Source of the DNA: Verrucomicrobium sp. BvORR034
GTDB lineage: Bacteria; Verrucomicrobiota; Verrucomicrobiia; Verrucomicrobiales; Verrucomicrobiaceae
NCBI RefSeq assembly: GCF_000739635.1
Contig: NZ_BATQ01000056.1
Location: 62,001-126,000, forward strand
DNA length: 64,000 nucleotides
Reading direction: 5' to 3'
Numbering within the stretch: position 1 is the stretch's first letter; each line of letters opens with the position of its first letter. The translations under genes were made by a program, and so were the position numbers. The notes under the pieces were generated by a model, which did no database searches, was not told the origin of the DNA, and saw only the letters and a program-made list of their open reading frames with translations. This document shows positions 1 to 64,000 of this stretch, one piece after another.

Positions 1-1
1 C

Positions 2-1729
2 AACTACCTCCTCGGAGTGGTGCTCTTCGAATCACAGCGGTTCGACGACTGCCGCCTCGCATTCCAGGAATTGATCAGCCTGAACAAGACTTCCGCCTAC
101 AAGGACGAGGCCGAGTACCGCATCGCGCTGAGCTACTTCTTCCAGAACGATTCGCAGAAGACTCGCAAAGCTCTGCGCGAATACATTGCTGGCAACGCCA
201 AGGGACAGTATCTCGTGGATGCCAAGTATCGTCTGGCGTTCATTGACTTCCAGGGCGGGGACAAGGGAGATGCCATGGAGCAGCTTGAGAAGCTGGTGGT
301 AGAAGCCCCGAACGATCAAAACGTGGGTCAGGTCTGGTCGCTTCTCGGCGACATCTACAGCCAGATGGTCGACGAGAGTGGCAAAATTGACTATACTGCC
401 AAATGTCTCGAGGCCTACCGCAATGCGGTGGACAAGGCCAAGACTGAGGACGTGCTCAACTATGCGATCGACGCTGCCACCAACCTGATGGTTGACAAGA
501 ACATGTGGAAAGAGCTGGCCCAGATGTGGTCCAGCTACTACCAGGCCAACAAAGATAAACCCTCTGCTCTCAAGGCCATTTACTGGATCACCCGTGGGGT
601 TGAGCGTGAAGCCAAGGCTCTGGAAAGCGAAGGCAAACCAGACAAGGCCAAGGAGAAACTGGACGAAGGTCGCAAACTGGTGGCCGGTGCAATGGCCCCA
701 CACCTTGGCAATCCCGCCAACGAGCAGGTGGAAGTGCTCATCCAGCAGCTTGTCACCATGATGGTGCCCAAGAAGCGTCCCCGCGCTGCGGCTCCCGCTA
801 CCAAGCCTGCAGCGGTGACGCCTGCTGACGCCACCAAGAAAGAAGGCGAAGCAGCTACCCCAGCCATGGCGGCGGATGCCAGCAAGGCAACCGACACCGC
901 CGCTGCGGCGACCCCGGCTCCCGCCCCTGGCCCGACGTTTGAGGAAGTGGAAACCGAATTCAAAAAGCTCATGACGCCACAAGGCGATGAGAGCCTGCTG
1001 AACGGCACCGCTGCAGCCCGTATCCTCTATGGCCGCGCCCTGATTGCCCGTGGTTTCCGGGATGTGGCCAAGTATGAGAACCTCATGAGCATCATTCCTG
1101 ATGCCGCAAAGATTGAGGAACTCAGCCCCCTGCTGCTGGCCGGCTTGGGCGAAATGCTGACCAAGAAGGGTGACACAGAAAAAGCCGCCGCCTGCTTCCA
1201 GCAGCTGCGTGCCAAGTATCCCAACAGTGAATTCGGTGACAAAGCCCCAGTGGGTCTGGGGGACATCGAGTTCAATAACAAGGAGTACCAGAAAGCCCTC
1301 GACCTCTACAACGAGGCCATTGAGAAGTATGCCTCCAGCTCCAGCATCCTTGAAGCAACGCTGGGCAAGGCCAAGGCTCTCCTGGCCTTGAAAAAGTACG
1401 ACGAAGCCGAGAAGGTCTTCACCACGATCCAGGCCACCAAGGAATGGCGCGGTGCCCACCCCGCCGCCCTGTTGGGGTTGGGTGAAGCCGCTGAGGCGAA
1501 GAAGGATCTCAAGAAGGCGGTGAGCTTCTACCAGCGCATCATCCTTGCCTATCGTCGCGACAAGGCCGTGCTTGCCCAGGCCTACCTTCGTGCTGCCAAG
1601 TGCTTCATCGAACTCAACGACAAGGAAAGTGCCCGGACGGTCCTCCAGCAGATGCTGGCCCAGAAGGACATCACGGAGTTCCCCGAATTCAACGAAGGCA
1701 AGGCCCTCCTGAGCAAGACCAGCAACTAA
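2..1729 (+). CDS. Tetratricopeptide-repeat protein, 5' end outside the window
   Basis: The reading frame is already open at base 2, so the N-terminus lies upstream of the window and about 575 residues are visible. The protein consists of degenerate TPR-like helical hairpins (patterns such as A-x-Y-R-x-A, Y-P-x-S and A-L-G-x-A-x-A) in two blocks. An Ala/Pro/Thr-rich linker at roughly residues 260-310 separates them. Such proteins usually act as periplasmic or membrane-associated scaffolds (compare YbgF/CpoB of Tol systems). It sits 15 bp upstream of a second TPR-like gene and then exbB/exbD genes, so a role in assembling that envelope motor is likely but inferred. No catalytic motif is seen. 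Confidence 0.7.
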   Translation, partial: NYLLGVVLFESQRFDDCRLAFQELISLNKTSAYKDEAEYRIALSYFFQNDSQKTRKALREYIAGNAKGQYLVDAKYRLAFIDFQGGDKGDAMEQLEKLVVEAPNDQNVGQVWSLLGDIYSQMVDESGKIDYTAKCLEAYRNAVDKAKTEDVLNYAIDAATNLMVDKNMWKELAQMWSSYYQANKDKPSALKAIYWITRGVEREAKALESEGKPDKAKEKLDEGRKLVAGAMAPHLGNPANEQVEVLIQQLVTMMVPKKRPRAAAPATKPAAVTPADATKKEGEAATPAMAADASKATDTAAAATPAPAPGPTFEEVETEFKKLMTPQGDESLLNGTAAARILYGRALIARGFRDVAKYENLMSIIPDAAKIEELSPLLLAGLGEMLTKKGDTEKAAACFQQLRAKYPNSEFGDKAPVGLGDIEFNNKEYQKALDLYNEAIEKYASSSSILEATLGKAKALLALKKYDEAEKVFTTIQATKEWRGAHPAALLGLGEAAEAKKDLKKAVSFYQRIILAYRRDKAVLAQAYLRAAKCFIELNDKESARTVLQQMLAQKDITEFPEFNEGKALLSKTSN

Positions 1730-1744
1730 TTTTCCTCTCGATCC

Positions 1745-2647
1745 ATGCTTTCATTCAAATCACTGTTGTTTCCGCTGGCTTGTATTGCTCTCGGTGCACC
1801 GGCGCTTCACGCCCAGGCGCTCGTGCTCAAGAACAACGACCGCATTCCCTTTGGCAGCTTTAGCGTCGAAGGAGGCAAGGTCAGCCGCACGATCAAGATG
1901 AGCAATGGTGCTGAGGCCAAGGCCAGCATCAACCTCACCGACATCGCCCGGCTGGAGTGGCCGGAAGTTCGCGAGGTGCTCGAAGCGCAGGCCATGCTGG
2001 GCGAAGGCAAGGCCAAGGAGGCCATTGAGGTGCTGGCGAAATCCAAGGAGTTCTTCAAACCCTTCAAGGCTATTCCCGGCAGCCCTTACAATGACATCTC
2101 GCTCGCCCACGTGGAAGCGTTGGATCAGGCAGGTGACTTTGATGCGTTGATTCGTGTGCTCCCTGAGGTGGAAGCCATGAAGTGGGATGATCAGAAGAAG
2201 CTGAAGGTGCGAATCCTGAAGCTCAACATGTCCCGCCGTACCTCGGGCGACCAGGATGCCATTCTGAGTCAGGCGGAAGACCTCTTGAAGGACACCCTTG
2301 ATGCAGAAATCTCCGCCCGGCTTTGGATGACCGTCGCAGAGATCCACACCCGGAAAGAGCGTTGGGAACCTGCGTTGATGGCCTACCTGCATGTGCCAGT
2401 GTTTTACGGCAGCCAGGCAGCTCTGGTGCCTCAGGCGGAACTTGCTGCCGCCCGCACCCTCACGAAGATGGAACGGTTCAAGGATGCCGTGGGTTTCTAC
2501 CAGCGCATTGCCGAAGCTTACCCCGGTTCCGAGACCGCTGAGACGGCCAAAAAAGAAATGGCCATCTACAACGGTCGTGAAAACAAGCCTGACCGGCCAG
2601 CAGCGGCTGGCGGCAAAGATTCCCCAACGAAAACTGAATCCAAGTAA
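1745..2647 (+). CDS. Secreted TPR-like protein of the exb operon
   Basis: A 300-residue protein with a clear signal peptide: a hydrophobic core at about residues 5-20, then A-L-H-A-Q, with predicted cleavage near residue 24. The mature part starts with a short beta-rich segment (residues 28-70) and continues with helical TPR-like repeats (for example Y-Q-R-I-A-E-A-Y-P-G-S near residue 258). A polar Lys/Pro tail ends it. It lies between the larger TPR gene and the ExbB gene, whose ATG overlaps this TAA stop by one base, so the three are probably one transcript. A periplasmic accessory role for the ExbB/ExbD motor is inferred. The specific family was not recognised. Confidence 0.65.
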   Translation: MLSFKSLLFPLACIALGAPALHAQALVLKNNDRIPFGSFSVEGGKVSRTIKMSNGAEAKASINLTDIARLEWPEVREVLEAQAMLGEGKAKEAIEVLAKSKEFFKPFKAIPGSPYNDISLAHVEALDQAGDFDALIRVLPEVEAMKWDDQKKLKVRILKLNMSRRTSGDQDAILSQAEDLLKDTLDAEISARLWMTVAEIHTRKERWEPALMAYLHVPVFYGSQAALVPQAELAAARTLTKMERFKDAVGFYQRIAEAYPGSETAETAKKEMAIYNGRENKPDRPAAAGGKDSPTKTESK

Positions 2648-3540
2648 TGCAACGTCAAACCATGTATAATCTGCCCATGCACATCACACGCTCCCGCTTG
2701 AAACTTAGGCTTGGCCGCCTGTTGGTCTGCGCCACCCTCGCGTTCGGTGGTTTGCAGTTTGGTATCTCGGCACTTCATGCGCAGGACGCCGCAGCTCCTG
2801 CGGAAGGCGCATCGACGGCACCGATCGTGCATAAGAAGTCCATGCTCGACAAGTTCAAGGAAGGCGGCTGGGTCATGTACCCCATTCTCGGCTTCTCCGT
2901 GTTGACCATCTGGCTTTCGACCGACCTCTGGATCCGCACCGGTAAGAAGAAACTCGCTCCCGACGCTCACGTGAACGGGGCAAAGGACCTCTTCCGTATG
3001 GGGGACTACGTGGGTGCCTACCAGCACTGCAAGAACAACCCCTCCGCCTTCAGCGACACGGTGCGCGTCTCCCTGAGCTTCATTGGGGACGGCCAGCACG
3101 CCACGGAAGACGCCATGATGGGTGAACTCAACAAGTTCAACGCCGCCACGACCACCCGAATCAACTACCTTTCCGTTATCGGTGTGTGCACTCCGATGGT
3201 AGGGCTGCTTGGTACGGTGACGGGCATGGTGACCGCGTTCGAACACCTCGGTGCTGCTGGCGTGGGCGACCCCTCCGGTCTCTCCGCGGCCATCGGTGAA
3301 GTGTTGATCGCGACGGCCTCCGGTCTGGCCATCGCTATTCCTGCTTTCATGATGTTCTACGTGCTTCGCAACCGTCTTCAGGGTTCGATCCACTATTGCC
3401 AGGACATCGTGGTGAGCCTCTTCCGCAAAATGCCTTACGATGACCTTAAGGATTGCCATGTGGGTGAAGAAGAATTCTTCGCCGCCCGGCCAAACTGGGT
3501 GTCTGACGAAGATGCCGCTGCGGCAGCGCTTCCCGCGTAA
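2647..3540 (+). CDS. exbB: MotA/TolQ/ExbB proton-channel family protein
   Basis: Predicted channel subunit of a proton-driven envelope motor (ExbB/TolQ/MotA family). Three membrane helices are visible at about residues 73-97, 173-200 and 217-242. The family-typical G-L-L-G-T-V-x-G motif lies in the second, followed by a region like G-I-G-x-A-L and then A-T-A-S-G-L-A-I-A-I-P in the third. An extra N-terminal signal peptide (to H-A-Q near residue 46) is a feature of many Verrucomicrobia and Planctomycetes homologues and is absent from E. coli ExbB. The start could be 2647, 2662 or 2677; none has a good Shine-Dalgarno sequence, and 2677 gives the most compact signal peptide. Downstream are three ExbD-like genes. 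Confidence 0.85.
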   Translation: MQRQTMYNLPMHITRSRLKLRLGRLLVCATLAFGGLQFGISALHAQDAAAPAEGASTAPIVHKKSMLDKFKEGGWVMYPILGFSVLTIWLSTDLWIRTGKKKLAPDAHVNGAKDLFRMGDYVGAYQHCKNNPSAFSDTVRVSLSFIGDGQHATEDAMMGELNKFNAATTTRINYLSVIGVCTPMVGLLGTVTGMVTAFEHLGAAGVGDPSGLSAAIGEVLIATASGLAIAIPAFMMFYVLRNRLQGSIHYCQDIVVSLFRKMPYDDLKDCHVGEEEFFAARPNWVSDEDAAAAALPA

Positions 3541-3632
3541 TGCATCATTGATACAAGCACTTGCTTCAGGGGCTTCGGCCCCTGTCATCTTCTGAGATTG
3601 TCAGTCAGTTAAACCCTTACCTTTTTAACACT

Positions 3633-4067
3633 ATGGGCGGCGGCGGCGGCAGTATGGAGAGCGGCGAACCGGAGTTTCAAATTGCTCCGATGATCGACTG
3701 TCTTCTTGTCTTGCTCATTTTCTTCATGAGCATCACCACGGCGGAAGTGCTGCAACTGGACAAAGACATCCAGTTGCCGGCAGCTCCCGAGGCCAAGAAG
3801 AAGGAGAAAAGCAAGATGTCGGAAGGGGCTCTGAACGTGAAGTGGAATCCCAAGACCCAAAAGGGGGAGATCAACTTCGAAGGAAAGACCTACGACGACG
3901 TCAGTGCGCTTGTGGAGGTGCTGAAGGGGAAGAAGGCCAACGCGTCTGACTACCGCATCATTATTCGCGGCGATCGGCGTCTTCCCGCAGTGGAAATCCA
4001 GCGCACCATGAGTGTGTTGGGTGAAGCTGGCATGGATGATCTGGCCTTCTCGGCCTTGAACCAGTAA
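3633..4067 (+). CDS. exbD: ExbD/TolR family biopolymer transport protein (copy 1)
   Basis: A 144-residue single-span protein of the ExbD/TolR family, the proton-responsive partner of ExbB. The pattern A-P-M-I-D-C-L-L places the essential membrane aspartate at D22. The following hydrophobic helix ends in F-F-M-S, and a periplasmic domain of about 100 residues follows. The start at 3633 was preferred over the in-frame 3561 because it gives a short glycine-rich cytoplasmic tail, as in the family. This copy is more divergent from the next two copies (M-x-x-x-T-T-A-E-V after the helix), so it may have a distinct role in the motor. It lies 92 bp after exbB. Confidence 0.83.
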   Translation: MGGGGGSMESGEPEFQIAPMIDCLLVLLIFFMSITTAEVLQLDKDIQLPAAPEAKKKEKSKMSEGALNVKWNPKTQKGEINFEGKTYDDVSALVEVLKGKKANASDYRIIIRGDRRLPAVEIQRTMSVLGEAGMDDLAFSALNQ

Positions 4068-4095
4068 CTTTAAGAGCCAATCTCACTCATCCATT

Positions 4096-4566
4096 ATGAG
4101 CGGTAGTAGCAAGGGTCGAAAACAAATCGAAGTGGAGCAGATCGGGACGGGCTTCCAGATCGCTCCGATGATCGACGTGGTGTTCGTGATCATGCTTTTC
4201 TTCATGGTCATGGCGAACAGCGTGAAAGTGGAGCATGAGCTGAAAACCGCCCTGCCCGGCGCGGTGACAGCGAACAAGGTCGAGGCAGAGACGCCTCCGG
4301 ATGAGATCTTGATCGCCATCTCAGAGGACGGCGCTGTTTCCATGAATGATGAGGAGTTTGATTCCGCCACGGATGCCAAGCTCCCGTCCCTTACGGACAG
4401 CCTTATCAGACTTCGCAAGGATGCAGACCTCCGTAACAACAAGGTGCTCGTCACCCTGCAAACGGAAGAGCAGACCAAGTATGAGCGCATCATCCAGGTG
4501 ATGAATGCCCTGGCTGCAGCCAAGATCGCCAACGTGACCTTCACCGTCGGCTCGGAAGAGCTTTAA
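4096..4566 (+). CDS. ExbD/TolR family biopolymer transport protein (copy 2)
   Basis: A 156-residue ExbD/TolR-type protein. F-Q-I-A-P-M-I-D-V-V-F puts the conserved membrane aspartate at D27. The helix is followed by M-V-M-A-N-S-V-K-V-E-H-E-L-K-T and a periplasmic domain ending in T-F-T-V-G-S-E-E-L. It starts 28 bp after copy 1 and is followed by a strong terminator at 4609-4645, so it probably closes the first transcription unit. It is much closer in sequence to copy 3 than to copy 1, which points to a local duplication. Confidence 0.83.
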   Translation: MSGSSKGRKQIEVEQIGTGFQIAPMIDVVFVIMLFFMVMANSVKVEHELKTALPGAVTANKVEAETPPDEILIAISEDGAVSMNDEEFDSATDAKLPSLTDSLIRLRKDADLRNNKVLVTLQTEEQTKYERIIQVMNALAAAKIANVTFTVGSEEL

Positions 4567-4608
4567 GGGAGTTCACGAGAGGAGACTGCTCCAAGTATTA
4601 TTCAGTTC

Positions 4609-4645
4609 AGACCCACCCTGTCTCGATCAGGGTGGGTCTTTTTTT
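4609..4645 (+). terminator. Intrinsic terminator after exbD copy 2
   Basis: A perfect 12-bp stem (AGACCCACCCTG paired with CAGGGTGGGTCT) with a 7-nt loop, followed directly by a run of seven T. It ends the TPR-TPR-exbB-exbD-exbD unit, so the third exbD and the toroid genes must have their own promoter or rely on read-through. Confidence 0.9.
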
Positions 4646-4818
4646 GGGACTTGCTCCAAGAAGGGCGATCCTGCGTTGGATTGGGCACCATTGTGACCGC
4701 CCGCTGAGTGGTTCTTTCTTGCAGGCATGGAGAAAATCTGGTGAAATCCCAGCGAAACCGAAGCGTGCCCAATCTCTTGGTCGTGCCTCAAACTTCAAAG
4801 CTTGACCCTTCGTTCACC

Positions 4819-5277
4819 ATGAGCAGTTCCCATGGCCGCAAGCAGATAGCATCGGAGATGATGGGAACGGGCTTCCAGATCGCCCCGATGATCGATGTGG
4901 TGTTTGTGATCATGCTCTTCTTCATGGTCATGGCCAACAGCGTGAAGGTGGAGCATGAACTGAAGACCGTTCTGCCTGGGCCGCCCAGCAAGCTCATGCC
5001 CGAACCGGCAGATGAATTGCGGATCGAAATCGCTGAGGACGGGGCGGTACTGATGAACGATGAAGAGTTCGATTCGGCTTCCGATGCCAAGCTTCCAACG
5101 CTGACAGCCAATCTTATCCGGCTCAAGAAAGATGCTGATTTCCGCAACGAGCGGGTGGTCGTGACGCTTCAGTCAGAGGAGCAGGCAAAGTATGAGCGCA
5201 TCATCCAGGTGATGAATGCCCTGGCTGCGGCCAAGATTGCCTCCGTGACGTTTACCATCGGATCTGAAGAGTTCTGA
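4819..5277 (+). CDS. ExbD/TolR family biopolymer transport protein (copy 3)
   Basis: A 152-residue ExbD/TolR-type protein with the membrane aspartate at D26 in A-P-M-I-D-V-V-F. It is strikingly similar to copy 2 through the membrane helix, the D-E-E-F-D-S-A segment and the C-terminal Q-V-M-N-A-L-A-A-A-K-I-A block, and differs mainly in residues 45-65. The start at 4819 matches the start of copy 2 in alignment; the frame is open further upstream, but that part has no counterpart. It sits beyond the terminator at 4609-4645 and upstream of the toroid genes, suggesting a separately regulated variant subunit. Confidence 0.82.
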   Translation: MSSSHGRKQIASEMMGTGFQIAPMIDVVFVIMLFFMVMANSVKVEHELKTVLPGPPSKLMPEPADELRIEIAEDGAVLMNDEEFDSASDAKLPTLTANLIRLKKDADFRNERVVVTLQSEEQAKYERIIQVMNALAAAKIASVTFTIGSEEF

Positions 5278-5631
5278 ACGGGGTGGGGGATTTTGATCTG
5301 ATTTGATGTCGAACGAGCTGCCTGAATTTCAAGTCGGCGGTGTTCCGTTCGCAGGTTCAAACCTTTGCTGGAGCTGCTACGGACGGACTGAGGCAAACTA
5401 AAGTTTGACCTACGAGCAGAGCCTGATCGGGCCTCCCCACGCATGGTCGTGCTTCAGTAGGCTCGTTTCTTCTTGTGAACAGATGCAGGTTTCGAAGTCA
5501 TATTTGGACAAAATGCGTCCACATTGTTTGATGCATCTTGCGTGGATGGATAAAAATTGATCTAATTTGGGGAACGTTCTTGCTCGCGGGTGGTGCACAG
5601 AGTGCCGCGGCAGGCTCCAGCCGACTTCCTC
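5278..5631 (+). other. Intergenic region, 354 bp, no gene seen
   Basis: There is no convincing reading frame. The segment 5480-5580 is AT-richer than its surroundings (runs such as ATATTTGGACAAAATG and GATAAAAATTGATC) and is the most likely place for a promoter of the two toroid genes. No clear -35/-10 pair could be assigned. Confidence 0.4.
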
Positions 5632-7395
5632 ATGAATCCTGCATCCACATCCCACCCCTTGCCTGCTCTCGAAGTCGACAAGCCGGCCCCGCTTCCATCT
5701 CCCACGACGGGCAGCGCCTCCGTGCCGTTGGTACAGATTCAATCTTTGGACCCCACGGCCCCTACAGGGTCCCAGCCGGTGCAGATCCCCCAGTACGAAC
5801 AGGCGGCTCCTGCGTACCAGCATGACGTTCCCCAGCAGATCCACCAATTCGAGGCGCCGCACTTTCATGCGCCGATCGCCCCTCCGGTAAAGAAGAACAT
5901 CTTTGCCCAGTATTGGCGCAAGGCGGGCGGCGGATCCTTCATGATCAGTCTGCTCATCCATGCCGGATTGCTCATCGGAGCCTACTTCCTGGTGGAGACG
6001 ATCGTCACGGAGAACAAAGTGGACTTCCTTCCCGGCGGTGGCAGCAAGCAGGGGGCTGAGGCCAACCAGCAGCTGGCGCAGACCGTGCAGAACAAGAAGC
6101 GCAGCTCCCTGAACAAGAGCACCCCCATGAAAAAGGTGGTGAGCACGAGTGCCAACGCCGCGATCGCGCTCAATGACGTGCCGATGGAATCCATCGACAT
6201 GCCGGAGATGGGGAGCCTGATGGGCGGTTCCATGGGCAGCGGCGGATTTGGTTCCGGCGGCGCAGGTGGCGGATTTGGCAAGGGCATCGGCATGGGTGGG
6301 CAGTCTGGCTTCGTGAGCCTGCCTCCGACGTTGAAAAGCCGTTGCAGCACGGCCGAGCGTCTCCAGAAGCTCAAGGAGAGCGGTGGGGTGGCCGAGTGTG
6401 AAAAGGCGGTCAGCACCGCCTTGGAATATCTCAAGAGCAAGCAAAAGGCGGATGGATCCTGGGGCACCAACAACAAGGGGGCCATGACCGGTTTTGCCTT
6501 GCTCTGCTACTTGGGCCGCTGTGAGACTCCAGATTCTCCCTTCTACGGGGAGAACGTCATGAAGGGTATCATGTTCCTGATCGAGACGCAGAAGAAGCAT
6601 CCACAGAAACTGTTCTCCCAAGCCACTGCCGGCAATGGCCCGGTGTATGAGCATGGGATTGCGACCTACGCTCTGGGTGAGATGTACACCCTGGCTCGTA
6701 TGGGCAGCAAATCGCTGCCGGGCATGCGTGAGGCTTTCGAAGAAGGCGTGAAAGTGATCATCGACAATCAGCAGAAGGGCGGGAGCTGGGTGTACGACCA
6801 GTCCACGGGATTCTATTCCCCCAGCCGCGAAGACCTCTCCGTGACAGGCTGGCAGTACCAGGCGCTCAAGGCGGCCAAACTGACCAATCTGAAAATCAAC
6901 GGATTGCATTCCTCGATCGACAAGACGGTGGAGTATTTGGAAGGCAAGCAGACGAAGGATGGGGGCATCGGTGGTACCAACCGGGAATCCCACTACAATC
7001 AGTGGAATCTGACGGGTGCAGGGGCCCTCGGCCTGCAGACTCTGGGCAATGGGAAGAAATCCCAGATCAAGAAAGCCATCGACTTTTCCTACGAACTCTA
7101 CAAAAAGGAGCCCCCGCTCTGGTCAGATGGGAACAGCCAGCTTCTCTATACTTGGTACTATTACCAGCAGGCCTTCTTCCAGGCTGGTGGAGAAGAGTGG
7201 GACTACTGGAACAAGGCCGTCTTGCCACAACTCCTTCAAAATCAGAACAAAGATGGAAGCTGGACACACAAAAGTGCGGCTGCGGGCGGGGACAATGTCT
7301 ATTCCACTGCGCTGTGCACGTTGATGCTGGAGGTTTACTACCGCTATTTGAAGGTGGCAGATCGCGAATCATCCTCCCTCTTTGACCGCAAATAG
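5632..7395 (+). CDS. TonB-like transmembrane protein with alpha/alpha-toroid (prenyltransferase/squalene-oxidase repeat) domain, copy 1
   Basis: A 587-residue protein. Residues 1-100 are Pro/Gln-rich and presumably cytoplasmic. Residues 102-124 form one membrane helix containing S106-L-L-I-H110, the same S-x3-H spacing found in the TonB membrane anchor that engages ExbB/ExbD. A basic linker and a glycine-rich segment (197-225) follow, then residues 255-575 hold toroid repeats of the prenyltransferase/squalene-cyclase type (K-A-D-G-S-W-G, T-K-D-G-G-I-G-G, N-K-D-G-S-W). The cyclase acid motif D-x-D-D was not seen, so the toroid is probably a binding rather than a catalytic domain. The start at 5632 was chosen because its paralogue begins with the same ATGAATCC. 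Likely an output arm of the ExbB/ExbD motor (inference). Confidence 0.75.
   Translation: MNPASTSHPLPALEVDKPAPLPSPTTGSASVPLVQIQSLDPTAPTGSQPVQIPQYEQAAPAYQHDVPQQIHQFEAPHFHAPIAPPVKKNIFAQYWRKAGGGSFMISLLIHAGLLIGAYFLVETIVTENKVDFLPGGGSKQGAEANQQLAQTVQNKKRSSLNKSTPMKKVVSTSANAAIALNDVPMESIDMPEMGSLMGGSMGSGGFGSGGAGGGFGKGIGMGGQSGFVSLPPTLKSRCSTAERLQKLKESGGVAECEKAVSTALEYLKSKQKADGSWGTNNKGAMTGFALLCYLGRCETPDSPFYGENVMKGIMFLIETQKKHPQKLFSQATAGNGPVYEHGIATYALGEMYTLARMGSKSLPGMREAFEEGVKVIIDNQQKGGSWVYDQSTGFYSPSREDLSVTGWQYQALKAAKLTNLKINGLHSSIDKTVEYLEGKQTKDGGIGGTNRESHYNQWNLTGAGALGLQTLGNGKKSQIKKAIDFSYELYKKEPPLWSDGNSQLLYTWYYYQQAFFQAGGEEWDYWNKAVLPQLLQNQNKDGSWTHKSAAAGGDNVYSTALCTLMLEVYYRYLKVADRESSSLFDRK
5709..6441 (+). repeat. 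Long direct repeat, copy A (5' half of toroid gene 1)
   Basis: About 733 bp are nearly identical to 7651-8383 (offset 1942 bp), with only a small number of mostly synonymous differences seen by eye. Identity begins at GGGCAGCGCC and falls off sharply after AAGAGCAAGCA. It covers the N-terminal arm, the membrane helix and the linker but not the toroid body. Confidence 0.9.
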
Positions 7396-7585
7396 GCATC
7401 AAGGTGAATGGGTAGATTTTGACCGGATGGCGAGATATTACTTGTCTTTGAGTCTAAGAAATGGTCGGCTCGAAGGGTTGAACTTTTGGGTGGGATAGGA
7501 ATTGAGCAGCTTTTTTCTGCGAAAGACCAAGAACTGCCCGACTTGCCCGTCATCACTTGTGACAGGCAACGCCGACTCCTCTGCC

Positions 7586-9340
7586 ATGAATCCTTCCGAC
7601 TCCGAGCACCAGTCTTCCTCTGATCCCCTTCCCGTGCTGCCGCCCACCACGGGCAGCGCCTCCGTGCCGTTGGTACAGATTCAATCTTTGGACCCCACGG
7701 CCCCTACAGGGTCCCAGCCGGTGCAGATCCCTCAGTACGAACAGGCGGCTCCTGCGTACCAGCATGACGTTCCCCAGCAGATCCACCAATTCGAGGCGCC
7801 GCACTTTCATGCGCCGATCGCCCCTCCGGTAAAGAAGAACATCTTCGCCCAGTATTGGCGCAAGGCGGGCGGCGGATCCTTCATGATCAGTCTGCTCATC
7901 CATGCCGGATTGCTCATCGGAGCCTACTTCCTGGTGGAGACGATCGTCACGGAGAACAAAGTGGATTTCCTTCCCGGCGGTGGCAGCAAGCAGGGGGCTG
8001 AGGCCAACCAGCAGCTGGCGCAGACCGTGCAGAACAAGAAGCGCAGCTCCCTGAACAAGAGCACCCCCATGAAAAAGGTGGTGAGCACGAGCGCCAACGC
8101 TGCGATCGCGCTCAATGACGTGCCGATGGAATCCATCGACATGCCGGAGATGGGCAGTCTGATGGGCGGTTCCATGGGCAGCGGCGGATTTGGTTCCGGT
8201 GGTGCCGGTGGCGGATTTGGCAAGGGCATCGGCATGGGCGGCCAACAGGGCTTCGTGAGCCTGCCTCCGACGTTGAAAAGCCGTTGCAGCACGGCCGAGC
8301 GTCTCCAGAAGCTCAAGGAGAGCGGTGGGGTGGCCGAGTGTGAAAAGGCGGTCAGCACCGCCTTGGAATATCTCAAGAGCAAGCAGAAGGCTGACGGATC
8401 CTGGGGCACCCAGTATAAGGGCGCGATGACGGGTTTCGCCCTTCTCGCTTACTTGGGCCGCTGTGAGACTCCTGACTCCCCGTTCTACGGTGAGAACGTC
8501 ATGAAGGGCATCATGTTCTTGGTTGAGACCCAGAAGAAGAATCCGAACAAACTGTTCTCCCAGGCCACCTCCGGCAACGCACCAGTGTATGAGCACGGGA
8601 TCGCCACCTACGCTCTGGGTGAGATGTACACCCTGGCTCGTATGGGCAGTAAATCGCTGCCAGGCATGCGTGAGGCTTTCGAGTCGGGTGTGGGTGTGAT
8701 CATCGACAACCAGCAGAAGAGTGGCAGCTGGGTGTACGACACGGACAAAGGCACCTACTTGCAGGGCCGCGAGGACCTTTCCGTAACGGGCTGGCAGTAC
8801 CAGGCGCTCAAGGCGGCCAAGCTCACGAACTTGAAGATCAATGGGCTGCACAACGCCATCGACAACACCGTCAAGTACCTTGAGAACAAGCAGACCAAGG
8901 ATGGCGGCATTGGTGGCACCAACCGTGAAACCAGCTACAACCAGTGGGAGTTGACAGGGGCCGGTGCGCTGGGCCTGCAGACGCTGGCCAATGGCCGGAA
9001 AACAGAGATCAAGAAGGCCATCGCCTTTGCCCACGAACTCTTCAAGAAAGAGCCTCCGGCTTGGGATCACGCCAACCTCTACTCCTGGTACTATTACCAG
9101 CAGGCTTTCTTCCAGTACGGTGGGGAAGAATGGAACTACTGGAACGCAGCCGTGCTGAAGGAGATCCTCAAAAACCAGCAGCCTGACGGAAGCTGGAAGT
9201 CGCCCACCAATTTCCACAATGCCAGTGCAGGCGGGGACAACATCTATCCCACCTCCCTCTGCATCCTGATGCTGGAAGTATACTATCGCTACCTCAAGGT
9301 GGCGGATCGCGAGAGCACTTCGATCTTCGACCGGAAGTGA
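7586..9340 (+). CDS. TonB-like transmembrane protein with alpha/alpha-toroid domain, copy 2
   Basis: A 584-residue paralogue of the preceding gene with the same layout: Pro/Gln-rich N-terminus, one membrane helix (about 98-120) with S102-x3-H106, glycine-rich linker, and toroid repeats at 250-570. From the N-terminal arm to the start of the toroid it is almost identical to copy 1 at DNA level. The toroid has diverged and is shortened near residue 500 (the N-S-Q-L-L stretch of copy 1 is missing). The C-terminus V-A-D-R-E-S-x-S-x-F-D-R-K is shared. It starts 190 bp after copy 1 and ends in a strong terminator. Probably an alternative effector for the same motor with altered ligand specificity (inference). 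Confidence 0.75.
   Translation: MNPSDSEHQSSSDPLPVLPPTTGSASVPLVQIQSLDPTAPTGSQPVQIPQYEQAAPAYQHDVPQQIHQFEAPHFHAPIAPPVKKNIFAQYWRKAGGGSFMISLLIHAGLLIGAYFLVETIVTENKVDFLPGGGSKQGAEANQQLAQTVQNKKRSSLNKSTPMKKVVSTSANAAIALNDVPMESIDMPEMGSLMGGSMGSGGFGSGGAGGGFGKGIGMGGQQGFVSLPPTLKSRCSTAERLQKLKESGGVAECEKAVSTALEYLKSKQKADGSWGTQYKGAMTGFALLAYLGRCETPDSPFYGENVMKGIMFLVETQKKNPNKLFSQATSGNAPVYEHGIATYALGEMYTLARMGSKSLPGMREAFESGVGVIIDNQQKSGSWVYDTDKGTYLQGREDLSVTGWQYQALKAAKLTNLKINGLHNAIDNTVKYLENKQTKDGGIGGTNRETSYNQWELTGAGALGLQTLANGRKTEIKKAIAFAHELFKKEPPAWDHANLYSWYYYQQAFFQYGGEEWNYWNAAVLKEILKNQQPDGSWKSPTNFHNASAGGDNIYPTSLCILMLEVYYRYLKVADRESTSIFDRK
7651..8383 (+). repeat. Long direct repeat, copy B (5' half of toroid gene 2)
   Basis: Partner of the repeat at 5709-6441. 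Sharp loss of identity at both ends suggests gene conversion or a recent partial duplication rather than slow uniform divergence. Confidence 0.9.
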
Positions 9341-9360
9341 TTTCGAACTACTGAAATGGA

Positions 9361-9394
9361 AAAGGGGCTTCACGAACTGTGAAGCCCTTTTTTT
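9361..9394. terminator. Intrinsic terminator between convergent genes
   Basis: A 9-bp stem GGGCTTCAC / GTGAAGCCC with loop GAACT and a 7-T run on the plus strand. The flanking AAAA on the 5' side allows function on the minus strand too, which suits its place between the plus-strand toroid gene and the minus-strand ABC transporter. Confidence 0.9.
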
Positions 9395-9423
9395 GTGGGA
9401 GGCAGTGCGGGAAGTCGGCCTAC

Positions 9424-11193
9424 CTATTTCTCGGCCGGTTTCTTGGCGAGTTCAGCTGCACTCTTGATTTCCCACCTGCCCGACGGATCGAGATGCAACA
9501 TGTGGTCGTGGTGTCGGATGAGGGTGTTGCGATGGCCCACGCTGATGTACGCGATGCCGGATTTGCGCAGCAGTTCGTAGAGGTGCTCCTGGTTGTCCTC
9601 GTCTAGAGCGCTCGTGGCTTCATCCAGGAAGGCAAACTTCGGGCGGCGCAGGAAAAGGCGGGCAAATGCCACGCGCTGCTGCTCGCCGATGGAGAGCACA
9701 TTCGTCCAGTCCACTATCCGGTTCAGGTCGTTGTCCACGCGGGCGAAGATGTCCGAGAGATTGACCTTCTCCATCACCGCGCTGATTTCCTCATCACTCA
9801 GGCCCAATTGCGGATAGGGGTAGAGCAGTTGATCACGCAAGGTGCCTTGAATCATGTACGGCCTCTGCGGCAAGAACATGAGATCATTCAGGGCGGGGCG
9901 TTCCAGCGAGCCGGATCCACTGGACCAAAGACCCGCGATGGTTCGCAGCACCGAGCTCTTTCCTGTGCCGCTGTCACCCATGATGAGGAGACTCTGTTTT
10001 CGCTTGAGCACAAAGGAAAGATCCGTCACCAGATCCCTGTCGCCATTGGGGGTCCGCACGGTGACGTCTTCCAGCTTCACCAGGCGGCTGTCGTCTTCCA
10101 CTTCCAGTTGTGCCTCCTTCTCGATGCGTTCTTCCTCCGCATCGTGTTCATCAAGGTTTTCCCAGAGACCGGCAAGACGTTGCACGCCGGCCAGATAGGC
10201 GCTCAGAACTCCGAACTGGGTGACAATCAACGTGACTGCTGCCAGCACCTGGGCAAAGGCTCCAGATGCCTGGGTGATGACGCCAAACTCGACCTGCCCG
10301 CGAATGTACATAGGGGCCACAATGACCAACGGCAGAACAAGGGATGCGTAGTTGAAGGTGTTGGTGAAGAACCCCAGATTGCGATTCCAGAAGATGGTGT
10401 TCCGGGTGTTGACGACGACCCGTGCAAGTCGTTCGATCAGGTCCAGATGCTCCCGTTTTTCCCCGCGATAAAAGGCGATGGATTCGGCATTGTCTCTCAC
10501 CCGTACCAGGCCATAGCGCAGGTCGGCTTCCTTCTGATATTGCATGAAGCTCAGCCTGACCAGGGGCCGACCGATGAGGATGCTGGCCAAAGTGCCCACG
10601 GCTGCGTAGGCGAAGAGGATGGTGACCAGGGTGCCTGAGATCGTCCACAACACCCCGGTGAAGGCGATCAGCGTGACCAACGAATTCAGCAGAATGAGCA
10701 GAAAGCTCAGCGTGCTGACCGTGAAGTTGCGCACGTCTTCACTGATACGTTGGTCCGGGTTGTCCACGTTGGGGGAACTCCGGAGACGGTAGTACGCCCG
10801 ATTGTTGAAGTAGCGTTTGATCAGGTGCTGGGTGAGCCACTCCCGCCAGAGCAGGGCGAGCCGCTCCTCGGTCCATCGGTAGTAGGTGCCTATCGGCACC
10901 GCGAGGGCAAAGGTGGCAAGATACCACCCGAGACTGCGCCAGTAAGCTACGCCATCCTTGCGGGCGATGTCGTTCATGAAGTCCCTGCCGGCATAGCTCA
11001 TCAGCACCTGGACGCCGCCAACGGCCAGCGAGAGAGTGAGTAGGACGGCCAGGAAACCCCTGGCTTTGCGCCGGCTTTTGGACCCGAAGAATGCCTTGGT
11101 GATGATCCAGAACTGCCGGAGCGTCCTTCCCAGCGGGGGCTTGGTCTGGGAATTTTCTTCAGCGCCGGAACCTTTGTCATTGGGAGTCCCCAT
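9424..11193 (-). CDS. ABC transporter with fused permease and ATPase (YddA/ABC_membrane_2 type)
   Basis: A 589-residue half-transporter. The N-terminal membrane domain (about residues 25-340) looks like the SbmA/BacA or ABCD group (ABC_membrane_2) rather than the usual exporter fold, with R-Y-Y-R-W-T-E-E-R-L near residue 106 as a family-like feature. The ATPase domain shows Walker A G-D-S-G-T-G-K-S at 406-413, signature L-S-I-G-E-Q-Q at 500-506, Walker B F-A-F-L-D-E at 520-525 and H-loop S-V-G-H-R. Known relatives (YddA, Rv1819c/BacA-like) move vitamins, peptides or acyl-CoA, but the substrate cannot be told here. It would act as a homodimer in the inner membrane. Monocistronic by context. 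Confidence 0.85.
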   Translation of the reverse strand: MGTPNDKGSGAEENSQTKPPLGRTLRQFWIITKAFFGSKSRRKARGFLAVLLTLSLAVGGVQVLMSYAGRDFMNDIARKDGVAYWRSLGWYLATFALAVPIGTYYRWTEERLALLWREWLTQHLIKRYFNNRAYYRLRSSPNVDNPDQRISEDVRNFTVSTLSFLLILLNSLVTLIAFTGVLWTISGTLVTILFAYAAVGTLASILIGRPLVRLSFMQYQKEADLRYGLVRVRDNAESIAFYRGEKREHLDLIERLARVVVNTRNTIFWNRNLGFFTNTFNYASLVLPLVIVAPMYIRGQVEFGVITQASGAFAQVLAAVTLIVTQFGVLSAYLAGVQRLAGLWENLDEHDAEEERIEKEAQLEVEDDSRLVKLEDVTVRTPNGDRDLVTDLSFVLKRKQSLLIMGDSGTGKSSVLRTIAGLWSSGSGSLERPALNDLMFLPQRPYMIQGTLRDQLLYPYPQLGLSDEEISAVMEKVNLSDIFARVDNDLNRIVDWTNVLSIGEQQRVAFARLFLRRPKFAFLDEATSALDEDNQEHLYELLRKSGIAYISVGHRNTLIRHHDHMLHLDPSGRWEIKSAAELAKKPAEK

Positions 11194-11309
11194 GCCACCA
11201 AAACGGATTCGCCCCCCTCAGCGAGTGCAAAAGAGATGAGGAGGGCTCAATCAATCTTCACGATTGATTAAAAGCCTGGAATTCATGGCGTTAGCAGAAC
11301 GCGCCGGGG

Positions 11310-12218
11310 CTAGCTTTGCGTCAACCCGGAGCGCATGGCCTCAAGCGGGACGGGTTCTCCAAACCAATGCCCAAACGAGATGGCTCCCTGGTGAAGCAGA
11401 AGCCGGAGTCCGTCGCAGGTACGGGCACCGCTTGCTTTGGCGGCGCTGATGAACGGGGTGGGGGACGCAGCACGATAGACCATGTCGTACGCCAGGTGCG
11501 AAGGTTGAATGCGCTGGTAGTCGAAGAGCGGCCCGTCGCCGTCCTTCATGCCCACTGGGGTGGCGTTGACGATGAGATCCACGTCATCAAGAATCGAGGA
11601 AATTTCCTCATCGGACCAGGTGAGCGCGGTCACCTGGGTGGTGGCCGAGAGTTGCTGGCAGTTTTTCACGAGAGGTGCGAGCTTGGCCACGGTGCGATTG
11701 GCGAGGCGCAGGCTGGGGCAGCCCTCCAGCGCACTTTGAATGGCCACGGCCTGGCCAGCGCCACCACCTGCTCCAATGATGAGCACCCGGAGATCCTTCA
11801 CCGCTGCACCGAAGGCCTCCTCGACGGACCGGAGAAAGCCTGGCCCGTCGCTGTTGTAGCCGATCTTCTGACCGTCATGGAGATGGACGGTGTTCACCGC
11901 CCCCAACGCGACTGCCAGACCGTTGAGTTCATCCATGGCCTCCAGTGCCTCGAACTTGTGGGGGATCGTGCAGTTCACTCCCACGAAGCCGTGCAGAGCG
12001 AACAGGTCGAGCGCCTCCGCCACCGATCCAGGAGGAACATGCACACGTATGTATTGCGCATCAATACCCCGGGCCTTGAGGGCGGGATTGTGCATCTGCG
12101 GAGAGCGGGAGTGCGCGATGGGATCGCCAATGACAGCGAGCCGGGCAGGCGGGTCGATCTCAGCAGAAACGGAGGTCCAGTTTCGAAGGTCCTCCAGGGT
12201 GTAGCAGGCCTTGGACAT
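11310..12218 (-). CDS. aroE: Shikimate dehydrogenase
   Basis: Reduces 3-dehydroshikimate to shikimate with NADPH in the chorismate pathway (cytosol). Visible motifs: substrate-binding S-R-S at 37-39, catalytic lysine K88 in C-T-I-P-H-K, D124 in Y-N-S-D-G, the nucleotide-binding G-A-G-G-G-A-G at 149-155, and the N-A-T-P-V-G-M signature near residue 220. At 302 residues it is slightly longer than E. coli AroE because of about 25 extra N-terminal residues. The start at 12218 was preferred over 12290, which would run back into the upstream gene. It follows the lyase-like gene by 8 bp and probably shares its transcript. Confidence 0.92.
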   Translation of the reverse strand: MSKACYTLEDLRNWTSVSAEIDPPARLAVIGDPIAHSRSPQMHNPALKARGIDAQYIRVHVPPGSVAEALDLFALHGFVGVNCTIPHKFEALEAMDELNGLAVALGAVNTVHLHDGQKIGYNSDGPGFLRSVEEAFGAAVKDLRVLIIGAGGGAGQAVAIQSALEGCPSLRLANRTVAKLAPLVKNCQQLSATTQVTALTWSDEEISSILDDVDLIVNATPVGMKDGDGPLFDYQRIQPSHLAYDMVYRAASPTPFISAAKASGARTCDGLRLLLHQGAISFGHWFGEPVPLEAMRSGLTQS

Positions 12219-12226
12219 GTATCGGG

Positions 12227-13096
12227 TTATTTCTTGGAATCTGAAGTGGCAGGGCTGAGGCCAAGTTTGAATCCGCCAAACTCCGCCCAACAGGGCCGGG
12301 TGGGGGCCCAGGTTTCATCGCTGCCGCCGTGAAAGGTTTCAAAATAGAGGGAGTCCACGCCGAAACTGGCGTCGTCCCGCCATTGCAGATCCGACTGATC
12401 CACCATGAGGCGGGATGGGGTGGATGCCGTGGTGATCCAGACGCGCAGGGTGCCGTTGCGTTGGCCCGCTGTGTTCATACCCACCTGAATTCTCACCTGG
12501 ACGGGCGAGTCGGTGGGAAAACGGAAGTCGTCGGGGAAGTTGAACTGGTCTCCATAGTTCGTCGGCTGGTGCTTGTGGTACACGTAAGCCTGTCCCCGGC
12601 CATCCTTCCGCCACATGAGCCGGGCGGAGAAGCCGTTTTTGCCATTGGCCGGGCGACCTCCGCTCACGTTGTCTGGCCCTCCACACAAGCCGGGCAGCTT
12701 GCCGCCCTTCACCCAGTCAAAATCCGGGCTGAAGCGCAACATGTAGGTGAGCTCCGCGAACTCGCTTGCGCCAAAGGGGAATCTCCAGCCTGCGCCGCCT
12801 TTCTCCGGGCCGATCTGGCCCGGGGCATAGGAAACACGCAACCAGCGCTGGTGGTCGGCCTCCGTCAGGGCAACTCTGCCATCGCGGATGCCGCCTTCAA
12901 AGGCGCAACCGGGCCAGTCCTTTTTCCACTGGCCCAACGAGTAAGGCCCAGCGGGTCCGTTGAGGGGAATGAGCCGGGGAGCTTCTTCCGCAGCGTGTCC
13001 ATGCGGGCTGATGATCAGGTTCATGGCCAGCCCCATCCCCAGCGCCAAGGTGGGGATCACCCGACGATGGGGCAGGATGGTGTGGCGGAACAGCAT
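12227..13096 (-). CDS. Secreted polysaccharide lyase family 14-like protein
   Basis: A 289-residue protein with an N-terminal signal peptide (hydrophobic stretch at about 15-30, A-x-A-like end G-H-A-A near 36). The body resembles the beta-jelly-roll of PL14-like alginate or glucuronan lyases: F-D-W-V-K-G-G-K-L-P-G-L, then G-F-S-A-R-L-M-W-R and Y-V-Y-H-K-H, then R-I-Q-V-x-M-N-T. Enzymes of this type cleave uronic-acid polysaccharides by beta-elimination in the periplasm or outside. Here the exact polymer is unknown and a non-catalytic carbohydrate binder is possible. It lies between gltX and aroE on the same strand. Confidence 0.65.
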   Translation of the reverse strand: MLFRHTILPHRRVIPTLALGMGLAMNLIISPHGHAAEEAPRLIPLNGPAGPYSLGQWKKDWPGCAFEGGIRDGRVALTEADHQRWLRVSYAPGQIGPEKGGAGWRFPFGASEFAELTYMLRFSPDFDWVKGGKLPGLCGGPDNVSGGRPANGKNGFSARLMWRKDGRGQAYVYHKHQPTNYGDQFNFPDDFRFPTDSPVQVRIQVGMNTAGQRNGTLRVWITTASTPSRLMVDQSDLQWRDDASFGVDSLYFETFHGGSDETWAPTRPCWAEFGGFKLGLSPATSDSKK

Positions 13097-13112
13097 AGGG
13101 CTCCTTGAGGGA

Positions 13113-14429
13113 TCAAGCGAGAAGGGCGGCCGCGCGGCCGAGTCGGGCGAGAGCCCGCTCCTGGCCGAGCACGACCATCATCACCTTCACATCCGGACCC
13201 CGGGTTTGACCACTCAGGGAGAAGCGCAGCAGCGGCATGAGAGCCCCGGCTTTGACGCCTTCCGTGGTGGCGACTTTGGTCACGGCCTCCCCGAGACTGG
13301 CTTCAGTCCATTCGCTGGTGGCTTGGAGTCCGGTCTGAAGGGCGGCCAACAGTTTGGGGGCTTGGGCATTGGCCTTCAGCTTGGTCATCACTTCGTCTTC
13401 GAACGCGAAGTCTTCGGTAAAGAAGAAGTGGACCCAGGAGGGGAACTCGGAGGCCAGACTCACCTTTTCCTTCACGCTGTTCAAGGTGCGGGCGATGTAA
13501 GCCTCGTCGTTGCCTGGATTGATACCGGCTTTTTCCAGCCAGGGGCGGGCATAAGCCACGAGGGCGGCATCGTCCAGCAGGCGCAGATGCTGCTGGTTTA
13601 CCCAGGTGCACTTGGTCATGTCAAACCGGGCATTGCTGTGATGCACGTCGCTGATGTCGAAAAGTTCGACGGCTTGCTGCGAGGAGAAGGTTTCACCTTC
13701 AAGCTTGGGGGTCCAGCCCAGCAGGCACAGGTAGTTGAACACTGCCTGGGGAAGGAAACCGGCCTGCAGATAGCTGTCGATGCTGGCCCCTTCGTCCCGC
13801 TTGCTCATCTTCGAACCGCTCGGGTTGAGCAGGAGAGGAATATGGCCATAGACCGGAGCCTTCGCGCCAAAGGCGTTGAAGAGGTCGATGTGTTTCCAAG
13901 TGTTGGAGATGTGGTCTTCCCCGCGGATGACATGGGTCATGCCCATTTCGATGTCGTCCACCACATTGCAGAAGTGGAAGATGTAACTGCCGTCCGGGCG
14001 GCGCACGGTCATGTCGGGTTCTTCCGTGGGGGCGAAGCGAATGTCTCCGCAAACCATGTCCGGGATGGTGATGGCCTCACGGCTGAATTTGAAGCGGGCG
14101 GCTCCGTTCTCTTCAAAGTACACGCGACCGGCTTCTTCCAGTTTCTTGAAGTAGGCGTCGTAAATTCCCTGGCGCTGGCTCTGGAAGTACGGGCCGTAGT
14201 CCCCACCTTTCTGAGGGCCTTCATCCCAGTCGATGCCCAGCCAGCTCAGCCCTTCGAAAATGGCGTTCATGGCCGCCTCGGTGTTCCGCGCCTCGTCTGT
14301 GTCTTCAATGCGCAGAATGAAGGTGCCGCCGCTTTTCCGGGCGAGCAACCAGTTGAACAAGGCCGTGCGGGCGCCTCCAACGTGGAGGTAGCCAGTGGGT
14401 GAGGGGGCGAAGCGAACGCGAATGGACAT
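13113..14429 (-). CDS. gltX: Glutamate--tRNA ligase
   Basis: A class I aminoacyl-tRNA synthetase that charges tRNA-Glu. The HIGH-equivalent A-P-S-P-T-G-Y-L-H-V-G is at about residues 8-18, and K-M-S-K-R is at 207-211 (the R in place of the last S is common in GluRS). G-E-D-H-I-S-N-T near 170 and the Rossmann core are intact. At 438 residues it is shorter than E. coli GltX (471), so the anticodon-binding domain is compact; some bacteria with short GluRS also carry a second copy, which cannot be tested here. A 16-bp gap separates it from the lyase gene downstream. Confidence 0.95.
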   Translation of the reverse strand: MSIRVRFAPSPTGYLHVGGARTALFNWLLARKSGGTFILRIEDTDEARNTEAAMNAIFEGLSWLGIDWDEGPQKGGDYGPYFQSQRQGIYDAYFKKLEEAGRVYFEENGAARFKFSREAITIPDMVCGDIRFAPTEEPDMTVRRPDGSYIFHFCNVVDDIEMGMTHVIRGEDHISNTWKHIDLFNAFGAKAPVYGHIPLLLNPSGSKMSKRDEGASIDSYLQAGFLPQAVFNYLCLLGWTPKLEGETFSSQQAVELFDISDVHHSNARFDMTKCTWVNQQHLRLLDDAALVAYARPWLEKAGINPGNDEAYIARTLNSVKEKVSLASEFPSWVHFFFTEDFAFEDEVMTKLKANAQAPKLLAALQTGLQATSEWTEASLGEAVTKVATTEGVKAGALMPLLRFSLSGQTRGPDVKVMMVVLGQERALARLGRAAALLA

Positions 14430-14533
14430 CCAACGATGTAGAGGGGATTGACGGGCTTCTCAAGCGTCAATCCCCGTGGGCTCAACGAGGTTTGTCGCTT
14501 GAGGGGCTTGTATCCCACCGTATGGTCTCCGCC

Positions 14534-15988
14534 ATGAAGAAGAAGGTGCTCATCGCGGGATCGGCTTTCGTCGTCCTCCTCGCCGGACTCGGCGTGGGAG
14601 GGTACCAGTGGTTGTTGGGGCGGTTCGACAAGGACGCGGTCATTGCCCAGATGGAGGCCTCCTGGAGCTGTCGTGCCCAGCTCGATTCCACCCAGGTGAA
14701 GATCCTCTCCTCACCTGCGAGACTGGAATTGCACGGTCTGAAGCTGGCCCCCAAGGACGATCAGTCGGCCCTGCCCGCCTCGCAACGGCAGGCGCTCTCC
14801 CCTGAAAAAGTCCTCCTTTCCACGGAGCTCGCGGTGCTGGAGGTGGAGCTCAAAGACCTGGTGGATGGCAAGATCAATGTCAAAGAACTCCACATCGGTG
14901 GAGTGTCTGTGAAGACTGAGGTGGACGAGGACGGAAGAAGCAGCCTGCAGGCTCTCTTCAAGTCGCCGGGAGCGGTGGATGCTCCCAAGGCCCCTGCCAC
15001 GCCGACAGAGCAAGCCGTTACGGGCGATGCAGGAACAACGACGGCCAAGGGCGTGCAGGTCACGGAATTGAAAACCGAACCCGCCACCAAGCCAGAGGCG
15101 ACCACCAAGGAAGCGAAACCCAAGAGCGTCTTCCGGGCCAGTGACATGAAGGTGGCGGTGCGAGTGGACGAGGCCAGCCTGGAACGGGGGAGCGTGGAAA
15201 TCACCAATCAGAAGAATGCCTCGAAGATCCAGCTCAGCGACGTGAACCTGAAGCTCAAGGAGATCGATGTGAATGCGGCAGATCTGGCCGCGCACAATCA
15301 CTGCGGCTTTGAGCTTGCCGGAGGAATCCGCGTCGAGAACCTGGAGAAGAAACAGCAGGTGGCCGATATCAAGGTGAACTCCAAGGGCACGATGGAGCCC
15401 TTTGATGTGAGTACCGGGGAATGGATGCCGGACCTGAATCTGGAGGTGACACTGGCCAAGGGAAGTCTTCTCGGCGGCATGGATCTGGGCGACCAGTTGA
15501 AGAAGAAGGATCGCGAGAAGGTCGCTGAGTACGGGCTCAATCTGGAGGGCGTGCTGCTGGGCGGCGCACTCCTGGAAGACGCCTTCGTCAAGGTCCACCA
15601 GGTGCGGGGCAAGGTGATCATGAAGGGGGAGACCCGCCTCGTGTTTCCCCAGTATGAGATCATCCTCAATGATGGCAGTTGGGTGAATGCCTCGCAGGAC
15701 CTTCACAACGTGAAGGCCCGGCTGGTGCTCAATGCAGATCTCACCGCCAAAAAACTGGAGGAGGTGAAGAAGACCCTGTCAGAGAGATTCGGCAAGGACA
15801 TCACCGAGGCGCTGTTCCCCCTGGCCGTGGGAACGTTGATCGACTCTCAGAACCGCCTCTCCTTGCCCTTCAAGTCCAAAGGGAGCCTGGCAAAACCTGA
15901 CTTCGGTTTTGACAACATTTTTGGCGACCTGAAGGACATGGTGAAGGACTCGGCGGCCGGGTTCCTGAAGGGATTGCTCGAGAAGTAA
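14534..15988 (+). CDS. AsmA-like envelope protein
   Basis: A 484-residue protein anchored by one N-terminal membrane helix (about residues 5-24, after M-K-K-K). The rest is long, repetitive beta-strand-type sequence typical of AsmA/YhdP-like bridge proteins. A polar insert rich in Ala/Thr/Lys at about 145-205 links two halves. The C-terminal F-K-S-K-G-S-L-A-K-P segment matches the phrase usually seen at the end of AsmA-like modules. AsmA-like proteins move or organise phospholipids between the membranes. An alternative start 12 bp upstream (14522) is possible. It is divergent from gltX. Confidence 0.55.
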   Translation: MKKKVLIAGSAFVVLLAGLGVGGYQWLLGRFDKDAVIAQMEASWSCRAQLDSTQVKILSSPARLELHGLKLAPKDDQSALPASQRQALSPEKVLLSTELAVLEVELKDLVDGKINVKELHIGGVSVKTEVDEDGRSSLQALFKSPGAVDAPKAPATPTEQAVTGDAGTTTAKGVQVTELKTEPATKPEATTKEAKPKSVFRASDMKVAVRVDEASLERGSVEITNQKNASKIQLSDVNLKLKEIDVNAADLAAHNHCGFELAGGIRVENLEKKQQVADIKVNSKGTMEPFDVSTGEWMPDLNLEVTLAKGSLLGGMDLGDQLKKKDREKVAEYGLNLEGVLLGGALLEDAFVKVHQVRGKVIMKGETRLVFPQYEIILNDGSWVNASQDLHNVKARLVLNADLTAKKLEEVKKTLSERFGKDITEALFPLAVGTLIDSQNRLSLPFKSKGSLAKPDFGFDNIFGDLKDMVKDSAAGFLKGLLEK

Positions 15989-16022
15989 CCCATGCCGATT
16001 CCCAAGGCACTGGTCCGACGTT

Positions 16023-17126
16023 CTATTCGGCCGGCGCCTTGTGTTCAAAGGTGCCGGAGCTGCCCAGCACAGAGGTGAAGCCGCCTTCGTAGAGCCATTT
16101 CCTAGACTCCGCCTTGTTCTTCAAATGAGCATCCCAAAAGGCGGTGGTGCTTTTCGTGATGAGTTTTTGAAAAGCTTCGTCGGCCGCCTCCCGCTCGGGA
16201 TCCCGCTGCATGCGGCCTGAGAAGATCATGTGATCGCCGTCCTTGAAGATCACCAGGCAGGTGGAGGCGTGTTGCATGCGATCATAGGGAATGCGCCGGT
16301 CCGCGGCCATGGTCTCGCCCACCGGGCTGTCGTCGAGGGTCCCGGTCATGTGGAAGACGGGGATGCGGATGTTGTCGAAGGCCTCCTGCGCGACTCTCTG
16401 TCCGCCGATGACTGGAGCGCTCATCTGGATCACCGCCTTCACCCGGGCATCCGCCAGGGCCGAGACGCCGCCACGAAATGACTGGCCAGCGATGGCCATG
16501 ACGGTGAAGCCACCAAAGGAGTGGCCAGCCGCCCCAATGCGGCTCAGATCGAGTCGGCCGTAGAGAGGAGACTTGGGATCCTGGTTCTGCCGGGTCAGTT
16601 CATCGATCACGAAAGTCACGTCGGCAGGGCGTGCCAGGGCATTGGCGGGTGTGGCAGCTGCTTTCCTTACTGCCTGCATGCGCTCCGCAGGGCGGGCCTC
16701 CCTCCAGACGGCATCGTCACTGCCCAGATGCTGGACATGCACGCTGGCATAGCCAGCCTGAGACCAGTGCTGCCCCAGGTAGGAGTAGCCTTCGCGGGAG
16801 CCGCCCAGGCCATGGGAGAAGATGATCACCGGGACGGGTTCTGCCTTGATAGCTGGGCTGGCCGGCGGAAGGTAGATCAAGACCGGTACGGATCGCTGCC
16901 GGGAGGCGTCCACCCAGTCCAGCTTTAGAGGCGCGCTGGCAGGGACGGCTGGGGATGCTGTCGGTGCTGCGGGTGCTGTGGCGGGGCGTGGCCGGGGATC
17001 CGCCAGCACCTTGGAAGGTTGAAGCAGGCAAAGACTACCAGGGATAAGCAGCGCAGGAAGCAGGGCCCGGTGCAGGAATCGCAGCGAGACCGTCGTGAGA
17101 TAGGCGGAAGAGGGGAGGGGCTTCAT
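16023..17126 (-). CDS. Secreted alpha/beta hydrolase (PAF-acetylhydrolase/dienelactone-hydrolase-like)
   Basis: A 367-residue protein with a signal peptide (hydrophobic core about 20-36) and a Pro/Ala-rich linker to residue 65. The oxyanion region F-S-H-G-L-G-G is at 103-109 and the nucleophile elbow G-H-S-F-G-G has Ser203. A plausible acid is in T-G-T-L-D-D-S-P and the catalytic His in F-K-D-G-D-H-M. The layout fits lipid or acyl-ester hydrolases of the platelet-activating-factor acetylhydrolase group. Substrate is unknown. It is convergent with the AsmA-like gene. Confidence 0.7.
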   Translation of the reverse strand: MKPLPSSAYLTTVSLRFLHRALLPALLIPGSLCLLQPSKVLADPRPRPATAPAAPTASPAVPASAPLKLDWVDASRQRSVPVLIYLPPASPAIKAEPVPVIIFSHGLGGSREGYSYLGQHWSQAGYASVHVQHLGSDDAVWREARPAERMQAVRKAAATPANALARPADVTFVIDELTRQNQDPKSPLYGRLDLSRIGAAGHSFGGFTVMAIAGQSFRGGVSALADARVKAVIQMSAPVIGGQRVAQEAFDNIRIPVFHMTGTLDDSPVGETMAADRRIPYDRMQHASTCLVIFKDGDHMIFSGRMQRDPEREAADEAFQKLITKSTTAFWDAHLKNKAESRKWLYEGGFTSVLGSSGTFEHKAPAE

Positions 17127-17200
17127 CGGTTACCCCTGCGAAGACGCCCCTGGGTTCTGTCTGGTTACGCCGAATGCTCCAAGTCGTCCTGGAGCATCGA

Positions 17201-18097
17201 TCAAGGGCGCAACGTGAGGCGATTGACGTGAATGATCTGGTTCACAGCTTCCGGTACCGGGTGGGTCTCCGGTTTCCAGCTGTACACCTTGATGGTCGGG
17301 CGCGTTTCATTTCCGGTCAGGACCAGGGCATTGATCTGCAGCACGCGCTTTTCTCCCTCCGGGATGGGGAGCTGCTTCACAGACAGCTGCAGAGGGTTTT
17401 CACCGTCGCGAAGACCACCGATGATGATGTGCTCCTCCGCATTGTTTTCCACCGTGGCGGCATCGAAGCCATTGACCACCGCCGTGGTCTGGTAGCCGAA
17501 GGAGGCGATCTGAAGCACACCGATGCGGTCTGGCACCGGGCAGGCTTTGGGGATGGGGGGCACGACGCCGGTGGGGGCAAACTCAGGCTCGTTGAGAAAG
17601 GCTGAGCTGCCGCCGTTCTTGAGCGTGGCCCGGACATCGGGCGCGCTGGCAAGATTGACCAGACGGGTGGTGTCGAATTTCCACCCGGTGCTTTCCAGGA
17701 TGAATTTCAGGATGAGGAGATTCTCCGGCACTTCAGAGGAGTCCAACAGGCCGATATCGACCTTGCCAAAGTAGGCGAGTTGCCCGGTGACGCCGTTGAT
17801 GTCCATTTTGAGAAAGCGCAAGGTGGCGGTTTCTGGTGGGCGGACGGGCAGGTCGAAGAGGGCGGCGGGAAAGGCCTGCTTCTGGCTGACGATGAGATTG
17901 CGCGTCATCAACTGCCGTGAGGTCGCGGTGGCCTGCTGCCAGGAGGCGAGACTGCGGGTGACCATGGCCTCCCGCCAGCGGGAGTAGGACTGCTCCATCT
18001 GCCGGCGGGCAGCAGCGTCCTGCCCCTGGGCTTGGGGGAGGAGAGTGCAGAGGAGCACAACAGCAACGAAGAGGGGGGCTGGCACAAATCGGGTCAT
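17201..18097 (-). CDS. Secreted hypothetical protein
   Basis: A 298-residue protein with a signal peptide (hydrophobic residues 6-22, then A-Q-G-Q). A helical segment at 25-60 is followed by beta-rich sequence without a recognised domain. The phrase G-Y-Q-T-T-A-V-V-N-G near residue 210 and the final N-Q-I-I-H-V-N suggest a carbohydrate- or calcium-binding beta-sandwich, but this is a guess. The start at 18097 gives the best signal peptide; 18118 and 18166 are in frame. It lies 74 bp upstream of the hydrolase on the same strand and may be co-transcribed. Confidence 0.5.
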   Translation of the reverse strand: MTRFVPAPLFVAVVLLCTLLPQAQGQDAAARRQMEQSYSRWREAMVTRSLASWQQATATSRQLMTRNLIVSQKQAFPAALFDLPVRPPETATLRFLKMDINGVTGQLAYFGKVDIGLLDSSEVPENLLILKFILESTGWKFDTTRLVNLASAPDVRATLKNGGSSAFLNEPEFAPTGVVPPIPKACPVPDRIGVLQIASFGYQTTAVVNGFDAATVENNAEEHIIIGGLRDGENPLQLSVKQLPIPEGEKRVLQINALVLTGNETRPTIKVYSWKPETHPVPEAVNQIIHVNRLTLRP

Positions 18098-18304
18098 TTT
18101 CTGGAAGACTAGCAACATTGGCTGACTAACGCAAAACCAAGGATCTTCTGGACAGCGGGAAAGCATCCTTTATGGAGAGAAGGTTTCTTCGGAAATCTGG
18201 CAGGCCAAATGCTGTTTATCCACCTTCTCGTCTCGGGTTTGTGTCGGATTCGTAAAAGTATTTGCCGAGCCTGATATTCTCTGGAAGATCGCCGCCTGCT
18301 TTTT

Positions 18305-19171
18305 ATGCTGCCTCACGAAGACAGTCTCACCAAACTCCCTCCGATTGATCGCAATCGCGAGCTTTTGAAGACTGCCCGGGAAGAAGTTTACAAGACGGTG
18401 GGGGGGCACGATCTGCCTGTTTACTTTTGGGAACCGACGGCCGAGAAGGCTCCTCCGTACCCAAAGAGTGTGATCGCGTTCTTCTTCAGCAGTGGCTGGG
18501 ACAATGGTCAGGTGAGCCAGTTTGCCCCGCACTGTTTGTACTTCGCCTCCCGTGGCATGACGGCAATGGCTTTTGACTACCGCGTTTCGGCCAAACATGG
18601 ATCCACTCCGGTGGATTCGATGGCGGATGTGCGCTCTGCGATGCGCTGGCTACGGCTGAATGCCGTGGAGCTGGGCATCAATCCCGGCAAAATTGTCGGG
18701 GCAGGCGGAAGCGGTGGTGCCCACATGATCGCTGCTGCGGCCATGGTGCAGGGTTTTGACGAACCCGGCGAGGACGAGAGCATCTCCTGTGCACCCAATG
18801 CCCTGGCGCTCTTCAACCCTGTGCTGGACACGTCCAAGAAGGGCTTTGGTCATGACCGGTTCCTTCATCCGGACGACGCCAAGAAGGCCAACCTGATGGC
18901 GGCCATTGCGCCCAACCTTCCGCCGACCCTGATTTTCCACGGCACGCACGACCGCGTAGTGCCCTTTGAGATATCAGAGGAGTTCGTCCGCAAAATGAAG
19001 AAGAAGAAGAATGTCTGCGAACTCATGGTCTATGAGGGGCAGGGGCATGGCTTCTTCAATTTCAATGTTTCCTTTGACCTCTATCAAGGGACGCTGAATG
19101 CGCTGGACGACTTCCTGGTCACCCAGGGGTTCATTGAGCACGATCCCGACATGCAGGTGGATCTGATGTGA
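18305..19171 (+). CDS. Alpha/beta hydrolase (acetyl esterase-like)
   Basis: A 288-residue cytoplasmic-looking hydrolase without a signal peptide. The strand-turn F-F-F-S-S-G-W-D-N-G carries the oxyanion region. The nucleophile elbow is G-A-G-G-S-G-G-A-H, the esterase/lipase form. The acid is in H-G-T-H-D-R-V-V-P-F and the catalytic His is in G-Q-G-H-G-F-F. This matches BD-FAE/acetyl-esterase-like enzymes that deacylate xylan or other acetylated sugars. Substrate is not predictable. It stands alone between a minus-strand gene and a plus-strand LURP-one-like gene. Confidence 0.7.
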   Translation: MLPHEDSLTKLPPIDRNRELLKTAREEVYKTVGGHDLPVYFWEPTAEKAPPYPKSVIAFFFSSGWDNGQVSQFAPHCLYFASRGMTAMAFDYRVSAKHGSTPVDSMADVRSAMRWLRLNAVELGINPGKIVGAGGSGGAHMIAAAAMVQGFDEPGEDESISCAPNALALFNPVLDTSKKGFGHDRFLHPDDAKKANLMAAIAPNLPPTLIFHGTHDRVVPFEISEEFVRKMKKKKNVCELMVYEGQGHGFFNFNVSFDLYQGTLNALDDFLVTQGFIEHDPDMQVDLM

Positions 19172-19253
19172 CCTGGCAGGTGTGAGGCAAACCGGTCCGA
19201 CAGTGCCAGGCGTATAAAACTCCGCTCCGTCATCGTTTTCTGACACCCCTGCC

Positions 19254-19838
19254 ATGCAATACCCTCTAAGGCTCCGTTTCAAGATCCTGGCGCTCGCGCC
19301 GCAGTGCTTTGTAGAAGACGCCTCGGGCGCGGAGGTCTGCTATGTGAAGCAGAAGCTCCTGCGTCTGAAGGAGAAGGTGGAGGTCTTCACCGACTCCTCT
19401 CGTCGTGAACTGCTCTGCACTATTTCTGCGGACCGGATGATTGATTTCAGCGCTTCCTACACCTTCCGGACGCCGGATGGCCAGGTGATGGGCGCGGTGC
19501 GCCGTCGGGGGCTGAAGTCTCTGTGGCGGGCGTCCTACGAAATTCTGGATGCCAAGGGGCAGCCGACCTTTGAGATCCACGAGGAGAATCCTTTCGCCAA
19601 GGTGCTGGATTCCGTACTGGGTGAGATCCCGGTGGTGGGGCTGCTGACGGGATTTTTTGCCCATCCCCGCTATGCGGTTCGTCAGGAAGGGCGGACGTTG
19701 TTGCGCATGACCAAGCGGCGCGCCTTCTTTGAGGGGCGCTTTGACGTTGAACAAGTGGAGCCGGTCGCGCCTCAGGACGAGCTGGGAATCGTGCTTTCCC
19801 TGCTCATGTTTGTGCTTTTGGAACGTTCTCGTGGCTAA
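19254..19838 (+). CDS. LURP-one-related (tubby-like fold) protein
   Basis: A 194-residue protein. The N-terminal part reads as alternating short strands (F-K-I-L-A, C-F-V-E-D, V-C-Y-V-K-Q-K, L-L-R-L-K-E-K-V-E-V-F) followed by a central D-x-x-G motif and a helix, the pattern of the LOR/tubby C-terminal fold. The C-terminus is hydrophobic (I-V-L-S-L-L-M-F-V-L-L), suggesting membrane contact as in phospholipid scramblases of this fold. Function in bacteria is unknown. Confidence 0.55.
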   Translation: MQYPLRLRFKILALAPQCFVEDASGAEVCYVKQKLLRLKEKVEVFTDSSRRELLCTISADRMIDFSASYTFRTPDGQVMGAVRRRGLKSLWRASYEILDAKGQPTFEIHEENPFAKVLDSVLGEIPVVGLLTGFFAHPRYAVRQEGRTLLRMTKRRAFFEGRFDVEQVEPVAPQDELGIVLSLLMFVLLERSRG

Positions 19839-19929
19839 CACTTGAGCGTCAGCCTTGTCTGACGATTACGTTCCCGCAGCCATTTCATGGACCTGCCGGT
19901 TCAGGCTGGTCTGTATTTCCCGAATCATC

Positions 19930-22815
19930 ATGACGACACGCAAACTCTCTCTGAGTCTCGTGGCGCTGCTCCTTGGTGCAGTGCCGTTTTCACCCCCCCG
20001 CCTGTCTGCGGAACCCTGGACGCACGAGGAAAGCGACCTCAAACCTGATGGCAAGGCGGTCTTTGGCCGGCTGGAGAACGGGCTGCGTTATGTCATCTAT
20101 CCCAACAAGTTCCCGGTGGAGGGGCGTGCGAGCATCCGCCTCTTTGTGGATGCCGGATCCCTGATGGAGGAGGATGACCAGCAGGGGATGGCCCACTTCC
20201 TGGAGCACATGGCCTTCAACGGGTCCAAAAACTTCGCGGCTGGCACCATGGTGGAGCGCTTCCAGCGTCTCGGGATGGGCTTTGGTGCCGACACCAATGC
20301 CCACACGTCCTTCCGGGAGACGGTGTACAAGCTGGAGCTGCCCAAGGTGGATGAAAAGATGCTCACGGAGGGCCTGCACCTTTTCCGCGATGACCTCGAC
20401 GGCATGCTGCTGGGTGAGGGTGAAATCGACAAGGAACGTGGCGTCATCCTGAGCGAGAAGCTGGCGCGGGACTCCGTGGAAACCCGGGTGATGGAGGCAG
20501 GCTATGAGTTTGCCATGCCGGACTCCCTCCTTCCCAAGCGATTCCCGATTGGCAAGGAAGACACCATCAAGGGCATGAAGCGGCAGCGTTTTGTGGACTT
20601 CTACCAGAAGTGGTACACGCCCAAGCGCGCGGTCGTGATCGTCGCCGGCGACGTGGACATCCCGCTCGTGGAAAAGCTGATCAAAGAGAACTTCTCGGAT
20701 GCCAAGGCCCAGCTGGGAGACTCGCCCGATCAGAGCCTCGGCAAAATCACGGAGGGTCGCGGCCTGGTCGCCAAGCTCCACACGGAGCTTGAGGCCCCTG
20801 CCACAGAGATCAGCATTGAGGTGGTGAAGCCCGCTGACAAAGAGGGCGACTCCGTCAGCCGTCGTCGCGAGAAGATGATCCGCAATCTGGCGGATGGTAT
20901 GGTCAACCAGCGCTTGTCTGAACTGGCAAAGAAGGAGAACTCCCCGGTGATCGAAGCCGAGGCCTACAACTTCGACATGTTCAAGTTTGTCGCCAACAGC
21001 GGCGTGTACGCCAAGTGCAAGCCGGAGAACTGGCAGCCAGCGCTGAACCTCGCCGAGCAGGAGCTTCGCCGCGCCTTGCAGCATGGCTTCGCCACCGCGG
21101 AGTTTGCCGAGGCCAAGGCCACGTATCTGAAGGGCATCCGTCTGCGTGCTGAGGGCAAGGACACTCGCAAAAACGCCGAGCTGGCCGATGGCTTCGTTCG
21201 TGCCCTCGGATCGGAACTGGTCTTCACCGACCCGGAAGATGACCTGAAGCGCGTTGAGAAGGAACTGGCGACCGTCACGGCGGAGGACTGCCTGACCTCC
21301 CTCCGCGATGCTTGGAAGGGGAATGACATCCAGATCTTTATCGGTGGGAATCTGAACCTCGACAACGCTGCGGAGACCATCTTGGCGGCCTACAAGGCGA
21401 GCGCAGCGAAGCCCGTAACGGCACCAGCTCAGGGGGCAGAGGCGGTCTTTGCGTACTCAAACTTTGGTGAAGCAGGGAAAGTGGTGACCCGCAATGAGGT
21501 GAAGGACTTGGAAATCACCCAGGTGGTCTTTGCCAACCAGGTGCGGTTGAACCTGAAGAAGACCGACTTTGAGAAGAACAGCATCCGGGTGGCGGTGAAC
21601 TTCGGTGGCGGCAAGCTCGATGCACCGGCTGACAAGCCCGGCCTCGTGCCCTATGCGCAGAGTGTCTTCCGTCAGGGGGGGCTGGAAAAGCACAGCATGG
21701 ACGACCTGCGGCGCATCTTCGCCAGCAAGACGGTTTCCACGGAGTTCGCCATCGGGGATGACACCTTCACCCTTGCGGGCAAGACCAATCCCCAGGATCT
21801 GGACGCCCAGCTGCAACTGCTGTGTGCGACCCTCTCCGCTCCGGGGTACCGCGAAGAGGCAGATCGCCAGTTCAAGATGAACCTCGAGGCCGTCTATCAG
21901 GAACTGCAGCACACCGCCGAAGGGGTGATGCAGGACAAAGTGGTGGGCTTCATCCACAGCGATGACTTCCGGTTTGTCTTCCCGCCCCGGGAGGAAATGG
22001 GACGTCGGAGCCTGACGGAGCTCAAGGCATGGCTCACGCCGACGCTTAAGGACTCGTACATGGAGATCACCGTACTGGGTGACATTGATGTCGAGAAGAC
22101 CATCGAACTGGTGGCGGCCACATTCGGCACTCTGCCCAAGCGTGCCGACAAGCGCCCCAACTATGATGAGGCCCGCAAGATGACCTTCCCGGCGGATCCC
22201 CGCACGAAGGACATCAAGTTCACCACAGAGATCCCACGCGCCTACGCGCTGGCCTACTGGCCTACGGATGACATGCTGGATGTCAAGCGCACCCGCCGTC
22301 TGATCCTGCTGGGGCAGATCCTGGATGACCGCCTGCGTCTCAAGATCCGTGAAGAACTGGGGGAAACCTACAGCCCGACCAGCTACCATGTGGCCAGCGA
22401 CACGTTCCCAGGATACGGGTACATGACCGCCATGGCCACCCTGAAGCCGGAACAGGTGGAGCAGGTGAAGCCCATGTTCCTGGAGATTGCCGAAGGCATC
22501 ATCAAGGAGGGGATCTCTGATGACGAGTTCCAGCGTGCGCGTGAGCCTCAACTCCAGCAGTTGGTGCAGATGCGTCGGGACAATCGCTACTGGCTTACCC
22601 GGGTACTGCCCAATTGCCAGTCACAACCCTACCGTCTGGAATGGTGCCGCTCCCTCGTGGACGACTTCACAGGCATCAAGAAGGAGGAGCTCAATGAGCT
22701 GGCCAAGACTTACCTCGGAGGTGCCAAGAGCATCACCATCGGATTGCTGCCTGAGCTGGAGAAAGCCCCTGAGGGCTCCGGCAAGGCCGCCGCAGCCGGA
22801 TCGGTGAGCAAGTAG
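19930..22815 (+). CDS. M16 family zinc metalloprotease (insulinase/PqqL-like)
   Basis: A 961-residue secreted protease. A signal peptide occupies residues 1-25 (S-A-E end). The inverted zinc motif H-F-L-E-H is at residues 89-93, with the third ligand glutamate expected in the G-V-I-L-S-E-K helix some 80 residues later. Two M16 halves are present, so this is a single-chain four-domain enzyme of the pitrilysin/PqqL type. The second half lacks the zinc motif and carries the usual R/Y-type substrate loop (L-K-I-R-E-E-L-G-E-T-Y-S-P). It probably degrades peptides in the periplasm. A Shine-Dalgarno sequence is not obvious; the start at 19930 is chosen for the signal peptide. A terminator follows. 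Confidence 0.88.
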   Translation: MTTRKLSLSLVALLLGAVPFSPPRLSAEPWTHEESDLKPDGKAVFGRLENGLRYVIYPNKFPVEGRASIRLFVDAGSLMEEDDQQGMAHFLEHMAFNGSKNFAAGTMVERFQRLGMGFGADTNAHTSFRETVYKLELPKVDEKMLTEGLHLFRDDLDGMLLGEGEIDKERGVILSEKLARDSVETRVMEAGYEFAMPDSLLPKRFPIGKEDTIKGMKRQRFVDFYQKWYTPKRAVVIVAGDVDIPLVEKLIKENFSDAKAQLGDSPDQSLGKITEGRGLVAKLHTELEAPATEISIEVVKPADKEGDSVSRRREKMIRNLADGMVNQRLSELAKKENSPVIEAEAYNFDMFKFVANSGVYAKCKPENWQPALNLAEQELRRALQHGFATAEFAEAKATYLKGIRLRAEGKDTRKNAELADGFVRALGSELVFTDPEDDLKRVEKELATVTAEDCLTSLRDAWKGNDIQIFIGGNLNLDNAAETILAAYKASAAKPVTAPAQGAEAVFAYSNFGEAGKVVTRNEVKDLEITQVVFANQVRLNLKKTDFEKNSIRVAVNFGGGKLDAPADKPGLVPYAQSVFRQGGLEKHSMDDLRRIFASKTVSTEFAIGDDTFTLAGKTNPQDLDAQLQLLCATLSAPGYREEADRQFKMNLEAVYQELQHTAEGVMQDKVVGFIHSDDFRFVFPPREEMGRRSLTELKAWLTPTLKDSYMEITVLGDIDVEKTIELVAATFGTLPKRADKRPNYDEARKMTFPADPRTKDIKFTTEIPRAYALAYWPTDDMLDVKRTRRLILLGQILDDRLRLKIREELGETYSPTSYHVASDTFPGYGYMTAMATLKPEQVEQVKPMFLEIAEGIIKEGISDDEFQRAREPQLQQLVQMRRDNRYWLTRVLPNCQSQPYRLEWCRSLVDDFTGIKKEELNELAKTYLGGAKSITIGLLPELEKAPEGSGKAAAAGSVSK

Positions 22816-22856
22816 GTCGGCGATTGAGTCGCCACAAAATTTGGGTCTTTTGTTGG

Positions 22857-22889
22857 ATCCCGTCTCCCATCTGGGAGACGGGATTTTTT
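22857..22889 (+). terminator. Intrinsic terminator after the M16 protease
   Basis: A 13-bp perfect stem, ATCCCGTCTCCCA paired with TGGGAGACGGGAT, with a minimal TC loop (the top pairs must open) and a T6 tail. Confidence 0.9.
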
Positions 22890-23241
22890 GTGCCGGAGGG
22901 GCCAGAGGGGGAGGGAGCGCGGGGCGCGTAGAGATAGTGCAGAGATGGAAGGCAGAAGGCCCTTTTGCACTCCCCCAGCAGCCCTACGTGACTGGCGGAC
23001 TGAGGGGCCCGGGCGACCGGACTGAGGTCGAAATTCTGACTGTCCCGTCGCCAACTGGAAAGAGGTGCGTGAACTGCATTTAGGTGCGGGTGCCGGGGCA
23101 AAACAAAGATCCAGATCCGCTGTAACTTGTTCTAAATTCGGCTAAAATGCGGGCCCTCACCTGCTGTGAATTTGAGGTATTTAACGCACGTTAACCATCG
23201 CATTTACACGGCGAAATCGGTCAATAAAAGCAAAATCCTGC
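22890..23241. other. Intergenic region upstream of the ribosomal operon, no gene seen
   Basis: About 350 bp without a convincing gene. The left part is very G-rich on the plus strand and the right part (23120-23240) becomes AT-rich. It could hold a leader RNA for the ribosomal operon, but no known riboswitch or ribosomal-protein leader was recognised. Confidence 0.4.
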
Positions 23242-23269
23242 TTGCACGCGTTGATTCTCATGCTAGACA
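23242..23269 (+). promoter_or_regulatory. Putative sigma-70-type promoter of the rpmJ-rpsM-rpsK-rpsD operon
   Basis: TTGCAC at 23242-23247 and TAGACA at 23264-23269 with a 16-bp spacer, about 60 bp upstream of rpmJ. The region upstream is AT-rich, as expected for a strong ribosomal promoter. The -10 is not a perfect match. Confidence 0.45.
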
Positions 23270-23326
23270 TGCCGACTCCCCGCCCCGCTAACACTTGGTG
23301 CGGGACTGTTTTCACCACCCCTCAAC

Positions 23327-23440
23327 ATGCGAGTCCGTCCCTCCGTCAAACGCCTTTGTGAGTCTTGCCGTGTCATTCGGCGCAAGGGCACCGTGCGCGT
23401 TGTCTGCAAGAACCCGCGGCACAAGCAGCGGCAAGGTTAA
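23327..23440 (+). CDS. rpmJ: 50S ribosomal protein L36
   Basis: A 37-residue protein beginning [11 protein letters not shown] with the zinc-ribbon pattern C-x2-C near residues 11-14 and a later [11 protein letters not shown] end. This is the zinc-containing (C+) type of L36, although only three cysteines and one histidine form the site, as is normal. It is the first gene of the operon, 29 bp before rpsM. Confidence 0.95.
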
Positions 23441-23469
23441 TTTCATTCACTGACACAACACGTACGAAT

Positions 23470-23865
23470 ATGGCACGTTTGCTTGGAGTAGAAATCCCTA
23501 ACGAGAAGCGCATCGAAGCATCGCTTCCTTACATTTATGGCATTGGTCCCTCTCTGACGAGGAAGATCCTTGCTGAAACTGGTATCGACCCGAACATCCG
23601 TGCGGGCGAACTTTCTGACGAACAGCTTGCTGAGATCAGCCGCATCGTTGCCGCTAAGGGCATTGTGGTGGAAGGCGACCTTCGTCGTGAGTTGGGTGCG
23701 CACATGAAGCGCCTGACGAGCATCAACTGCTACCGCGCCACCCGCCACCGTCGTGGGCTTCCGGTTCGTGGTCAGCGCACCAAGACCAACTCCCGCACCC
23801 GTAAGGGCAAGCGCAAGACCGTGGGCATCCAGCGTAACCCGAATGCCAAGTCCGGCAAGGTGTAA
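23470..23865 (+). CDS. rpsM: 30S ribosomal protein S13
   Basis: A 131-residue protein with the full S13 signature: A-R-L-L-G-V-E-I-P start, Y-I-Y-G-I-G central motif, H-M-K-R-L-T-S-I-N-C-Y-R and the basic tail R-G-Q-R-T-K-T-N-S-R-T-R-K-G. It binds the head of the 30S subunit and contacts the P-site tRNA. The start at 23470 is set by family alignment. Confidence 0.96.
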   Translation: MARLLGVEIPNEKRIEASLPYIYGIGPSLTRKILAETGIDPNIRAGELSDEQLAEISRIVAAKGIVVEGDLRRELGAHMKRLTSINCYRATRHRRGLPVRGQRTKTNSRTRKGKRKTVGIQRNPNAKSGKV

Positions 23866-23898
23866 CCCTCGGGCTGATCTCAAATTTCATTGCATACC

Positions 23899-24480
23899 AT
23901 GTCCGAAGAAAATGTGACACCCGCAGAGCCCGCTGTTGAGCCTGTGACCCCCGCACCCGCCGCTCCTGAAGCTGCGGCTCCCGTTGCAGCGACAGCAGCC
24001 GCAGCACCGACTGCAGCCGCCGCTCCTGCTGAGAAGGAGAAGGAAAAGCCGAAGACCATCAATGATGTCTTCCTGAGCCTCGAAGGCGGTGCTCCTGAAG
24101 CGCCCAAGATCATCAAGGCCAAGGGCAGCAAGAACGTCTCCAGCGGCATTGTTCACGTCACCGCGACGTTCAACAACACGCAGGTGTCCGTCACCGACCG
24201 CAATGGCAACCTTATTGGTTGGTCCAGCTCCGGCAAGATGGGCTTCAAAGGTTCCCGCAAAGGCACGGCTTACGCCGGCCAGGTGGTTTCCCAAGACGCC
24301 TGCCGTCAGGCCATGGGTCACGGTCTTCGTGAAGTGGAAGTGCGCCTCAAGGGACCTGGCTCCGGCCGTGAGTCCGCTGTGCGTGCCGTCCAGGCTCTGA
24401 ACATTGAAATCACCGTCATCAAAGACGTGACCCCGGTGCCGCACAACGGTTGCCGTCCTCCCAAGGCGCGCCGCGTCTAA
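23899..24480 (+). CDS. rpsK: 30S ribosomal protein S11 with Ala/Pro-rich N-terminal extension
   Basis: A 193-residue protein. Residues 75-193 are a normal S11 ([40 protein letters not shown]). Residues 1-70 are an extra arm rich in Ala, Pro and Glu followed by a Lys/Glu patch, whereas typical bacterial S11 is about 125-130 residues long. S11 sits on the 30S platform near the mRNA exit, so an arm there could affect initiation; this is inference. The start at 23899 is preferred over 23890. Confidence 0.95.
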
Positions 24481-24513
24481 ACTCAGCCCGTTGCTGCACC
24501 CACTTTATCCGTC

Positions 24514-25125
24514 ATGGCTCGTTACACTGGTCCCAAAGAAAAAATCGCCCGCCGTTTTGGCGTGGCCCTCTTCGGCCCTTCCAAGGCCCTTGAGTTGCGC
24601 AACTTCCCGCCTGGTCAGCACGGCGCGCGCAACACCCGCCGCAAGCTCTCCGACTACGGCATCGCTCTTGCTGAGAAGCAGAAGCTTCGCCACACCTACG
24701 GCGTTCTTGAGAAGCAGTTCCGCCGCTTCTTCGCCGAAGCCTCCCGCCGTAAAGGCGTGACCGGTACCATCCTTCTTCAGATGCTCGAGCAGCGTCTGGA
24801 CAACGTGGTGTACCGCATGGGCTTCGCCAACAGCCGCTTCGCCGCCCGTCAGATGGTGGGTCATGGTCACGTGACCGTGAATGGCAAGCGCTGCAACATC
24901 GCAAGCGCGCAGATCAAGGCTGGCGATGTCGTCGCCGTGAAGAGCACCGCTCGCTCCCAGCAGCTGGCCAACCGTTTCCTCGATCTCACCCAGGGCGTGA
25001 ATTCCCCGGACTGGATGACCGTGGATCGCGACAAGCTCACGGGCACCGTCAACCGCTCCCCCGAGCGTGAAGAAATCGACGTGTTCGTCAACGAGCAGCT
25101 GGTGGTGGAACTCTACTCCCGCTAG
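24514..25125 (+). CDS. rpsD: 30S ribosomal protein S4
   Basis: A 203-residue S4 with the usual M-A-R-Y-T-G-P start, the L-x-x-R-L-D-N-V-V-Y-R-M-G-F-A motif of the S4 RNA-binding domain and the N-E-Q-L-V-V-E-L-Y-S-R end. It nucleates assembly of the 30S subunit and in other bacteria represses its own operon. It is the last gene of this unit, directly followed by a terminator, where rpoA would usually come next. Confidence 0.96.
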   Translation: MARYTGPKEKIARRFGVALFGPSKALELRNFPPGQHGARNTRRKLSDYGIALAEKQKLRHTYGVLEKQFRRFFAEASRRKGVTGTILLQMLEQRLDNVVYRMGFANSRFAARQMVGHGHVTVNGKRCNIASAQIKAGDVVAVKSTARSQQLANRFLDLTQGVNSPDWMTVDRDKLTGTVNRSPEREEIDVFVNEQLVVELYSR

Positions 25126-25166
25126 TCGATTTGAGTTCGAGAGAACTCACTTCCTCCCTTTCAAAG

Positions 25167-25194
25167 AAGCACGGCCTCACCGCCGTGCTTTTTT
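25167..25194 (+). terminator. Intrinsic terminator of the ribosomal operon
   Basis: A 9-bp stem AAGCACGGC / GCCGTGCTT with loop CTCACC and a T6 tail. It closes the transcript after rpsD. Confidence 0.88.
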
Positions 25195-25214
25195 GTTTTG
25201 TGGGGGGGGCGTTC

Positions 25215-25730
25215 CTCCTGACCGCGTTTTCACAAACGCAGCTACGAATACTGCTGCGCCGCAGATCAATCGTGGCTGCATTGGTGACAATGCGGAGGGC
25301 CCAAGCGGCCATGTGGTGTGCAGAAGGTCACAATTCGTCCAAGCCACCCGCTCCTGACCGCGTTTTTACAAACGCAGCTACAAATACCGCTGTGCCGCAG
25401 AACAGTCGTAGCTGCATGGGTAACAATGCGGGTGGTCCAAGTGGCCGTGTGGTGTGCAGCAGATCTCGATTCGTCCAAGCCACCCACTCCTGACCGCGTT
25501 TTCACAAACGCAGCTACAAATACCGTTGCGCCGCAGATCAGTCGTGGCTGCATTGGTGACAATGCGGGTGGTCCAAGTGGCCGTGTGGCGTGCAGAAGGT
25601 CACGATTCGTCCAAGCCACCCGCTCCTGACCGCGTTTTCACAAACGCAGCTACAAATACCGCTGCGCCGCAGATCAGTCGTGGCTGCATTGGTGACAATG
25701 CGGAGGGCCCAAGCGGCCATGTGGTGTGCG
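25215..25730. repeat. 136-bp tandem repeat, about 3.8 copies, with paired hairpins
   Basis: Units begin with CTCCTGACCG at 25215, 25351, 25487 and 25623, exactly 136 bp apart; the last copy stops near 25730. Each unit contains two short hairpins: GCGTTT-TCAC-AAACGC and, about 60 bp later, GCATTG-GTGA-CAATGC (some units carry substitutions). The flanks GCAGCTAC and GTGGCTGC/GTAGCTGC also pair, so the two hairpins can close into a larger stem. The loops TCAC and GTGA are complementary. This resembles REP/BIME-type elements. The remaining bases to 25851 contain only a short direct repeat of CCTTCGTG and no gene. Confidence 0.9.
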
Positions 25731-25851
25731 TGCACAAGCTCGCGCCTCGGCAAAGCCCGCCTCTTCAGGATCCTTACACCTTCGTGCCTTTGTGCCTTCG
25801 TGTGAGAATCCTACATTCCTCGAACTCGCGGACGATTCCTCTCCACCGCGC

Positions 25852-26910
25852 CTACATTTGGCGATGACTCTTCAACACAGAGTTCCAGGCGTGCACCTGG
25901 ATGTCGCTGGCCTCTTGCGCCGGCGTGAGCGTGCTGCAGAGCAGGCCATCGTCATCGTAGATCTCGAGCGTCAGCCGGGATTGAATGGGCCAGGAGCTAT
26001 GACGGGTGGCCCAGGCCTCCCAGGGTTCGCGGTTGTGCCGCAGCGTGAGCTGGGAAAAGGGGCTGAAGAACGTCTGCCCGGCTTCGCAGGGATGCCAGTG
26101 CGTGGGAGTGAAGGGGGCGGGCAGAAAGACGCCCTGATTGTTCACGGCGCAGCGCAAGGGGATGCTCTGGGCGGTGGCAATCTCCAGGGCGCGCATGACG
26201 ACCATGCCCTGGCAGTCCCAGGCCAGATCGGCACCCACGAGGGGGAGGGCTTCCCGGCGCTTGAAGCGGGACAACCCGGGAAGATGGTCGTCTGGTCGGG
26301 AGCGGGCGGCGTCGCGCCAGAGGCGGCGTACGAGCTCGGCATCTGCCGCCTTTGCAGCCGGCTTGCAGCCTGAGCAGAGGGGCTCTTCCGGTTCCACGCC
26401 GGAATCAAAAGGCACGGCATGCTTCTTTATGAGCCGGTCGAACGCGTCCAGATCAGAGAAGTTCGTGAGCATGAGCTTGAGGCAGCCCCGGCCCTGGCGA
26501 TCAAAGAACTGGATGCTGGCGGTTTGCTGGTGACCGTGATCATCCACCACGGCGATGGCGGAGGCGAGGTGGTGCCACTTGATCTCTGCGGCCGACTCCA
26601 GATCGTAGAGACATCCGGTTCCGGGAAATAAAGTGAAATCCGGGCGCTCCCAGGTATCTGCCAGGCTGATCGGGCCAGAGGCGGCGGCTCCCAGCACGAC
26701 GTGCAGATGCCGCACCATCTCGAACAACCGCACCCACTGGAGGCGCAGGCCCACGTAAGTGGTGCTGCCGTCTTCGCTGGCCAGGCACAAGTTGCCCTGG
26801 GTATGTTGCAGGTCGAAGGTGCCAGCGGGAAAGCTGTAGGCCACACGGCCGCTGCGCTCAGCCTCAGAATCCATGGTCGGAAGTCCGGTTGGAAGGAAAT
26901 AGGAAGGCAT
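25852..26910 (-). CDS. HemS/ChuX-like heme-handling protein (tentative)
   Basis: A 352-residue protein with two related halves. In the first, a W-x-R-P-D-F stretch is followed by T-A-S-I-Q-F-F-D-R-Q-G-R-G-C-L-K-L, very like the S-L-Q-F-F-D-x-x-G-x-A-x-x-K-x-Y phrase of HemS/HmuS. The second half has F-F-S-P-F-S-Q-L-T-L-R-H. A C-S-G-C motif joins the halves near residue 195. HemS proteins bind heme and some degrade it with help from a reductant; the flavodoxin gene 62 bp upstream on the same strand fits that. The family call rests on the pattern only. The start could also be 26874. Confidence 0.5.
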   Translation of the reverse strand: MPSYFLPTGLPTMDSEAERSGRVAYSFPAGTFDLQHTQGNLCLASEDGSTTYVGLRLQWVRLFEMVRHLHVVLGAAASGPISLADTWERPDFTLFPGTGCLYDLESAAEIKWHHLASAIAVVDDHGHQQTASIQFFDRQGRGCLKLMLTNFSDLDAFDRLIKKHAVPFDSGVEPEEPLCSGCKPAAKAADAELVRRLWRDAARSRPDDHLPGLSRFKRREALPLVGADLAWDCQGMVVMRALEIATAQSIPLRCAVNNQGVFLPAPFTPTHWHPCEAGQTFFSPFSQLTLRHNREPWEAWATRHSSWPIQSRLTLEIYDDDGLLCSTLTPAQEASDIQVHAWNSVLKSHRQM

Positions 26911-26972
26911 ACCAGAACAGACGGAGTGCCTGTCCAGGCATGCGGGCTTGTTTCGTCCGGGGTTCCTCGCGC

Positions 26973-27440
26973 CTAGGCGGCGAGTGCCTGTTGGGGCTCA
27001 GCGAGAGCTTTGAAAACACCGGCGATCCAGCTGTCGCAGGGATCGTCGTAGTCGGTGTCACACTCGACCAGCGGATGGAACCGGGTGCCGCCAACGGCTT
27101 CCAGGGCGGCATCGTAGTCTTTGCCGCACTTGCAGAACTGGTCGTAGGACGTATCGCCAAGTGCGAGAACGGAGAAACGAAGTTCTGGCAGGGACAGGCG
27201 CTGCTTGGTCACCACCGCCTCAAAGAAGTCTTCGGTGCCATCTGGCGGCTCGCCATCACCGTAGGTGCTCACCACCAGGAGGGCGGTCTTGTGCTCAGTG
27301 AGCACTTCCGGGTGCGCATCCAGCATGCTCTCCAGCCTCACATCGAAACCCAGTGCCCGGGCCTGTTTGGCGGCCTTCTCAGCGCAGTATTCAGAGTTCC
27401 CAGTGACGGTGCCGTAGAGGATGAGGATACGTTCAGACAT
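26973..27440 (-). CDS. Flavodoxin-domain protein
   Basis: A 155-residue FMN-binding electron carrier. The phosphate-binding loop G-T-V-T-G-N-S-E is at about residues 10-17, with Y-G-D-G-E-P-P-D near 65 and L-G-D-T-S-Y-D-Q-F-C near 98, as in MioC-like flavodoxins and the FMN domains of sulfite or P450 reductases. The start at 27440 was chosen because it precedes the first beta strand. It is followed by the HemS-like gene on the same strand, so it may feed electrons to heme breakdown (inference). Confidence 0.85.
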   Translation of the reverse strand: MSERILILYGTVTGNSEYCAEKAAKQARALGFDVRLESMLDAHPEVLTEHKTALLVVSTYGDGEPPDGTEDFFEAVVTKQRLSLPELRFSVLALGDTSYDQFCKCGKDYDAALEAVGGTRFHPLVECDTDYDDPCDSWIAGVFKALAEPQQALAA

Positions 27441-27531
27441 GATAAGCGGACAGAGGTGGTTGAACCGTTCTCGCTTAGCGCAAGATGGAATGGTCTGCTT
27501 GCCCGCAAATGCCATGGCCTGTCCCATCGTT

Positions 27532-27668
27532 GGTGGGTGGGCCTGGTCTCCAGACCCACCTCGGAGGCCCACTCGATGGAGCGCTCCCGCTGAATGAGAC
27601 CAAGGGTGACGGATCGCCCTGGTCCCATCAGCGGGTTGATCAAGCTGTCATCCGTCTGCGTTGATCAG
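27532..27668. repeat. Structured intergenic element with three nested inverted repeats
   Basis: Contains TGGGCCT (27538-27544) paired with AGGCCCA (27565-27571), enclosing GGTCT-CC-AGACC. It also contains CCCGCTGA (27586-27593) paired with TCAGCGGG (27628-27635), enclosing GACCAAGGG/CCCTGGTC, and two direct copies of GTTGATCA near 27635 and 27660. It could be a REP-like mobile element or a structured RNA. No T-run follows, so it is not a simple terminator. Confidence 0.6.
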
Positions 27669-27681
27669 GGTGCCTCTACGG

Positions 27682-28671
27682 TCAGACGGTGACCACGACC
27701 TTGCCGATCTGCACGTTGCTCTCCAGATAGCGGTGGGCTTCCACGATCTGATCAAACGGGAAGAGCTTCGCAATCTGGGGGCGGAGAGCTCCCGAGGTTA
27801 GGCCGTCCAGGACGAACTCTTTGGCCTTGGCAAGCTTCGCGTCATCCGGTGCGATCTCAAACAGGACGTATCCGCGAATGGTCAGGCTTTTGCCGAGCAC
27901 CTCGATCAGCGGCAGCGGCGTTGGATCCGGGCTGAGCGCTCCATAGATGAAGATGATGCCGCGTTCGGCCGTGGCTTGCGCCAACTTCGTGAAAGTTTGA
28001 CCTCCTACGGGGTCGAAGACGACGCGAGCTCCTTTTCCATCCGTGATGCGCTGGACTTCGGCGACCAAGTCCTGTTCTTCGGTGGCAATCACGTGAGCCG
28101 CGCCAGCTTTCTTCAATTCCTCAGCCTTTGCCGAGGTGCGAGTGAGGGCCACGGGCACGGCTCCCACGCTCAGCGCCACCTGGATGGCGGCCAGGCCGAC
28201 GCTGCTGGACGCGGCGGGCACCAGGACGACATCCCCTTTGCCGAGCTGTGCGATGTCGATGAGCGCACCCCAGACGGTGACGTAGGCCATCCACACTGCC
28301 GCCGCCTCATTCCAGCTCAGGCTTGCAGGGTGTTTGACGACGGCCCGGGTGGGGGCCAACACGAGTTCACCGTAGAGGCCATAGTCGTGCAGGTTGAAGG
28401 CGGGGATGACACTGACGGCATCGCCAGGGGCGAAGTCTGTCACATCCGGGCCCACGGACTCCACGATGCCCGCAGCCTCGTAGCCGAGCTGGGCGGGGAA
28501 CTTGGGTTCGATGAGGTAAGCGCCGGAGCGATACATGCTCTCCGCCCGGTTCAAGCCGATGGCCTTGACCTGGATGCGGACTTCACCGGCTTTCGGTTCA
28601 GGGACCGCGACGTCTTCGATTTTGAGGACTTCGGGGCCGCCAGTTTCGTGGAATAGGACTTTGCGTGACAT
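27682..28671 (-). CDS. Medium-chain NADPH:quinone oxidoreductase (zinc-free alcohol-dehydrogenase-like)
   Basis: A 329-residue MDR-superfamily enzyme. The N-terminal GroES-like domain has G-L-N-R-A-E-S-M-Y-R-S-G-A-Y, where a zinc-ADH would have its catalytic cysteine, so no zinc site is expected. The Rossmann loop reads A-A-S-S-S-V-G-L-A-A-I-Q-V, and F-D-P-V-G-G-Q-T-F follows. Such enzymes reduce quinones or enones with NADPH. The start at 28671 (M-S-R-K-V-L-F) was preferred. It is divergent from an HxlR regulator 87 bp away that probably controls it. Confidence 0.85.
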   Translation of the reverse strand: MSRKVLFHETGGPEVLKIEDVAVPEPKAGEVRIQVKAIGLNRAESMYRSGAYLIEPKFPAQLGYEAAGIVESVGPDVTDFAPGDAVSVIPAFNLHDYGLYGELVLAPTRAVVKHPASLSWNEAAAVWMAYVTVWGALIDIAQLGKGDVVLVPAASSSVGLAAIQVALSVGAVPVALTRTSAKAEELKKAGAAHVIATEEQDLVAEVQRITDGKGARVVFDPVGGQTFTKLAQATAERGIIFIYGALSPDPTPLPLIEVLGKSLTIRGYVLFEIAPDDAKLAKAKEFVLDGLTSGALRPQIAKLFPFDQIVEAHRYLESNVQIGKVVVTV

Positions 28672-28724
28672 GGGCAAAGTCATCGCCGATGCTTCCCAAA
28701 CGCGCAATACACCATCTTTGGCAC

Positions 28725-28741
28725 ATACTGAACAAAAGTAT
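28725..28741. promoter_or_regulatory. Candidate operator between the oxidoreductase and HxlR genes
   Basis: Inverted repeat ATACT-N7-AGTAT in the 87-bp divergent spacer, a fitting size for a winged-helix dimer of the HxlR family. GAGGAG just downstream (near 28751) is a good Shine-Dalgarno sequence for the regulator. Confidence 0.4.
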
Positions 28742-28758
28742 ACTACCCCCGAGGAGCC

Positions 28759-29130
28759 ATGAAACTCGACAACTACGACAAGGTGCCGGGCTGCACGATG
28801 TACGCGGCCCTCAATCTCATCAGCGGCAAATGGAAGGGGGTGATCCTCTACTATCTGCTCCAGAGCGGCACGCTGCGGTTTAACGCGCTGAACCGCAAAC
28901 TGGAGAACTGCTCCCAGCGTCTGCTCATCAAACAGCTCCGCGAGCTTGAGGAAGACGGACTGGTCAGTCGCACCGTCTATGCGGTCGTGCCGCCCCGGGT
29001 TGACTACTCAATCACTGAGGAAGGTCGCACCTTGGAACCCATCTTGATGGCTCTGAGAGACTGGGGGCACGGCTGGCTGAAGCGGAGGAATCTCACCGCG
29101 CGAGACGACCATTTTGTGCTTCCCAAGTAG
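28759..29130 (+). CDS. HxlR family transcriptional regulator
   Basis: A 123-residue winged-helix protein. The HxlR signature is clear: P-G-C-x-M-Y-A-A-L-N-L-I-S-G-K-W, then L-R-F-N-A-L-N-R-K-L, C-S-Q-R-L-L-I-K-Q-L-R-E-L-E-E-D-G-L-V-S-R and Y-S-I-T-E-E-G-R-T-L. A conserved cysteine near residue 12 is the redox or electrophile sensor in YodB/HypR/QorR-like members. Divergent from an MDR quinone reductase, the classical arrangement for an electrophile or quinone-responsive repressor. Confidence 0.9.
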   Translation: MKLDNYDKVPGCTMYAALNLISGKWKGVILYYLLQSGTLRFNALNRKLENCSQRLLIKQLRELEEDGLVSRTVYAVVPPRVDYSITEEGRTLEPILMALRDWGHGWLKRRNLTARDDHFVLPK

Positions 29131-29185
29131 ATCTGAAATCGCTCTCTTGAGGGTAGCTGCTCTATCAGTGTGCCTTCAGTGTCTG

Positions 29186-30079
29186 TCAGTTGTTCTGCTC
29201 TGGCTCCTTGTCATGCAGCACCAAGAATGGAGCAGGCTTCTTCCCATTTTGGGCAGGGAGTCGAAGGTGGGCCAGCGTGTACTCCAGCATGGCTTGACGC
29301 ACTTGCAGGCTCATTCTCCCGGATTTGAGATCGTAGTCCGCCTTCACGGCCTCCTGCTGTTCCTTGGAGAGAGCCGGATTCGGCATCAGGTCCAGCGTGA
29401 GCCATGTATGCCACTCGGCATCCGGCTCCAGTCGTCCCGCCGGCAGGGTGGGCCACTCGGTTTCCTTGATCCGGCCCAGCACAAAGTCGCGGTAGGCCTT
29501 GTTTTCCTCGCACCAGGCGCGGACATGCCAGCGGTAGCCGTCATGGGCAAAGGCGTGAGGAGTGATCCAGCGCCAGCCAGGCCGGCGCTGAGTGAGCGAG
29601 AGGTAGTGGATCCGCACCCGCAGTTCCTGCAGGGTGGCCAGAAAGATGGAGCGATGCACGGCCGGCAGCGCAGTCCGTTGGGGCAGGCCCACTCCTGCCA
29701 CCCGCATCCCGGCGTGGCTTGTGGGTTCAGAGGCTGGGGATTCGAGTGCTCCTCCCGCTAGGGACCCGCCCCATCCACCAGCGCCTCCCGGCGAGGCAGG
29801 TTCGAGGAACTGGCCGAGCGCTTCCTCAAGCTGAGGCTGGTGCAGCACGCATTTCATCGTTGGCGTGCCTTCGTAGCGTTTGCGTTTCAGGCTGTAGGTG
29901 AGCGCCGTGGGATTGAGCTCCAGGTACTTTTGGAGATCCGCCGAAGCCTGTGCCTGGGAGACGCCATACACCTGCTGCAGGTCATTCCGGTTCACCATGC
30001 CCCGCCACCACGCGCTGCGCTCGATGAATCGGAGCCGCTCCAGAGCGGCCCATTGGGAAGGGTTGGTGTTGTTACCCAT
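29186..30079 (-). CDS. HTH-WYL transcriptional regulator, BrxR/CapW-like
   Basis: A 297-residue regulator. The N-terminal winged helix reads L-E-R-L-R-F-I-E-R-S-A-W-W-R-G and then R-N-D-L-Q-Q-V-Y-G-V-S-Q-A-Q-A-S-A-D-L, the pattern of BrxR/CapW defence-island repressors. A Gly/Pro/Ser-rich linker (about 90-125) leads to a WYL domain (I-H-Y-L-S-L, H-D-G-Y-R-W-H-V-R-A-W) and a WCX-like C-terminus. BrxR/CapW repress defence operons and are released by an unknown signal from infection. It is divergent from a defence island and lies 2 kb from the cas genes. The start at 30079 is preferred over 30187. Several GTTAAAC boxes lie upstream. Confidence 0.8.
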   Translation of the reverse strand: MGNNTNPSQWAALERLRFIERSAWWRGMVNRNDLQQVYGVSQAQASADLQKYLELNPTALTYSLKRKRYEGTPTMKCVLHQPQLEEALGQFLEPASPGGAGGWGGSLAGGALESPASEPTSHAGMRVAGVGLPQRTALPAVHRSIFLATLQELRVRIHYLSLTQRRPGWRWITPHAFAHDGYRWHVRAWCEENKAYRDFVLGRIKETEWPTLPAGRLEPDAEWHTWLTLDLMPNPALSKEQQEAVKADYDLKSGRMSLQVRQAMLEYTLAHLRLPAQNGKKPAPFLVLHDKEPEQNN

Positions 30080-30459
30080 CGTGTTAAACGATTGACAAGT
30101 TAAACTGTGCGGAATAAAAGAGCACGACACACGACCTCTTTTACGAGGGAGTGGAGATAGTTTACATGTCTTAATTAATGTTGGCAACGGGTGTCTTTGG
30201 TCCCTGCGTCAGTGCAAATGGGGATTCCTATGAGTGAGCTGTCATACCTCTCTGATCGCCGAGGCAGTAAAACTGCAATCGTGCGGCCAGTTCCCGAGAA
30301 CAGCTGCTCTCCGCGCATTCTCAAGTGCAGCCCATTTTGTAATAGAGGCGCGAGATCACCTGGATTTTTTGATTGACTCAATCAGTTATTTTGACCGATA
30401 AATTTGTTAAACTGATTTCGTTTACCTGCAAAATCTGAGCTTCATTCAAACGCGGCATG
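30080..30459. promoter_or_regulatory. Intergenic region with repeated GTTAAAC/GTTTAC boxes
   Basis: 380 bp without a supported gene. GTTAAAC occurs at 30083-30089 and 30099-30105 (16 bp apart, directly before the regulator start), GTTTAC at 30160-30165, GTTAAAC at 30406-30412 and GTTTAC at 30420-30425. The last two form an imperfect inverted repeat. These are candidate binding sites for the adjacent WYL regulator. Confidence 0.45.
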
Positions 30460-30693
30460 TCAGCGATCCCCCATTTCAAACCCAATGTTGCCGGGGTTGA
30501 CATCGATCATGTGAACTCCGTGTGCTCGCAAGCTTTGGAGGATATTTTTGGTGGCAGTCCCATTTTCACCAACCACCTACTTCGAATCTTCTTTGACCTG
30601 GAGTTTGTGGAGAAATCCACCCAGTTAGTCAGTGCTGCCCATGCTATTTTTGGCGAGGTACATTTCCGTCCTACGAATCAATTCATCATCCAT
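30460..30693 (-). pseudogene. Remnant of a kinase-like gene (two in-frame stops and an internal deletion)
   Basis: On the minus strand one continuous frame starts M-D-D-E-L-I-R-R-T-E-M-Y-L-A-K and hits stops after 22 and 37 codons. It ends with L-R-A-H-G-V-H-M-I-D-V-N-P-G-N-I-G-F and a TGA at 30460-30462. The last part looks like a kinase-type catalytic loop (D-x-x-P-x-N), and the first like the N-terminus of the same protein, so most of the middle seems lost. The family was recognised only by general pattern. Confidence 0.35.
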
Positions 30694-30946
30694 GGTCGCC
30701 CGAATTTCTCCAGCGGGTCATTCTTCCGTTGTGACGATGGAGTTGGTCACCTCGGAGAGGGTAATTGCGATCAACCAAATGGGCGCGGATTTCGTCCTCA
30801 TCGAGCCACTGGAGATCGGATTGGCTCCGGGAACGATGGACCTGCATATGAGCGTCGATGGTCGCAGTCGTCAGTGGAGCGTGCTTTTGCCTTTCGGTGC
30901 AGAGATTGGGACCGAGCGCGTCGCGATTACGAGAGTTGGTCGGTAG
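30692..30946 (+). CDS. Small hypothetical protein (beta-rich)
   Basis: An 84-residue protein with the readable stretch A-D-F-V-L-I-E-P then M-S-V-D-G-R-S-R-Q-W-S-V-L-L-P, suggesting a compact beta-sandwich. The start at 30692 overlaps the start of the minus-strand remnant at a CCATGG palindrome. Similar small proteins seem to sit next to kinase-like genes in related genomes (from memory, not checked). Whether it is still expressed now that its neighbour is broken is unclear. Confidence 0.45.
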   Translation: MVARISPAGHSSVVTMELVTSERVIAINQMGADFVLIEPLEIGLAPGTMDLHMSVDGRSRQWSVLLPFGAEIGTERVAITRVGR

Positions 30947-31035
30947 TAGCTTGGGCATGCGGCGAGAGATTCGGTCGAATGACCCAGTGCCGTGAGCTAA
31001 CGGCTCAGGTTGACCATGTATCGAGTTTCGCAGTT

Positions 31036-31257
31036 CTAATCATCGATAGAATAGTTTCTGGTGCTGCCTCGAAGAGTGAGGAGATTTTCAAATCCTCCGC
31101 GCCCCACTCCAGACAATTCGGCAGCTTTTCCAATCGAGATCAGTCCCTTTTCATAGTAAAAAACGGCGAGGTCAGCTTTAACGACGGCGTCAACTTCAGA
31201 TGCTGGAACTCCCAAGATCTCCACAATGTCCTCTGGGAAATCAATAGAAAGGGTCAT
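31036..31257 (-). CDS. UPF0175 family antitoxin
   Basis: A 73-residue protein beginning M-T-L-S-I-D-F-P-E-D-I-V. It contains the helical segment F-Y-Y-E-K-G-L-I-S-I-G-K-A-A-E-L-S-G, typical of UPF0175 proteins, which bind DNA and act as antitoxins to DUF3368 PIN-like toxins. The start at 31257 is preceded by an AGGA-type ribosome-binding site; 31323 is in frame but less likely. It is encoded 180 bp downstream of the toxin gene on the same strand, the reverse of the usual antitoxin-first order. Confidence 0.8.
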   Translation of the reverse strand: MTLSIDFPEDIVEILGVPASEVDAVVKADLAVFYYEKGLISIGKAAELSGVGRGGFENLLTLRGSTRNYSIDD

Positions 31258-31437
31258 TTCCTGCCAAGTATGGCAGCAACCCCAGTTCCTCGCAACTCCT
31301 TCAATGGGGCCGCGCTTTCGCAAGTGCGGATTTGCGACCGATGTGGTCGACTGAAGTGGCTTAATCGCAGCTTCAACGTAGCCTCGTTAACCCATAAGGG
31401 CGAGGGGAGGGATGGTTGCGAAGAACTGGGGAGCAAA

Positions 31438-31929
31438 TCAGATTTCGTCTTCCTCCCGAAGGATCTTTTCAATCACCTCCAATGTAAGACGATTCCCTTT
31501 GTCGCGAAGTTGATAAAGAAGTGGTTTAACGGCGGCTATAACGCCAAGTTTTTTGCAACGGGTCAGTATACGCGCTGTGGCGATTTCCTCAACGTCCATT
31601 TTGTTCGCGAATCTCCTCGCAAGGCGGTCGTCCGTGAAGCAGCAGCCGCCCTGGGCATATGCCAGGGAAATCGCTTGGATCTCTCCCTCCCCAAGTCTAG
31701 TGGAATTGCCTTTGAGCAAAGGGATCGGATCCGTCCAGGCCAGCAGCCATTCAGCCTTGGCATATTCTTGCTGAGCTTGCCGAGCATCCTCCCAATTTGG
31801 GCCGTCATCTACGAACTCCTTGATTACCTTCGGGGCGAGCCAAACCTGCGGGAAAACGTGCTTAAGCAGGTCAAGGCGACGAATGGAAGAAAGCGCCACG
31901 ATGCCAGAGGTGTCCCCAGAGATAAACAT
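31438..31929 (-). CDS. DUF3368 PIN-like toxin (putative RNase)
   Basis: A 163-residue PIN-fold protein. The first acidic residue is in the early strand (I-S-G-D-T-S-G-I-V-A-L, D6). L-G-E-G-E-I-Q-A-I-S-L-A gives the second acidic cluster and C-C-F-T-D-D-R-L-A-R-R the third, which together form the metal site of PIN RNases. DUF3368 proteins are toxins paired with UPF0175, whose gene is the next on this strand. The pair lies between the WYL regulator and the cas operon and reads against the cas genes. Confidence 0.8.
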   Translation of the reverse strand: MFISGDTSGIVALSSIRRLDLLKHVFPQVWLAPKVIKEFVDDGPNWEDARQAQQEYAKAEWLLAWTDPIPLLKGNSTRLGEGEIQAISLAYAQGGCCFTDDRLARRFANKMDVEEIATARILTRCKKLGVIAAVKPLLYQLRDKGNRLTLEVIEKILREEDEI

Positions 31930-32115
31930 GGCGAAAATAAGAAGGGAAAATTCATGTTTGTCAACAGTGATATGAAAGAGGCAGGATTTTGGTTCCTAGG
32001 TCGACGGAAGTCACTTATTCGCATAACAGAATTCACTGAAATGAAACTTGCGGGCTGTATGCAATCGCGTTCAGTTCAACTGACATAACCTAATCTCAAA
32101 AGAGAATCATACAAA

Positions 32116-33372
32116 ATGACTACGTCGAGTTCGAAAACTTTGAGTTTAGATACCCTTCAGCAGGCCATAGCCAACTCGGCTGTGGCGATTCGTGCCAAGG
32201 TTGAGTACCAACCTTCCGCAGGCGTCGGAACCAAAGTCTTCCCGCCCACCTATGAAGGTGGCAAATATGCTGGGGAGGGGAAACGTTTCGAGGCATCTGA
32301 CGACGGCAAGGATCGCAAGGGCTCCGTCGTGGGTTATGATCGCATGCTTCTGGACTCCGTTCAGGCTCAGGCCAATGGAATGGAGGAGGCGTTGCTCGAA
32401 GCGTGGAGGCAGGGGCTGATCTCGCTGCCCGTCATTACGGTAGATTTCTCCGGAAATGAGCTTCTCAAAAATCTATCCATCACGAGCCTCGATGCCCCTC
32501 ACCGCATTGCAGATGCCCTTCTGCGGGACAGCCTCCTTGATGGAGTCAAGTTTCGCGCCTCTAAAGTAGGAAAGTCACTGGACAACGTTGATGCCAGGAA
32601 TGCGACGGCGCTCCTGCAGTACTGCCCCACTGCCTTGCTGCTCGGGCTTTGGGATTCTACAGGGCCAAAGGGGGGAATGGGGATCAAGTTTGCGCGCGCC
32701 CTCGTCTCCGAGATGGTGGCTTATGATGTCTCTCTCGGCGTGAAGACCAGCAGTCGACTGGACCCAGCCGAGATCAAGCTGGCTGCTGGGCCCGTCTTCC
32801 AAACGAAAGATGGGGACTGGACCCTCAACGAAAAGGAAGCCCTGCATGAGAAGGGCAAGCCTGTCAAAGTGGGCAAGGATGGCAAACCCTCGGAGACGAA
32901 TCATGGCAACGTCACCCCCTCAATTTCTGACGGAGGCGTGGTATTTGAGAGGGCAGAGCAGACGGTGGTTCTTTCGCTGACGGCACTGCGGCGACTCTCC
33001 TTCCCGATCAACGGGGCAAAGCCCGACTCGAAAGTTGACGTCGCGGCTCGTACCTTGCTGGCTGCGCTGGGATTGTGTGCGGCCACCTTGGCTCGCGAAC
33101 AGAACAGTGATCTTCGGTCACGGTGTCTGCTTCACGCTACCACTCCTGCTGAGTGGAAGATCCTGGACGAACCTGGCGAACCAGAGACTTCCTACTCGCT
33201 GAACCGGCTGCAAGCCATTGATCTCTTCAATGCAGCTTTGGAAGCGGCCAAGGCGGTCAAGCTTCCTTGGGAGGAAAATGAGGTGACGCTCAAGCCCTCG
33301 CCCCAGCTTGTCGAACTGGTGCGCCGTAGTCAGAACCTCGCCGCGAAACAAACTTTGGATACTGAAGCGTGA
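32116..33372 (+). CDS. csb1: Type I-G (I-U) CRISPR-associated protein Csb1 (Cas7 backbone)
   Basis: A 418-residue protein of the GSU0053/Csb1 family, the Cas7 subunit that coats the crRNA in type I-G Cascade. Supporting patterns: R-A-K-V-E-Y-Q-P near residue 30, T-K-V-F-P-P-T-Y, S-L-D-A-P-H-R-I-A-D-A, L-L-L-G-L-W-D-S-T-G-P-K-G-G and the C-terminal R-S-Q-N-L-A. The Cas7 gene also comes first in related I-G loci. It is the first gene of a tightly packed operon: its TGA overlaps the csb2 start by 4 bp (ATGA). A 186-bp leader with no clear promoter separates it from the toxin gene. Confidence 0.88.
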   Translation: MTTSSSKTLSLDTLQQAIANSAVAIRAKVEYQPSAGVGTKVFPPTYEGGKYAGEGKRFEASDDGKDRKGSVVGYDRMLLDSVQAQANGMEEALLEAWRQGLISLPVITVDFSGNELLKNLSITSLDAPHRIADALLRDSLLDGVKFRASKVGKSLDNVDARNATALLQYCPTALLLGLWDSTGPKGGMGIKFARALVSEMVAYDVSLGVKTSSRLDPAEIKLAAGPVFQTKDGDWTLNEKEALHEKGKPVKVGKDGKPSETNHGNVTPSISDGGVVFERAEQTVVLSLTALRRLSFPINGAKPDSKVDVAARTLLAALGLCAATLAREQNSDLRSRCLLHATTPAEWKILDEPGEPETSYSLNRLQAIDLFNAALEAAKAVKLPWEENEVTLKPSPQLVELVRRSQNLAAKQTLDTEA

Positions 33373-34847
33373 TGTTTGCCATTTCAATCCGCTATCTCTT
33401 GGGGAGAGCGGTGGCAACTCATCCCAGCAGCTATGACAAGGCCGAGTGGCCGCCACATCCTGACCGCCTCTTTATGGCTCTTGTAGCCACCTGGGGCGAG
33501 ACTGGGCGTGCGCCTGCCAAGGAGTCTGCGCTGCGTTGGCTTGAGTCCCAACCGCCACCTAGTCTCTACACCAGTCTGGACGACAAAGCGATTCGCCGCG
33601 ATGTCACCACTGTCTTTGTTCCTGTCAATGACAACACGATGCCCAAGCTGAAAGACGAGCCTAGTGACGATCAGATTTCAGAAGGCTTGGCATTGCTTCC
33701 AGGGAGTCGGGGGAAACAGGCAAGGTTTTTTCCCGCTGTCCGTCCCATGGACGATGTGACGAAGTTTATATGGCATGCTGACCTGCCAGAGGACCACCTT
33801 GCGGCGCTGGCCGCGTTGTGCCGGGACGTGGTTCGTCTTGGGCACTCTTCCTCACTTGTCCAATGCTGGTTGGAGGGGATTGATGAAGTGCCTTCTCCTG
33901 ATCAACATCGCCGTCTGCTAAGTCCTGCGCCCAATGCATTAGGAGGAGATCGGCTTCGTGTGCCGCATGATGGTCGCTTGGATGAGTTGGAGCGTCTCTT
34001 TGCGTCCAACCTCCGGCCCACTGTCGCCCGCTGGATGCACTATGAAGAAGTTACGAAGGTGTCTCCCGACGAGGTGGCTAGAACCATTTTTTCGGAACAC
34101 CTGGTTGTTCTTCGACAGGTTGGAGGAAGGCGATTTGGGCTTGAGGCGACTGCACAGGTTGCCAACGCCTTGCGCGATACCCTGATGGCGTTGTGTCCTA
34201 TGCAGCCTGCTCCAGAATGGCTCTCAGGGCACCGGGCTCAGGGTTTGCCCAGTGAGCAGCCTCACCTCGCCTTCCTTCCTCTGGCAAATGTAGGAAACAA
34301 AAACGCTGACGGACGGTTGTTGGGGTTTGCTCTCGCTCTTCCCAACTCTTTGGCTTCCACATCGGCGCTCCGCGAGATTCTCTATGATCCGTTGGGAGAG
34401 CCCAAGACGATCAGGTTGGTTTTTGGGAACCTTGGGGAAATGCATCTTGAGGTGGCCAATGCGGCTGCTTCTCAAATAACCTTGCAATCTCAAACTTGGA
34501 CCAGGCCGAGTCGGCGGTGGGCCACGGTGACACCCATTGCTTTTGACCGCCACCCGAAAGGCAGAGATCCGTGGGCTGAAATTGAGGCGGCGATCATCCT
34601 TGGTTGCGAACGTGTGGGACTCAAGGATCTGGTGCATTCGGTCGCCGTCACTCCTGTGTCACCATTCTTGGGGGCACCCACAAATCGTGGATTCCCCAAT
34701 CTCCAGCGGAAGTCTGGCGGAAACATTCACCACTCGCATGCGGTCATCACCTTCAAAGAGCCAGTGACCGGGCCGCTGATGATTGGGGCTGGCCGTTTCC
34801 GCGGTTACGGTTTTTGCCGGCCATTGAAGAAGGAGGATTGGGCATGA
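33369..34847 (+). CDS. csb2: Type I-G CRISPR-associated protein Csb2 (Cas5-Cas6 fusion)
   Basis: A 492-residue protein of the GSU0054/Csb2 group. The N-terminal half is Cas5-like (F-A-I-S-I-R-Y-L-L-G-R, W-P-P-H-P-D-R-L-F-M-A-L-V-A-T-W), and the C-terminal half is Cas6-like with a glycine-rich loop (G-A-G-R-F-R-G-Y-G-F) near the end. It should process pre-crRNA and cap the 5' handle of the complex. Overlaps of 4 bp with csb1 and with cas3 point to translational coupling. F-L-P-L-A-N-V-G-N-K-N-A-D-G-R-L-L-G in the middle is a family-typical phrase. Confidence 0.86.
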   Translation: MMFAISIRYLLGRAVATHPSSYDKAEWPPHPDRLFMALVATWGETGRAPAKESALRWLESQPPPSLYTSLDDKAIRRDVTTVFVPVNDNTMPKLKDEPSDDQISEGLALLPGSRGKQARFFPAVRPMDDVTKFIWHADLPEDHLAALAALCRDVVRLGHSSSLVQCWLEGIDEVPSPDQHRRLLSPAPNALGGDRLRVPHDGRLDELERLFASNLRPTVARWMHYEEVTKVSPDEVARTIFSEHLVVLRQVGGRRFGLEATAQVANALRDTLMALCPMQPAPEWLSGHRAQGLPSEQPHLAFLPLANVGNKNADGRLLGFALALPNSLASTSALREILYDPLGEPKTIRLVFGNLGEMHLEVANAAASQITLQSQTWTRPSRRWATVTPIAFDRHPKGRDPWAEIEAAIILGCERVGLKDLVHSVAVTPVSPFLGAPTNRGFPNLQRKSGGNIHHSHAVITFKEPVTGPLMIGAGRFRGYGFCRPLKKEDWA

Positions 34848-37800
34848 GCGAATTGAATCTGGAAGCGTTTCGGCAGTATTTTAAGGCAATCCACAAATGT
34901 AGCCCCTTCCCCTGGCAGGAGCGATTGTTGGAGCGATTGCTGACTGGGAGTAAGACATGGCCGGAAGCCATCACGCTGCCCACAGCAAGTGGGAAGACTT
35001 CGTGCATCGATATCGCCCTCTTTGCGTTGGCAGCCCAGGCTGATTTGCCTCAGCAGCGCCGTACCGCGCCGCGCCGCATCGCCTTTGTGGTAGATAGGCG
35101 CATCATCGTAGATGAAGCGTTTGATCGAGCTGAGCATGTCGGGAAAAACCTGCGCGAAAACAATGACGCTGTCGTGACAGAAGTCGCAGACCGATTGCGC
35201 AGGATCAGTGGCGACATGAAGGGGGATCCGCTGGCAGTCGTCAAACTGAGGGGTGGTGTCGCCAAGGATCACAGTTGGACGCGCTCGGCCACCCAGCCAA
35301 TGGTGATCTGTTCCACGGTTGATCAAATTGGCTCGCGACTTCTATTTCGCGGCTATGGACTGAGTGATCGCGCCTTGCCGATCCACGCTGCCCTGTTGGG
35401 CAACGATACTTTGATCCTGCTCGACGAGGCTCATATTGCTGAGCCGTTTTTACAGACCGCAAATTCGGTCGCATTTTATCGCCGTCAGGCCGAGGTTGCC
35501 CCGTGCACGCCTTTCCAGTTCGTAGTGATGTCTGCGACCCCGCCCGCCGTTGCGGATAAGTTTCCTCGGACTTCCGAGGAATTGGAGGCAGACCGTCAGC
35601 ATCCAATTTTGGGAGAGCGGTGGAAAGCACCTAAACCTGCCAAGCTGGTTGTCGCGGAAGGGATGACGAAAAAGAACTTCTGGACGAAGCTGGCGGAGAA
35701 ACTGGCAGAAGAGGCCCTGGCGCTGGTGTCTGATGACAGAAAAGTCGTGGCTGTACTGGTCAATCGTGTGGCTACAGCAAGAACCGTGTATGATGTGCTC
35801 GTCAAGAAGCATCCCGGTCAGTGCCTCCTGCTCACGGGGCGCATGAGGCCTGTGGACAGCAAGCGCCTGGTTGAGTCTGCTGTAAGAAATTTCGAATTGA
35901 AGACGAGTAGTGCAGGAGAAAGGAAGCTCGAATCTCCAGTTTTTATCGTTGCCACCCAGTGCCTTGAGGTAGGGGCGGATATGGACTTCGATGCGCTGGT
36001 AACCGAGTGTGCCAGCCTTGATGCGCTTCGTCAGAGATTCGGGCGTCTCAATCGTAGCGGGCGCAAAATAGAGGCTCGAGGGACTATTGTCATTCGATCC
36101 GACCAGACCGAAGCCCCCAAAGACAGCAAGGATGAGGATCCTGTTTATGGGCAGGCATTGCCTCGCACATGGAAATGGCTTGGCGAGGTTGCGAACGATG
36201 ACACGGTAGATTTTGGCATTGAAGCTCTAGTTGGAACCATGGCTTCGCTGTCGAGTGAGGCGGCGGCTCTGCTACGGGTTGAGGCTAAGGATGCTCCAGT
36301 GATGCTGCCAGCTCATGTGGACATCTGGGGGCAGACCAATCCCCAGCCTGAGCCTTCGCCGGACGTAGCGCTCTTCTTGCATGGCCGCTCCGATGCTTCC
36401 GCAGAGATATCACTCTGCTGGCGCTTGGATCTCTCTTCGGATCTGGGTTTGGAGGGAATGTTAGAGAGTCTTTCCCTGTGCCCGCCTGCATCGGCGGAAT
36501 GTCTTAATGTGCCACTGTGGCAGTTTCGCCAATGGCTGGAAGCTGGAGCGCCCACTAGTACTGACAAGGAACCTTTGGCGCTGGAAGCCGATGCCCCTCA
36601 GTGCGACCCTCAAGCGATTGACCGTGGGCGGTCTGTTGAACGGTTACCCTTCATTGTATGTTGGAGGAGTGAGAAGACGGAAGAAGGTGAGCCTGGAAAG
36701 CCAAAAGAGGCTGGTAGAAAGAGGACCATTTTTGTTCTCGAAACGGCTTCGACGTCGAACAGGTTGCTTCCATCTGATACACTGATTATGCCGCCGGAAA
36801 GCGCGATCTTTTGGCTGGGCCAAGAGTGCGGCAGTACTGAAAATCTCGACGTTGGCGACCAATTGCAATTGGAGGCCAGGTCGCGACCGACGCTTCGATT
36901 GCACCCCCGACTCATCGCTACCTGGCCAGAAAGCCAGGGAAAGGCTGCTCTGCTGGAGTTGCTCGCGAACTCGGAATTTGAAGAGATTGCAGAGGATACA
37001 CAAGAACTCTACACCCGAATCAAAGATGCGCTGGGAGGCGTAGCGGACCCTGTTGACGATGACGTTAAACACAAGTGGCTGAGAAACGCCGCTAAATGTC
37101 TCGTCACTGAGATGAAGAGTCTCAAGAAATTTGAGCGATTGCTTGCCATCGTGGGGTCGTCACCAAAAGAGATCGTTTTGCGATCGAGTCACAAATGGAT
37201 GGAGCGGCCTTCTGGCGACGGTGGCGATGACTTGTTTCCTGAAACTGGCTTTGCGAGTTCCCGCAATTCCCGGCCGGTATCGCTGAAGGAGCATTCCGAT
37301 GGAGTGGAGAATCGTGTGCGGCATGCCGTTTCGGTTTTGGATTTGCCGGAGGATGTGAAAAGCGCGATAGCTACTGCAGCAAGCTGCCACGATCTGGGCA
37401 AGGCCGATCCGCGCTTTCAGGCAATCCTGTTCAATGCAGCATCGCGTCTGTTGTCTCTAGCCCAGAATAAGAGCCTGGATCAACTGTTGGCAAAGTCGGC
37501 GCGATTGCCAGCAAGCCGTGCCGCTGCTGAGGCCCTACGTAAGGAGGCGGGGTATCCCAAGGGGGGGCGTCATGAACTGCTCTCTGTTCGGTTGGCTGAG
37601 CAATCGAATCTCCTGCCTGCCGAAGGTTGGGAACGCGACTTGGTTCTTCATTTGATAGCTGCTCATCATGGCTATTGCCGCCCTTTTGCACCTGCCATTT
37701 CTGATGACTCGGCCCCGATGGTGGAAGTCGAGTTGCAAGAAACCGTCTGCATTCACGAAGGACACACGAGCCTCGAGAGGCTCGACAGCGGTGTTGCAGA

Positions 37801-37924
37801 GAGGTTTTGGAGGCTGGTAAGAAGGTTCGGGCCCTGGGGGCTAGCCTATGTTGAGTGTCTATTGAGGCTGGCAGATCAGCAACAAAGTTCCGAAGAGCAA
37901 ACCTCTGATCCCCAAAGTTCATGA
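34844..37924 (+). CDS. cas3: CRISPR-associated helicase/nuclease Cas3 with C-terminal HD domain (type I-G)
   Basis: A 1026-residue effector that unwinds and degrades target DNA. Walker A L-P-T-A-S-G-K-T is at 45-52, the DEAH box L-L-D-E-A-H near 192-197, S-A-T-P-P near 230 and motif VI Q-R-F-G-R-L-N-R-S-G-R near 400. The HD nuclease is at the C-terminus, not the N-terminus: S-C-H-D-L-G-K-A-D has H849 and D850, with L-I-A-A-H-H-G-Y later. This domain order is diagnostic of type I-G/I-U. The start at 34844 overlaps the csb2 stop (ATGA) and has AAGGAGGA just upstream, a strong Shine-Dalgarno sequence. Confidence 0.93.
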   Translation: MSELNLEAFRQYFKAIHKCSPFPWQERLLERLLTGSKTWPEAITLPTASGKTSCIDIALFALAAQADLPQQRRTAPRRIAFVVDRRIIVDEAFDRAEHVGKNLRENNDAVVTEVADRLRRISGDMKGDPLAVVKLRGGVAKDHSWTRSATQPMVICSTVDQIGSRLLFRGYGLSDRALPIHAALLGNDTLILLDEAHIAEPFLQTANSVAFYRRQAEVAPCTPFQFVVMSATPPAVADKFPRTSEELEADRQHPILGERWKAPKPAKLVVAEGMTKKNFWTKLAEKLAEEALALVSDDRKVVAVLVNRVATARTVYDVLVKKHPGQCLLLTGRMRPVDSKRLVESAVRNFELKTSSAGERKLESPVFIVATQCLEVGADMDFDALVTECASLDALRQRFGRLNRSGRKIEARGTIVIRSDQTEAPKDSKDEDPVYGQALPRTWKWLGEVANDDTVDFGIEALVGTMASLSSEAAALLRVEAKDAPVMLPAHVDIWGQTNPQPEPSPDVALFLHGRSDASAEISLCWRLDLSSDLGLEGMLESLSLCPPASAECLNVPLWQFRQWLEAGAPTSTDKEPLALEADAPQCDPQAIDRGRSVERLPFIVCWRSEKTEEGEPGKPKEAGRKRTIFVLETASTSNRLLPSDTLIMPPESAIFWLGQECGSTENLDVGDQLQLEARSRPTLRLHPRLIATWPESQGKAALLELLANSEFEEIAEDTQELYTRIKDALGGVADPVDDDVKHKWLRNAAKCLVTEMKSLKKFERLLAIVGSSPKEIVLRSSHKWMERPSGDGGDDLFPETGFASSRNSRPVSLKEHSDGVENRVRHAVSVLDLPEDVKSAIATAASCHDLGKADPRFQAILFNAASRLLSLAQNKSLDQLLAKSARLPASRAAAEALRKEAGYPKGGRHELLSVRLAEQSNLLPAEGWERDLVLHLIAAHHGYCRPFAPAISDDSAPMVEVELQETVCIHEGHTSLERLDSGVAERFWRLVRRFGPWGLAYVECLLRLADQQQSSEEQTSDPQSS

Positions 37925-39018
37925 ATTCCAGTCTTTGCCCACTTCCAGGATTGGACGGCACCAATCCATTGGCGTTTCTAGCCTCGCTTGGCGTATTGCG
38001 GTTGCTCACCTTGGCCCGGCCGGAACTTGAGCCCCAGTTGAGCTGGGACAAAGGCTGTCAGCGCCCGGTACTCAAGCTGCGCAATGTGCTGACCCAAGAT
38101 GAGATTAGCCAGATACTGTGGTCCTCCCTTATTGGCGGCCCTAACGATTGTGGGGCGGGCTTAAAAGCTCGAGAGGTGCTTTCATCCCGACAGAACCAGC
38201 GTGAGGCTGCCGAGAAGGAAATGAAGAAAGACAAGTCCTTGTCCTCTGCTGACAGGAAGAAGCGACTTGAAGCTTATGATGCAGAGCTGTCCGAACTCCA
38301 GAAGAGATGGCTTGGCCTGGCTGCGCCTCATCTCAACTTTGGGCCGGATACAAAATTCCAGATGACCGTCTATCGGTCCTGGGAGTTGGCCGCAAAGGAT
38401 GTTTCGGCATCAGATCGGACCCAGGCTGATGTGATCGCGTCACTTTGCTCAAGTGCACATGGTGACGAGGAAGGTTTTGCTGCTGATACGGACTTCCGCA
38501 CGGTCAGAGGCGCTGGGCATCAACACTTTTTGGGGATCATGGTGAACCAGCTCATTGAGTTGCAGCCTCAACATGTGCAAAAGACGCTCTTTGCCCCTTG
38601 GCAGTACGATGATCCGCTGGAGGCGCTCTCCCTCCGTTGGGATCCACTTGATGATGTGCGTTATGCTCTTCGTTGGGGTAATCCCAGTGGTGATCCGTTG
38701 CGAAAGAAACAGGGCAACATGATTGCTGCCAATACGCTTGCTGCTGCTGCCCTTCCGTGCTTCCCGGTTGTTCCAACCGACGATGGGGTTGCCACGACGG
38801 GGTTTAGCAAGATAAATCGCGCCACCTGTTGGTCCTGGCCCTTGTGGGATGGCTTCCTTAACCTTGACTGTGTACGCAGTCTTCTGGCGCACCATGAGCT
38901 GCAGAAGGATGAACCTGATCATCGGCAACTTTCGCCCATGGGTATTTTCGGAGTTTTCAGGACGGAGCGATTTACTCAGGGGAAGTTCAGGAACTTTACG
39001 CCTGCTGAAGCGGTGTAG
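37921..39018 (+). CDS. Type I-G Cas8-like subunit (Csx17/Csb3 or Cas3-extension group), short form
   Basis: A 365-residue protein starting at an ATGA overlap with cas3. The N-terminus G-L-D-G-T-N-P-L-A-F-L-A-S-L-G-V-L-R-L-L matches the opening of Cas8-type subunits of type I-G (compare Y-L-K-A-L-G-V-L-R-L in Csx17). The C-terminal part contains L-S-L-R-W-D-P-L-D-D-V-R-Y-A-L-R-W and then G-N-M-I-A-A-N-T-L-A-A-A-A-L-P, a phrase I associate with this group. Csx17 is about twice as long, so the large subunit is either a compact form or belongs to the Csb3/Cas3-extension group. Which one cannot be decided here. It probably recognises the PAM. Confidence 0.7.
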   Translation: MNSSLCPLPGLDGTNPLAFLASLGVLRLLTLARPELEPQLSWDKGCQRPVLKLRNVLTQDEISQILWSSLIGGPNDCGAGLKAREVLSSRQNQREAAEKEMKKDKSLSSADRKKRLEAYDAELSELQKRWLGLAAPHLNFGPDTKFQMTVYRSWELAAKDVSASDRTQADVIASLCSSAHGDEEGFAADTDFRTVRGAGHQHFLGIMVNQLIELQPQHVQKTLFAPWQYDDPLEALSLRWDPLDDVRYALRWGNPSGDPLRKKQGNMIAANTLAAAALPCFPVVPTDDGVATTGFSKINRATCWSWPLWDGFLNLDCVRSLLAHHELQKDEPDHRQLSPMGIFGVFRTERFTQGKFRNFTPAEAV

Positions 39019-39031
39019 TGGGAGGTCTATC

Positions 39032-39706
39032 ATGCCTGCCCCAGAGCACATAGACGGACCGCCACCCCATCCCTACCCCTACCTCGAAGAAGTCCTGCCC
39101 GGCTTCCACCGGGCGCGGGACCTCATCAAGGGGGCGGGGGATCGGTTGCAGGTGTTGGGGTTGGTGGGGGAGAAGCAGGAGTTCTATCGTTTCGCCAACC
39201 GGTTGCGGTTGGCGGCGTGTTTCGGTGGGCTGCACCTGAAAGGGTTCACGGAAGAAACAGCGACGGGGTATGACGCTCTGACACAGATCTTCTTCACGTG
39301 GTCGGTCTTCGAGAGGTATGCGGATCTGGCCAATGACCGGCCGCCGTACCGGAATCTCTTCGCCCATCATCCGCGGAAGCTGGTCCACGATCTGGCCAGT
39401 GAATGCCGGGCGCAGGATCCGGAACACAAGCTCACGGAATTCCTCATCACCCAGTCGATCCTGCCGGTGCATGAGGAATTCCTGAAGCGTTACCGGGAAG
39501 GCCATGACTTCTCCGTGCTCACGCTGGGGGCCTGCATTCGCCACATCTTTGTGCACGGGCACCTGACCGCGAATCCGTATCGACTGTCGGCACACAACCT
39601 GGCGTTGGTATGTTGCTCCCTGAATTCCTTCCTCATGAACTTCATGCGCAGCGACCTGCTGAGGCGGGTGCAACTCGCTGAGGCGCAAACGGCAGTGAAG
39701 TCGTGA
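39032..39706 (+). CDS. Unknown cas-operon protein with HEPN-type R-x4-H motif
   Basis: A 224-residue, mostly helical protein 13 bp after the Cas8-like gene. It is not a known core Cas family to me. Near the C-terminus R170-H-I-F-V-H175 fits the HEPN RNase motif R-(N/D/H)-x3-H, followed by G-H-L-T-A-N-P-Y-R and a long helix, the place where HEPN domains carry their active site. The earlier helix H-E-E-F-L-K-R-Y-R-E could be the second core helix. If it is a HEPN RNase it might act as an abortive-infection or ancillary module of this CRISPR system. The call is based on motif and context only. GC and codon use look closer to cas4-cas1 than to cas3. Confidence 0.5.
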   Translation: MPAPEHIDGPPPHPYPYLEEVLPGFHRARDLIKGAGDRLQVLGLVGEKQEFYRFANRLRLAACFGGLHLKGFTEETATGYDALTQIFFTWSVFERYADLANDRPPYRNLFAHHPRKLVHDLASECRAQDPEHKLTEFLITQSILPVHEEFLKRYREGHDFSVLTLGACIRHIFVHGHLTANPYRLSAHNLALVCCSLNSFLMNFMRSDLLRRVQLAEAQTAVKS

Positions 39707-39871
39707 ACGAGGCTCGCAGGTGCTAACGGCTGTTGCTGCGTGGAGGTAGAAGTGCTGGCGCCAATAGGCGGGTGAGCATGGCGACCTGGCGTTTGTTGCA
39801 AGGTGTTACATATTTTTTGCTTTGCTATTGCGGATAAGGACGCATATTGGCATCCCTGCTGATCTGTCGCG

Positions 39872-42466
39872 ATGGACTCACCCACGCCACCCCGCATTCG
39901 CACTGCCCGTGCGCCGGCTCCGCTGACTACGGGGGAGGCGGGCGCAGAGGTTCTCTTGCCGTTTCCCGGCCTGCAGCCTCCCGCAGGGCATCCAGAGCTG
40001 GAGCTCTTCGCAGAGACGAAGGGGAAGGCGGAACCGGCACAGAGCGCACCAGACGTGGGGGAAGCGGAATCGCTGCCGACCTCGGTGCCAGCGTCTGCCG
40101 AGCTGGGCAGCGTCACTGGGAAGACCGAAGAAGAACCTGGTCAGCTTGCAGATGGAGCCACGGTGCCCGGCGGGCAGGGCCCTCTGCGGGCGGCTCCTCG
40201 ACGGTTGGCGGTGCCGCAGCTGGAGCTGGATTGGGGAACCTCAGCACCGAAAATTGAGGCTGAGGAGAAAGGGGCGGTGGCGAGGGAGCTTGATGATGAA
40301 GGAGCTCTGGATCAGGGCCTTGAGGCAAGGGCCGACAAGGTCTTGCCTGAGATGCCCGGTGAATGGGAGCCGGGGATGGAGACCTCACCGGAGATCGTCG
40401 CAAAGGCCACCCCAGGCCTGGAGCCGGAGACGCTGCCGCAACAGGAAGTGCTGCCCTCCCGGATGCTCAATGAGTTTGTCTATTGCCCCCGGCTCTTCTA
40501 CTACGAGTACGTGGAGGGCGTGTTCGTGGCCAATGCGGACACGGAACGGGGCAGTGCACTGCATGCCAAAGTGGACAAGGGCAAGGGAGACTTGCCGCAG
40601 GCGAAAAAAGCAGCGGGCGGAAAGAAAGGTGCTTCAAACGCACCCAAGGAGGGGGATGACGGAGATTGGTTCGCCGAAGGGGCCAAGGCGGCGGCCGATC
40701 CTGACGAGGTGCCTGACGAAAGGGGAGCCATTTCCCAAAGTGATGCCGCTGCAGAAGAGGTGGAGGTTGAGCCGAATGATGAAGGAGAGGCTGCTGCTGG
40801 TGTGAGGGAAGCGGATCGTATCATTCACTCCCGCTCGGCCACTCTGAGTTCAGAGCGGCTGGGCGTGCTGGCAAAGATGGATTTGATCGAGGTCCGAATG
40901 GGCATGGTGGCGGGTGAGAACGGAGCCCGGTCACGTGAGATCAAGACGGTGACGCCAGTGGACTACAAGGCGGGTGCCCCGAAAAAGGGCGCGGATGCCA
41001 ACGAGCTCTGGGACGCTGACAAAATGCAACTGGGGCTGCAGATCCTGATCCTGCGGGACAATGGCTACCAGTGTGAAGAAGGGGTGATCTACTACCGTGC
41101 GACAAAACAGCGCGTGCGCCTGCCGATGACCGAAGGGCTGGAGAGGTGGATCCTCGCCCAGATCGCGAAGGCGAGAGAGACGGCCCGCGGACCCATGCCG
41201 CTGCCGTTGGTGGGTTCGCCCAAATGTGTGCGGTGCTCACTGGCGCCCGTCTGCCTGCCGGATGAGACGTGGATGCTGGCGGGACGGAGGACGGAAGGGG
41301 ATGTCGGATTACCGGAGGATGAGCTCACGAGCGAAGCGGGATTAGGATCGCCTCCTGCCGTTGCCAACGGGGCGCCTCGTCGGCTGATGGCCGCCCGGGA
41401 CGATGCTCGGGCATTGTATCTGTCCACTCCTGGTTATCATGTGGGTCGCAGCGGGGAGCTGCTGGTGGTGAAAGACGGATCCGCCGTGGTGGAGGAGTTC
41501 CGCCTCAGTGATCTGACGCATGTGGCGCTCTTTGGGAACGTGCAGATCACCACCCAGGCGGTGCAGGTGCTGTGCGAAAAGGAGATTCCCCTGGCCTACT
41601 TCTCCACCGGCGGGTGGTTCTATGGTTTAACACGTGGTCATGTGACCAAAAACGTGTTCACGCGGATCGAGCAGTTTCGTGCGGCCGATGATCCGATGCG
41701 GTGCCTGGCGGTGTCGCGGAGGTTTGTGGCGGGCAAGATCCGCAATCACAGGACCTTGTTGATGCGGCTGCATGTAGAGCCGCCCGCTGCAGTGCTGGCC
41801 AGGCTGAAGCAGGCGAGTCTGGACGCGCTGGGCGCGAGGTCTCTGGAAACGCTGTTGGGCACTGAAGGGGCGGCTGCGGCATTGTATTTGCAGCACTTTG
41901 CCGGGATGATCAAGGTGGGGGCGGCGGATGACGATGATGAGATCCCGGGGCTGGAGTCGGCCTCCGCTGCGCGTGCCCCGGAGGAGAGTGTCTTCACGTT
42001 TGACTTTACCAAGCGCAGCCGGCGGCCACCCACTGACCCGGTGAATGCTTTGCTCTCGCTGGCCTACAGTCTGCTGGCCAAGGATTGCACGATCGCGGCT
42101 CATGCGGTGGGGTTCGATCCCTATGTGGGCTTTTACCACCAGCCGCGCTACGGTCGCCCGGCGCTGGCGCTGGATCTAATGGAGGAATTTCGGCCCCTGG
42201 TGGCAGAGAGCGTGGTGCTCACCGCCATCAACAATCGCATGCTGGTGCCGGACCACTTTGTCAGGGCCGGGGAGGGCGTCAATCTGACGTCCACGGGACG
42301 CAAGGTTTTCTTCCAGGCGTACGAACAACGCATGGGAAGCATCATCACGCATCCGGTGTTCGACTACAAGGTCAGCTACCGTCGGGTGCTGGAACTGCAG
42401 GCGCGGATCTTGGCCCGGTATCTCACGGGTGAAATCAAAGAGTACATCCCCATGGTGACGCGCTAG
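39872..42466 (+). CDS. cas4-cas1: Cas4-Cas1 fusion with long disordered N-terminal arm
   Basis: An 864-residue adaptation protein. Residues 1-190 are Pro/Glu/Ala-rich and probably disordered. Residues 195-465 are Cas4: C205 in Y-C-P-R-L-F, H231, D337, the V-D-Y-K-A-G motif with D364 and K366, and C452/C455/C461 for the iron-sulfur cluster. A Lys/Asp/Glu-rich insertion at about 235-310 interrupts the domain. Residues 513-864 are Cas1 with a full triad: E665 in G-T-E-G-A-A-A, H756 in G-F-Y-H and D768 in A-L-D-L-M-E-E. Cas4-Cas1 fusions are typical of type I-G (Geobacter), where Cas4 selects the PAM and trims prespacers; the arm and insertion are unusual. A start near residue 161 or 169 cannot be excluded. 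A 165-bp gap precedes it. Confidence 0.93.
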   Translation: MDSPTPPRIRTARAPAPLTTGEAGAEVLLPFPGLQPPAGHPELELFAETKGKAEPAQSAPDVGEAESLPTSVPASAELGSVTGKTEEEPGQLADGATVPGGQGPLRAAPRRLAVPQLELDWGTSAPKIEAEEKGAVARELDDEGALDQGLEARADKVLPEMPGEWEPGMETSPEIVAKATPGLEPETLPQQEVLPSRMLNEFVYCPRLFYYEYVEGVFVANADTERGSALHAKVDKGKGDLPQAKKAAGGKKGASNAPKEGDDGDWFAEGAKAAADPDEVPDERGAISQSDAAAEEVEVEPNDEGEAAAGVREADRIIHSRSATLSSERLGVLAKMDLIEVRMGMVAGENGARSREIKTVTPVDYKAGAPKKGADANELWDADKMQLGLQILILRDNGYQCEEGVIYYRATKQRVRLPMTEGLERWILAQIAKARETARGPMPLPLVGSPKCVRCSLAPVCLPDETWMLAGRRTEGDVGLPEDELTSEAGLGSPPAVANGAPRRLMAARDDARALYLSTPGYHVGRSGELLVVKDGSAVVEEFRLSDLTHVALFGNVQITTQAVQVLCEKEIPLAYFSTGGWFYGLTRGHVTKNVFTRIEQFRAADDPMRCLAVSRRFVAGKIRNHRTLLMRLHVEPPAAVLARLKQASLDALGARSLETLLGTEGAAAALYLQHFAGMIKVGAADDDDEIPGLESASAARAPEESVFTFDFTKRSRRPPTDPVNALLSLAYSLLAKDCTIAAHAVGFDPYVGFYHQPRYGRPALALDLMEEFRPLVAESVVLTAINNRMLVPDHFVRAGEGVNLTSTGRKVFFQAYEQRMGSIITHPVFDYKVSYRRVLELQARILARYLTGEIKEYIPMVTR

Positions 42467-42578
42467 GGAGGGGGAAAGGGAAGAGGCGTTAGAGGTTAAG
42501 GGTTAAGAGGTCCTGGTTCACAGCACATAACGTCTAACATCTAGCTTCTAACCCCTAACCCCTAACTCCCTCCTCCCC
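42467..42578. repeat. Imperfect inverted repeat between cas4-cas1 and cas2
   Basis: GTTAGAGGTTAAGGGTTAAG (from 42488) faces TTCTAACCCCTAACCCCTAA (from about 42546), giving a long imperfect stem around ACATAACGTCTAAC. The CCTAA-type heptamers look telomere-like but are more likely a short intergenic repeat. It could fold in mRNA and weaken coupling of cas2 to cas4-cas1. Confidence 0.6.
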
Positions 42579-42899
42579 ATGTCCCGCCATTCCTCCTCGG
42601 TGATCTCCAGCCGGATCACGTATCTGGTTTGCTACGACATCGCAGACGACAAGCGGTTGAGAAAGGTGTTTAAGGTCTGCAAAAACCATGGTACTCATTT
42701 GCAGTACTCGGTGTTCGAGTGTGATCTGAACCCGAGAGAGAGAACCCGGCTGGAGCGCGAACTGAGGGATGTGATCAAACACGATGAGGACCAGGTTTTG
42801 TTTGTCTCTCTGGGCCCTAGTGAGGGTCGGGGAGACCGTGTCATCGCGTCCGTGGGATTGCCCTACGCACGCTTTGACGCCCCCTGCTACGTGGTGTGA
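42579..42899 (+). CDS. cas2: CRISPR-associated protein Cas2
   Basis: A 106-residue Cas2 with the ferredoxin-like start Y-L-V-C-Y-D-I-A-D-D-K-R-L-R-K (D20 as the conserved acid), Q-Y-S-V-F-E-C-D-L and V-L-F-V-S-L-G-P. It bridges two Cas1 dimers during spacer integration. About 10 residues precede the first strand, so the start could be slightly downstream, but no closer ATG exists. It lies 252 bp before the array. Confidence 0.95.
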   Translation: MSRHSSSVISSRITYLVCYDIADDKRLRKVFKVCKNHGTHLQYSVFECDLNPRERTRLERELRDVIKHDEDQVLFVSLGPSEGRGDRVIASVGLPYARFDAPCYVV

Positions 42900-43151
42900 A
42901 GCACCGCAGGGGAAAGGGGAACAGGGAAGGAGGCGATCTTTGACATTCACCAATACAGTAATAGGGAGACCGCCCGCCATGAATCGCGAGCGGTCAGGTG
43001 CTGCGGGCAAACCCCGGAGGCGCTCGCGTGTTGGGAGTGAGGAGGTTGCGGCGGGAAGGAGGCGCTGGATCGTCACTTCGCGGGTTGATTCAAGGTGCCG
43101 CTCGCAGACGAGCTTCTTGCATTTTGATACTGAATGGCCTACATGGAGGCT
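42900..43151 (+). promoter_or_regulatory. Putative CRISPR leader
   Basis: 252 bp between cas2 and the first repeat without a gene. TTGACA at 42940-42945 is a candidate -35 box, but no well-spaced -10 was seen. The 60 bp before the first repeat are AT-richer. The decayed repeats at the opposite end of the array support this side as the leader. Confidence 0.6.
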
Positions 43152-44073
43152 GGTCTCCGCTCTCGCGAGAGAGCGGCTTCGTTGAAGCTCCTTCCAGGCT
43201 TTGGCCAGGGCATTGGGGTTGGCACGGTCTCCGCTCTCGCGAGAGAGCGGCTTCGTTGAAGCTTTCAGCGATGTGCCGGTGCTCCTGGAGCGGGAGGGAG
43301 GTCTCCGCTCTCGCGAGAGAGCGGCTTCGTTGAAGCAGTCTTGATGGTGGTGACAGCCTGGAGGACGGCCGCGGTCTCCGCTCTCGCGAGAGAGCGGCTT
43401 CGTTGAAGCGATCTGGCTCCGGACTGGCTGGATCAAGACGACAGCAGGTCTCCGCTCTCGCGAGAGAGCGGCTTCGTTGAAGCGCCACTGCCATCATCGC
43501 CATACATTGCGGCAGACCAGGTCTCCGCTCTCGCGAGAGAGCGGCTTCGTTGAAGCTTGTGTTCGATGGTGAATCCACGCTTTCTCAAATCGCGGTCTCC
43601 GCTCTCGCGAGAGAGCGGCTTCGTTGAAGCCCAGCATCCTGACGTTGCGCTGGACTTGGCGAGTGGAGGTCTCCGCTCTCGCGAGAGAGCGGCTTCGTTG
43701 AAGCAGCTGATGGCAGGGGAGGAGCCGCAGAGTGTAAAGCAGGTCTCCGCTCTCGCGAGAGAGCGGCTTCGTTGAAGCACATAGCCCTTCGCCTCCTGCT
43801 GCATCGTCTTGTCCCGGTCTCCGCTCTCGCGAGAGAGCGGCTTCGTTGAAGCCCTGCGCTGGCTTTGTTCCCCGTGCCGGGGAGGCGGGGGTCTCCGCTC
43901 TCGCGAGAGAGCGGCTTCGTTGAAGCAGAGGCATTGGCCAGGGTGGCGATCAAGGTGGCCGCTGTCTCCGCTCTCGCGAGAGAGCGGCTTCGGTGAAGCG
44001 GCACCCACTGGGCCTGTTCATCATCGAGGAAACCATCGTCTCCGCTCTCGCGAGAGCGCAGTCTCGTCGAAGC
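43152..44073 (+). CRISPR. CRISPR array, 13 repeats of 37 bp and 12 spacers of 36-37 bp
   Basis: Repeats start at 43152, 43226, 43300, 43373, 43447, 43520, 43594, 43668, 43742, 43816, 43890, 43963 and 44037. The first eleven are identical; they begin GGTCTCCG and end CTTCGTTGAAGC, a 3' end typical of type I-G. The core CCGCTCTC-GCGA-GAGAGCGG is a perfect 8-bp stem with a GCGA (GNRA) tetraloop. Repeat 12 has T for the first G and CGGTGAAGC at its end; repeat 13 has lost part of the stem and ends CGTCGAAGC. Decay at the right end sets the leader on the left. Transcription in the cas direction is expected. Confidence 0.98.
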
Positions 44074-44080
44074 CGACTGA

Positions 44081-44099
44081 GGCAAGCGGTGCGCTTGCC
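44081..44099. repeat. Perfect hairpin just after the array
   Basis: GGCAAGCG-GTG-CGCTTGCC, 8-bp stem, 8 bp beyond the last decayed repeat, followed by CTACAAGGGC. It looks like a REP-like element or a trailer end. No T-run, so not a classic terminator. Confidence 0.6.
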
Positions 44100-44173
44100 C
44101 TACAAGGGCAGCTCTCCATTTCCCCACTCGAAGGAGCTTCAAGCGCACATCACCTGCTTGCCTGCATGGGTAC

Positions 44174-44764
44174 TTATGGCGACCCCTGTGAAGCCACCAC
44201 AGCTTTTGGATCGCGGGCAGGGAGGGCTGGGGGATCGAGCTCGGCGACGCGGGTGGCGATCGAAAGGCAGCGGGGGCGGATGGAGGGGAGGGCCTTGGCG
44301 AGGTCTTGGCGAAACGAGGCCAGACGTTCTTGAAGCACTTCGCGCAAGTCGGGTTCGGTTGCCAACCGCTTCTCGTAAGTGTGGATCTTCTGCCTGAGCT
44401 GGCCTGCGTCGTGAAGAACTTCCCGGGCCTCGCGGGCAAGTTGCGCAAGCCGTTCGTCTTTAGGAAATAACCTCAACTGGGTCTGGAGCGAATCCCATTG
44501 AGTGTCCAGGTTGGCGGGCTCCATGCGGGCCGCGATTTGAAGGGCCTGCAGCAACATCTCCTTGTCCTTCCAGAAGCGTTGCACGTCTTGACGGTGGCGT
44601 TTGACGGCGGCAGCAGCGTCAGCCGCTGCCGCTTCTTTGTGCTGAATCTGCTCCCGGTGCACCCTTTCGGCCTCGGTGAGGTAGAAATAACCCAACCAGG
44701 CGAACAATGCGAGCATCAGCGCTGTCAGGAACAGGACGGCGGGCCTGGTAAACAACATCGGCAA
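44174..44764 (-). CDS. Membrane-anchored coiled-coil hypothetical protein
   Basis: A 196-residue protein with one N-terminal membrane helix (about residues 9-30, L-F-L-T-A-L-M-L-A-L-F-A-W-L-G-Y) and a long charged, heptad-like helical region with many Ala, Gln, Glu, Lys and Arg (35-165). No enzyme motif was found. A periplasmic coiled-coil spacer is likely. A start six bases downstream (44758) is possible. It lies next to the CRISPR array but points towards it and is not an obvious cas gene. Confidence 0.5.
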   Translation of the reverse strand: MPMLFTRPAVLFLTALMLALFAWLGYFYLTEAERVHREQIQHKEAAAADAAAAVKRHRQDVQRFWKDKEMLLQALQIAARMEPANLDTQWDSLQTQLRLFPKDERLAQLAREAREVLHDAGQLRQKIHTYEKRLATEPDLREVLQERLASFRQDLAKALPSIRPRCLSIATRVAELDPPALPARDPKAVVASQGSP

Positions 44765-44844
44765 GGGAGGGGCTGTTTGCTGCCTGGGACGTTGCCAGAA
44801 ATGTCCGAAGACGTCCAGATGGAAAAAAGGGGGGCTGGAGCTAG

Positions 44845-45441
44845 CTAGGTGAGGGACGGCAACTCACCCGCATCCCGCCAGGTCTCCACTTCAAAAAGAA
44901 ACTCCACCTGACGACGGGTTTCGACCGCGCCGGGGCGGACGCTGCGCACGGCGAGCACCGCGGACTGAGGGGCCTGACCTTGGGCAACGAGATAGGCGGC
45001 GAGGAGGACGCCAGTGCGTCCCAGGCCTGCCACGCAATGGGCGGCAACGAGGTGTCGGGAGGCGGCCTGCCTGCGCATGAAGCGGAGAAACTCATCAAAC
45101 TGCTCACGCGTGGGAATGCCTCCATCCACAATGGGGAGCCAGCAGTAGTCGAAACCGGCGCTCCGAAAAGTTTCAGGGGCGCCGGGAATGTTTAACAGAC
45201 CGACGATGGCGCGAATGCCGGAGTGCCAGAGCACAGGGAGTTCATCGTCGAAATCCGTGAGCGCCGCGGTCTCCACATCATAGCGAAAGGGATGGACATA
45301 CGGCATGGACATGCCAGCGAGCAGGTCGGGCACAGCCCACCAGAGATCGATACACACAGGTTTGAAGGGGGCGGGGGCGGGGAGGGAGTCTCCGTTGGCG
45401 TGGGTGGCAGGAGAGCGGCCATGACCTGTGTTGAGGGGCAT
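44845..45441 (-). CDS. Protein tyrosine / dual-specificity phosphatase
   Basis: A 198-residue phosphatase. The P-loop A-H-C-V-A-G-L-G-R-T-G has the nucleophile C136 and R142 (C-x5-R). The general acid is likely in L-P-I-V-D-G-G near 103-106. The N-terminal part carries W-W-A-V-P-D-L-L-A-G-M, an entry phrase common in bacterial dual-specificity phosphatases of the PTP-like (phytase) group. It could dephosphorylate proteins or inositol/phospholipid phosphates. It follows the PQQ-protein gene by 21 bp on the same strand. Confidence 0.8.
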   Translation of the reverse strand: MPLNTGHGRSPATHANGDSLPAPAPFKPVCIDLWWAVPDLLAGMSMPYVHPFRYDVETAALTDFDDELPVLWHSGIRAIVGLLNIPGAPETFRSAGFDYCWLPIVDGGIPTREQFDEFLRFMRRQAASRHLVAAHCVAGLGRTGVLLAAYLVAQGQAPQSAVLAVRSVRPGAVETRRQVEFLFEVETWRDAGELPSLT

Positions 45442-45462
45442 GGCCGCAACGTACTGGCGGAA

Positions 45463-48156
45463 TCAGCGCGGATCAAACTGGACCCAGTCCAAGTTCATGA
45501 GGCCTCCCTTGCCGGGATTCACGAAGACGGCGAACACATCGGTGCGGCCCTCCAGCGGACTGGCAAAACGGGTGGTGGGCTCGATCCACTTGTCCCAGCC
45601 ACCTGTGTTGGGCACTTCCACCTTCCCCAAAAGCTGCCCGTCCGGGCTCCCGGCACGGAGTTCCACCACACCACCGATATTGCCTGACGAGGCACGGACC
45701 GTGAATCCGCCGACCTGCGCGAGATTGACGTGTTCGAAGCGGACGGTCTGCTTGTCATTGATGGATCCGATGACCTTCTTGCCACTGGCGCTGCCGTTGC
45801 CACTGACCCGGGGGCCATTGACGTCGCCGTCCTCCGCCTCCCAGCGGCGGGTCCGGAGGGCGACGCTGGCCTTGCCAGTGAGCGTACCGGCCGGAGCCCG
45901 GCCCGCGTCCGTATAGGCGGCTTCCAGGACGAACTGGCCCGGCGTGCCTGCCTTGGGGGCAGTGGCGGTGCCGCTCAAGCCACGGGTGAGGGTGGGGCCG
46001 CCCTTGCCCTTCTCCAGGCCAAAGACCCAGCGCAGCATGATCGTGACTTCATCCGTGGTGTGCTGAGGGTGGGGCAGCATGGGAAGCGGCCCCCAGACGC
46101 TGGTGCTGCCTTGCCGGACACGATTCACCGCTGTCTCCAACGCGGCGGGCTGGCCGCGATACCGTTCCGCTATTTCCAACAACCCCGGGCCGACAATCTT
46201 CTGCTCCACGCCGTGGCAGTTGAAGCAGTCGCTGCTCTTCATGAGGGCCAGGCCGGGATCAGAAGCCTGCTTCTTGCCCGAGGCGTCCAGAAACAGGCTG
46301 CTGACCAGCGTGCGGATTCCGAACTCGTCTGGCTTGGCAGAAGAAGTGCCGTCCTCAACATCTGAAGCACTGACCTGATAGCTGACGGGCTTGCCGGGAT
46401 CAAAAAAATCACCCGACTGCGGGGAGTCAAACTGCACGGTGGGCTGGGTGTTCCCAACGAGGAAGGAGACGGTGGCGGATCCTGTGGCGCCGTGAGAGTC
46501 TGTGACGCGGAGTTCAGCCTGATAGTTGCCGGGCTGGTCGATTCGGATTTCAGCGTCGGGGTTGGATGAAATCACCCTGGCTTCGGGAAGCAGCCGCCAT
46601 TCATGCTTCAGCGCGTCCCCTTCGTGGTCTTTGGATCCGGCGCTGCTCAGGCGGACAGTGAGGGGTTCCCTTCCCGATGAGGGGGCGGCGGAGGCCCGGG
46701 CGAGCGGAGGCAGGTTGCCACGGAGGTAGCTGATCTTCAGCATGCGGGAATCCTTGTTGGCTCCCCAGGTCTCACCATAGTCCATGATGTAGAGGCAGCC
46801 ATCGGCACCGAAGACGGCATCCACGGGGCGTTTCATCAGTGTGGCTCCACCAGCGATCTGTGGTTGTACCTTGTCGATGGCCTCCGGTTTGTTGGCGGTG
46901 ACGACGGCTCCGGTAAAGGGCTCGATCCCGAGGAAGTTGGAGTCCTTGTCCAGGCGCGCCCAGCGGATGGTGGGGCGCTCCCAGTCCCAGAAGAGCAGCC
47001 ACCCGTCAAAGTGCTTGGGGAAACCGGCGGTCTTCTCAAATGCTGGCTGCCAGTGGAAGACCGGGCCGGCGCAGGCTGTGCGGCCTCCTTCTCCCATCTC
47101 GACAAATTCCCGGGGCTCGCGGTACGGCCAGTAGATCATGGCTGGCTGGGCGGGTGGGAGATCGCGCAGCCCCGTGTTGTTCACTCCTGCATTCACCGGG
47201 CGGGCGGGATCGAAGGGCGCGCCCACCGTCTTGGTGGTGTAGTCGTAGTGTTGGTAGGGGAAGTTGTTGGCGATGAAGTAGGGCCAGCCGAAGTTGCCGG
47301 CACGGCGCGCCTGGTTGATTTCATCGTACCCGCGGGGCCCCCGCGGCCCGTCGTTGCCAGCGTCGGGGCCGACCTCGCCCCAGTAAACAAAGCCTGACTG
47401 GTCATCAATCGACATGCGCCAGGGGTTGCGACACCCCATGACATAGATTTCCGGGCGGGTGTTCGGAGTGCCGGGCTGGAAGAGATTGCCCTGCGGAATC
47501 TCGTAGGTGCCATCCGGCTTCACGCGAATGCGGTTGATCTTGCCATTGAGCACATTGGTGTTGGCCGCAGACTTTTGCGCATCCCACGGGGAGCGGTCCG
47601 GACGCTCATCCAGCGGGGCGTAGCCTTGGGAGTCGCCATGGGGGTGAGTGTTGTCACCGGTGGAGAAATAGAGGCAGCCATCCGGGCCAAACTCGACCGA
47701 GCCTGCATGGTGGCAGCACTCCTTGCGTTGTTCCGCGAACCTCAGAATGACCTTTTCACTCGCGAGGTCCAGGGCATCACCCGTGAGGGTGAAGCGGCTG
47801 AGCTGCTGGCCGTCAAAGTCCTTGGGCGAGTACAGGCAGTAGATCCAGCCGTTTTCCGCGAACTTGGGGTCCAGCGCGAATCCCAGAAAGCCGTTCTCCT
47901 GCCCGTTGAAAACCTGCAGGGCACCGGCCTGGGTGAGCTGTCGGGTGGCGGGAGAGTAGATCTTGAGCGTGCCTTTGTACTCGTTGAAGAACAGCCTGCC
48001 GTCCGGGGCCAGCTCGATCTCCATGGGCTGGGCGATGTCTTCAAACAGGGTCTCCACCTTGAAGCGGTAGTCGGGCGGGGCCGCGTGGACAGGCCCAGGC
48101 AGTAGGGCGGGGCAGAGTGAAGCGAGCAGGACGGCTGGAAGCAACGGGGAGCGCAT
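45463..48156 (-). CDS. Secreted multidomain PQQ-type sugar dehydrogenase with PKD, cytochrome c and CBM6 modules
   Basis: An 897-residue protein with a signal peptide (V-H-A-A-P near 26). Residues 30-470 form a six-bladed glucose/sorbosone dehydrogenase-like propeller (E-L-A-P-D-G-R, G-P-D-G-C-L-Y-F-S-T-G-D-N, Y-V-M-G-C-R-N-P-W-R-M-S). About 480-565 is a PKD-like domain. Near 643 the heme-binding C-F-N-C-H-G makes a cytochrome c-type centre. The last 140 residues begin W-E-A-E-D-G-D and end L-D-W-V-Q-F-D, as in CBM6. It should oxidise a sugar or glycan end and pass electrons to the heme. Such fusions are typical of Planctomycetes and Verrucomicrobia. Confidence 0.88.
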   Translation of the reverse strand: MRSPLLPAVLLASLCPALLPGPVHAAPPDYRFKVETLFEDIAQPMEIELAPDGRLFFNEYKGTLKIYSPATRQLTQAGALQVFNGQENGFLGFALDPKFAENGWIYCLYSPKDFDGQQLSRFTLTGDALDLASEKVILRFAEQRKECCHHAGSVEFGPDGCLYFSTGDNTHPHGDSQGYAPLDERPDRSPWDAQKSAANTNVLNGKINRIRVKPDGTYEIPQGNLFQPGTPNTRPEIYVMGCRNPWRMSIDDQSGFVYWGEVGPDAGNDGPRGPRGYDEINQARRAGNFGWPYFIANNFPYQHYDYTTKTVGAPFDPARPVNAGVNNTGLRDLPPAQPAMIYWPYREPREFVEMGEGGRTACAGPVFHWQPAFEKTAGFPKHFDGWLLFWDWERPTIRWARLDKDSNFLGIEPFTGAVVTANKPEAIDKVQPQIAGGATLMKRPVDAVFGADGCLYIMDYGETWGANKDSRMLKISYLRGNLPPLARASAAPSSGREPLTVRLSSAGSKDHEGDALKHEWRLLPEARVISSNPDAEIRIDQPGNYQAELRVTDSHGATGSATVSFLVGNTQPTVQFDSPQSGDFFDPGKPVSYQVSASDVEDGTSSAKPDEFGIRTLVSSLFLDASGKKQASDPGLALMKSSDCFNCHGVEQKIVGPGLLEIAERYRGQPAALETAVNRVRQGSTSVWGPLPMLPHPQHTTDEVTIMLRWVFGLEKGKGGPTLTRGLSGTATAPKAGTPGQFVLEAAYTDAGRAPAGTLTGKASVALRTRRWEAEDGDVNGPRVSGNGSASGKKVIGSINDKQTVRFEHVNLAQVGGFTVRASSGNIGGVVELRAGSPDGQLLGKVEVPNTGGWDKWIEPTTRFASPLEGRTDVFAVFVNPGKGGLMNLDWVQFDPR

Positions 48157-48275
48157 GGAGGATGGAGCAACGAATCAGGGCAGTCTCCCGATACGGACCA
48201 CGCGGGCGTGATTGTGCAAAGGGACGGCTCCAGCTCACCCCCGACTTTTCGGGGGGCGAGAATCCTCTCTGTCTC

Positions 48276-48542
48276 TCAGAGAAGGTCGCTGTACTCCTTG
48301 TGCCGGGCCATGTAGGCCGCGACATAGCTGCACTGCGGAACCACGGTCCACCCCTGCTCACGGGCATGCTCCAGGGCCTCCTGCACCAGCTCGGCGGCAA
48401 TGCCCCGGCCACGCAGCTCACCGGGGACGTAGGTGTGGGTGATCGTCATCTGGCGGCCATCCAGCTCATAGTCCAGCACGGAGGTATGGCCGGATTCTTC
48501 CAGGGAGAACCGGTGGGATGCGGAGTCGTGATCGATGTCCAT
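48276..48542 (-). CDS. GNAT-type N-acetyltransferase (YjdJ-like)
   Basis: An 88-residue minimal GNAT domain: Y-V-P-G-E-L-R-G-R-G-I-A-A-E-L-V is the acetyl-CoA pyrophosphate-binding loop (R/Q-x-x-G-x-G/A), and V-V-P-Q-C-S-Y-V-A follows, as in the short YjdJ/GNAT family of about 90 residues. The start at 48542 is preferred over 48599, which would add an unrelated leader. Function unknown; relatives may acetylate small molecules. Confidence 0.85.
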   Translation of the reverse strand: MDIDHDSASHRFSLEESGHTSVLDYELDGRQMTITHTYVPGELRGRGIAAELVQEALEHAREQGWTVVPQCSYVAAYMARHKEYSDLL

Positions 48543-48656
48543 GACGTGACGGAGGATGCGTGCAGGACCGTGGGTCCCACCAGAAGGATACGGCTTCACG
48601 CAAAGATTGGCTGGACGAATTGTCCTCCGGCCATCGCTCCCATCAAGGCATGATGA

Positions 48657-49187
48657 CTACTTCTTCAGCAGGATCTCCAGGGCTTCTTCCACCTTGGAGT
48701 TCGAGCAATCGGCCACCACCAGTTTGCCAGTGCGGTCGATGATGTAGTAGTCGGGGTAGCCGTTGACGGCATAGTCTTTGCCAGCCTTGCCGCCGGTATC
48801 GACGGCCACAGGATAGAGGATGCCCTTCTCCTTCACGGTCTCGCGCATTTTCTCAGCCCCTTCCGGGTGGCACACGCCGATGAAGACCACGTCGTTGGCG
48901 TACTTCTTATGGATCTCATTCGCGTGCGGAATACTGGAAATGCAGGGGCCGCACCAAGTGGCCCAGAAGTCGAGAACGATGATCTTGCCCTTCAGATCCG
49001 CCAGCGTCAGGGGCTTGGAGTTCTCCCAGCTCTTGAGCTTGATCTCCGGCGGCGTGGCGCTGTCCTGAAGGTCTTTCAACCTGGCTCGCTTGGGGGCGTC
49101 TCCCTCAAAGACGGAGGAAAGATCTGCGGCATGGGCAACGAACGGAAGGGTCAGTGCGGAGAGAAGCGTAAGGAACGGAAGTTTCAT
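48657..49187 (-). CDS. TlpA/ResA-like periplasmic thioredoxin
   Basis: A 176-residue protein with a signal peptide (residues 1-20, A-H-A end). The thioredoxin motif W-C-G-P-C has C79 and C82 in F-W-A-T-W-C-G-P-C. V-F-I-G-V-C-H-P-E-G and Y-P-D-Y-Y-I-I-D follow, as in TlpA/ResA. It reduces disulfides in the periplasm, for instance in cytochrome c maturation, or delivers electrons to peroxiredoxin-like partners. Y-P-D in place of the usual cis-Pro T-P/V-P region is a small oddity. Confidence 0.9.
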   Translation of the reverse strand: MKLPFLTLLSALTLPFVAHAADLSSVFEGDAPKRARLKDLQDSATPPEIKLKSWENSKPLTLADLKGKIIVLDFWATWCGPCISSIPHANEIHKKYANDVVFIGVCHPEGAEKMRETVKEKGILYPVAVDTGGKAGKDYAVNGYPDYYIIDRTGKLVVADCSNSKVEEALEILLKK

Positions 49188-49332
49188 CGCTGGGATCGGG
49201 TCAGGGTTGTTTGAGACGGGGATTCCGTGGCCGTTTTACTCTTTTGGCTTGCAGAGTACAAGACAATGTTTGGCTTGCGGAATCTCCGGCAGAAGGCTGA
49301 CAACGAAGCGATGCGGCTTCGCTTGAGCTTCG

Positions 49333-50259
49333 TCAGGCCCGCAGCCCGAACGCCGTGTCCATCTCATCGGACACGCCTTTGAGGTAGGCTTGATCGCCCC
49401 CTGCCACTTCGGCTGCGAGCCAGCCATAGAAGTTGATCTCGAGGAGGGCCTTGCGCACGTCCGCGTAGTCGATGTCACCCTGGCCGATGGGGGTGAATTT
49501 GTTCTGGGCGCGGGAGAAGCCTTTGACATCGAGTTTGTAAACCCGCTTGCCCAGGGTGCGAATCCAGCCGCCCATGCTGCCGTATTTCCAGTGGTTGCCG
49601 ATGTCGAACTGCATGCCCACCCAGGGTGAGCTGAAGGCATCGACATACTTGGCCCACTTGTCGGCGGTCTGATCGGACCCACCATTGTGGTCGTAGAGGA
49701 ACTGGTTCCAGACGTTTTCCAGGACGATGGTGACGCCTTCCTCCGCGGCAATGGGAATGGCTTTGGCGATGTTTTCGACCGAGCGGGCCCAGATCTCATT
49801 CTCGGGGCCGTCCTCGCCTTTGCCAGCGACGAGCAGCACGGAGTGTCCGCCCACGGCGCGGGTGTCACGGAGGGCGGTCTTCAGATCCTCCAGGGCCTTG
49901 GACCGTGTGGCCGCATCAGCGCTGGTATGGCGGATGGCCCAGTGGCTGCCGCAAACGGTGCCATCCACAACGAGGCCGGATTCCGCGATGGCCTTTTTGG
50001 TTTCCGCCACGTCCATGCCGGGGGCGTTCATCTCCACGCCCTTGAAGCCTGCGGCAAGGGCGGTCTTGAACTTGTCCGTAAGGCTTCCGTTTGCCTTGAT
50101 CATGCCGATCTTGAGCGTCTTGTAGAGCCGGCCTGCCAGAGCGTCTGGGGTGCCTGCGGCGGGGGCGGTCTGACCCCAGGCGGGAAGTGCAGCGGCTCCC
50201 GCGAGGGCAGCAGTGTGGCGGAGAAACTGGCGGCGGTTCGAGGAAGTAATAGGGCTCAT
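49333..50259 (-). CDS. Tat-exported sugar phosphate isomerase/epimerase (TIM barrel)
   Basis: A 308-residue AP-endonuclease-2-type TIM barrel. The N-terminal N-R-R-Q-F-L-R-H-T-A-A is a twin-arginine signal with the G-A-A-A-L-P-A-W end near residue 29. Inside, G-V-E-M-N-A-P-G, T-I-V-L-E-N-V-W-N and M-Q-F-D-I-G-N-H give metal-binding residues of the xylose-isomerase-like family, with G-Q-G-D-I-D near the end. Such exported enzymes are abundant in Verrucomicrobia and Planctomycetes; most substrates are unknown. It stands alone, 70 bp after a LamG gene on the same strand. Confidence 0.85.
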   Translation of the reverse strand: MSPITSSNRRQFLRHTAALAGAAALPAWGQTAPAAGTPDALAGRLYKTLKIGMIKANGSLTDKFKTALAAGFKGVEMNAPGMDVAETKKAIAESGLVVDGTVCGSHWAIRHTSADAATRSKALEDLKTALRDTRAVGGHSVLLVAGKGEDGPENEIWARSVENIAKAIPIAAEEGVTIVLENVWNQFLYDHNGGSDQTADKWAKYVDAFSSPWVGMQFDIGNHWKYGSMGGWIRTLGKRVYKLDVKGFSRAQNKFTPIGQGDIDYADVRKALLEINFYGWLAAEVAGGDQAYLKGVSDEMDTAFGLRA

Positions 50260-50327
50260 GGTCGTGTCGGAATTGGAGGCTGGATACTTACGGGGTGGTC
50301 GGGCGGTGCTGACGATGAAAATGTCCC

Positions 50328-51254
50328 TTACTCTGGTGCTTTTGTGAGCGCGGTGGCGGCATGGAGGGTGGCGATCTCATCCGCGCCCAAGGCGCGCTGG
50401 AAGACAGCGAGACCTCCCAGCCGGCCGCCGAAGAAATTCCCCGGCTTGCCCCGCACGGACACGCTGCCGACGGTGAACTCGGCACCATCCTCTCCGCCGT
50501 CGAAGAGACCCTCCGCATAGGGGAAGGGGTTGCTGCCTTCGGAGGCGTCAAACTTGCCGTCCAGGTACAGGCGCACCTCTTTGGCATCATAGGTGAGGGT
50601 GAGGCTGTGCCACCCCTCCATGGGGACCACGGACCCGCTGGAAGCGTAGGTGATGCAGAACTCCTCTCCGGGCGTAGGTCCGCCCACACTGGACACATGG
50701 CCCTGGAAGAGGTCTTTGCACGGTTTGCGTTTCATGGTCCGGTGGTCAGTACGGGAGGCGGCATTGAGAAAGAGGCAGTACTGCCGCTTCTTGCGGGACT
50801 CGTCCCACACTCCAGCGATGGCCTGCCAGGCGTGAGGTCGCTCCCGCCTTACCCATGCCATGACCGTGACCTGCGCTCTGGGACCATGTATGTTCAACGA
50901 ACCAAGCTGTTCTCTCGGGATGCGCAGCCACTGGCCGGACTTGATGTGAAGCGCGGTGCCGAAAGGTCCGTCCGCCTCCCGGGCCACGGGGCCGGCCATC
51001 TCCTCCAGGGCATGCGCACCGGGGGCCAGGGAGATGCGTTTGTTTCCTTGATCCTCGCGAAAATCCCAGAAGGCCGCGATCCCTGCCGTCTCCAGGACGG
51101 CGCGCTGCGGGTTCTTTGCCGGAAGTTTTGACGCTTTCCCCTTCTCAGGCACCGCAGCGGTTGGCGCAGCCTTGTCTGGCTCTGCGCCAGTGACGTTTGC
51201 CTGGAGAAAGCTGAGGTTGAAAACGGCAACAAGGGCAAGTCGATGCAGGCTCAT
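50328..51254 (-). CDS. Secreted LamG/concanavalin-like lectin-domain protein
   Basis: A 308-residue protein with a signal peptide (residues 1-24) and a short Lys/Pro linker. The jelly-roll region has V-T-V-M-A-W-V-R-R near 140, [19 protein letters not shown] near 235 and [17 protein letters not shown], the standard LamG_3 pattern. It binds a glycan or protein outside the cytoplasm; no catalytic domain is attached. The start at 51254 was chosen for the signal peptide. Confidence 0.8.
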
Positions 51255-51366
51255 GGAGGCTATCACGTGAAAAGAACGGCCTCTGCCCAAGGGCGGGAAA
51301 AGCATCCGTCCAGGAAGTGTCAGGCGAATCCATAGAAGAGAGGGCCACTTCAACAAGCGGTTTTGC

Positions 51367-51666
51367 ATGAGAAAGAAAAGCCTTCACCGGTACGATGCGA
51401 CCCAAGCTGGGCATGATTCCCTGATGGTTCTGCTGACGGCCCCGCAGGCTCTGGCGGTGGCGTCCCGGTTGTTGCAGCATCTGCGCACCGGTTCACCCGT
51501 GGTGGAGATTCACCTCGCAGGAGCCCAGATGAGTCTGCGCCCTCCCGCAGAGGCTCCGCCCACTGCACCCATGGTGCGACGACCTCGCCTGCGGAAGAAA
51601 GATCCCGCATTGACGGCAGTGAGCGCAATTGCACCCACGCAACTGACGGGTGGCCTGCGATCTTGA
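51367..51666 (+). CDS. Small hypothetical protein (uncertain)
   Basis: A 99-residue basic protein with a helical middle ([17 protein letters not shown]) and an Arg/Pro-rich end. No domain and no clear Shine-Dalgarno sequence. It lies in the divergent region before a LamG gene. It may be a real small gene or chance. Confidence 0.3.
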
Positions 51667-51807
51667 AATGTTACCCCCCCCAAATAGCCGCCGACCTTTA
51701 AGCCCCGAGTTCATGCCGTGCATCTTGCATGGTGAGATAGGCGAATGCGTGCTTTTTGCATGATTTTCAGGCCGGGGAGGGGATTTGTTGTTCCATGATG
51801 GAATTGC

Positions 51808-51834
51808 TTAACATGTTCATAATGAGCGTGTTAA
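51808..51834. promoter_or_regulatory. Candidate operator upstream of the sigma factor
   Basis: Inverted repeat TTAACATG-N11-CGTGTTAA with one mismatch, 106 bp before the sigma-factor start. A perfect palindrome TTCCATGATGGAA lies just upstream near 51791. Confidence 0.45.
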
Positions 51835-51940
51835 CTCTTTGAGTGGGCAGGTGGTATGCAGAATGCAAGGGAGATGGATAACCATGGCAGGGCACATCCA
51901 GTCCTGCCGCGAATCTCTCAAACACCTCTCCATCTCACTC

Positions 51941-52555
51941 ATGAACACCATCCTTTTTCCCTCCCCGCTGGCAGAGAATCTCGTTGCGCTGACTGACGAG
52001 GAACTCATGGACCGGATCGTCAACGGGGAGTCCCAGCAGGCACTGGAAGAGCTGTATCGCCGCCATCGTGGGGTGCTGCGCGGAGTGATCACCCGGGTGC
52101 TGGGCGTGGAAGCTGATTCCGATGACGTCCTGCAGGATGTCTTTATCCAGGTCTGGAAACACGCGGGCACCTTCTCCTCCCACAAGGGCAAACTCTTGGG
52201 CTGGCTGATCACCATTGCCCGTCGTCGCGCCCTCGACCGCGTGCGCCAGCTCTCAGCCTATCAGCGCGCCACCAGCCGCTATGAAGCCGCCTCACGCCCG
52301 GAAGTGCACCGTCTGGAGTCCACCTCGGTGGTGGATCAGGAAGTGCGTCAGAATGAGCTTCAAGACGTGCTCAACCGTCTGATTCAGGACCTGCCCAAAG
52401 AGCAGGGCGTGGCCGTGCGTCTGACCTTCTTCAAGGGGCTGAGCCAGCGGGAAATCGCTGCGAGGCTCTCCCTGCCGCTCGGCACGGTGAAGACGAGAAT
52501 TGAGCTCGCCGTGCGCAAGTTGGGTCGCTCCTACGTCTGCCAGGAGGCTGCCTAA
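51941..52555 (+). CDS. ECF-like RNA polymerase sigma factor
   Basis: A 204-residue sigma-70-family protein. Region 2 holds L-T-D-E-E-L-M-D-R-I and D-S-D-D-V-L-Q-D-V-F-I-Q-V-W near 65-78, and region 4 holds L-P-K-E-Q-G-V-A-V-R-L-T-F-F-K-G-L-S-Q-R-E-I-A-A-R-L with G-T-V-K-T-R-I near 182. Regions 1.1 and 3 are absent, as in ECF factors. No anti-sigma gene follows; the next plus-strand gene encodes a lone receiver protein. The start at 51941 is preferred over 51839. Confidence 0.9.
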   Translation: MNTILFPSPLAENLVALTDEELMDRIVNGESQQALEELYRRHRGVLRGVITRVLGVEADSDDVLQDVFIQVWKHAGTFSSHKGKLLGWLITIARRRALDRVRQLSAYQRATSRYEAASRPEVHRLESTSVVDQEVRQNELQDVLNRLIQDLPKEQGVAVRLTFFKGLSQREIAARLSLPLGTVKTRIELAVRKLGRSYVCQEAA

Positions 52556-52861
52556 GGGGTTGTGCTGTGCCCCGGCGTTGGTACCGATGCATCTCACCCT
52601 TCCCGGTTAAGGCGACGTCCTGGCTGTGAAGGGTGGATTGTTTGACAGGGCAGGATGGCGATTCCTTGCATTCTGCCCGGCATTGCCCGGAACTCCCGCG
52701 CACCGTGATTTTCGCACGCGGGCCAATCCTCACAGACGTATCCGGAAGCAAAAAGGCGTATGGAGATCGCATCTCATGTGCGAAGATCTCCGCCCAGCCA
52801 CTTTCGCTTTTATCCTCATTTGTCGCGACTCTGATCTTTCGCCGCCCCCACGAACTTGAAC
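52556..52861. other. Intergenic region, 306 bp, no gene seen
   Basis: Nothing convincing between the sigma factor and the receiver gene. The segment around 52645-52690 repeats GGGCA/TGCCC words (GGGCAGGATG, TGCCCGGCAT, TGCCCGGAAC) and may fold. Confidence 0.35.
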
Positions 52862-53305
52862 ATGCCCGTCACATCGTTTCCCCCGTTAGACCAGCACGTT
52901 GTTTCCATTGCTGTGGTGGATGACCATTCCATCATTTGTGCTGTGTTCCGCAGCATTGCCGAGGACACCCCCGGCCTTACCTTTGCCTGGAGTGCGCCGG
53001 ACGTACGCCAGGGTGCGGCTGCCTTGCAACGGGAGCTGCCAGACCTTCTGGTGGTGGATGTGAATCTGCCGGACGGCAGCGGCTATGAACTGGCGCGTCA
53101 GGCGCTGCAGGAACACCGCAGTCTGAAGGTGCTGGTTGTTTCCACGAACGAAGGCAGGGTCTATTCCGAGCAGGCCCACAAGGCCGGGGCGCGCGGTTTT
53201 GTGAACAAGAACACCTCGCCAGATGAGCTGCTTCACGCCATCAACACCATCCGGAGTGGAGGCACGTACTTCAATCCGGCGTTGAAAGAGCCCGGGTTGG
53301 CCTGA
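52862..53305 (+). CDS. Stand-alone response-regulator receiver protein
   Basis: A 147-residue CheY-like domain without an output domain. V-V-D-D near 19-22 gives the acidic pocket, D66 in V-V-D-V-N-L-P-D is the phospho-acceptor, S95 follows, and K116 lies in V-N-K-N-T-S. L-L-H-A-I-N-T-I-R-S-G-G-T-Y-F is the NarL-like end, so it probably lost an HTH domain during evolution. No histidine kinase is nearby. The start at 52862 was chosen over a TTG at 52856. Confidence 0.85.
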   Translation: MPVTSFPPLDQHVVSIAVVDDHSIICAVFRSIAEDTPGLTFAWSAPDVRQGAAALQRELPDLLVVDVNLPDGSGYELARQALQEHRSLKVLVVSTNEGRVYSEQAHKAGARGFVNKNTSPDELLHAINTIRSGGTYFNPALKEPGLA

Positions 53306-53314
53306 TCGCCCGGC

Positions 53315-53707
53315 TCACTCGAGCTCGCGTTCTATTTCCTCGTCCTCTTCCAGTTCCCGGAGTTCTTCATCGGCTTCATCGAGGCCGCCTTTGACGAGGA
53401 GTTCGGTGCATTTGATCTCGTCCTCCAGAGGAATGCGAGCGATGCGGTCCCCATTCTCCACTCCGGCCTCATCCCAGGAGTGGCCCATGAGAAGGGCATT
53501 TTGTGACACCTCGGGATACTCCTCCAAAATGGTCTCCTCTCCCGAGGGCATGAAGTCCTGCTGATTGAGATCTTCCACCAGGCTTTCCACAGGATCCGGG
53601 GGATCGTCTTCGAAGGGCAGAGCGGGCTCCGCCCGGCGGGGAACGTGAGAGGATGCTTTTGATTTCACGGAGGTGTCGCTTTCTTCTGAATCGCAAGAGC
53701 CCATCAT
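53315..53707 (-). CDS. Small acidic hypothetical protein
   Basis: About 130 residues, strongly acidic in the second half, ending E-L-E-E-D-E-E-I-E-R-E-L-E. M-M-G-S-C-D-S-E-E-S-D at the start allows 53707 or 53704. No known domain. It lies third in a possible minus-strand unit with the 53754-54311 and 54326-54490 genes. Confidence 0.45.
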   Translation of the reverse strand: MMGSCDSEESDTSVKSKASSHVPRRAEPALPFEDDPPDPVESLVEDLNQQDFMPSGEETILEEYPEVSQNALLMGHSWDEAGVENGDRIARIPLEDEIKCTELLVKGGLDEADEELRELEEDEEIERELE

Positions 53708-53753
53708 TTGCGTGTTTGGCCTCGCGTGGTGGGGAGAAGTTCTTGGAGAGCCG

Positions 53754-54311
53754 TCAGACCTCACGCGGCCCACCTGAGCCCTTGGACCACCACGAGCGCA
53801 GGTGCGCGGCCATGCTGGCCATGAAATGATGCAGTCCATCGCGGAGAGAGGCCAGGGGGGATGGCGATTGCAGAAGAGTGGATCGCTTCTCAAGCAACTC
53901 CGCGAGAAAAAGGCTTTGACGGCGAGGGCTGCGCCACCAGGAGGAATTCTCACTGGAGAGGGATTCCATGGTTATCCGGATGTTGGATGGCGTGAGCAGT
54001 TCAGCGGCAGTCGGTGCCTGGCTGCGCACGTAGTTCGACAGAATCTCCGGCAGCTCGGAGTGGTAGTACACCTCAAATTCAGCCGCGAAAAGCTGGGGAT
54101 GCAGGAGGAATCGGTCGGTGTGCCATTCGTTTTTCTTCTCCACCAACTGTCGCCATTGCTCGTAGTCGGACACCGATTCCAGGCGGTTGATGGCCATGTC
54201 GGCCTCAATCTCTGAGAGAGAACTGCGCAGGGTTGCCCCCATGTAGCTCAGGTAGGCCAGCTTCTTGGGCGAAGCAGGCACTGAGTTGGATGTGCTGGAG
54301 CCGGAGTCCAT
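53754..54311 (-). CDS. Hypothetical protein
   Basis: A 185-residue helical protein starting M-D-S-G-S-S-T. It has a segment rich in aromatic residues (F-L-L-H-P-Q-L-F-A-A-E-F-E-V-Y-Y) and a Trp-rich piece (S-S-W-W-R-S-P) near 125. No membrane helix and no known motif. It starts 14 bp after the proline-rich gene and is followed 46 bp later by the acidic gene. Confidence 0.5.
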   Translation of the reverse strand: MDSGSSTSNSVPASPKKLAYLSYMGATLRSSLSEIEADMAINRLESVSDYEQWRQLVEKKNEWHTDRFLLHPQLFAAEFEVYYHSELPEILSNYVRSQAPTAAELLTPSNIRITMESLSSENSSWWRSPRRQSLFLAELLEKRSTLLQSPSPLASLRDGLHHFMASMAAHLRSWWSKGSGGPREV

Positions 54312-54325
54312 GGGAGAATGGAGAT

Positions 54326-54490
54326 TCAGGCAACGAACGGAGGAGTCGAGGGCGGTTCCGATGGGGAGGGGTCTCCTGGCTGCGGGGCAGGCGAAGGAGC
54401 GGGAGGCTCCGGGGCTGGCAGCGGCTCCGCAGGGGTGGGGTCCGACGGCATCGGCTGGGGTGTCTGCGGTTCTGGGTATGAACTGTTCAT
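54326..54490 (-). CDS. Proline-rich small protein
   Basis: A 54-residue Pro/Ser/Glu-rich peptide (P-A-P-E-P-P-A-P-S-P-A-P). Disordered by composition. It is the first gene of the short minus-strand unit; alternatively it is the N-terminus of something else or chance. Confidence 0.35.
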   Translation of the reverse strand: MNSSYPEPQTPQPMPSDPTPAEPLPAPEPPAPSPAPQPGDPSPSEPPSTPPFVA

Positions 54491-54632
54491 GGGGGAATGG
54501 GTCAGAGTTTCACCGGAGATCGGGCGGTGCTGGCAGTTTGGCTGCATTGCACTGCTGGAAAAGACCGGTGTGGGCAACCGCCGGGGTGTGTAGCAACGAT
54601 TTCAACATGAAGCTCGAAAGGAGAAAGGTTCC

Positions 54633-54896
54633 ATGAAAAACCAGACAACATTCAATCTTCGCATCCCTCAGAACACATCGCGTGCGCTCGATATCGCCGC
54701 AGGCAGGACGGGTCTCACCCGGCAGAATGTGTGCCGGCTGGCCATCTCACTGGGATTGAGCCAGCTAAAGAAGGAGGGCTTTCATATCACCACTGCCTTG
54801 CAGCATCGCGCTGAGGCGGAGAATCCTCCAGGAACCGTGATGCTCGCGCAACGCGCTCATGGCGTACCGGGAACGGATTTCCCTGAAGATGGCTGA
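54633..54896 (+). CDS. Ribbon-helix-helix-like small protein
   Basis: An 87-residue protein: F-N-L-R-I-P near residue 7 (candidate beta strand) followed by two helices (A-L-D-I-A-A-G-R-T-G-L and R-Q-N-V-C-R-L-A-I-S-L-G-L), the RHH pattern of CopG/Arc DNA-binding proteins. AAGGAGAAAGG upstream of ATG 54633 is a strong Shine-Dalgarno sequence. It could be a regulator or an orphan antitoxin. Confidence 0.55.
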   Translation: MKNQTTFNLRIPQNTSRALDIAAGRTGLTRQNVCRLAISLGLSQLKKEGFHITTALQHRAEAENPPGTVMLAQRAHGVPGTDFPEDG

Positions 54897-54912
54897 AGGC
54901 CTCCTTCAGGCC

Positions 54913-55872
54913 TCATCGATTGATCGATGCCGGAGGGGCTCCCTGCTTCGGATTCGGAACATGCAGCCCTTGTGCCACCATTTCCTCCAGCACGGAGGCG
55001 GCCACGGTCATGGCGCGGGACTTGGGCACCAGTCCGGAGCCGAACTTGCGCGCATAGCACTTGGTGAACTCCGCTCCGTAAAACAGGATGCATGAGGAGT
55101 AGTACACCCAGAGCAGGAAGACGACGATGGAGCCTGCCGCCCCGTAGCTGGAGGCCACGCCGCTGGTGCCGAGATAGACACTGATGGCGTGCTTCCCGAT
55201 GTTGAACAAGCCCGCGGTGACCACCGCTCCCAGCCAAACATCCCCCCAGCCGACATGCACGTCTGGCAGGAGTTTCAGGATTAACGCAAACAGCACGCTG
55301 ATGACTACAAGCGAGAGGCCAATGTCCCACCATCCCAGGAGCTCCGGGTGCATGGGAACCCATTGGCCAAAGTAGCGCGTGGCTGCTGCGACCGCAGTGC
55401 TCACCAGCAGGGAGGTGAGCAGCAGGAAGCCAATGACGAGCACCATGGAAAAGGACAGGAACTGGTCACGCAGAAGCGTGAACACTGGCCGTCCCGGGCG
55501 GGGGATGACTCCCCATATGGTATTGAGGGCGCCTTTGAGCTCGCCAAACACCCGGGTGGCACCGAAGAGCAACACAGCCACCCCGATCAGGGCCCTCCAG
55601 CCGTTGTTGTCCTCCTGCCACGCATCCAGAATGAATGCCTGGATGGAGTGGCCGGCATCCGCACCCGCCAGAGAGGAGATTTCCGCCACGATCTGCCCCC
55701 GAGCCGCCTGCTCGCCAAAGACAAAGCCCGCCAGTGAGATGCAGATGATCAGAAGGGGGGCCGTGGAAAAGGTGGCGTAGTACGCCAAGGCAGCGCTCAA
55801 ACGAGAGGCATCGTCGTCGATCCACTCCCGTGCTGCGGTACGAAGAAGGGACAAGAAGGCGAGAGGACCCAT
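54913..55872 (-). CDS. YihY/BrkB family membrane protein
   Basis: A 319-residue protein with about six membrane helices and the family phrase L-S-A-A-L-A-Y-Y-A-T-F-S near 24-35, G-A-T-R-V-F-G-E-L-K-G-A-L-N-T-I-W-G near 103-120 and a G-A-E-F-T-K near 280. YihY/BrkB proteins (once called RNase BN, now known not to be RNases) have an unsettled function, possibly transport. Convergent with the RHH-like gene. Confidence 0.9.
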   Translation of the reverse strand: MGPLAFLSLLRTAAREWIDDDASRLSAALAYYATFSTAPLLIICISLAGFVFGEQAARGQIVAEISSLAGADAGHSIQAFILDAWQEDNNGWRALIGVAVLLFGATRVFGELKGALNTIWGVIPRPGRPVFTLLRDQFLSFSMVLVIGFLLLTSLLVSTAVAAATRYFGQWVPMHPELLGWWDIGLSLVVISVLFALILKLLPDVHVGWGDVWLGAVVTAGLFNIGKHAISVYLGTSGVASSYGAAGSIVVFLLWVYYSSCILFYGAEFTKCYARKFGSGLVPKSRAMTVAASVLEEMVAQGLHVPNPKQGAPPASINR

Positions 55873-56003
55873 AACCGGACTTCGCGGAAGCTGGGGGTAT
55901 CGGTCCTCTTTATGCGGAGCAGTGGGTGAGTTTTCACCCTTATTACAGGGCTTGCCAGGCAGCGGGGGATTCTGGTAGAGTGGAGGTCAATTAAAGGAAT
56001 CCT

Positions 56004-56378
56004 ATGAATGCAACCCTCGAAGAAGGGGCAGATTCTGGGGCCGAGCCCGGGCCCGTCAAGACCGCCGTCACCGCCGAACTGGCCCGCAAGCGACGGCGTT
56101 CCGCGATCGAAAGCTGGCTTTCACAGTCTCCCTTCTACGAACCTTTCCGGAAGGTGACTGCGCCGTGCTTCCACTGGCTGGCCCAGCCCACAAATTCGAT
56201 CATCGCCGTTCTGCTGTTGATCCTGGCCCCGTTCATTGGGCTGCTGCTGCTGCCACTCTTTTTGATCCTGATCCCGGTGTTCCTCTTCCTGGCCGTGCTG
56301 GGCTCGATGGCCACGACGGTGAAGACGGACGCAGAGAGCGAAGTTCATGAGTCCGTCACGCAGCACTTTCTGCACTGA
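56004..56378 (+). CDS. Small membrane hypothetical protein
   Basis: A 124-residue protein with a charged N-terminal half (A-R-K-R-R-R-S near 28) and one long or two short membrane helices at 65-102 (I-I-A-V-L-L-L-I-L-A-P-F-I-G-L-L-L-L-P). No family recognised. Confidence 0.5.
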   Translation: MNATLEEGADSGAEPGPVKTAVTAELARKRRRSAIESWLSQSPFYEPFRKVTAPCFHWLAQPTNSIIAVLLLILAPFIGLLLLPLFLILIPVFLFLAVLGSMATTVKTDAESEVHESVTQHFLH

Positions 56379-56403
56379 GCCTGCTGTTGTTGCCTTGAAC
56401 TTG

Positions 56404-57333
56404 TCAGTCGCGGCCGGGTGGCTCATCAAGCCACGCCAGGTCCGGGCCACGTGGCACGATGCGGGTGGGATTGATGTCGTCGTGCGTGATGTAGTAGTGC
56501 CGCTTGATGTGATCAAAGTTGACGGTGTCGGCGATGCCGGGCTGCTGGTACAGGTCCCGCAGGTAGCCTGACAGATGGCGGTAGTTCCGGATGAGCCGCA
56601 GGTTGCACTTGAAATGCCCGTGATAAACGGGGTCAAAGCGGATCAAGGTGCAGAACAGGCGCCAGTCAGTTTCCACGAACTTGGGTCCAAAGAGGAACCT
56701 CTGTGTGCCAAGGTGCTCGTCCAGCTGGTCGAGCGCGGTGAACAGCTCCCGGAAGGCCCTCTCGTAGGCGCTCTGGGTGCTGGCGAAGCCGGCGCGATAC
56801 ACGCCGTTGTTGATGTTCTGGTAGATGAACTCGGATAGGGCGTTCTGCTCCTCCTCCACGGCAGCCGGAAAAAGGTCCACCTCCGTGTGCTGGAGCTCAC
56901 GGAACTCCGTGGCAAACATGCGGCAGATGTCGTCCTCAGAGTTGTTCACGATCTGACGAAGCTCCCGGTCCCAGAGGACAGGCACGGTGACGCGGCCCTG
57001 AAAGCCGGGATCGGTGGCTGTGTAGGCCTCAGACAGGAACTGGAAGTCGTTCACGGGATCGGCCGTGTGGCCGGGACCCTCCCGGAAGGCCCAGCCCCGC
57101 TCATCCCGCACTGGATCCACGACGGTCACGCCCACGGCGTCCTCCAGTCCCAGCAGGTGTCTCACGATGAGCGTCCGGTGTGCCCAAGGGCAGGCCAGAG
57201 AGACATAAAGGTGGTAACGCCCCCGGACGACAGGATGCGGTGTGGAGCCGTTTGTGCTTACCTTGGAGCGAAAGGCATCATCCTGCCGCTCGAATTCGCC
57301 GTCATCAGATTGTTCGTCAGGAAACTGGGCCAT
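56404..57333 (-). CDS. Glutathionyl-hydroquinone reductase (Xi-class GST, YqjG-like)
   Basis: A 309-residue enzyme. The catalytic C48 is in S-L-A-C-P-W-A-H-R, the hallmark C-P-W-A motif. Y-H-L-Y-V before it, T-V-P-V-L-W-D near 140, N-N-S-E-D near 153 and D-P-V-Y-H-G-H-F-K-C-N near 250 complete the family pattern. It reduces glutathionyl-hydroquinones to hydroquinones with a second glutathione. Start at 57333 based on family length. Whether this organism makes glutathione is not known. Confidence 0.92.
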   Translation of the reverse strand: MAQFPDEQSDDGEFERQDDAFRSKVSTNGSTPHPVVRGRYHLYVSLACPWAHRTLIVRHLLGLEDAVGVTVVDPVRDERGWAFREGPGHTADPVNDFQFLSEAYTATDPGFQGRVTVPVLWDRELRQIVNNSEDDICRMFATEFRELQHTEVDLFPAAVEEEQNALSEFIYQNINNGVYRAGFASTQSAYERAFRELFTALDQLDEHLGTQRFLFGPKFVETDWRLFCTLIRFDPVYHGHFKCNLRLIRNYRHLSGYLRDLYQQPGIADTVNFDHIKRHYYITHDDINPTRIVPRGPDLAWLDEPPGRD

Positions 57334-57479
57334 GGGGTGCTGGAGGGTATCTCCATGGAGCAATACGTCTGGATGGCGACGTTTGGCCGTCCAGGAGTGT
57401 TGGCCAGTTTTCCCGGGGAATTCCGGGTCTGTATTCCCCGCAAACTGGGGCTTCTGTATCTGGCAGGACGCCTGGGGGT

Positions 57480-57722
57480 ATGGCACTTTCTCCCATGATA
57501 GCAGCCTTGTCCTTCCTCCCCGTCAAGATCATCGCCGGTGTGGGCCTGTTTTTCACCCTGGCGGCGGGAGTGTACATGATCAAGAATCATCAGCGGCTCT
57601 ATGGCCACGACCCCGAACTCCCCCGGGAGACCAGCGGCGAGCGGGTGTACAGCAAGGCTCAGCTTTGGCTCATCTGGGCGCTGCTGGTGAAGGGGCTCGC
57701 ATTCCTCACCTTTGCCATCTGA
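57480..57722 (+). CDS. Small two-helix membrane protein
   Basis: An 80-residue protein with two membrane helices (I-I-A-G-V-G-L-F-F-T-L-A-A-G-V and L-W-L-I-W-A-L-L-V-K-G-L-A-F-L) linked by a polar loop containing G-E-R-V-Y-S-K-A. Start could also be 57495. Divergent from the GST gene; function unknown. Confidence 0.5.
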   Translation: MALSPMIAALSFLPVKIIAGVGLFFTLAAGVYMIKNHQRLYGHDPELPRETSGERVYSKAQLWLIWALLVKGLAFLTFAI

Positions 57723-58218
57723 CCGGGCTGGTCACGAGTCGGGCGGTAGCGAAAATTGCCCCGGGCGGTCCATTTTCGACTTCTATAGCGGGCTTCCTAC
57801 CAAACTGGTGGGAGGCCCGCTAAGCATTTGTCCAGGGAGTGATCGGGAGCGACCGATGTATTGTAAGGGTTGTTGCCAGCTGCTCAGCCGGTCGTGCAGG
57901 GGTGAGAAAGATTTTTTGGTTGTTTCATCAAAGTTCTAGGAAAACGGGCCTCCCGCGACGCTTTGAAGGGTGATCCTGTATGCAGACGGATGATTTTGTT
58001 TTTACGGAAAACTAAATATCCCGATGAGCACGATCTTACGCAACTTTTCCTGAAAGATAGGTTGGATACGACATGCTCACGACTCTTTTGTATCAGAATA
58101 TGGCATTAATTGCCAAGTATGTGCAGGGTGTTCACGAGGCGCCTCAGGCACCCTTAAGCCAGGGACTGAAGCGGATGAGGATGAGTTTCAACCCATAACC
58201 GGAACCCCAAGGACCGTC
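57723..58218. other. Intergenic region, about 495 bp, no gene seen
   Basis: It holds a strong hairpin at 57787-57821 (AGCGGGCTTCCTACCA against TGGTGGGAGGCCCGCT with G-U pairs), without a T-run, possibly a terminator variant for the small membrane protein gene. A palindrome TGGCATTAATTGCCA occurs near 58100. The stretch 57900-58100 is AT-rich and could carry the promoter of the ParB-like gene. Confidence 0.45.
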
Positions 58219-59199
58219 ATGCAGACCGCACCCACCCACCCGGCCCAACTGCCCACCCGCGCAAATTCTCCCGGCGGGCTCATCGGCCTCGACTGTTTGG
58301 AGACCATCCCCGGCATCTCGTCGGTGGCAGTGCAACTCACTCCAGACATGGCCCGACGCATGCTCGAGCGAAACCTGAGAAACAGAAAGCTGTCCGAGCA
58401 GGTGGTGGACAAGTATGTGGAGGAGATTCGCAATGACGAGTGGCGCCTGACGCCTGCCGCGGTGGGTTTTGATTGCGAAGGGAGGCTGGTGGACGGCCAG
58501 CACCGGCTGACTGCCATCGTTAAATCCCGCCGCACCGTGCCCATGATCGTCACCACTGGACTGCCTGCTGCCGCCCAGGAGAAAGTGGACCGCCAGAGGA
58601 GGCGGAGCCTCTTCGATGCGCTTTATCTCTCTGGCCAGGTGCGCAACCGCAAGTGGGTGGAGATCGCGACCTGCCTGGCCCGCCGGGTGGTGGCGAGCAA
58701 CAGCGGTACGGCCCCTCCAGACAGCGTGGTCAAACTGGCTTTGGAAACTCATCGTGAGGCCATTGAGGCGGTGACGGACCAGATGGGCGAGAAGAGTGTC
58801 AAAGGCATCTCCCAAGCGTCCTTCCTGGCTGCAGCCGTCCTTTACCACGAAGTGGATTCCGACAAGTGCCGTGAGTTCCTGGCTGCCATTCGTACGGGAG
58901 CGGGACTTGCGCTGGATCATCCGGCGCTTCGCCTGCGTAAACTGCTCATGGGAGAGTCTCTGCTCCATTCCATGCCGCGTGGGGGAGCCAACCAGAGTTA
59001 CATCTTCAGAAGATCCATCTATGCCATGCAGGCGCATCTGGAAGGGCGGATGATCGGAGGCCTGCGGGAGGCGGACAATTTTGCCAGTCCGTTTATGGAG
59101 GAGGGGGCCGCCAGGCCGCCCCGCCGGAAGGCCCGCCGCAACCAGGAGGAGCCCGCCAGCGAACTGCGACACAGTGCCGGACTGTTGATGACCGCATAA
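58219..59199 (+). CDS. ParB-like nuclease-fold protein
   Basis: A 326-residue protein. After about 45 disordered residues, N-R-K-L-S-E-Q-V-V-D-K-Y-V-E-E-I-R-N-D-E-W is followed by G-R-L-V-D-G-Q-H-R-L-T-A-I-V, the ParB/sulfiredoxin-fold signature (D-G-x-H-R). The rest is helical, and the tail is basic and probably DNA-binding (R-P-P-R-R-K-A-R-R). Not a partition ParB: no HTH was seen. Relatives occur in phages and actinobacterial islands as DNA-modifying or CTP-binding proteins; role unknown here. Confidence 0.7.
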   Translation: MQTAPTHPAQLPTRANSPGGLIGLDCLETIPGISSVAVQLTPDMARRMLERNLRNRKLSEQVVDKYVEEIRNDEWRLTPAAVGFDCEGRLVDGQHRLTAIVKSRRTVPMIVTTGLPAAAQEKVDRQRRRSLFDALYLSGQVRNRKWVEIATCLARRVVASNSGTAPPDSVVKLALETHREAIEAVTDQMGEKSVKGISQASFLAAAVLYHEVDSDKCREFLAAIRTGAGLALDHPALRLRKLLMGESLLHSMPRGGANQSYIFRRSIYAMQAHLEGRMIGGLREADNFASPFMEEGAARPPRRKARRNQEEPASELRHSAGLLMTA

Positions 59200-59400
59200 C
59201 GCCCCCGGCATCTGTGATTATTGCATAGAACTAGAGCGAGCCCTCCCAGAGCCCCGGGATCCCTCCGGCGGCCTGTGCCCGTTCTGCAACTCCAACAGGC
59301 TGACCATGACCACAAGAACACGTCACCCACGGGCTCGACCTGCCGAAGGTGCGCCTTTGAAGAGGTTGGTCTCCCCAGGTGTGGAATACCGGAAACAACC

Positions 59401-59859
59401 ATGAAACGATCCCTGCGGCGTCTGATCCGGCGGATGGGTTTATCCGGGGTGGCCCTCGGGGATACGGTTCTGGTGAATCGGCTGGATGGCCTGGGCCGGC
59501 GGCCCAGTGGTCTGTTGCTGGACTATGTGGAACGTGTCATTCCTTCTGTCAGTCTCGATTTCGGCGAGATGACGATTCTGGGAGGCGAAGCATTTCTGGA
59601 GGCCAATGGGTTGCTGGATCCGGGCCGTCGTGTGGCAGGTCTGGGGTTCTGGACGCTGGCCACCCTCTCTGGGGGAGATATCTATGTCTTTGATCAGGAA
59701 GAGGAGCGTGTGCGCATGGTGGATCCCTGCCAGCTGCATTCGTTGGTCGCTGCAGCCGGTGAGGCACTGACTCGCAGCAGCATCGGAGCCCTAATGCTGG
59801 ACCCTGGTGAGGCGCTGGATGAGTTCATTGAGAGCCTCGCAGATCTCTATGCCTGTTAA
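59401..59859 (+). CDS. Hypothetical protein (SUKH-like suspicion)
   Basis: A 152-residue protein. The part G-F-W-T-L-A-T-L-S-G-G-D-I-Y-V-F-D near residue 80 and L-D-E-F-I-E-S-L-A-D-L at the end recall SUKH/SMI1-KNR4 proteins (strand-glycine turn and C-terminal helix). Those often act as immunity proteins. The match is weak. The start at 59401 was chosen; an upstream in-frame start at 59221 would add an unrelated leader. Confidence 0.4.
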   Translation: MKRSLRRLIRRMGLSGVALGDTVLVNRLDGLGRRPSGLLLDYVERVIPSVSLDFGEMTILGGEAFLEANGLLDPGRRVAGLGFWTLATLSGGDIYVFDQEEERVRMVDPCQLHSLVAAAGEALTRSSIGALMLDPGEALDEFIESLADLYAC

Positions 59860-59879
59860 CACGACTGCCATTTGAACCT

Positions 59880-60758
59880 GTGACTTGTTCGTGCACAACC
59901 AAGACACCGCGTGGCGGTTTGAAACCGAAAGCACGGCTGGAACCCCGCGCGACGAACAGCCTGCCATCGACCACCGTGCTGACCGACTATTCCGCGAACT
60001 CTGTGGCAGAGACGACTGCACTCGATCTGGCAGAATACAACCAGACCCTGGCCGGGTTGACCAGTGTCATTCCGACCGGGGCCAACGATGTGGTGGCGGT
60101 GACGAATTCAAGCAGTACCACGCTGTCCACGCTCACGATCAATCAGAGCACGGCTCTGACTTACTTTGGTCGCATCACCGGGAACCTGGCGCTGGTGAAG
60201 CCCGGGAACGGCACGCTCACGCGGGCCAACACGTGCAACACCACGACCCCCACCGCGACCACCAACACCTACACGGAAAAGACCACCATCAGCGGCACTC
60301 TCGCATTGTCGGGCACCGGGAACAACGACGGCACCCCCTGGATCCAGATCGACAGAGGAGCAGTGTTCAGCGTCAGTGGTCGCACCACCGGTAGCTACAC
60401 CCTGACGAACAAGACGCTGAGTGGAACCGGGAGCGTCACCGGCACGCTGAATCTGGAGCGGACAGGAGTGATCAAAGTGGAGCTGGCCTCCGGGTACTCT
60501 GTGCAGTGGGCGGATGTCTTCAACCTCGTGGACTGGACCGCGCTCGGGGCCAATACGGGCAAGGTTTCAGATTATCTCGATCTTTCATCCTTGGCAGATC
60601 TGGGCAACGGCTGGTACTTTAGCACCGATCTGTTCCTGACGGAAGGCATCATCTACGTCGTGCCCGAGCCAACAAGAGCAGTTCTTTTCCTGCTTGCCCC
60701 GGCCAGCATAACCAACCGGCGTCGCCGGACATCTCATCAAGGAGGCGTGGTGTCATGA
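59880..60758 (+). pseudogene. Truncated autotransporter-associated beta-strand repeat protein with PEP-CTERM-like tail
   Basis: About 290 codons of Thr/Ser/Gly-rich beta-helix-type sequence with G-T-L-A-L-S-G-T-G-N-N and L-S-G-T-G-S-V-T-G-T-L, typical of autotransporter-associated beta-strand repeats. The C-terminus V-V-P-E-P-T-R-A-V-L-F-L-L-A-P then R-R-R-R is a PEP-CTERM-like sorting tail. No signal peptide and no good start are present at the 5' end, so this copy has lost its front, or begins in another frame. It overlaps the next gene by 4 bp, and similar proteins usually flank the Verru_Chthon cassette. Confidence 0.6.
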
Positions 60759-61435
60759 CTACTGGGAAGAGAGCCAAATGGAGTATGCATCAATCAAGGT
60801 GTCGTGAGGGCTTCACCCTCGTGGAGATGCTTATGGTGATGGCTGTCATGGCTTCCATCCTGGCGATCGGGGGGCTTGGCGTAGGCCAGGCTCTGCGTGC
60901 CATGGCGCTGACCAATGCAGGCAACAAGGTGACCCGGCTCATGGAGACGGCCCGGCAGCAGGCAATCACCAAAAACACCCTGAACGCCGTGGTGCTGATG
61001 AAGTCCCTCGGGACTGAGGTGGACGGGCGTGCTTTCACCGTGCTGGAATACACTGTGACCGGGGGCTGGCGTCAGATTCGTGAGTGGGAGGTGTTGCCAG
61101 ACGGTATCGTGGCGGATGTGGGGGCCACAGGTGCGGATGCGACCTTCTTCGCCAATGGTCCGCAGCCCTTTCCGTTTGCGGATGCCAGCACCCCTGGCGC
61201 ACCGGTGGCCTATGGCTCGAATTCGAGCCTGCCTGCTGGCACCTATGCCGCCCGGATCTTCCTGCCTGGTGGCGGGCTGTTGAATCCGGATGATGCGGCC
61301 CAGTTCCGGCTGGTGGAGGGCGCCATGTCAGGAGGCAAGGTGCAGTTCAGCCAGGCCGAGGGTGGGGTTCCGTTAAACTACTATCGTGTGGTGCTGCTGG
61401 GCACCACGGGTAAAACCAAAGTGGAACGGCCATGA
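60755..61435 (+). CDS. Verru_Chthon cassette protein D (prepilin-like)
   Basis: A 226-residue protein with the prepilin signal G-F-T-L-V-E-M-L-M-V-M-A (cleavage after G, E at +5) at about residue 19, then one helix and a beta-rich globular part. First of four overlapping genes in the D-B-C-A order of the Verru_Chthon cassette, a type-II-secretion/type-IV-pilus-like unit of Verrucomicrobia with unknown cargo. ATGA overlap with the preceding and following genes. Confidence 0.85.
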   Translation: MTTGKRAKWSMHQSRCREGFTLVEMLMVMAVMASILAIGGLGVGQALRAMALTNAGNKVTRLMETARQQAITKNTLNAVVLMKSLGTEVDGRAFTVLEYTVTGGWRQIREWEVLPDGIVADVGATGADATFFANGPQPFPFADASTPGAPVAYGSNSSLPAGTYAARIFLPGGGLLNPDDAAQFRLVEGAMSGGKVQFSQAEGGVPLNYYRVVLLGTTGKTKVERP

Positions 61436-61890
61436 GACTTCGTACCGTATCGTCCAGGAAAGGTGGCTTCAGCCTCGTGGAGGTCGCCCTTGCCATTGCC
61501 ATCATTGGCTTCTCTTTGCTGGCAGTGGTGGGATTGCTGCCGCTGTTGATGAAGACGGAGCGGGACAGTGGTTTCAACTCCCTGCTCCCCAGGATGGTTT
61601 CTGTGGCCGTGGGAGAGCTGCGTTCCCGGACTTATCCCTCCAATCTGTCGGAGACAGTTGAGTTCCGGTTCAATGAGTCGGGCACGGTGGCTGCGGAGGA
61701 TGAGCAGGCCTTCTATGTCTGCAAGGTGAGTTTCAGCCAGATCCCGGCTCCAACCTCCGCCTCTGCGGCCAAGGGGGGCATCCCTGATGTGGGGACAGAC
61801 GCCTGTCTGGCCACCTTGAAATGGACCTTCAACCTGGAGCCGGGGCGTGCCCCGCAGATCATCCATGTCTCGATCGCAAAAGAGAAATAA
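61432..61890 (+). CDS. Verru_Chthon cassette protein B (prepilin-like)
   Basis: A 152-residue prepilin-like protein: G-G-F-S-L-V-E-V-A-L-A-I near residue 12, one membrane helix, then a short globular domain. It starts 4 bp inside the D gene (ATGA). The small size fits the B component. Confidence 0.85.
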   Translation: MRLRTVSSRKGGFSLVEVALAIAIIGFSLLAVVGLLPLLMKTERDSGFNSLLPRMVSVAVGELRSRTYPSNLSETVEFRFNESGTVAAEDEQAFYVCKVSFSQIPAPTSASAAKGGIPDVGTDACLATLKWTFNLEPGRAPQIIHVSIAKEK

Positions 61891-62788
61891 CCTTTCCGCT
61901 TTCACTCTCGTGGAGGTCATGGTGGCCTCGGCGGTGCTGAGCCTCATTGTCGTGCTGCTGGTGCAGGTGGCCGGCATGGTGAGCAATACCTGGTCGCTGG
62001 GCAACGGTCGCGCAGAACGCACCCAGAATGGTCGCGCCTTGGTGGACTTCATTGGCCGGGATCTGCGCTCGGCTGCGCTGCCGGTGGACTCGCGCTCCAC
62101 CGGTGCCGCGCCGGACCTGCAGTTCGTGGTCAACCCCGCTGGCGTACCCGCCAGGTACCGGCAGCCTCAGGCGGTGTTCTGGCAGGCTCCGCTCGCCACC
62201 TCCACGGTTCACGGAAACATGGCGGAGATCGGTTACTTCGTCCGCTGGGATGAATCCGCCAGCCCTCCGCGGGCCTCCCTGTGCCGGGTCTTTCTCAACC
62301 CCGGGGCGACTGATCACCTGGTGTACAGCCAGCTTTCCTGGATGACGGAGGCGGTGTTGAATTCCTCCGCTCCGGCAGATGCGGCCAGCTCCTACCGAGG
62401 GCTGTTTGCGGAGAATGTCGTGGGGTTGTGGGTGCGCTGTTTGGATGCTTCAGGCAACGCCATCACCCAGACGGGAGTGGCCGCAGGAGGGTATGACTCC
62501 CGCGTGGGCTATGCTGACCAGGTTCATGAGTCCACAGGGGTTGTCGCCAGCATCACTCGCACCGCCCCTGTGCTGCCAACTGCGGTGGAGGTGTCCGTCC
62601 TGGTGCTGGACTCACGGTCTGCCTCACTCCTCACGGCGGCCACGGTGGCCACCATCAAGGCCGCAGTCGCACAGAGTGCCAGCGCAGCGGACTGTGTGGA
62701 GACTCTACAGGCCAATGCCAGCCTGAGCCGGGTGATGGGGGGCATGTCGTCCCAGACTCTCAAAGTACATTTGGAAAACGCACCATGA
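61865..62788 (+). CDS. Verru_Chthon cassette protein C (prepilin-like)
   Basis: A 307-residue protein with A-F-T-L-V-E-V-M-V-A-S near residue 13: an alanine, not glycine, before the cleavage site, which prepilin peptidases tolerate. Start at 61865 overlaps the B gene by 26 bp; 61847 is an alternative. It ends with ATGA overlap into the A gene. Confidence 0.82.
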   Translation: MSRSQKRNNLSAFTLVEVMVASAVLSLIVVLLVQVAGMVSNTWSLGNGRAERTQNGRALVDFIGRDLRSAALPVDSRSTGAAPDLQFVVNPAGVPARYRQPQAVFWQAPLATSTVHGNMAEIGYFVRWDESASPPRASLCRVFLNPGATDHLVYSQLSWMTEAVLNSSAPADAASSYRGLFAENVVGLWVRCLDASGNAITQTGVAAGGYDSRVGYADQVHESTGVVASITRTAPVLPTAVEVSVLVLDSRSASLLTAATVATIKAAVAQSASAADCVETLQANASLSRVMGGMSSQTLKVHLENAP

Positions 62789-64000
62789 AGACCCTCTTGC
62801 CTCCCAGCCATCCGAGTGGTCGCACCGATCGCGGCATGGCGCTGGTGATCACGGTCATCATCCTCGCCCTCATCACCATCATGGTACTGGGGTTCGCCGA
62901 TATGGTGCGAAACGAGACCGCCGCCTCCGGCGCTCACCTGGATCGGGCCCGAGCTCAAAGTTATTCTCAGATGGGGGTGAACATGGTCACGGGAGTGCTG
63001 CGCAAGCATACGACGGATGGCACGAAGGTGTGGGCGAGTCAGCCAGGGGCGCTGATTTTGCCGGTTGAGAACGCCAGTGGTTCCTTCTTGATCCGCCTGG
63101 GGAGGCGGCTGCCGTTGCACTCGGGCATGCCTGGCTCGGCGGCTCTGGCGCTGGCTGCCAATGATCCTCTGGCCCCGGCCAACCTCAATGTCCAGACCTT
63201 CAATGATCAGAGCCCGGTGACCCATGTCATCACGGACCAGCAGACGGACCCCAACGACAGTACGAGCCCGGTGGCGACTCTGCCACTGCGCTGGATCTAT
63301 GTGCGGCAAGACGGCACGCTGGAGGAGTCTGAAGCGCCTGTGTTGACCAATTCCGCGAACCCGATTGTGGGTCGCTTTGCCTGGTGGGCAGATGACGAGT
63401 CCAGCAAAATCAACATCAACACGGCTTGGAAGCGCAACGGCTCCAGCGGTGGCACAGGGGTGAAGAGCCCCTTCACCACCAGTCATCCCGCCAGCATCAA
63501 TCTCCTGTCCCTCTCCAACTATGGCATGACGGCGGACATGGTGGACCGGATGCACGCAGCCATCGCACCGGACCCCTATGATTTCACCACCGTGAAGCGC
63601 TTCTTCAACTCCACCCGGGAGTTGCGCAACCTGGATGATGGGGCTGGCAGCTTCACCACGGTGTTGAATCGCGCCAAGTTTGAGGTCACCCACTACAACC
63701 ACGAGCCGGATACGACGTTTTTCAACGAACCACGGATTGTTCTCACGACCGACAAGACAAAGGCGGCGGGCCGACCCTTCATTGACATCAAGAAGGACGG
63801 GTCTCCCGAGATCTGGGACCCCATCGCCCACACCGACGCCACTAAACTGGCGGACACGATCGACCTGCTGAACTCCTACCTCAAGCGTACTGACTGGCCC
63901 ATGACTCCTGACTCCAGCTTTCAGGCCAAGTACTATGCGAACAAGCCAGAGCGGCTCACCCAGCTCTCGCTCAACATCATCAACTACGTGCGGTCAAAGG
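62785..64000 (+). CDS. Verru_Chthon cassette protein A, 3' end outside the window
   Basis: The first 405 codons are visible. R-G-M-A-L-V-I-T-V-I-I-L-A-L-I-T near residue 17 is a PilX/GspK-like start lacking the F-T-L-V-E motif, as in the large A component. L-R-K-H-T-T-D-G and P-I-V-G-R-F-A-W-W-A-D-D-E near 195 fit the family, where the N-terminal helix is followed by a big pseudopilin-tip domain. The gene runs off the right edge. Confidence 0.85.
   Translation, partial: MKTLLPPSHPSGRTDRGMALVITVIILALITIMVLGFADMVRNETAASGAHLDRARAQSYSQMGVNMVTGVLRKHTTDGTKVWASQPGALILPVENASGSFLIRLGRRLPLHSGMPGSAALALAANDPLAPANLNVQTFNDQSPVTHVITDQQTDPNDSTSPVATLPLRWIYVRQDGTLEESEAPVLTNSANPIVGRFAWWADDESSKININTAWKRNGSSGGTGVKSPFTTSHPASINLLSLSNYGMTADMVDRMHAAIAPDPYDFTTVKRFFNSTRELRNLDDGAGSFTTVLNRAKFEVTHYNHEPDTTFFNEPRIVLTTDKTKAAGRPFIDIKKDGSPEIWDPIAHTDATKLADTIDLLNSYLKRTDWPMTPDSSFQAKYYANKPERLTQLSLNIINYVRSK

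Follow-up and report, generated by a model that had tools for sequence, protein, structure and literature searches.

The gene at positions 39032–39706 of the analysed window, a stretch of 64,000 nucleotides from Verrucomicrobium sp. BvORR034, lies inside a type I-G cas operon, and its product, ORF224, probably represents an undescribed CARF-less HEPN family, an abortive-infection-type RNase that type I-G and I-C loci carry as an optional ancillary gene where their effector and adaptation genes meet. The features of the locus are as follows.

32116–33372, + strand, cas7g (Csb1), TIGR02570
33369–34847, + strand, cas5-cas6 fusion csb2, TIGR02165
34844–37924, + strand, cas3g, TIGR02621
37921–39018, + strand, Cas3-extension family protein or small Cas8g, NF049934 and PADLOC PDLC01514 (Cas8g)
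39032–39706, + strand, ORF224, HEPN-like protein and predicted RNase, ATG start at 39032, stop ending at 39706, 224 aa
39539–39556, + strand, codons of R170-H-I-F-V-H175 (R-x4-H), counted from the start at 39032
39872–42466, + strand, cas4-cas1 fusion (Cas4g-Cas1g), NF049935
42579–42899, + strand, cas2, TIGR01573 and PF09827
43153–44073, + strand, CRISPR array with 36-bp repeats, after cas2

The operon is of type I-G by curated models, and the gene is located between the effector and adaptation genes, as in the initial annotation. The gene itself is real, with start, stop and ribosome site, and carries R170-H-I-F-V-H175 at the residues given for it: the start is preceded by the ribosome site GGGAGG, 13 bp separate it from the stop of the upstream cas gene, and cas4-cas1 begins 165 bp downstream. 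No promoter- or terminator-like sites were found in a search of positions 38800–40100. The array consists of 12 repeat copies with at most one mismatch (43153–43999) and one degenerate last copy (44038–44073). The gene had been described as unrecognised, and searches of Pfam, NCBIfam, PADLOC and PDB sequences indeed returned nothing significant for ORF224 (best E 0.045); PHROGs gave no match either.

With its composition of 18 arginines and 14 histidines, ORF224 is expected to contain 1.1 R-x4-H motifs, and three are observed (at R107, R153 and R170). Among 10,000 shuffles of the sequence, at least one such motif occurred in 70%, and three were reached in 8.7%; the motif in the single sequence is not beyond chance. 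The conservation across the family is what makes the R170–H175 motif meaningful, because it is kept in 27 of 27 members and the other R-x4-H motifs are not. R170, H175, G176, E94, R57, S91, Y80, F54 and F64 are invariant in all 27 family rows, ORF224 included, and pairwise identity to ORF224 goes down to about 20%. Conservation of R170 and H175 was one of the points on which the initial annotation had staked its reading beforehand, and the two residues are kept throughout. The position of H171 is occupied by H in 26 of the 27 rows and by V in the Pseudomonas aeruginosa plasmid copy. In the other motifs, R107 is kept in 19 rows, H112 in 15, R153 in 20 and H158 in 11. We considered R107-N-L-F-A-H112 as the active site, since R-N-x3-H fits the published preference, and rejected it at 19/27 and 15/27. 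As for the Ex3[KR] acidic motif, its E is invariant and K or R stands at +4 in 2 of the 12 members shown; many HEPN families have this form, but not all, and it is not required of HEPN.

The 27 rows exclude interrupted or partial copies (L001/L065, L066, L067, L068 and partial duplicates in L012 and L051) as well as redundant ones, identical or nearly so (L018 and another five plasmid records of P. aeruginosa, and L069–L072); L065 (G387) and L001 (Verrucomicrobium sp. BvORR106) were counted once. Two members found after this count and standing outside it, L114 and L115, carry R-H-I-F-A-H-G and R-H-I-Y-V-H-G, respectively. Values of dN/dS from 0.08 to 0.33 in nine chosen pairs, those of four pairs being rough because dS exceeds 1, show that the family is under purifying selection.

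According to the published rules for HEPN domains, the R-x4-6-H motif lies at the end of helix 3 and the start of the loop between helices 3 and 4, the arginine is followed by a polar residue, mostly N, D or H, helix 2 contains an acidic residue, and an insert occurs between helices 2 and 3 (PMC3710099). The AlphaFold model of ORF224 (pLDDT 78.6, pTM 0.77, from a shallow four-row alignment) has helix 1 at residues 48–63, helix 2 at 74–99 with E94, a helical insert at 100–158, helix 3 at 159–174 with R170 in its last turn and H175 directly after it, and helix 4 at 187–223; the matching of these helices to HEPN helices 1–4 is our own assignment. In the model of a viral member, L021 (pLDDT 79.0, pTM 0.82, shallow five-row alignment), R157, H162 and E79 are placed like R170, H175 and E94 of ORF224. 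The predicted topology of both models thus agrees with the published rules.

Comparison with known structures gave a milder result. Foldseek searches of PDB and BFVD with the models returned nothing significant (best E 0.71, 0.91 and 0.32, of which 0.71 belongs to ORF224 and 0.32 to the viral member). With the viral member as query, the VIA second-look aligner placed 1wty, which we take to be a HEPN protein, at rank 1 (Z 5.9, rmsd 3.5, 102 aligned residues), 7ae2, a "HEPN toxin", at rank 4 (Z 5.5, rmsd 4.8, 125 aligned), 2q00, presumably also a HEPN protein, at rank 14, and Csm6 at rank 45. With ORF224 itself, rank 1 was YutE (1ylm; Z 6.0, rmsd 4.2, 126 aligned), a HEPN domain (PMC3710099). 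These Z values of 5.5–6.0 are within the helical background stated for the aligner, and most rows of the lists are unrelated helical bundles such as vinculin, catenin and pre-60S factors, so the structure lists support the HEPN fold mildly. The fold check proposed in the initial annotation is thus weakly positive: the predicted topology agrees with HEPN and HEPN structures rank high, with no significant Foldseek match and with Z values at background.

Profile comparison showed weak similarity. In a Pfam scan of nine family members, one had weak HEPN matches (Apea and RiboL-PSP) at E of about 0.03, below the cut-off. Against a profile of nine RiboL-PSP HEPN proteins, the ORF224 family scored 19.3 from a gap-trimmed alignment, with an hhalign probability of about 1%; this score was reached by none of 200 column-shuffled controls (mean 10.5, maximum 18.5), and the alignment places R170..H175-G in register with R-N-x-x-A-H-G. 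The untrimmed alignment gave another match of 29 columns that does not include the motif. A search for the Apea family found one partial match in 59 genomes. Overall, we consider it very likely that the ORF224 family is homologous to HEPN.

Relatives were found by protein search in 7 of 288 genomes of the phylum, by profile search in 22 of 386 genomes of the order and by a wider profile in 10 of 384 genomes of the class, the window's genome being included each time. Further relatives occur on a Kosakonia plasmid, on P. aeruginosa plasmids and in viral contigs. As the sole query, ORF224 gave no relative in viral contigs, one genome contig and one plasmid; two other family members as queries gave no relative in phage records, the DNA of L020 and L021 gave no match in Escherichia coli genomes, and two further plasmid searches returned only records found previously.

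In tblastn searches with reference Cas proteins, cas genes were found beside ORF224 in 16 of the 22 positive genomes of the order, at 17 loci (the window's genome, G317, G387, G187, G231, G343, G355, G404, G413, G421, G457 with two loci, G344, G215, G325, G437 and G516). The DNA fetched around ORF224 in the other six (G234, G410, G367, G288, G489 and G554) contained no match to a reference Cas protein. The link to type I-G drawn in the initial annotation is thus real but too narrow, as ORF224 also occurs in I-C loci and outside CRISPR. The cas4g_cas1g model exceeded its cut-off in 56 of the 386 genomes, of which nine additionally carry ORF224 at a cas locus; ORF224 is not a core gene of type I-G, and a minority of I-G genomes carry it. 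The same model also catches a type V-B-like locus, because a large ORF beside cas4-cas1 in L087 (2570–7360) matches the RuvC of Cas12b (C2c1). Another large ORF lies beside cas4-cas1 in L092 (3370–7392).

ORF224 is uninterrupted at 13 of the 17 cas-linked loci and seems dispensable, since the copy is interrupted, partial or cut by the contig end at the other four. That of G437 is split with part missing, an N-terminal piece is left in G355, and in G344 the gene ends at the contig edge. In G387 (L001 7341–10483; L065 7515–10621; Verrucomicrobium sp. BvORR106), the copy is disrupted by an inserted element that looks IS66-like, judging by its ORFs, and whose transposase-like genes run on the opposite strand; neither cas4-1 nor cas2 is interrupted there.

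The position of the gene is constant. Downstream of ORF224, the next Cas match is cas4 or cas4-cas1 on the same strand in 16 of the 17 loci, the contig of G344 ending first, and on the upstream side the closest Cas match is always an effector gene (17 of 17). The effectors are of the window's I-G type, of a Csx17-containing I-G type, of a third divergent I-G type and of type I-C (Csx17, Csb2, Csd1, Csd2 and Cas5c were confirmed on representative loci), and the gene keeps its slot and strand across three families (f1, f2 and f62), in I-G as well as in I-C loci. Between the window and the same-genus genome G317 (L054), ORF224 is 93%, Cas4-1 87% and Cas2 100% identical, and BLASTP gave no match between the Cas7 proteins. 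The two loci of G457 carry copies of ORF224 that are 97% identical and effectors of different types. These data show that effector types change around ORF224 while cas4-1 and cas2 stay.

Between I-G and I-C loci, ORF224 is 59–69% identical, whereas Cas1 is 32–38% identical in a comparison that omits L050, L052 and L059, whose contigs end. Unless it has evolved much more slowly, ORF224 was acquired at this slot by both subtypes, or was transferred from one to the other, when their Cas1 lineages had already diverged. Its tree, which has several long branches and modest support, agrees with such entry or transfer, since the I-C copies cluster with two cas-less ones and copies from different I-G effector types are interspersed.

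Among 20 fetched loci lacking a match to ORF224, 11 have reference I-G effector genes in view. In these 11, the slot contains a PIN gene and a 295-aa protein in L074, a pRiA4b-like gene in L078, a YhcG nuclease and a pRiA4b-like gene in L079, and only short or opposite-strand ORFs in the remaining eight. The 295-aa protein of L074 (4398–5288) has no Pfam match. In G231 (L012 8879–10998), the stretch from the effector to the intact ORF224 contains a truncated copy of the gene as well as a Phd/PIN pair; by sequence reading, a RelE-like gene is present there on the other strand. In Thioalkalivibrio, a type I-G locus carries two toxin–antitoxin systems between csb2 and cas4-1 (PMC9638904). The effector/adaptation junction can be a cargo site for toxin-like genes.

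CRISPR is apparently not required for ORF224, because the family also occurs away from cas genes. Of the diverged members, one adjoins the BREX genes BrxL, PglZ and PglX (L015), one adjoins GmrSD (L064), one ParE (L016) and one Vsr (L114). In a prophage cargo (L020 367–5513), a retron I-A RT, PtuA, PtuB and a transposase-like gene are followed by an ORF224 homologue. By sequence reading, phage genes surround the homologue of L019, a polysaccharide cluster ends with the P. aeruginosa plasmid copy, the G288 copy has pilus/secretion-like genes around it, and no defence gene was recognised around the homologues of L053, L057, L062 and L063. A nucleotidyltransferase-like gene, also assigned by reading the sequence, is located about 1.8 kb upstream of the homologue in L114. 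The cas-less homologue of L014 (10223–11176) is longer by about 100 residues at its N-terminus, and this extension is a candidate sensor.

In the texts covered, HEPN domains of CRISPR systems are described only in CARF-HEPN proteins (types I and III) or in Cas13 of type VI (PMC12669027, PMC3710099, PMC8730458, PMC11127173). With Csm6/Csx1, which are CARF-HEPN proteins mainly of type III, ORF224 has in common the R-x4-6-H motif, a gene in a cas locus and the predicted RNase function. In contrast to them, it has no CARF match in Pfam, NCBIfam or PADLOC and no room for such a domain in 224 aa with one predicted helical domain; the 47 residues before helix 1 are a short segment, mostly of low confidence in the model. 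The setting also differs, as the locus is of type I-G and no Cas10 was found among the seven window proteins scanned. ORF224 shares its predicted helical topology and an R-x4-6-H motif ending helix 3 with HepT-like toxins (YutE 1ylm, 7ae2), but both its neighbours in the window are cas genes, so that no MNT nucleotidyltransferase partner adjoins it; it also has no sequence match to these toxins and carries a helical insert between helices 2 and 3. The RiboL-PSP and Apea-like families (PF18735, PF18739) have R-N-x-x-A-H-G aligned with R-H-I-F-V-H-G of ORF224 and an acidic residue upstream, as it does, although the ORF224 family is below the Pfam cut-off and the profile similarity is weak.

Toxin–antitoxin pairs of type I cas loci are likewise toxin-like genes between or beside cas genes (PMC3936711, PMC9638904), and those of the Thioalkalivibrio I-G locus occupy the same junction as ORF224 (PMC9638904), but no antitoxin adjoins ORF224 in the window; no HEPN-only gene is described in the passages covered of these two papers. 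The CreTA guard of type I-B resembles the idea proposed here in that it ties a type I system to the arrest of growth, but it is RNA-based, whereas ORF224 is a protein and is present without CRISPR as well (PMC8730458). In the open-access main texts covered, no I-G or I-C locus was found to carry a HEPN protein lacking CARF; an earlier mention may exist, for instance where supplements list ancillary genes or in subscription papers.

The gene, its conservation and position, the effector exchange around it, purifying selection and the defence genes beside several relatives are direct observations, whereas we infer the HEPN fold, RNase activity, dimer formation, toxicity and a role in defence. ORF224 would probably act as a dimeric, metal-independent RNase with R170 and H175 as the catalytic pair, helped by H171 and E94. 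It would be latent until infection and, once activated, would cut host and/or phage RNA, leading to dormancy or death. In this order it would have been recruited into I-G and I-C loci as an optional ancillary gene, the CRISPR linkage serving to co-express it with immunity. The existence of standalone copies implies that Cas proteins are dispensable for its sensing or its restraint, and control by one particular effector protein is argued against by the fact that ORF224 stays with cas4-1/cas2 while effectors change. The cas slot and the position beside other antiviral defences suggest a built-in back-up that shuts the cell down. A more specific version is tentative and has a low probability: ORF224 would be a portable CARF-free HEPN module at the effector/adaptation junction of DNA-targeting type I systems that responds to the state of Cascade or of Cas4-Cas1-Cas2 and imposes dormancy, either to gain time for spacer acquisition or to prevent spread once DNA interference has failed. 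If it is true, type I immunity has a collateral-RNase arm of its own that uses no cyclic nucleotides.

It has been proposed that CRISPR immunity is, as a general rule, linked to dormancy or suicide (PMC3506569), and a HEPN-only gene in I-G/I-C loci would let this hypothesis be tested directly in a simple DNA-targeting system. The ORF224 family, being present beside a retron and BREX too, is also a candidate defence family.

Four other explanations were weighed. It is doubtful that ORF224 is a passenger, meaning cargo of a defence island that was caught where recombination takes place and has no functional link with CRISPR, a reading with which RNase biochemistry is compatible: the variable content of the junction in related loci (a PIN gene, YhcG nuclease, pRiA4b-like genes or no comparable gene) and the four of 17 cas-linked copies that are broken or incomplete speak for it, but the slot and strand that I-G and I-C loci share across three families, and the low dN/dS, speak against it. 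The persistence of ORF224 with cas4-1/cas2 during effector exchange (window versus L054) and the cas4 or cas4-1 match next downstream in 16 of 17 loci would also be expected of an adaptation accessory, which helps Cas4-Cas1/Cas2 with prespacers or spacer choice and in which R-H-x-F-x-H-G is a nucleic-acid-binding or structural motif. FLSHclust has reported further genes associated with adaptation modules (PMC10910872; the word HEPN is absent from the main text of that paper). We regard this function as unlikely in view of the six of 22 genomes without a reference Cas protein nearby, the homologues on plasmids and viral contigs, the cas-linked ORF224 in only nine of 56 cas4g_cas1g genomes, and the identity of 59–69% against 32–38% for Cas1, because of which ORF224 has not simply co-evolved with one Cas1.

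An addiction guard, that is, a toxin checked by a Cas protein and freed on CRISPR loss, as CreTA does for I-B, would account for a gene inside the operon and for the toxin–antitoxin or nuclease genes that some related loci, and the locus of Thioalkalivibrio (PMC9638904), carry at this junction. This seems quite unlikely, since standalone homologues have no Cas partner in view and a Cas antitoxin would need to be shared among several effector types; moreover, no copy of the 36-base repeat with at most three mismatches occurs outside the array, a search that covers full-length copies and not shorter or degenerate creA-like ones. Very improbable, finally, is a catalytically dead or structural helical protein, such as the missing Cas11-like small subunit of the I-G effector. 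Type I-G has no cas11 gene (PMC9638904) and ORF224 is predicted to be mostly helical, but the motif residues are invariant in 27/27 members, viral and plasmid copies included, and the gene is also found in I-C, whose small subunit arises inside the large-subunit gene (PMC9638904). An abortive-infection-type HEPN RNase carried as an optional ancillary gene is, therefore, the explanation we prefer.

Two further observations concern the DNA upstream of the cas operon. Directly upstream and on the opposite strand, positions 31036–31929 of the window (− strand) encode UPF0175 and DUF3368 proteins, which are probably a toxin–antitoxin pair. Positions 29186–30187 (− strand) encode a WYL-domain protein, possibly a regulator.
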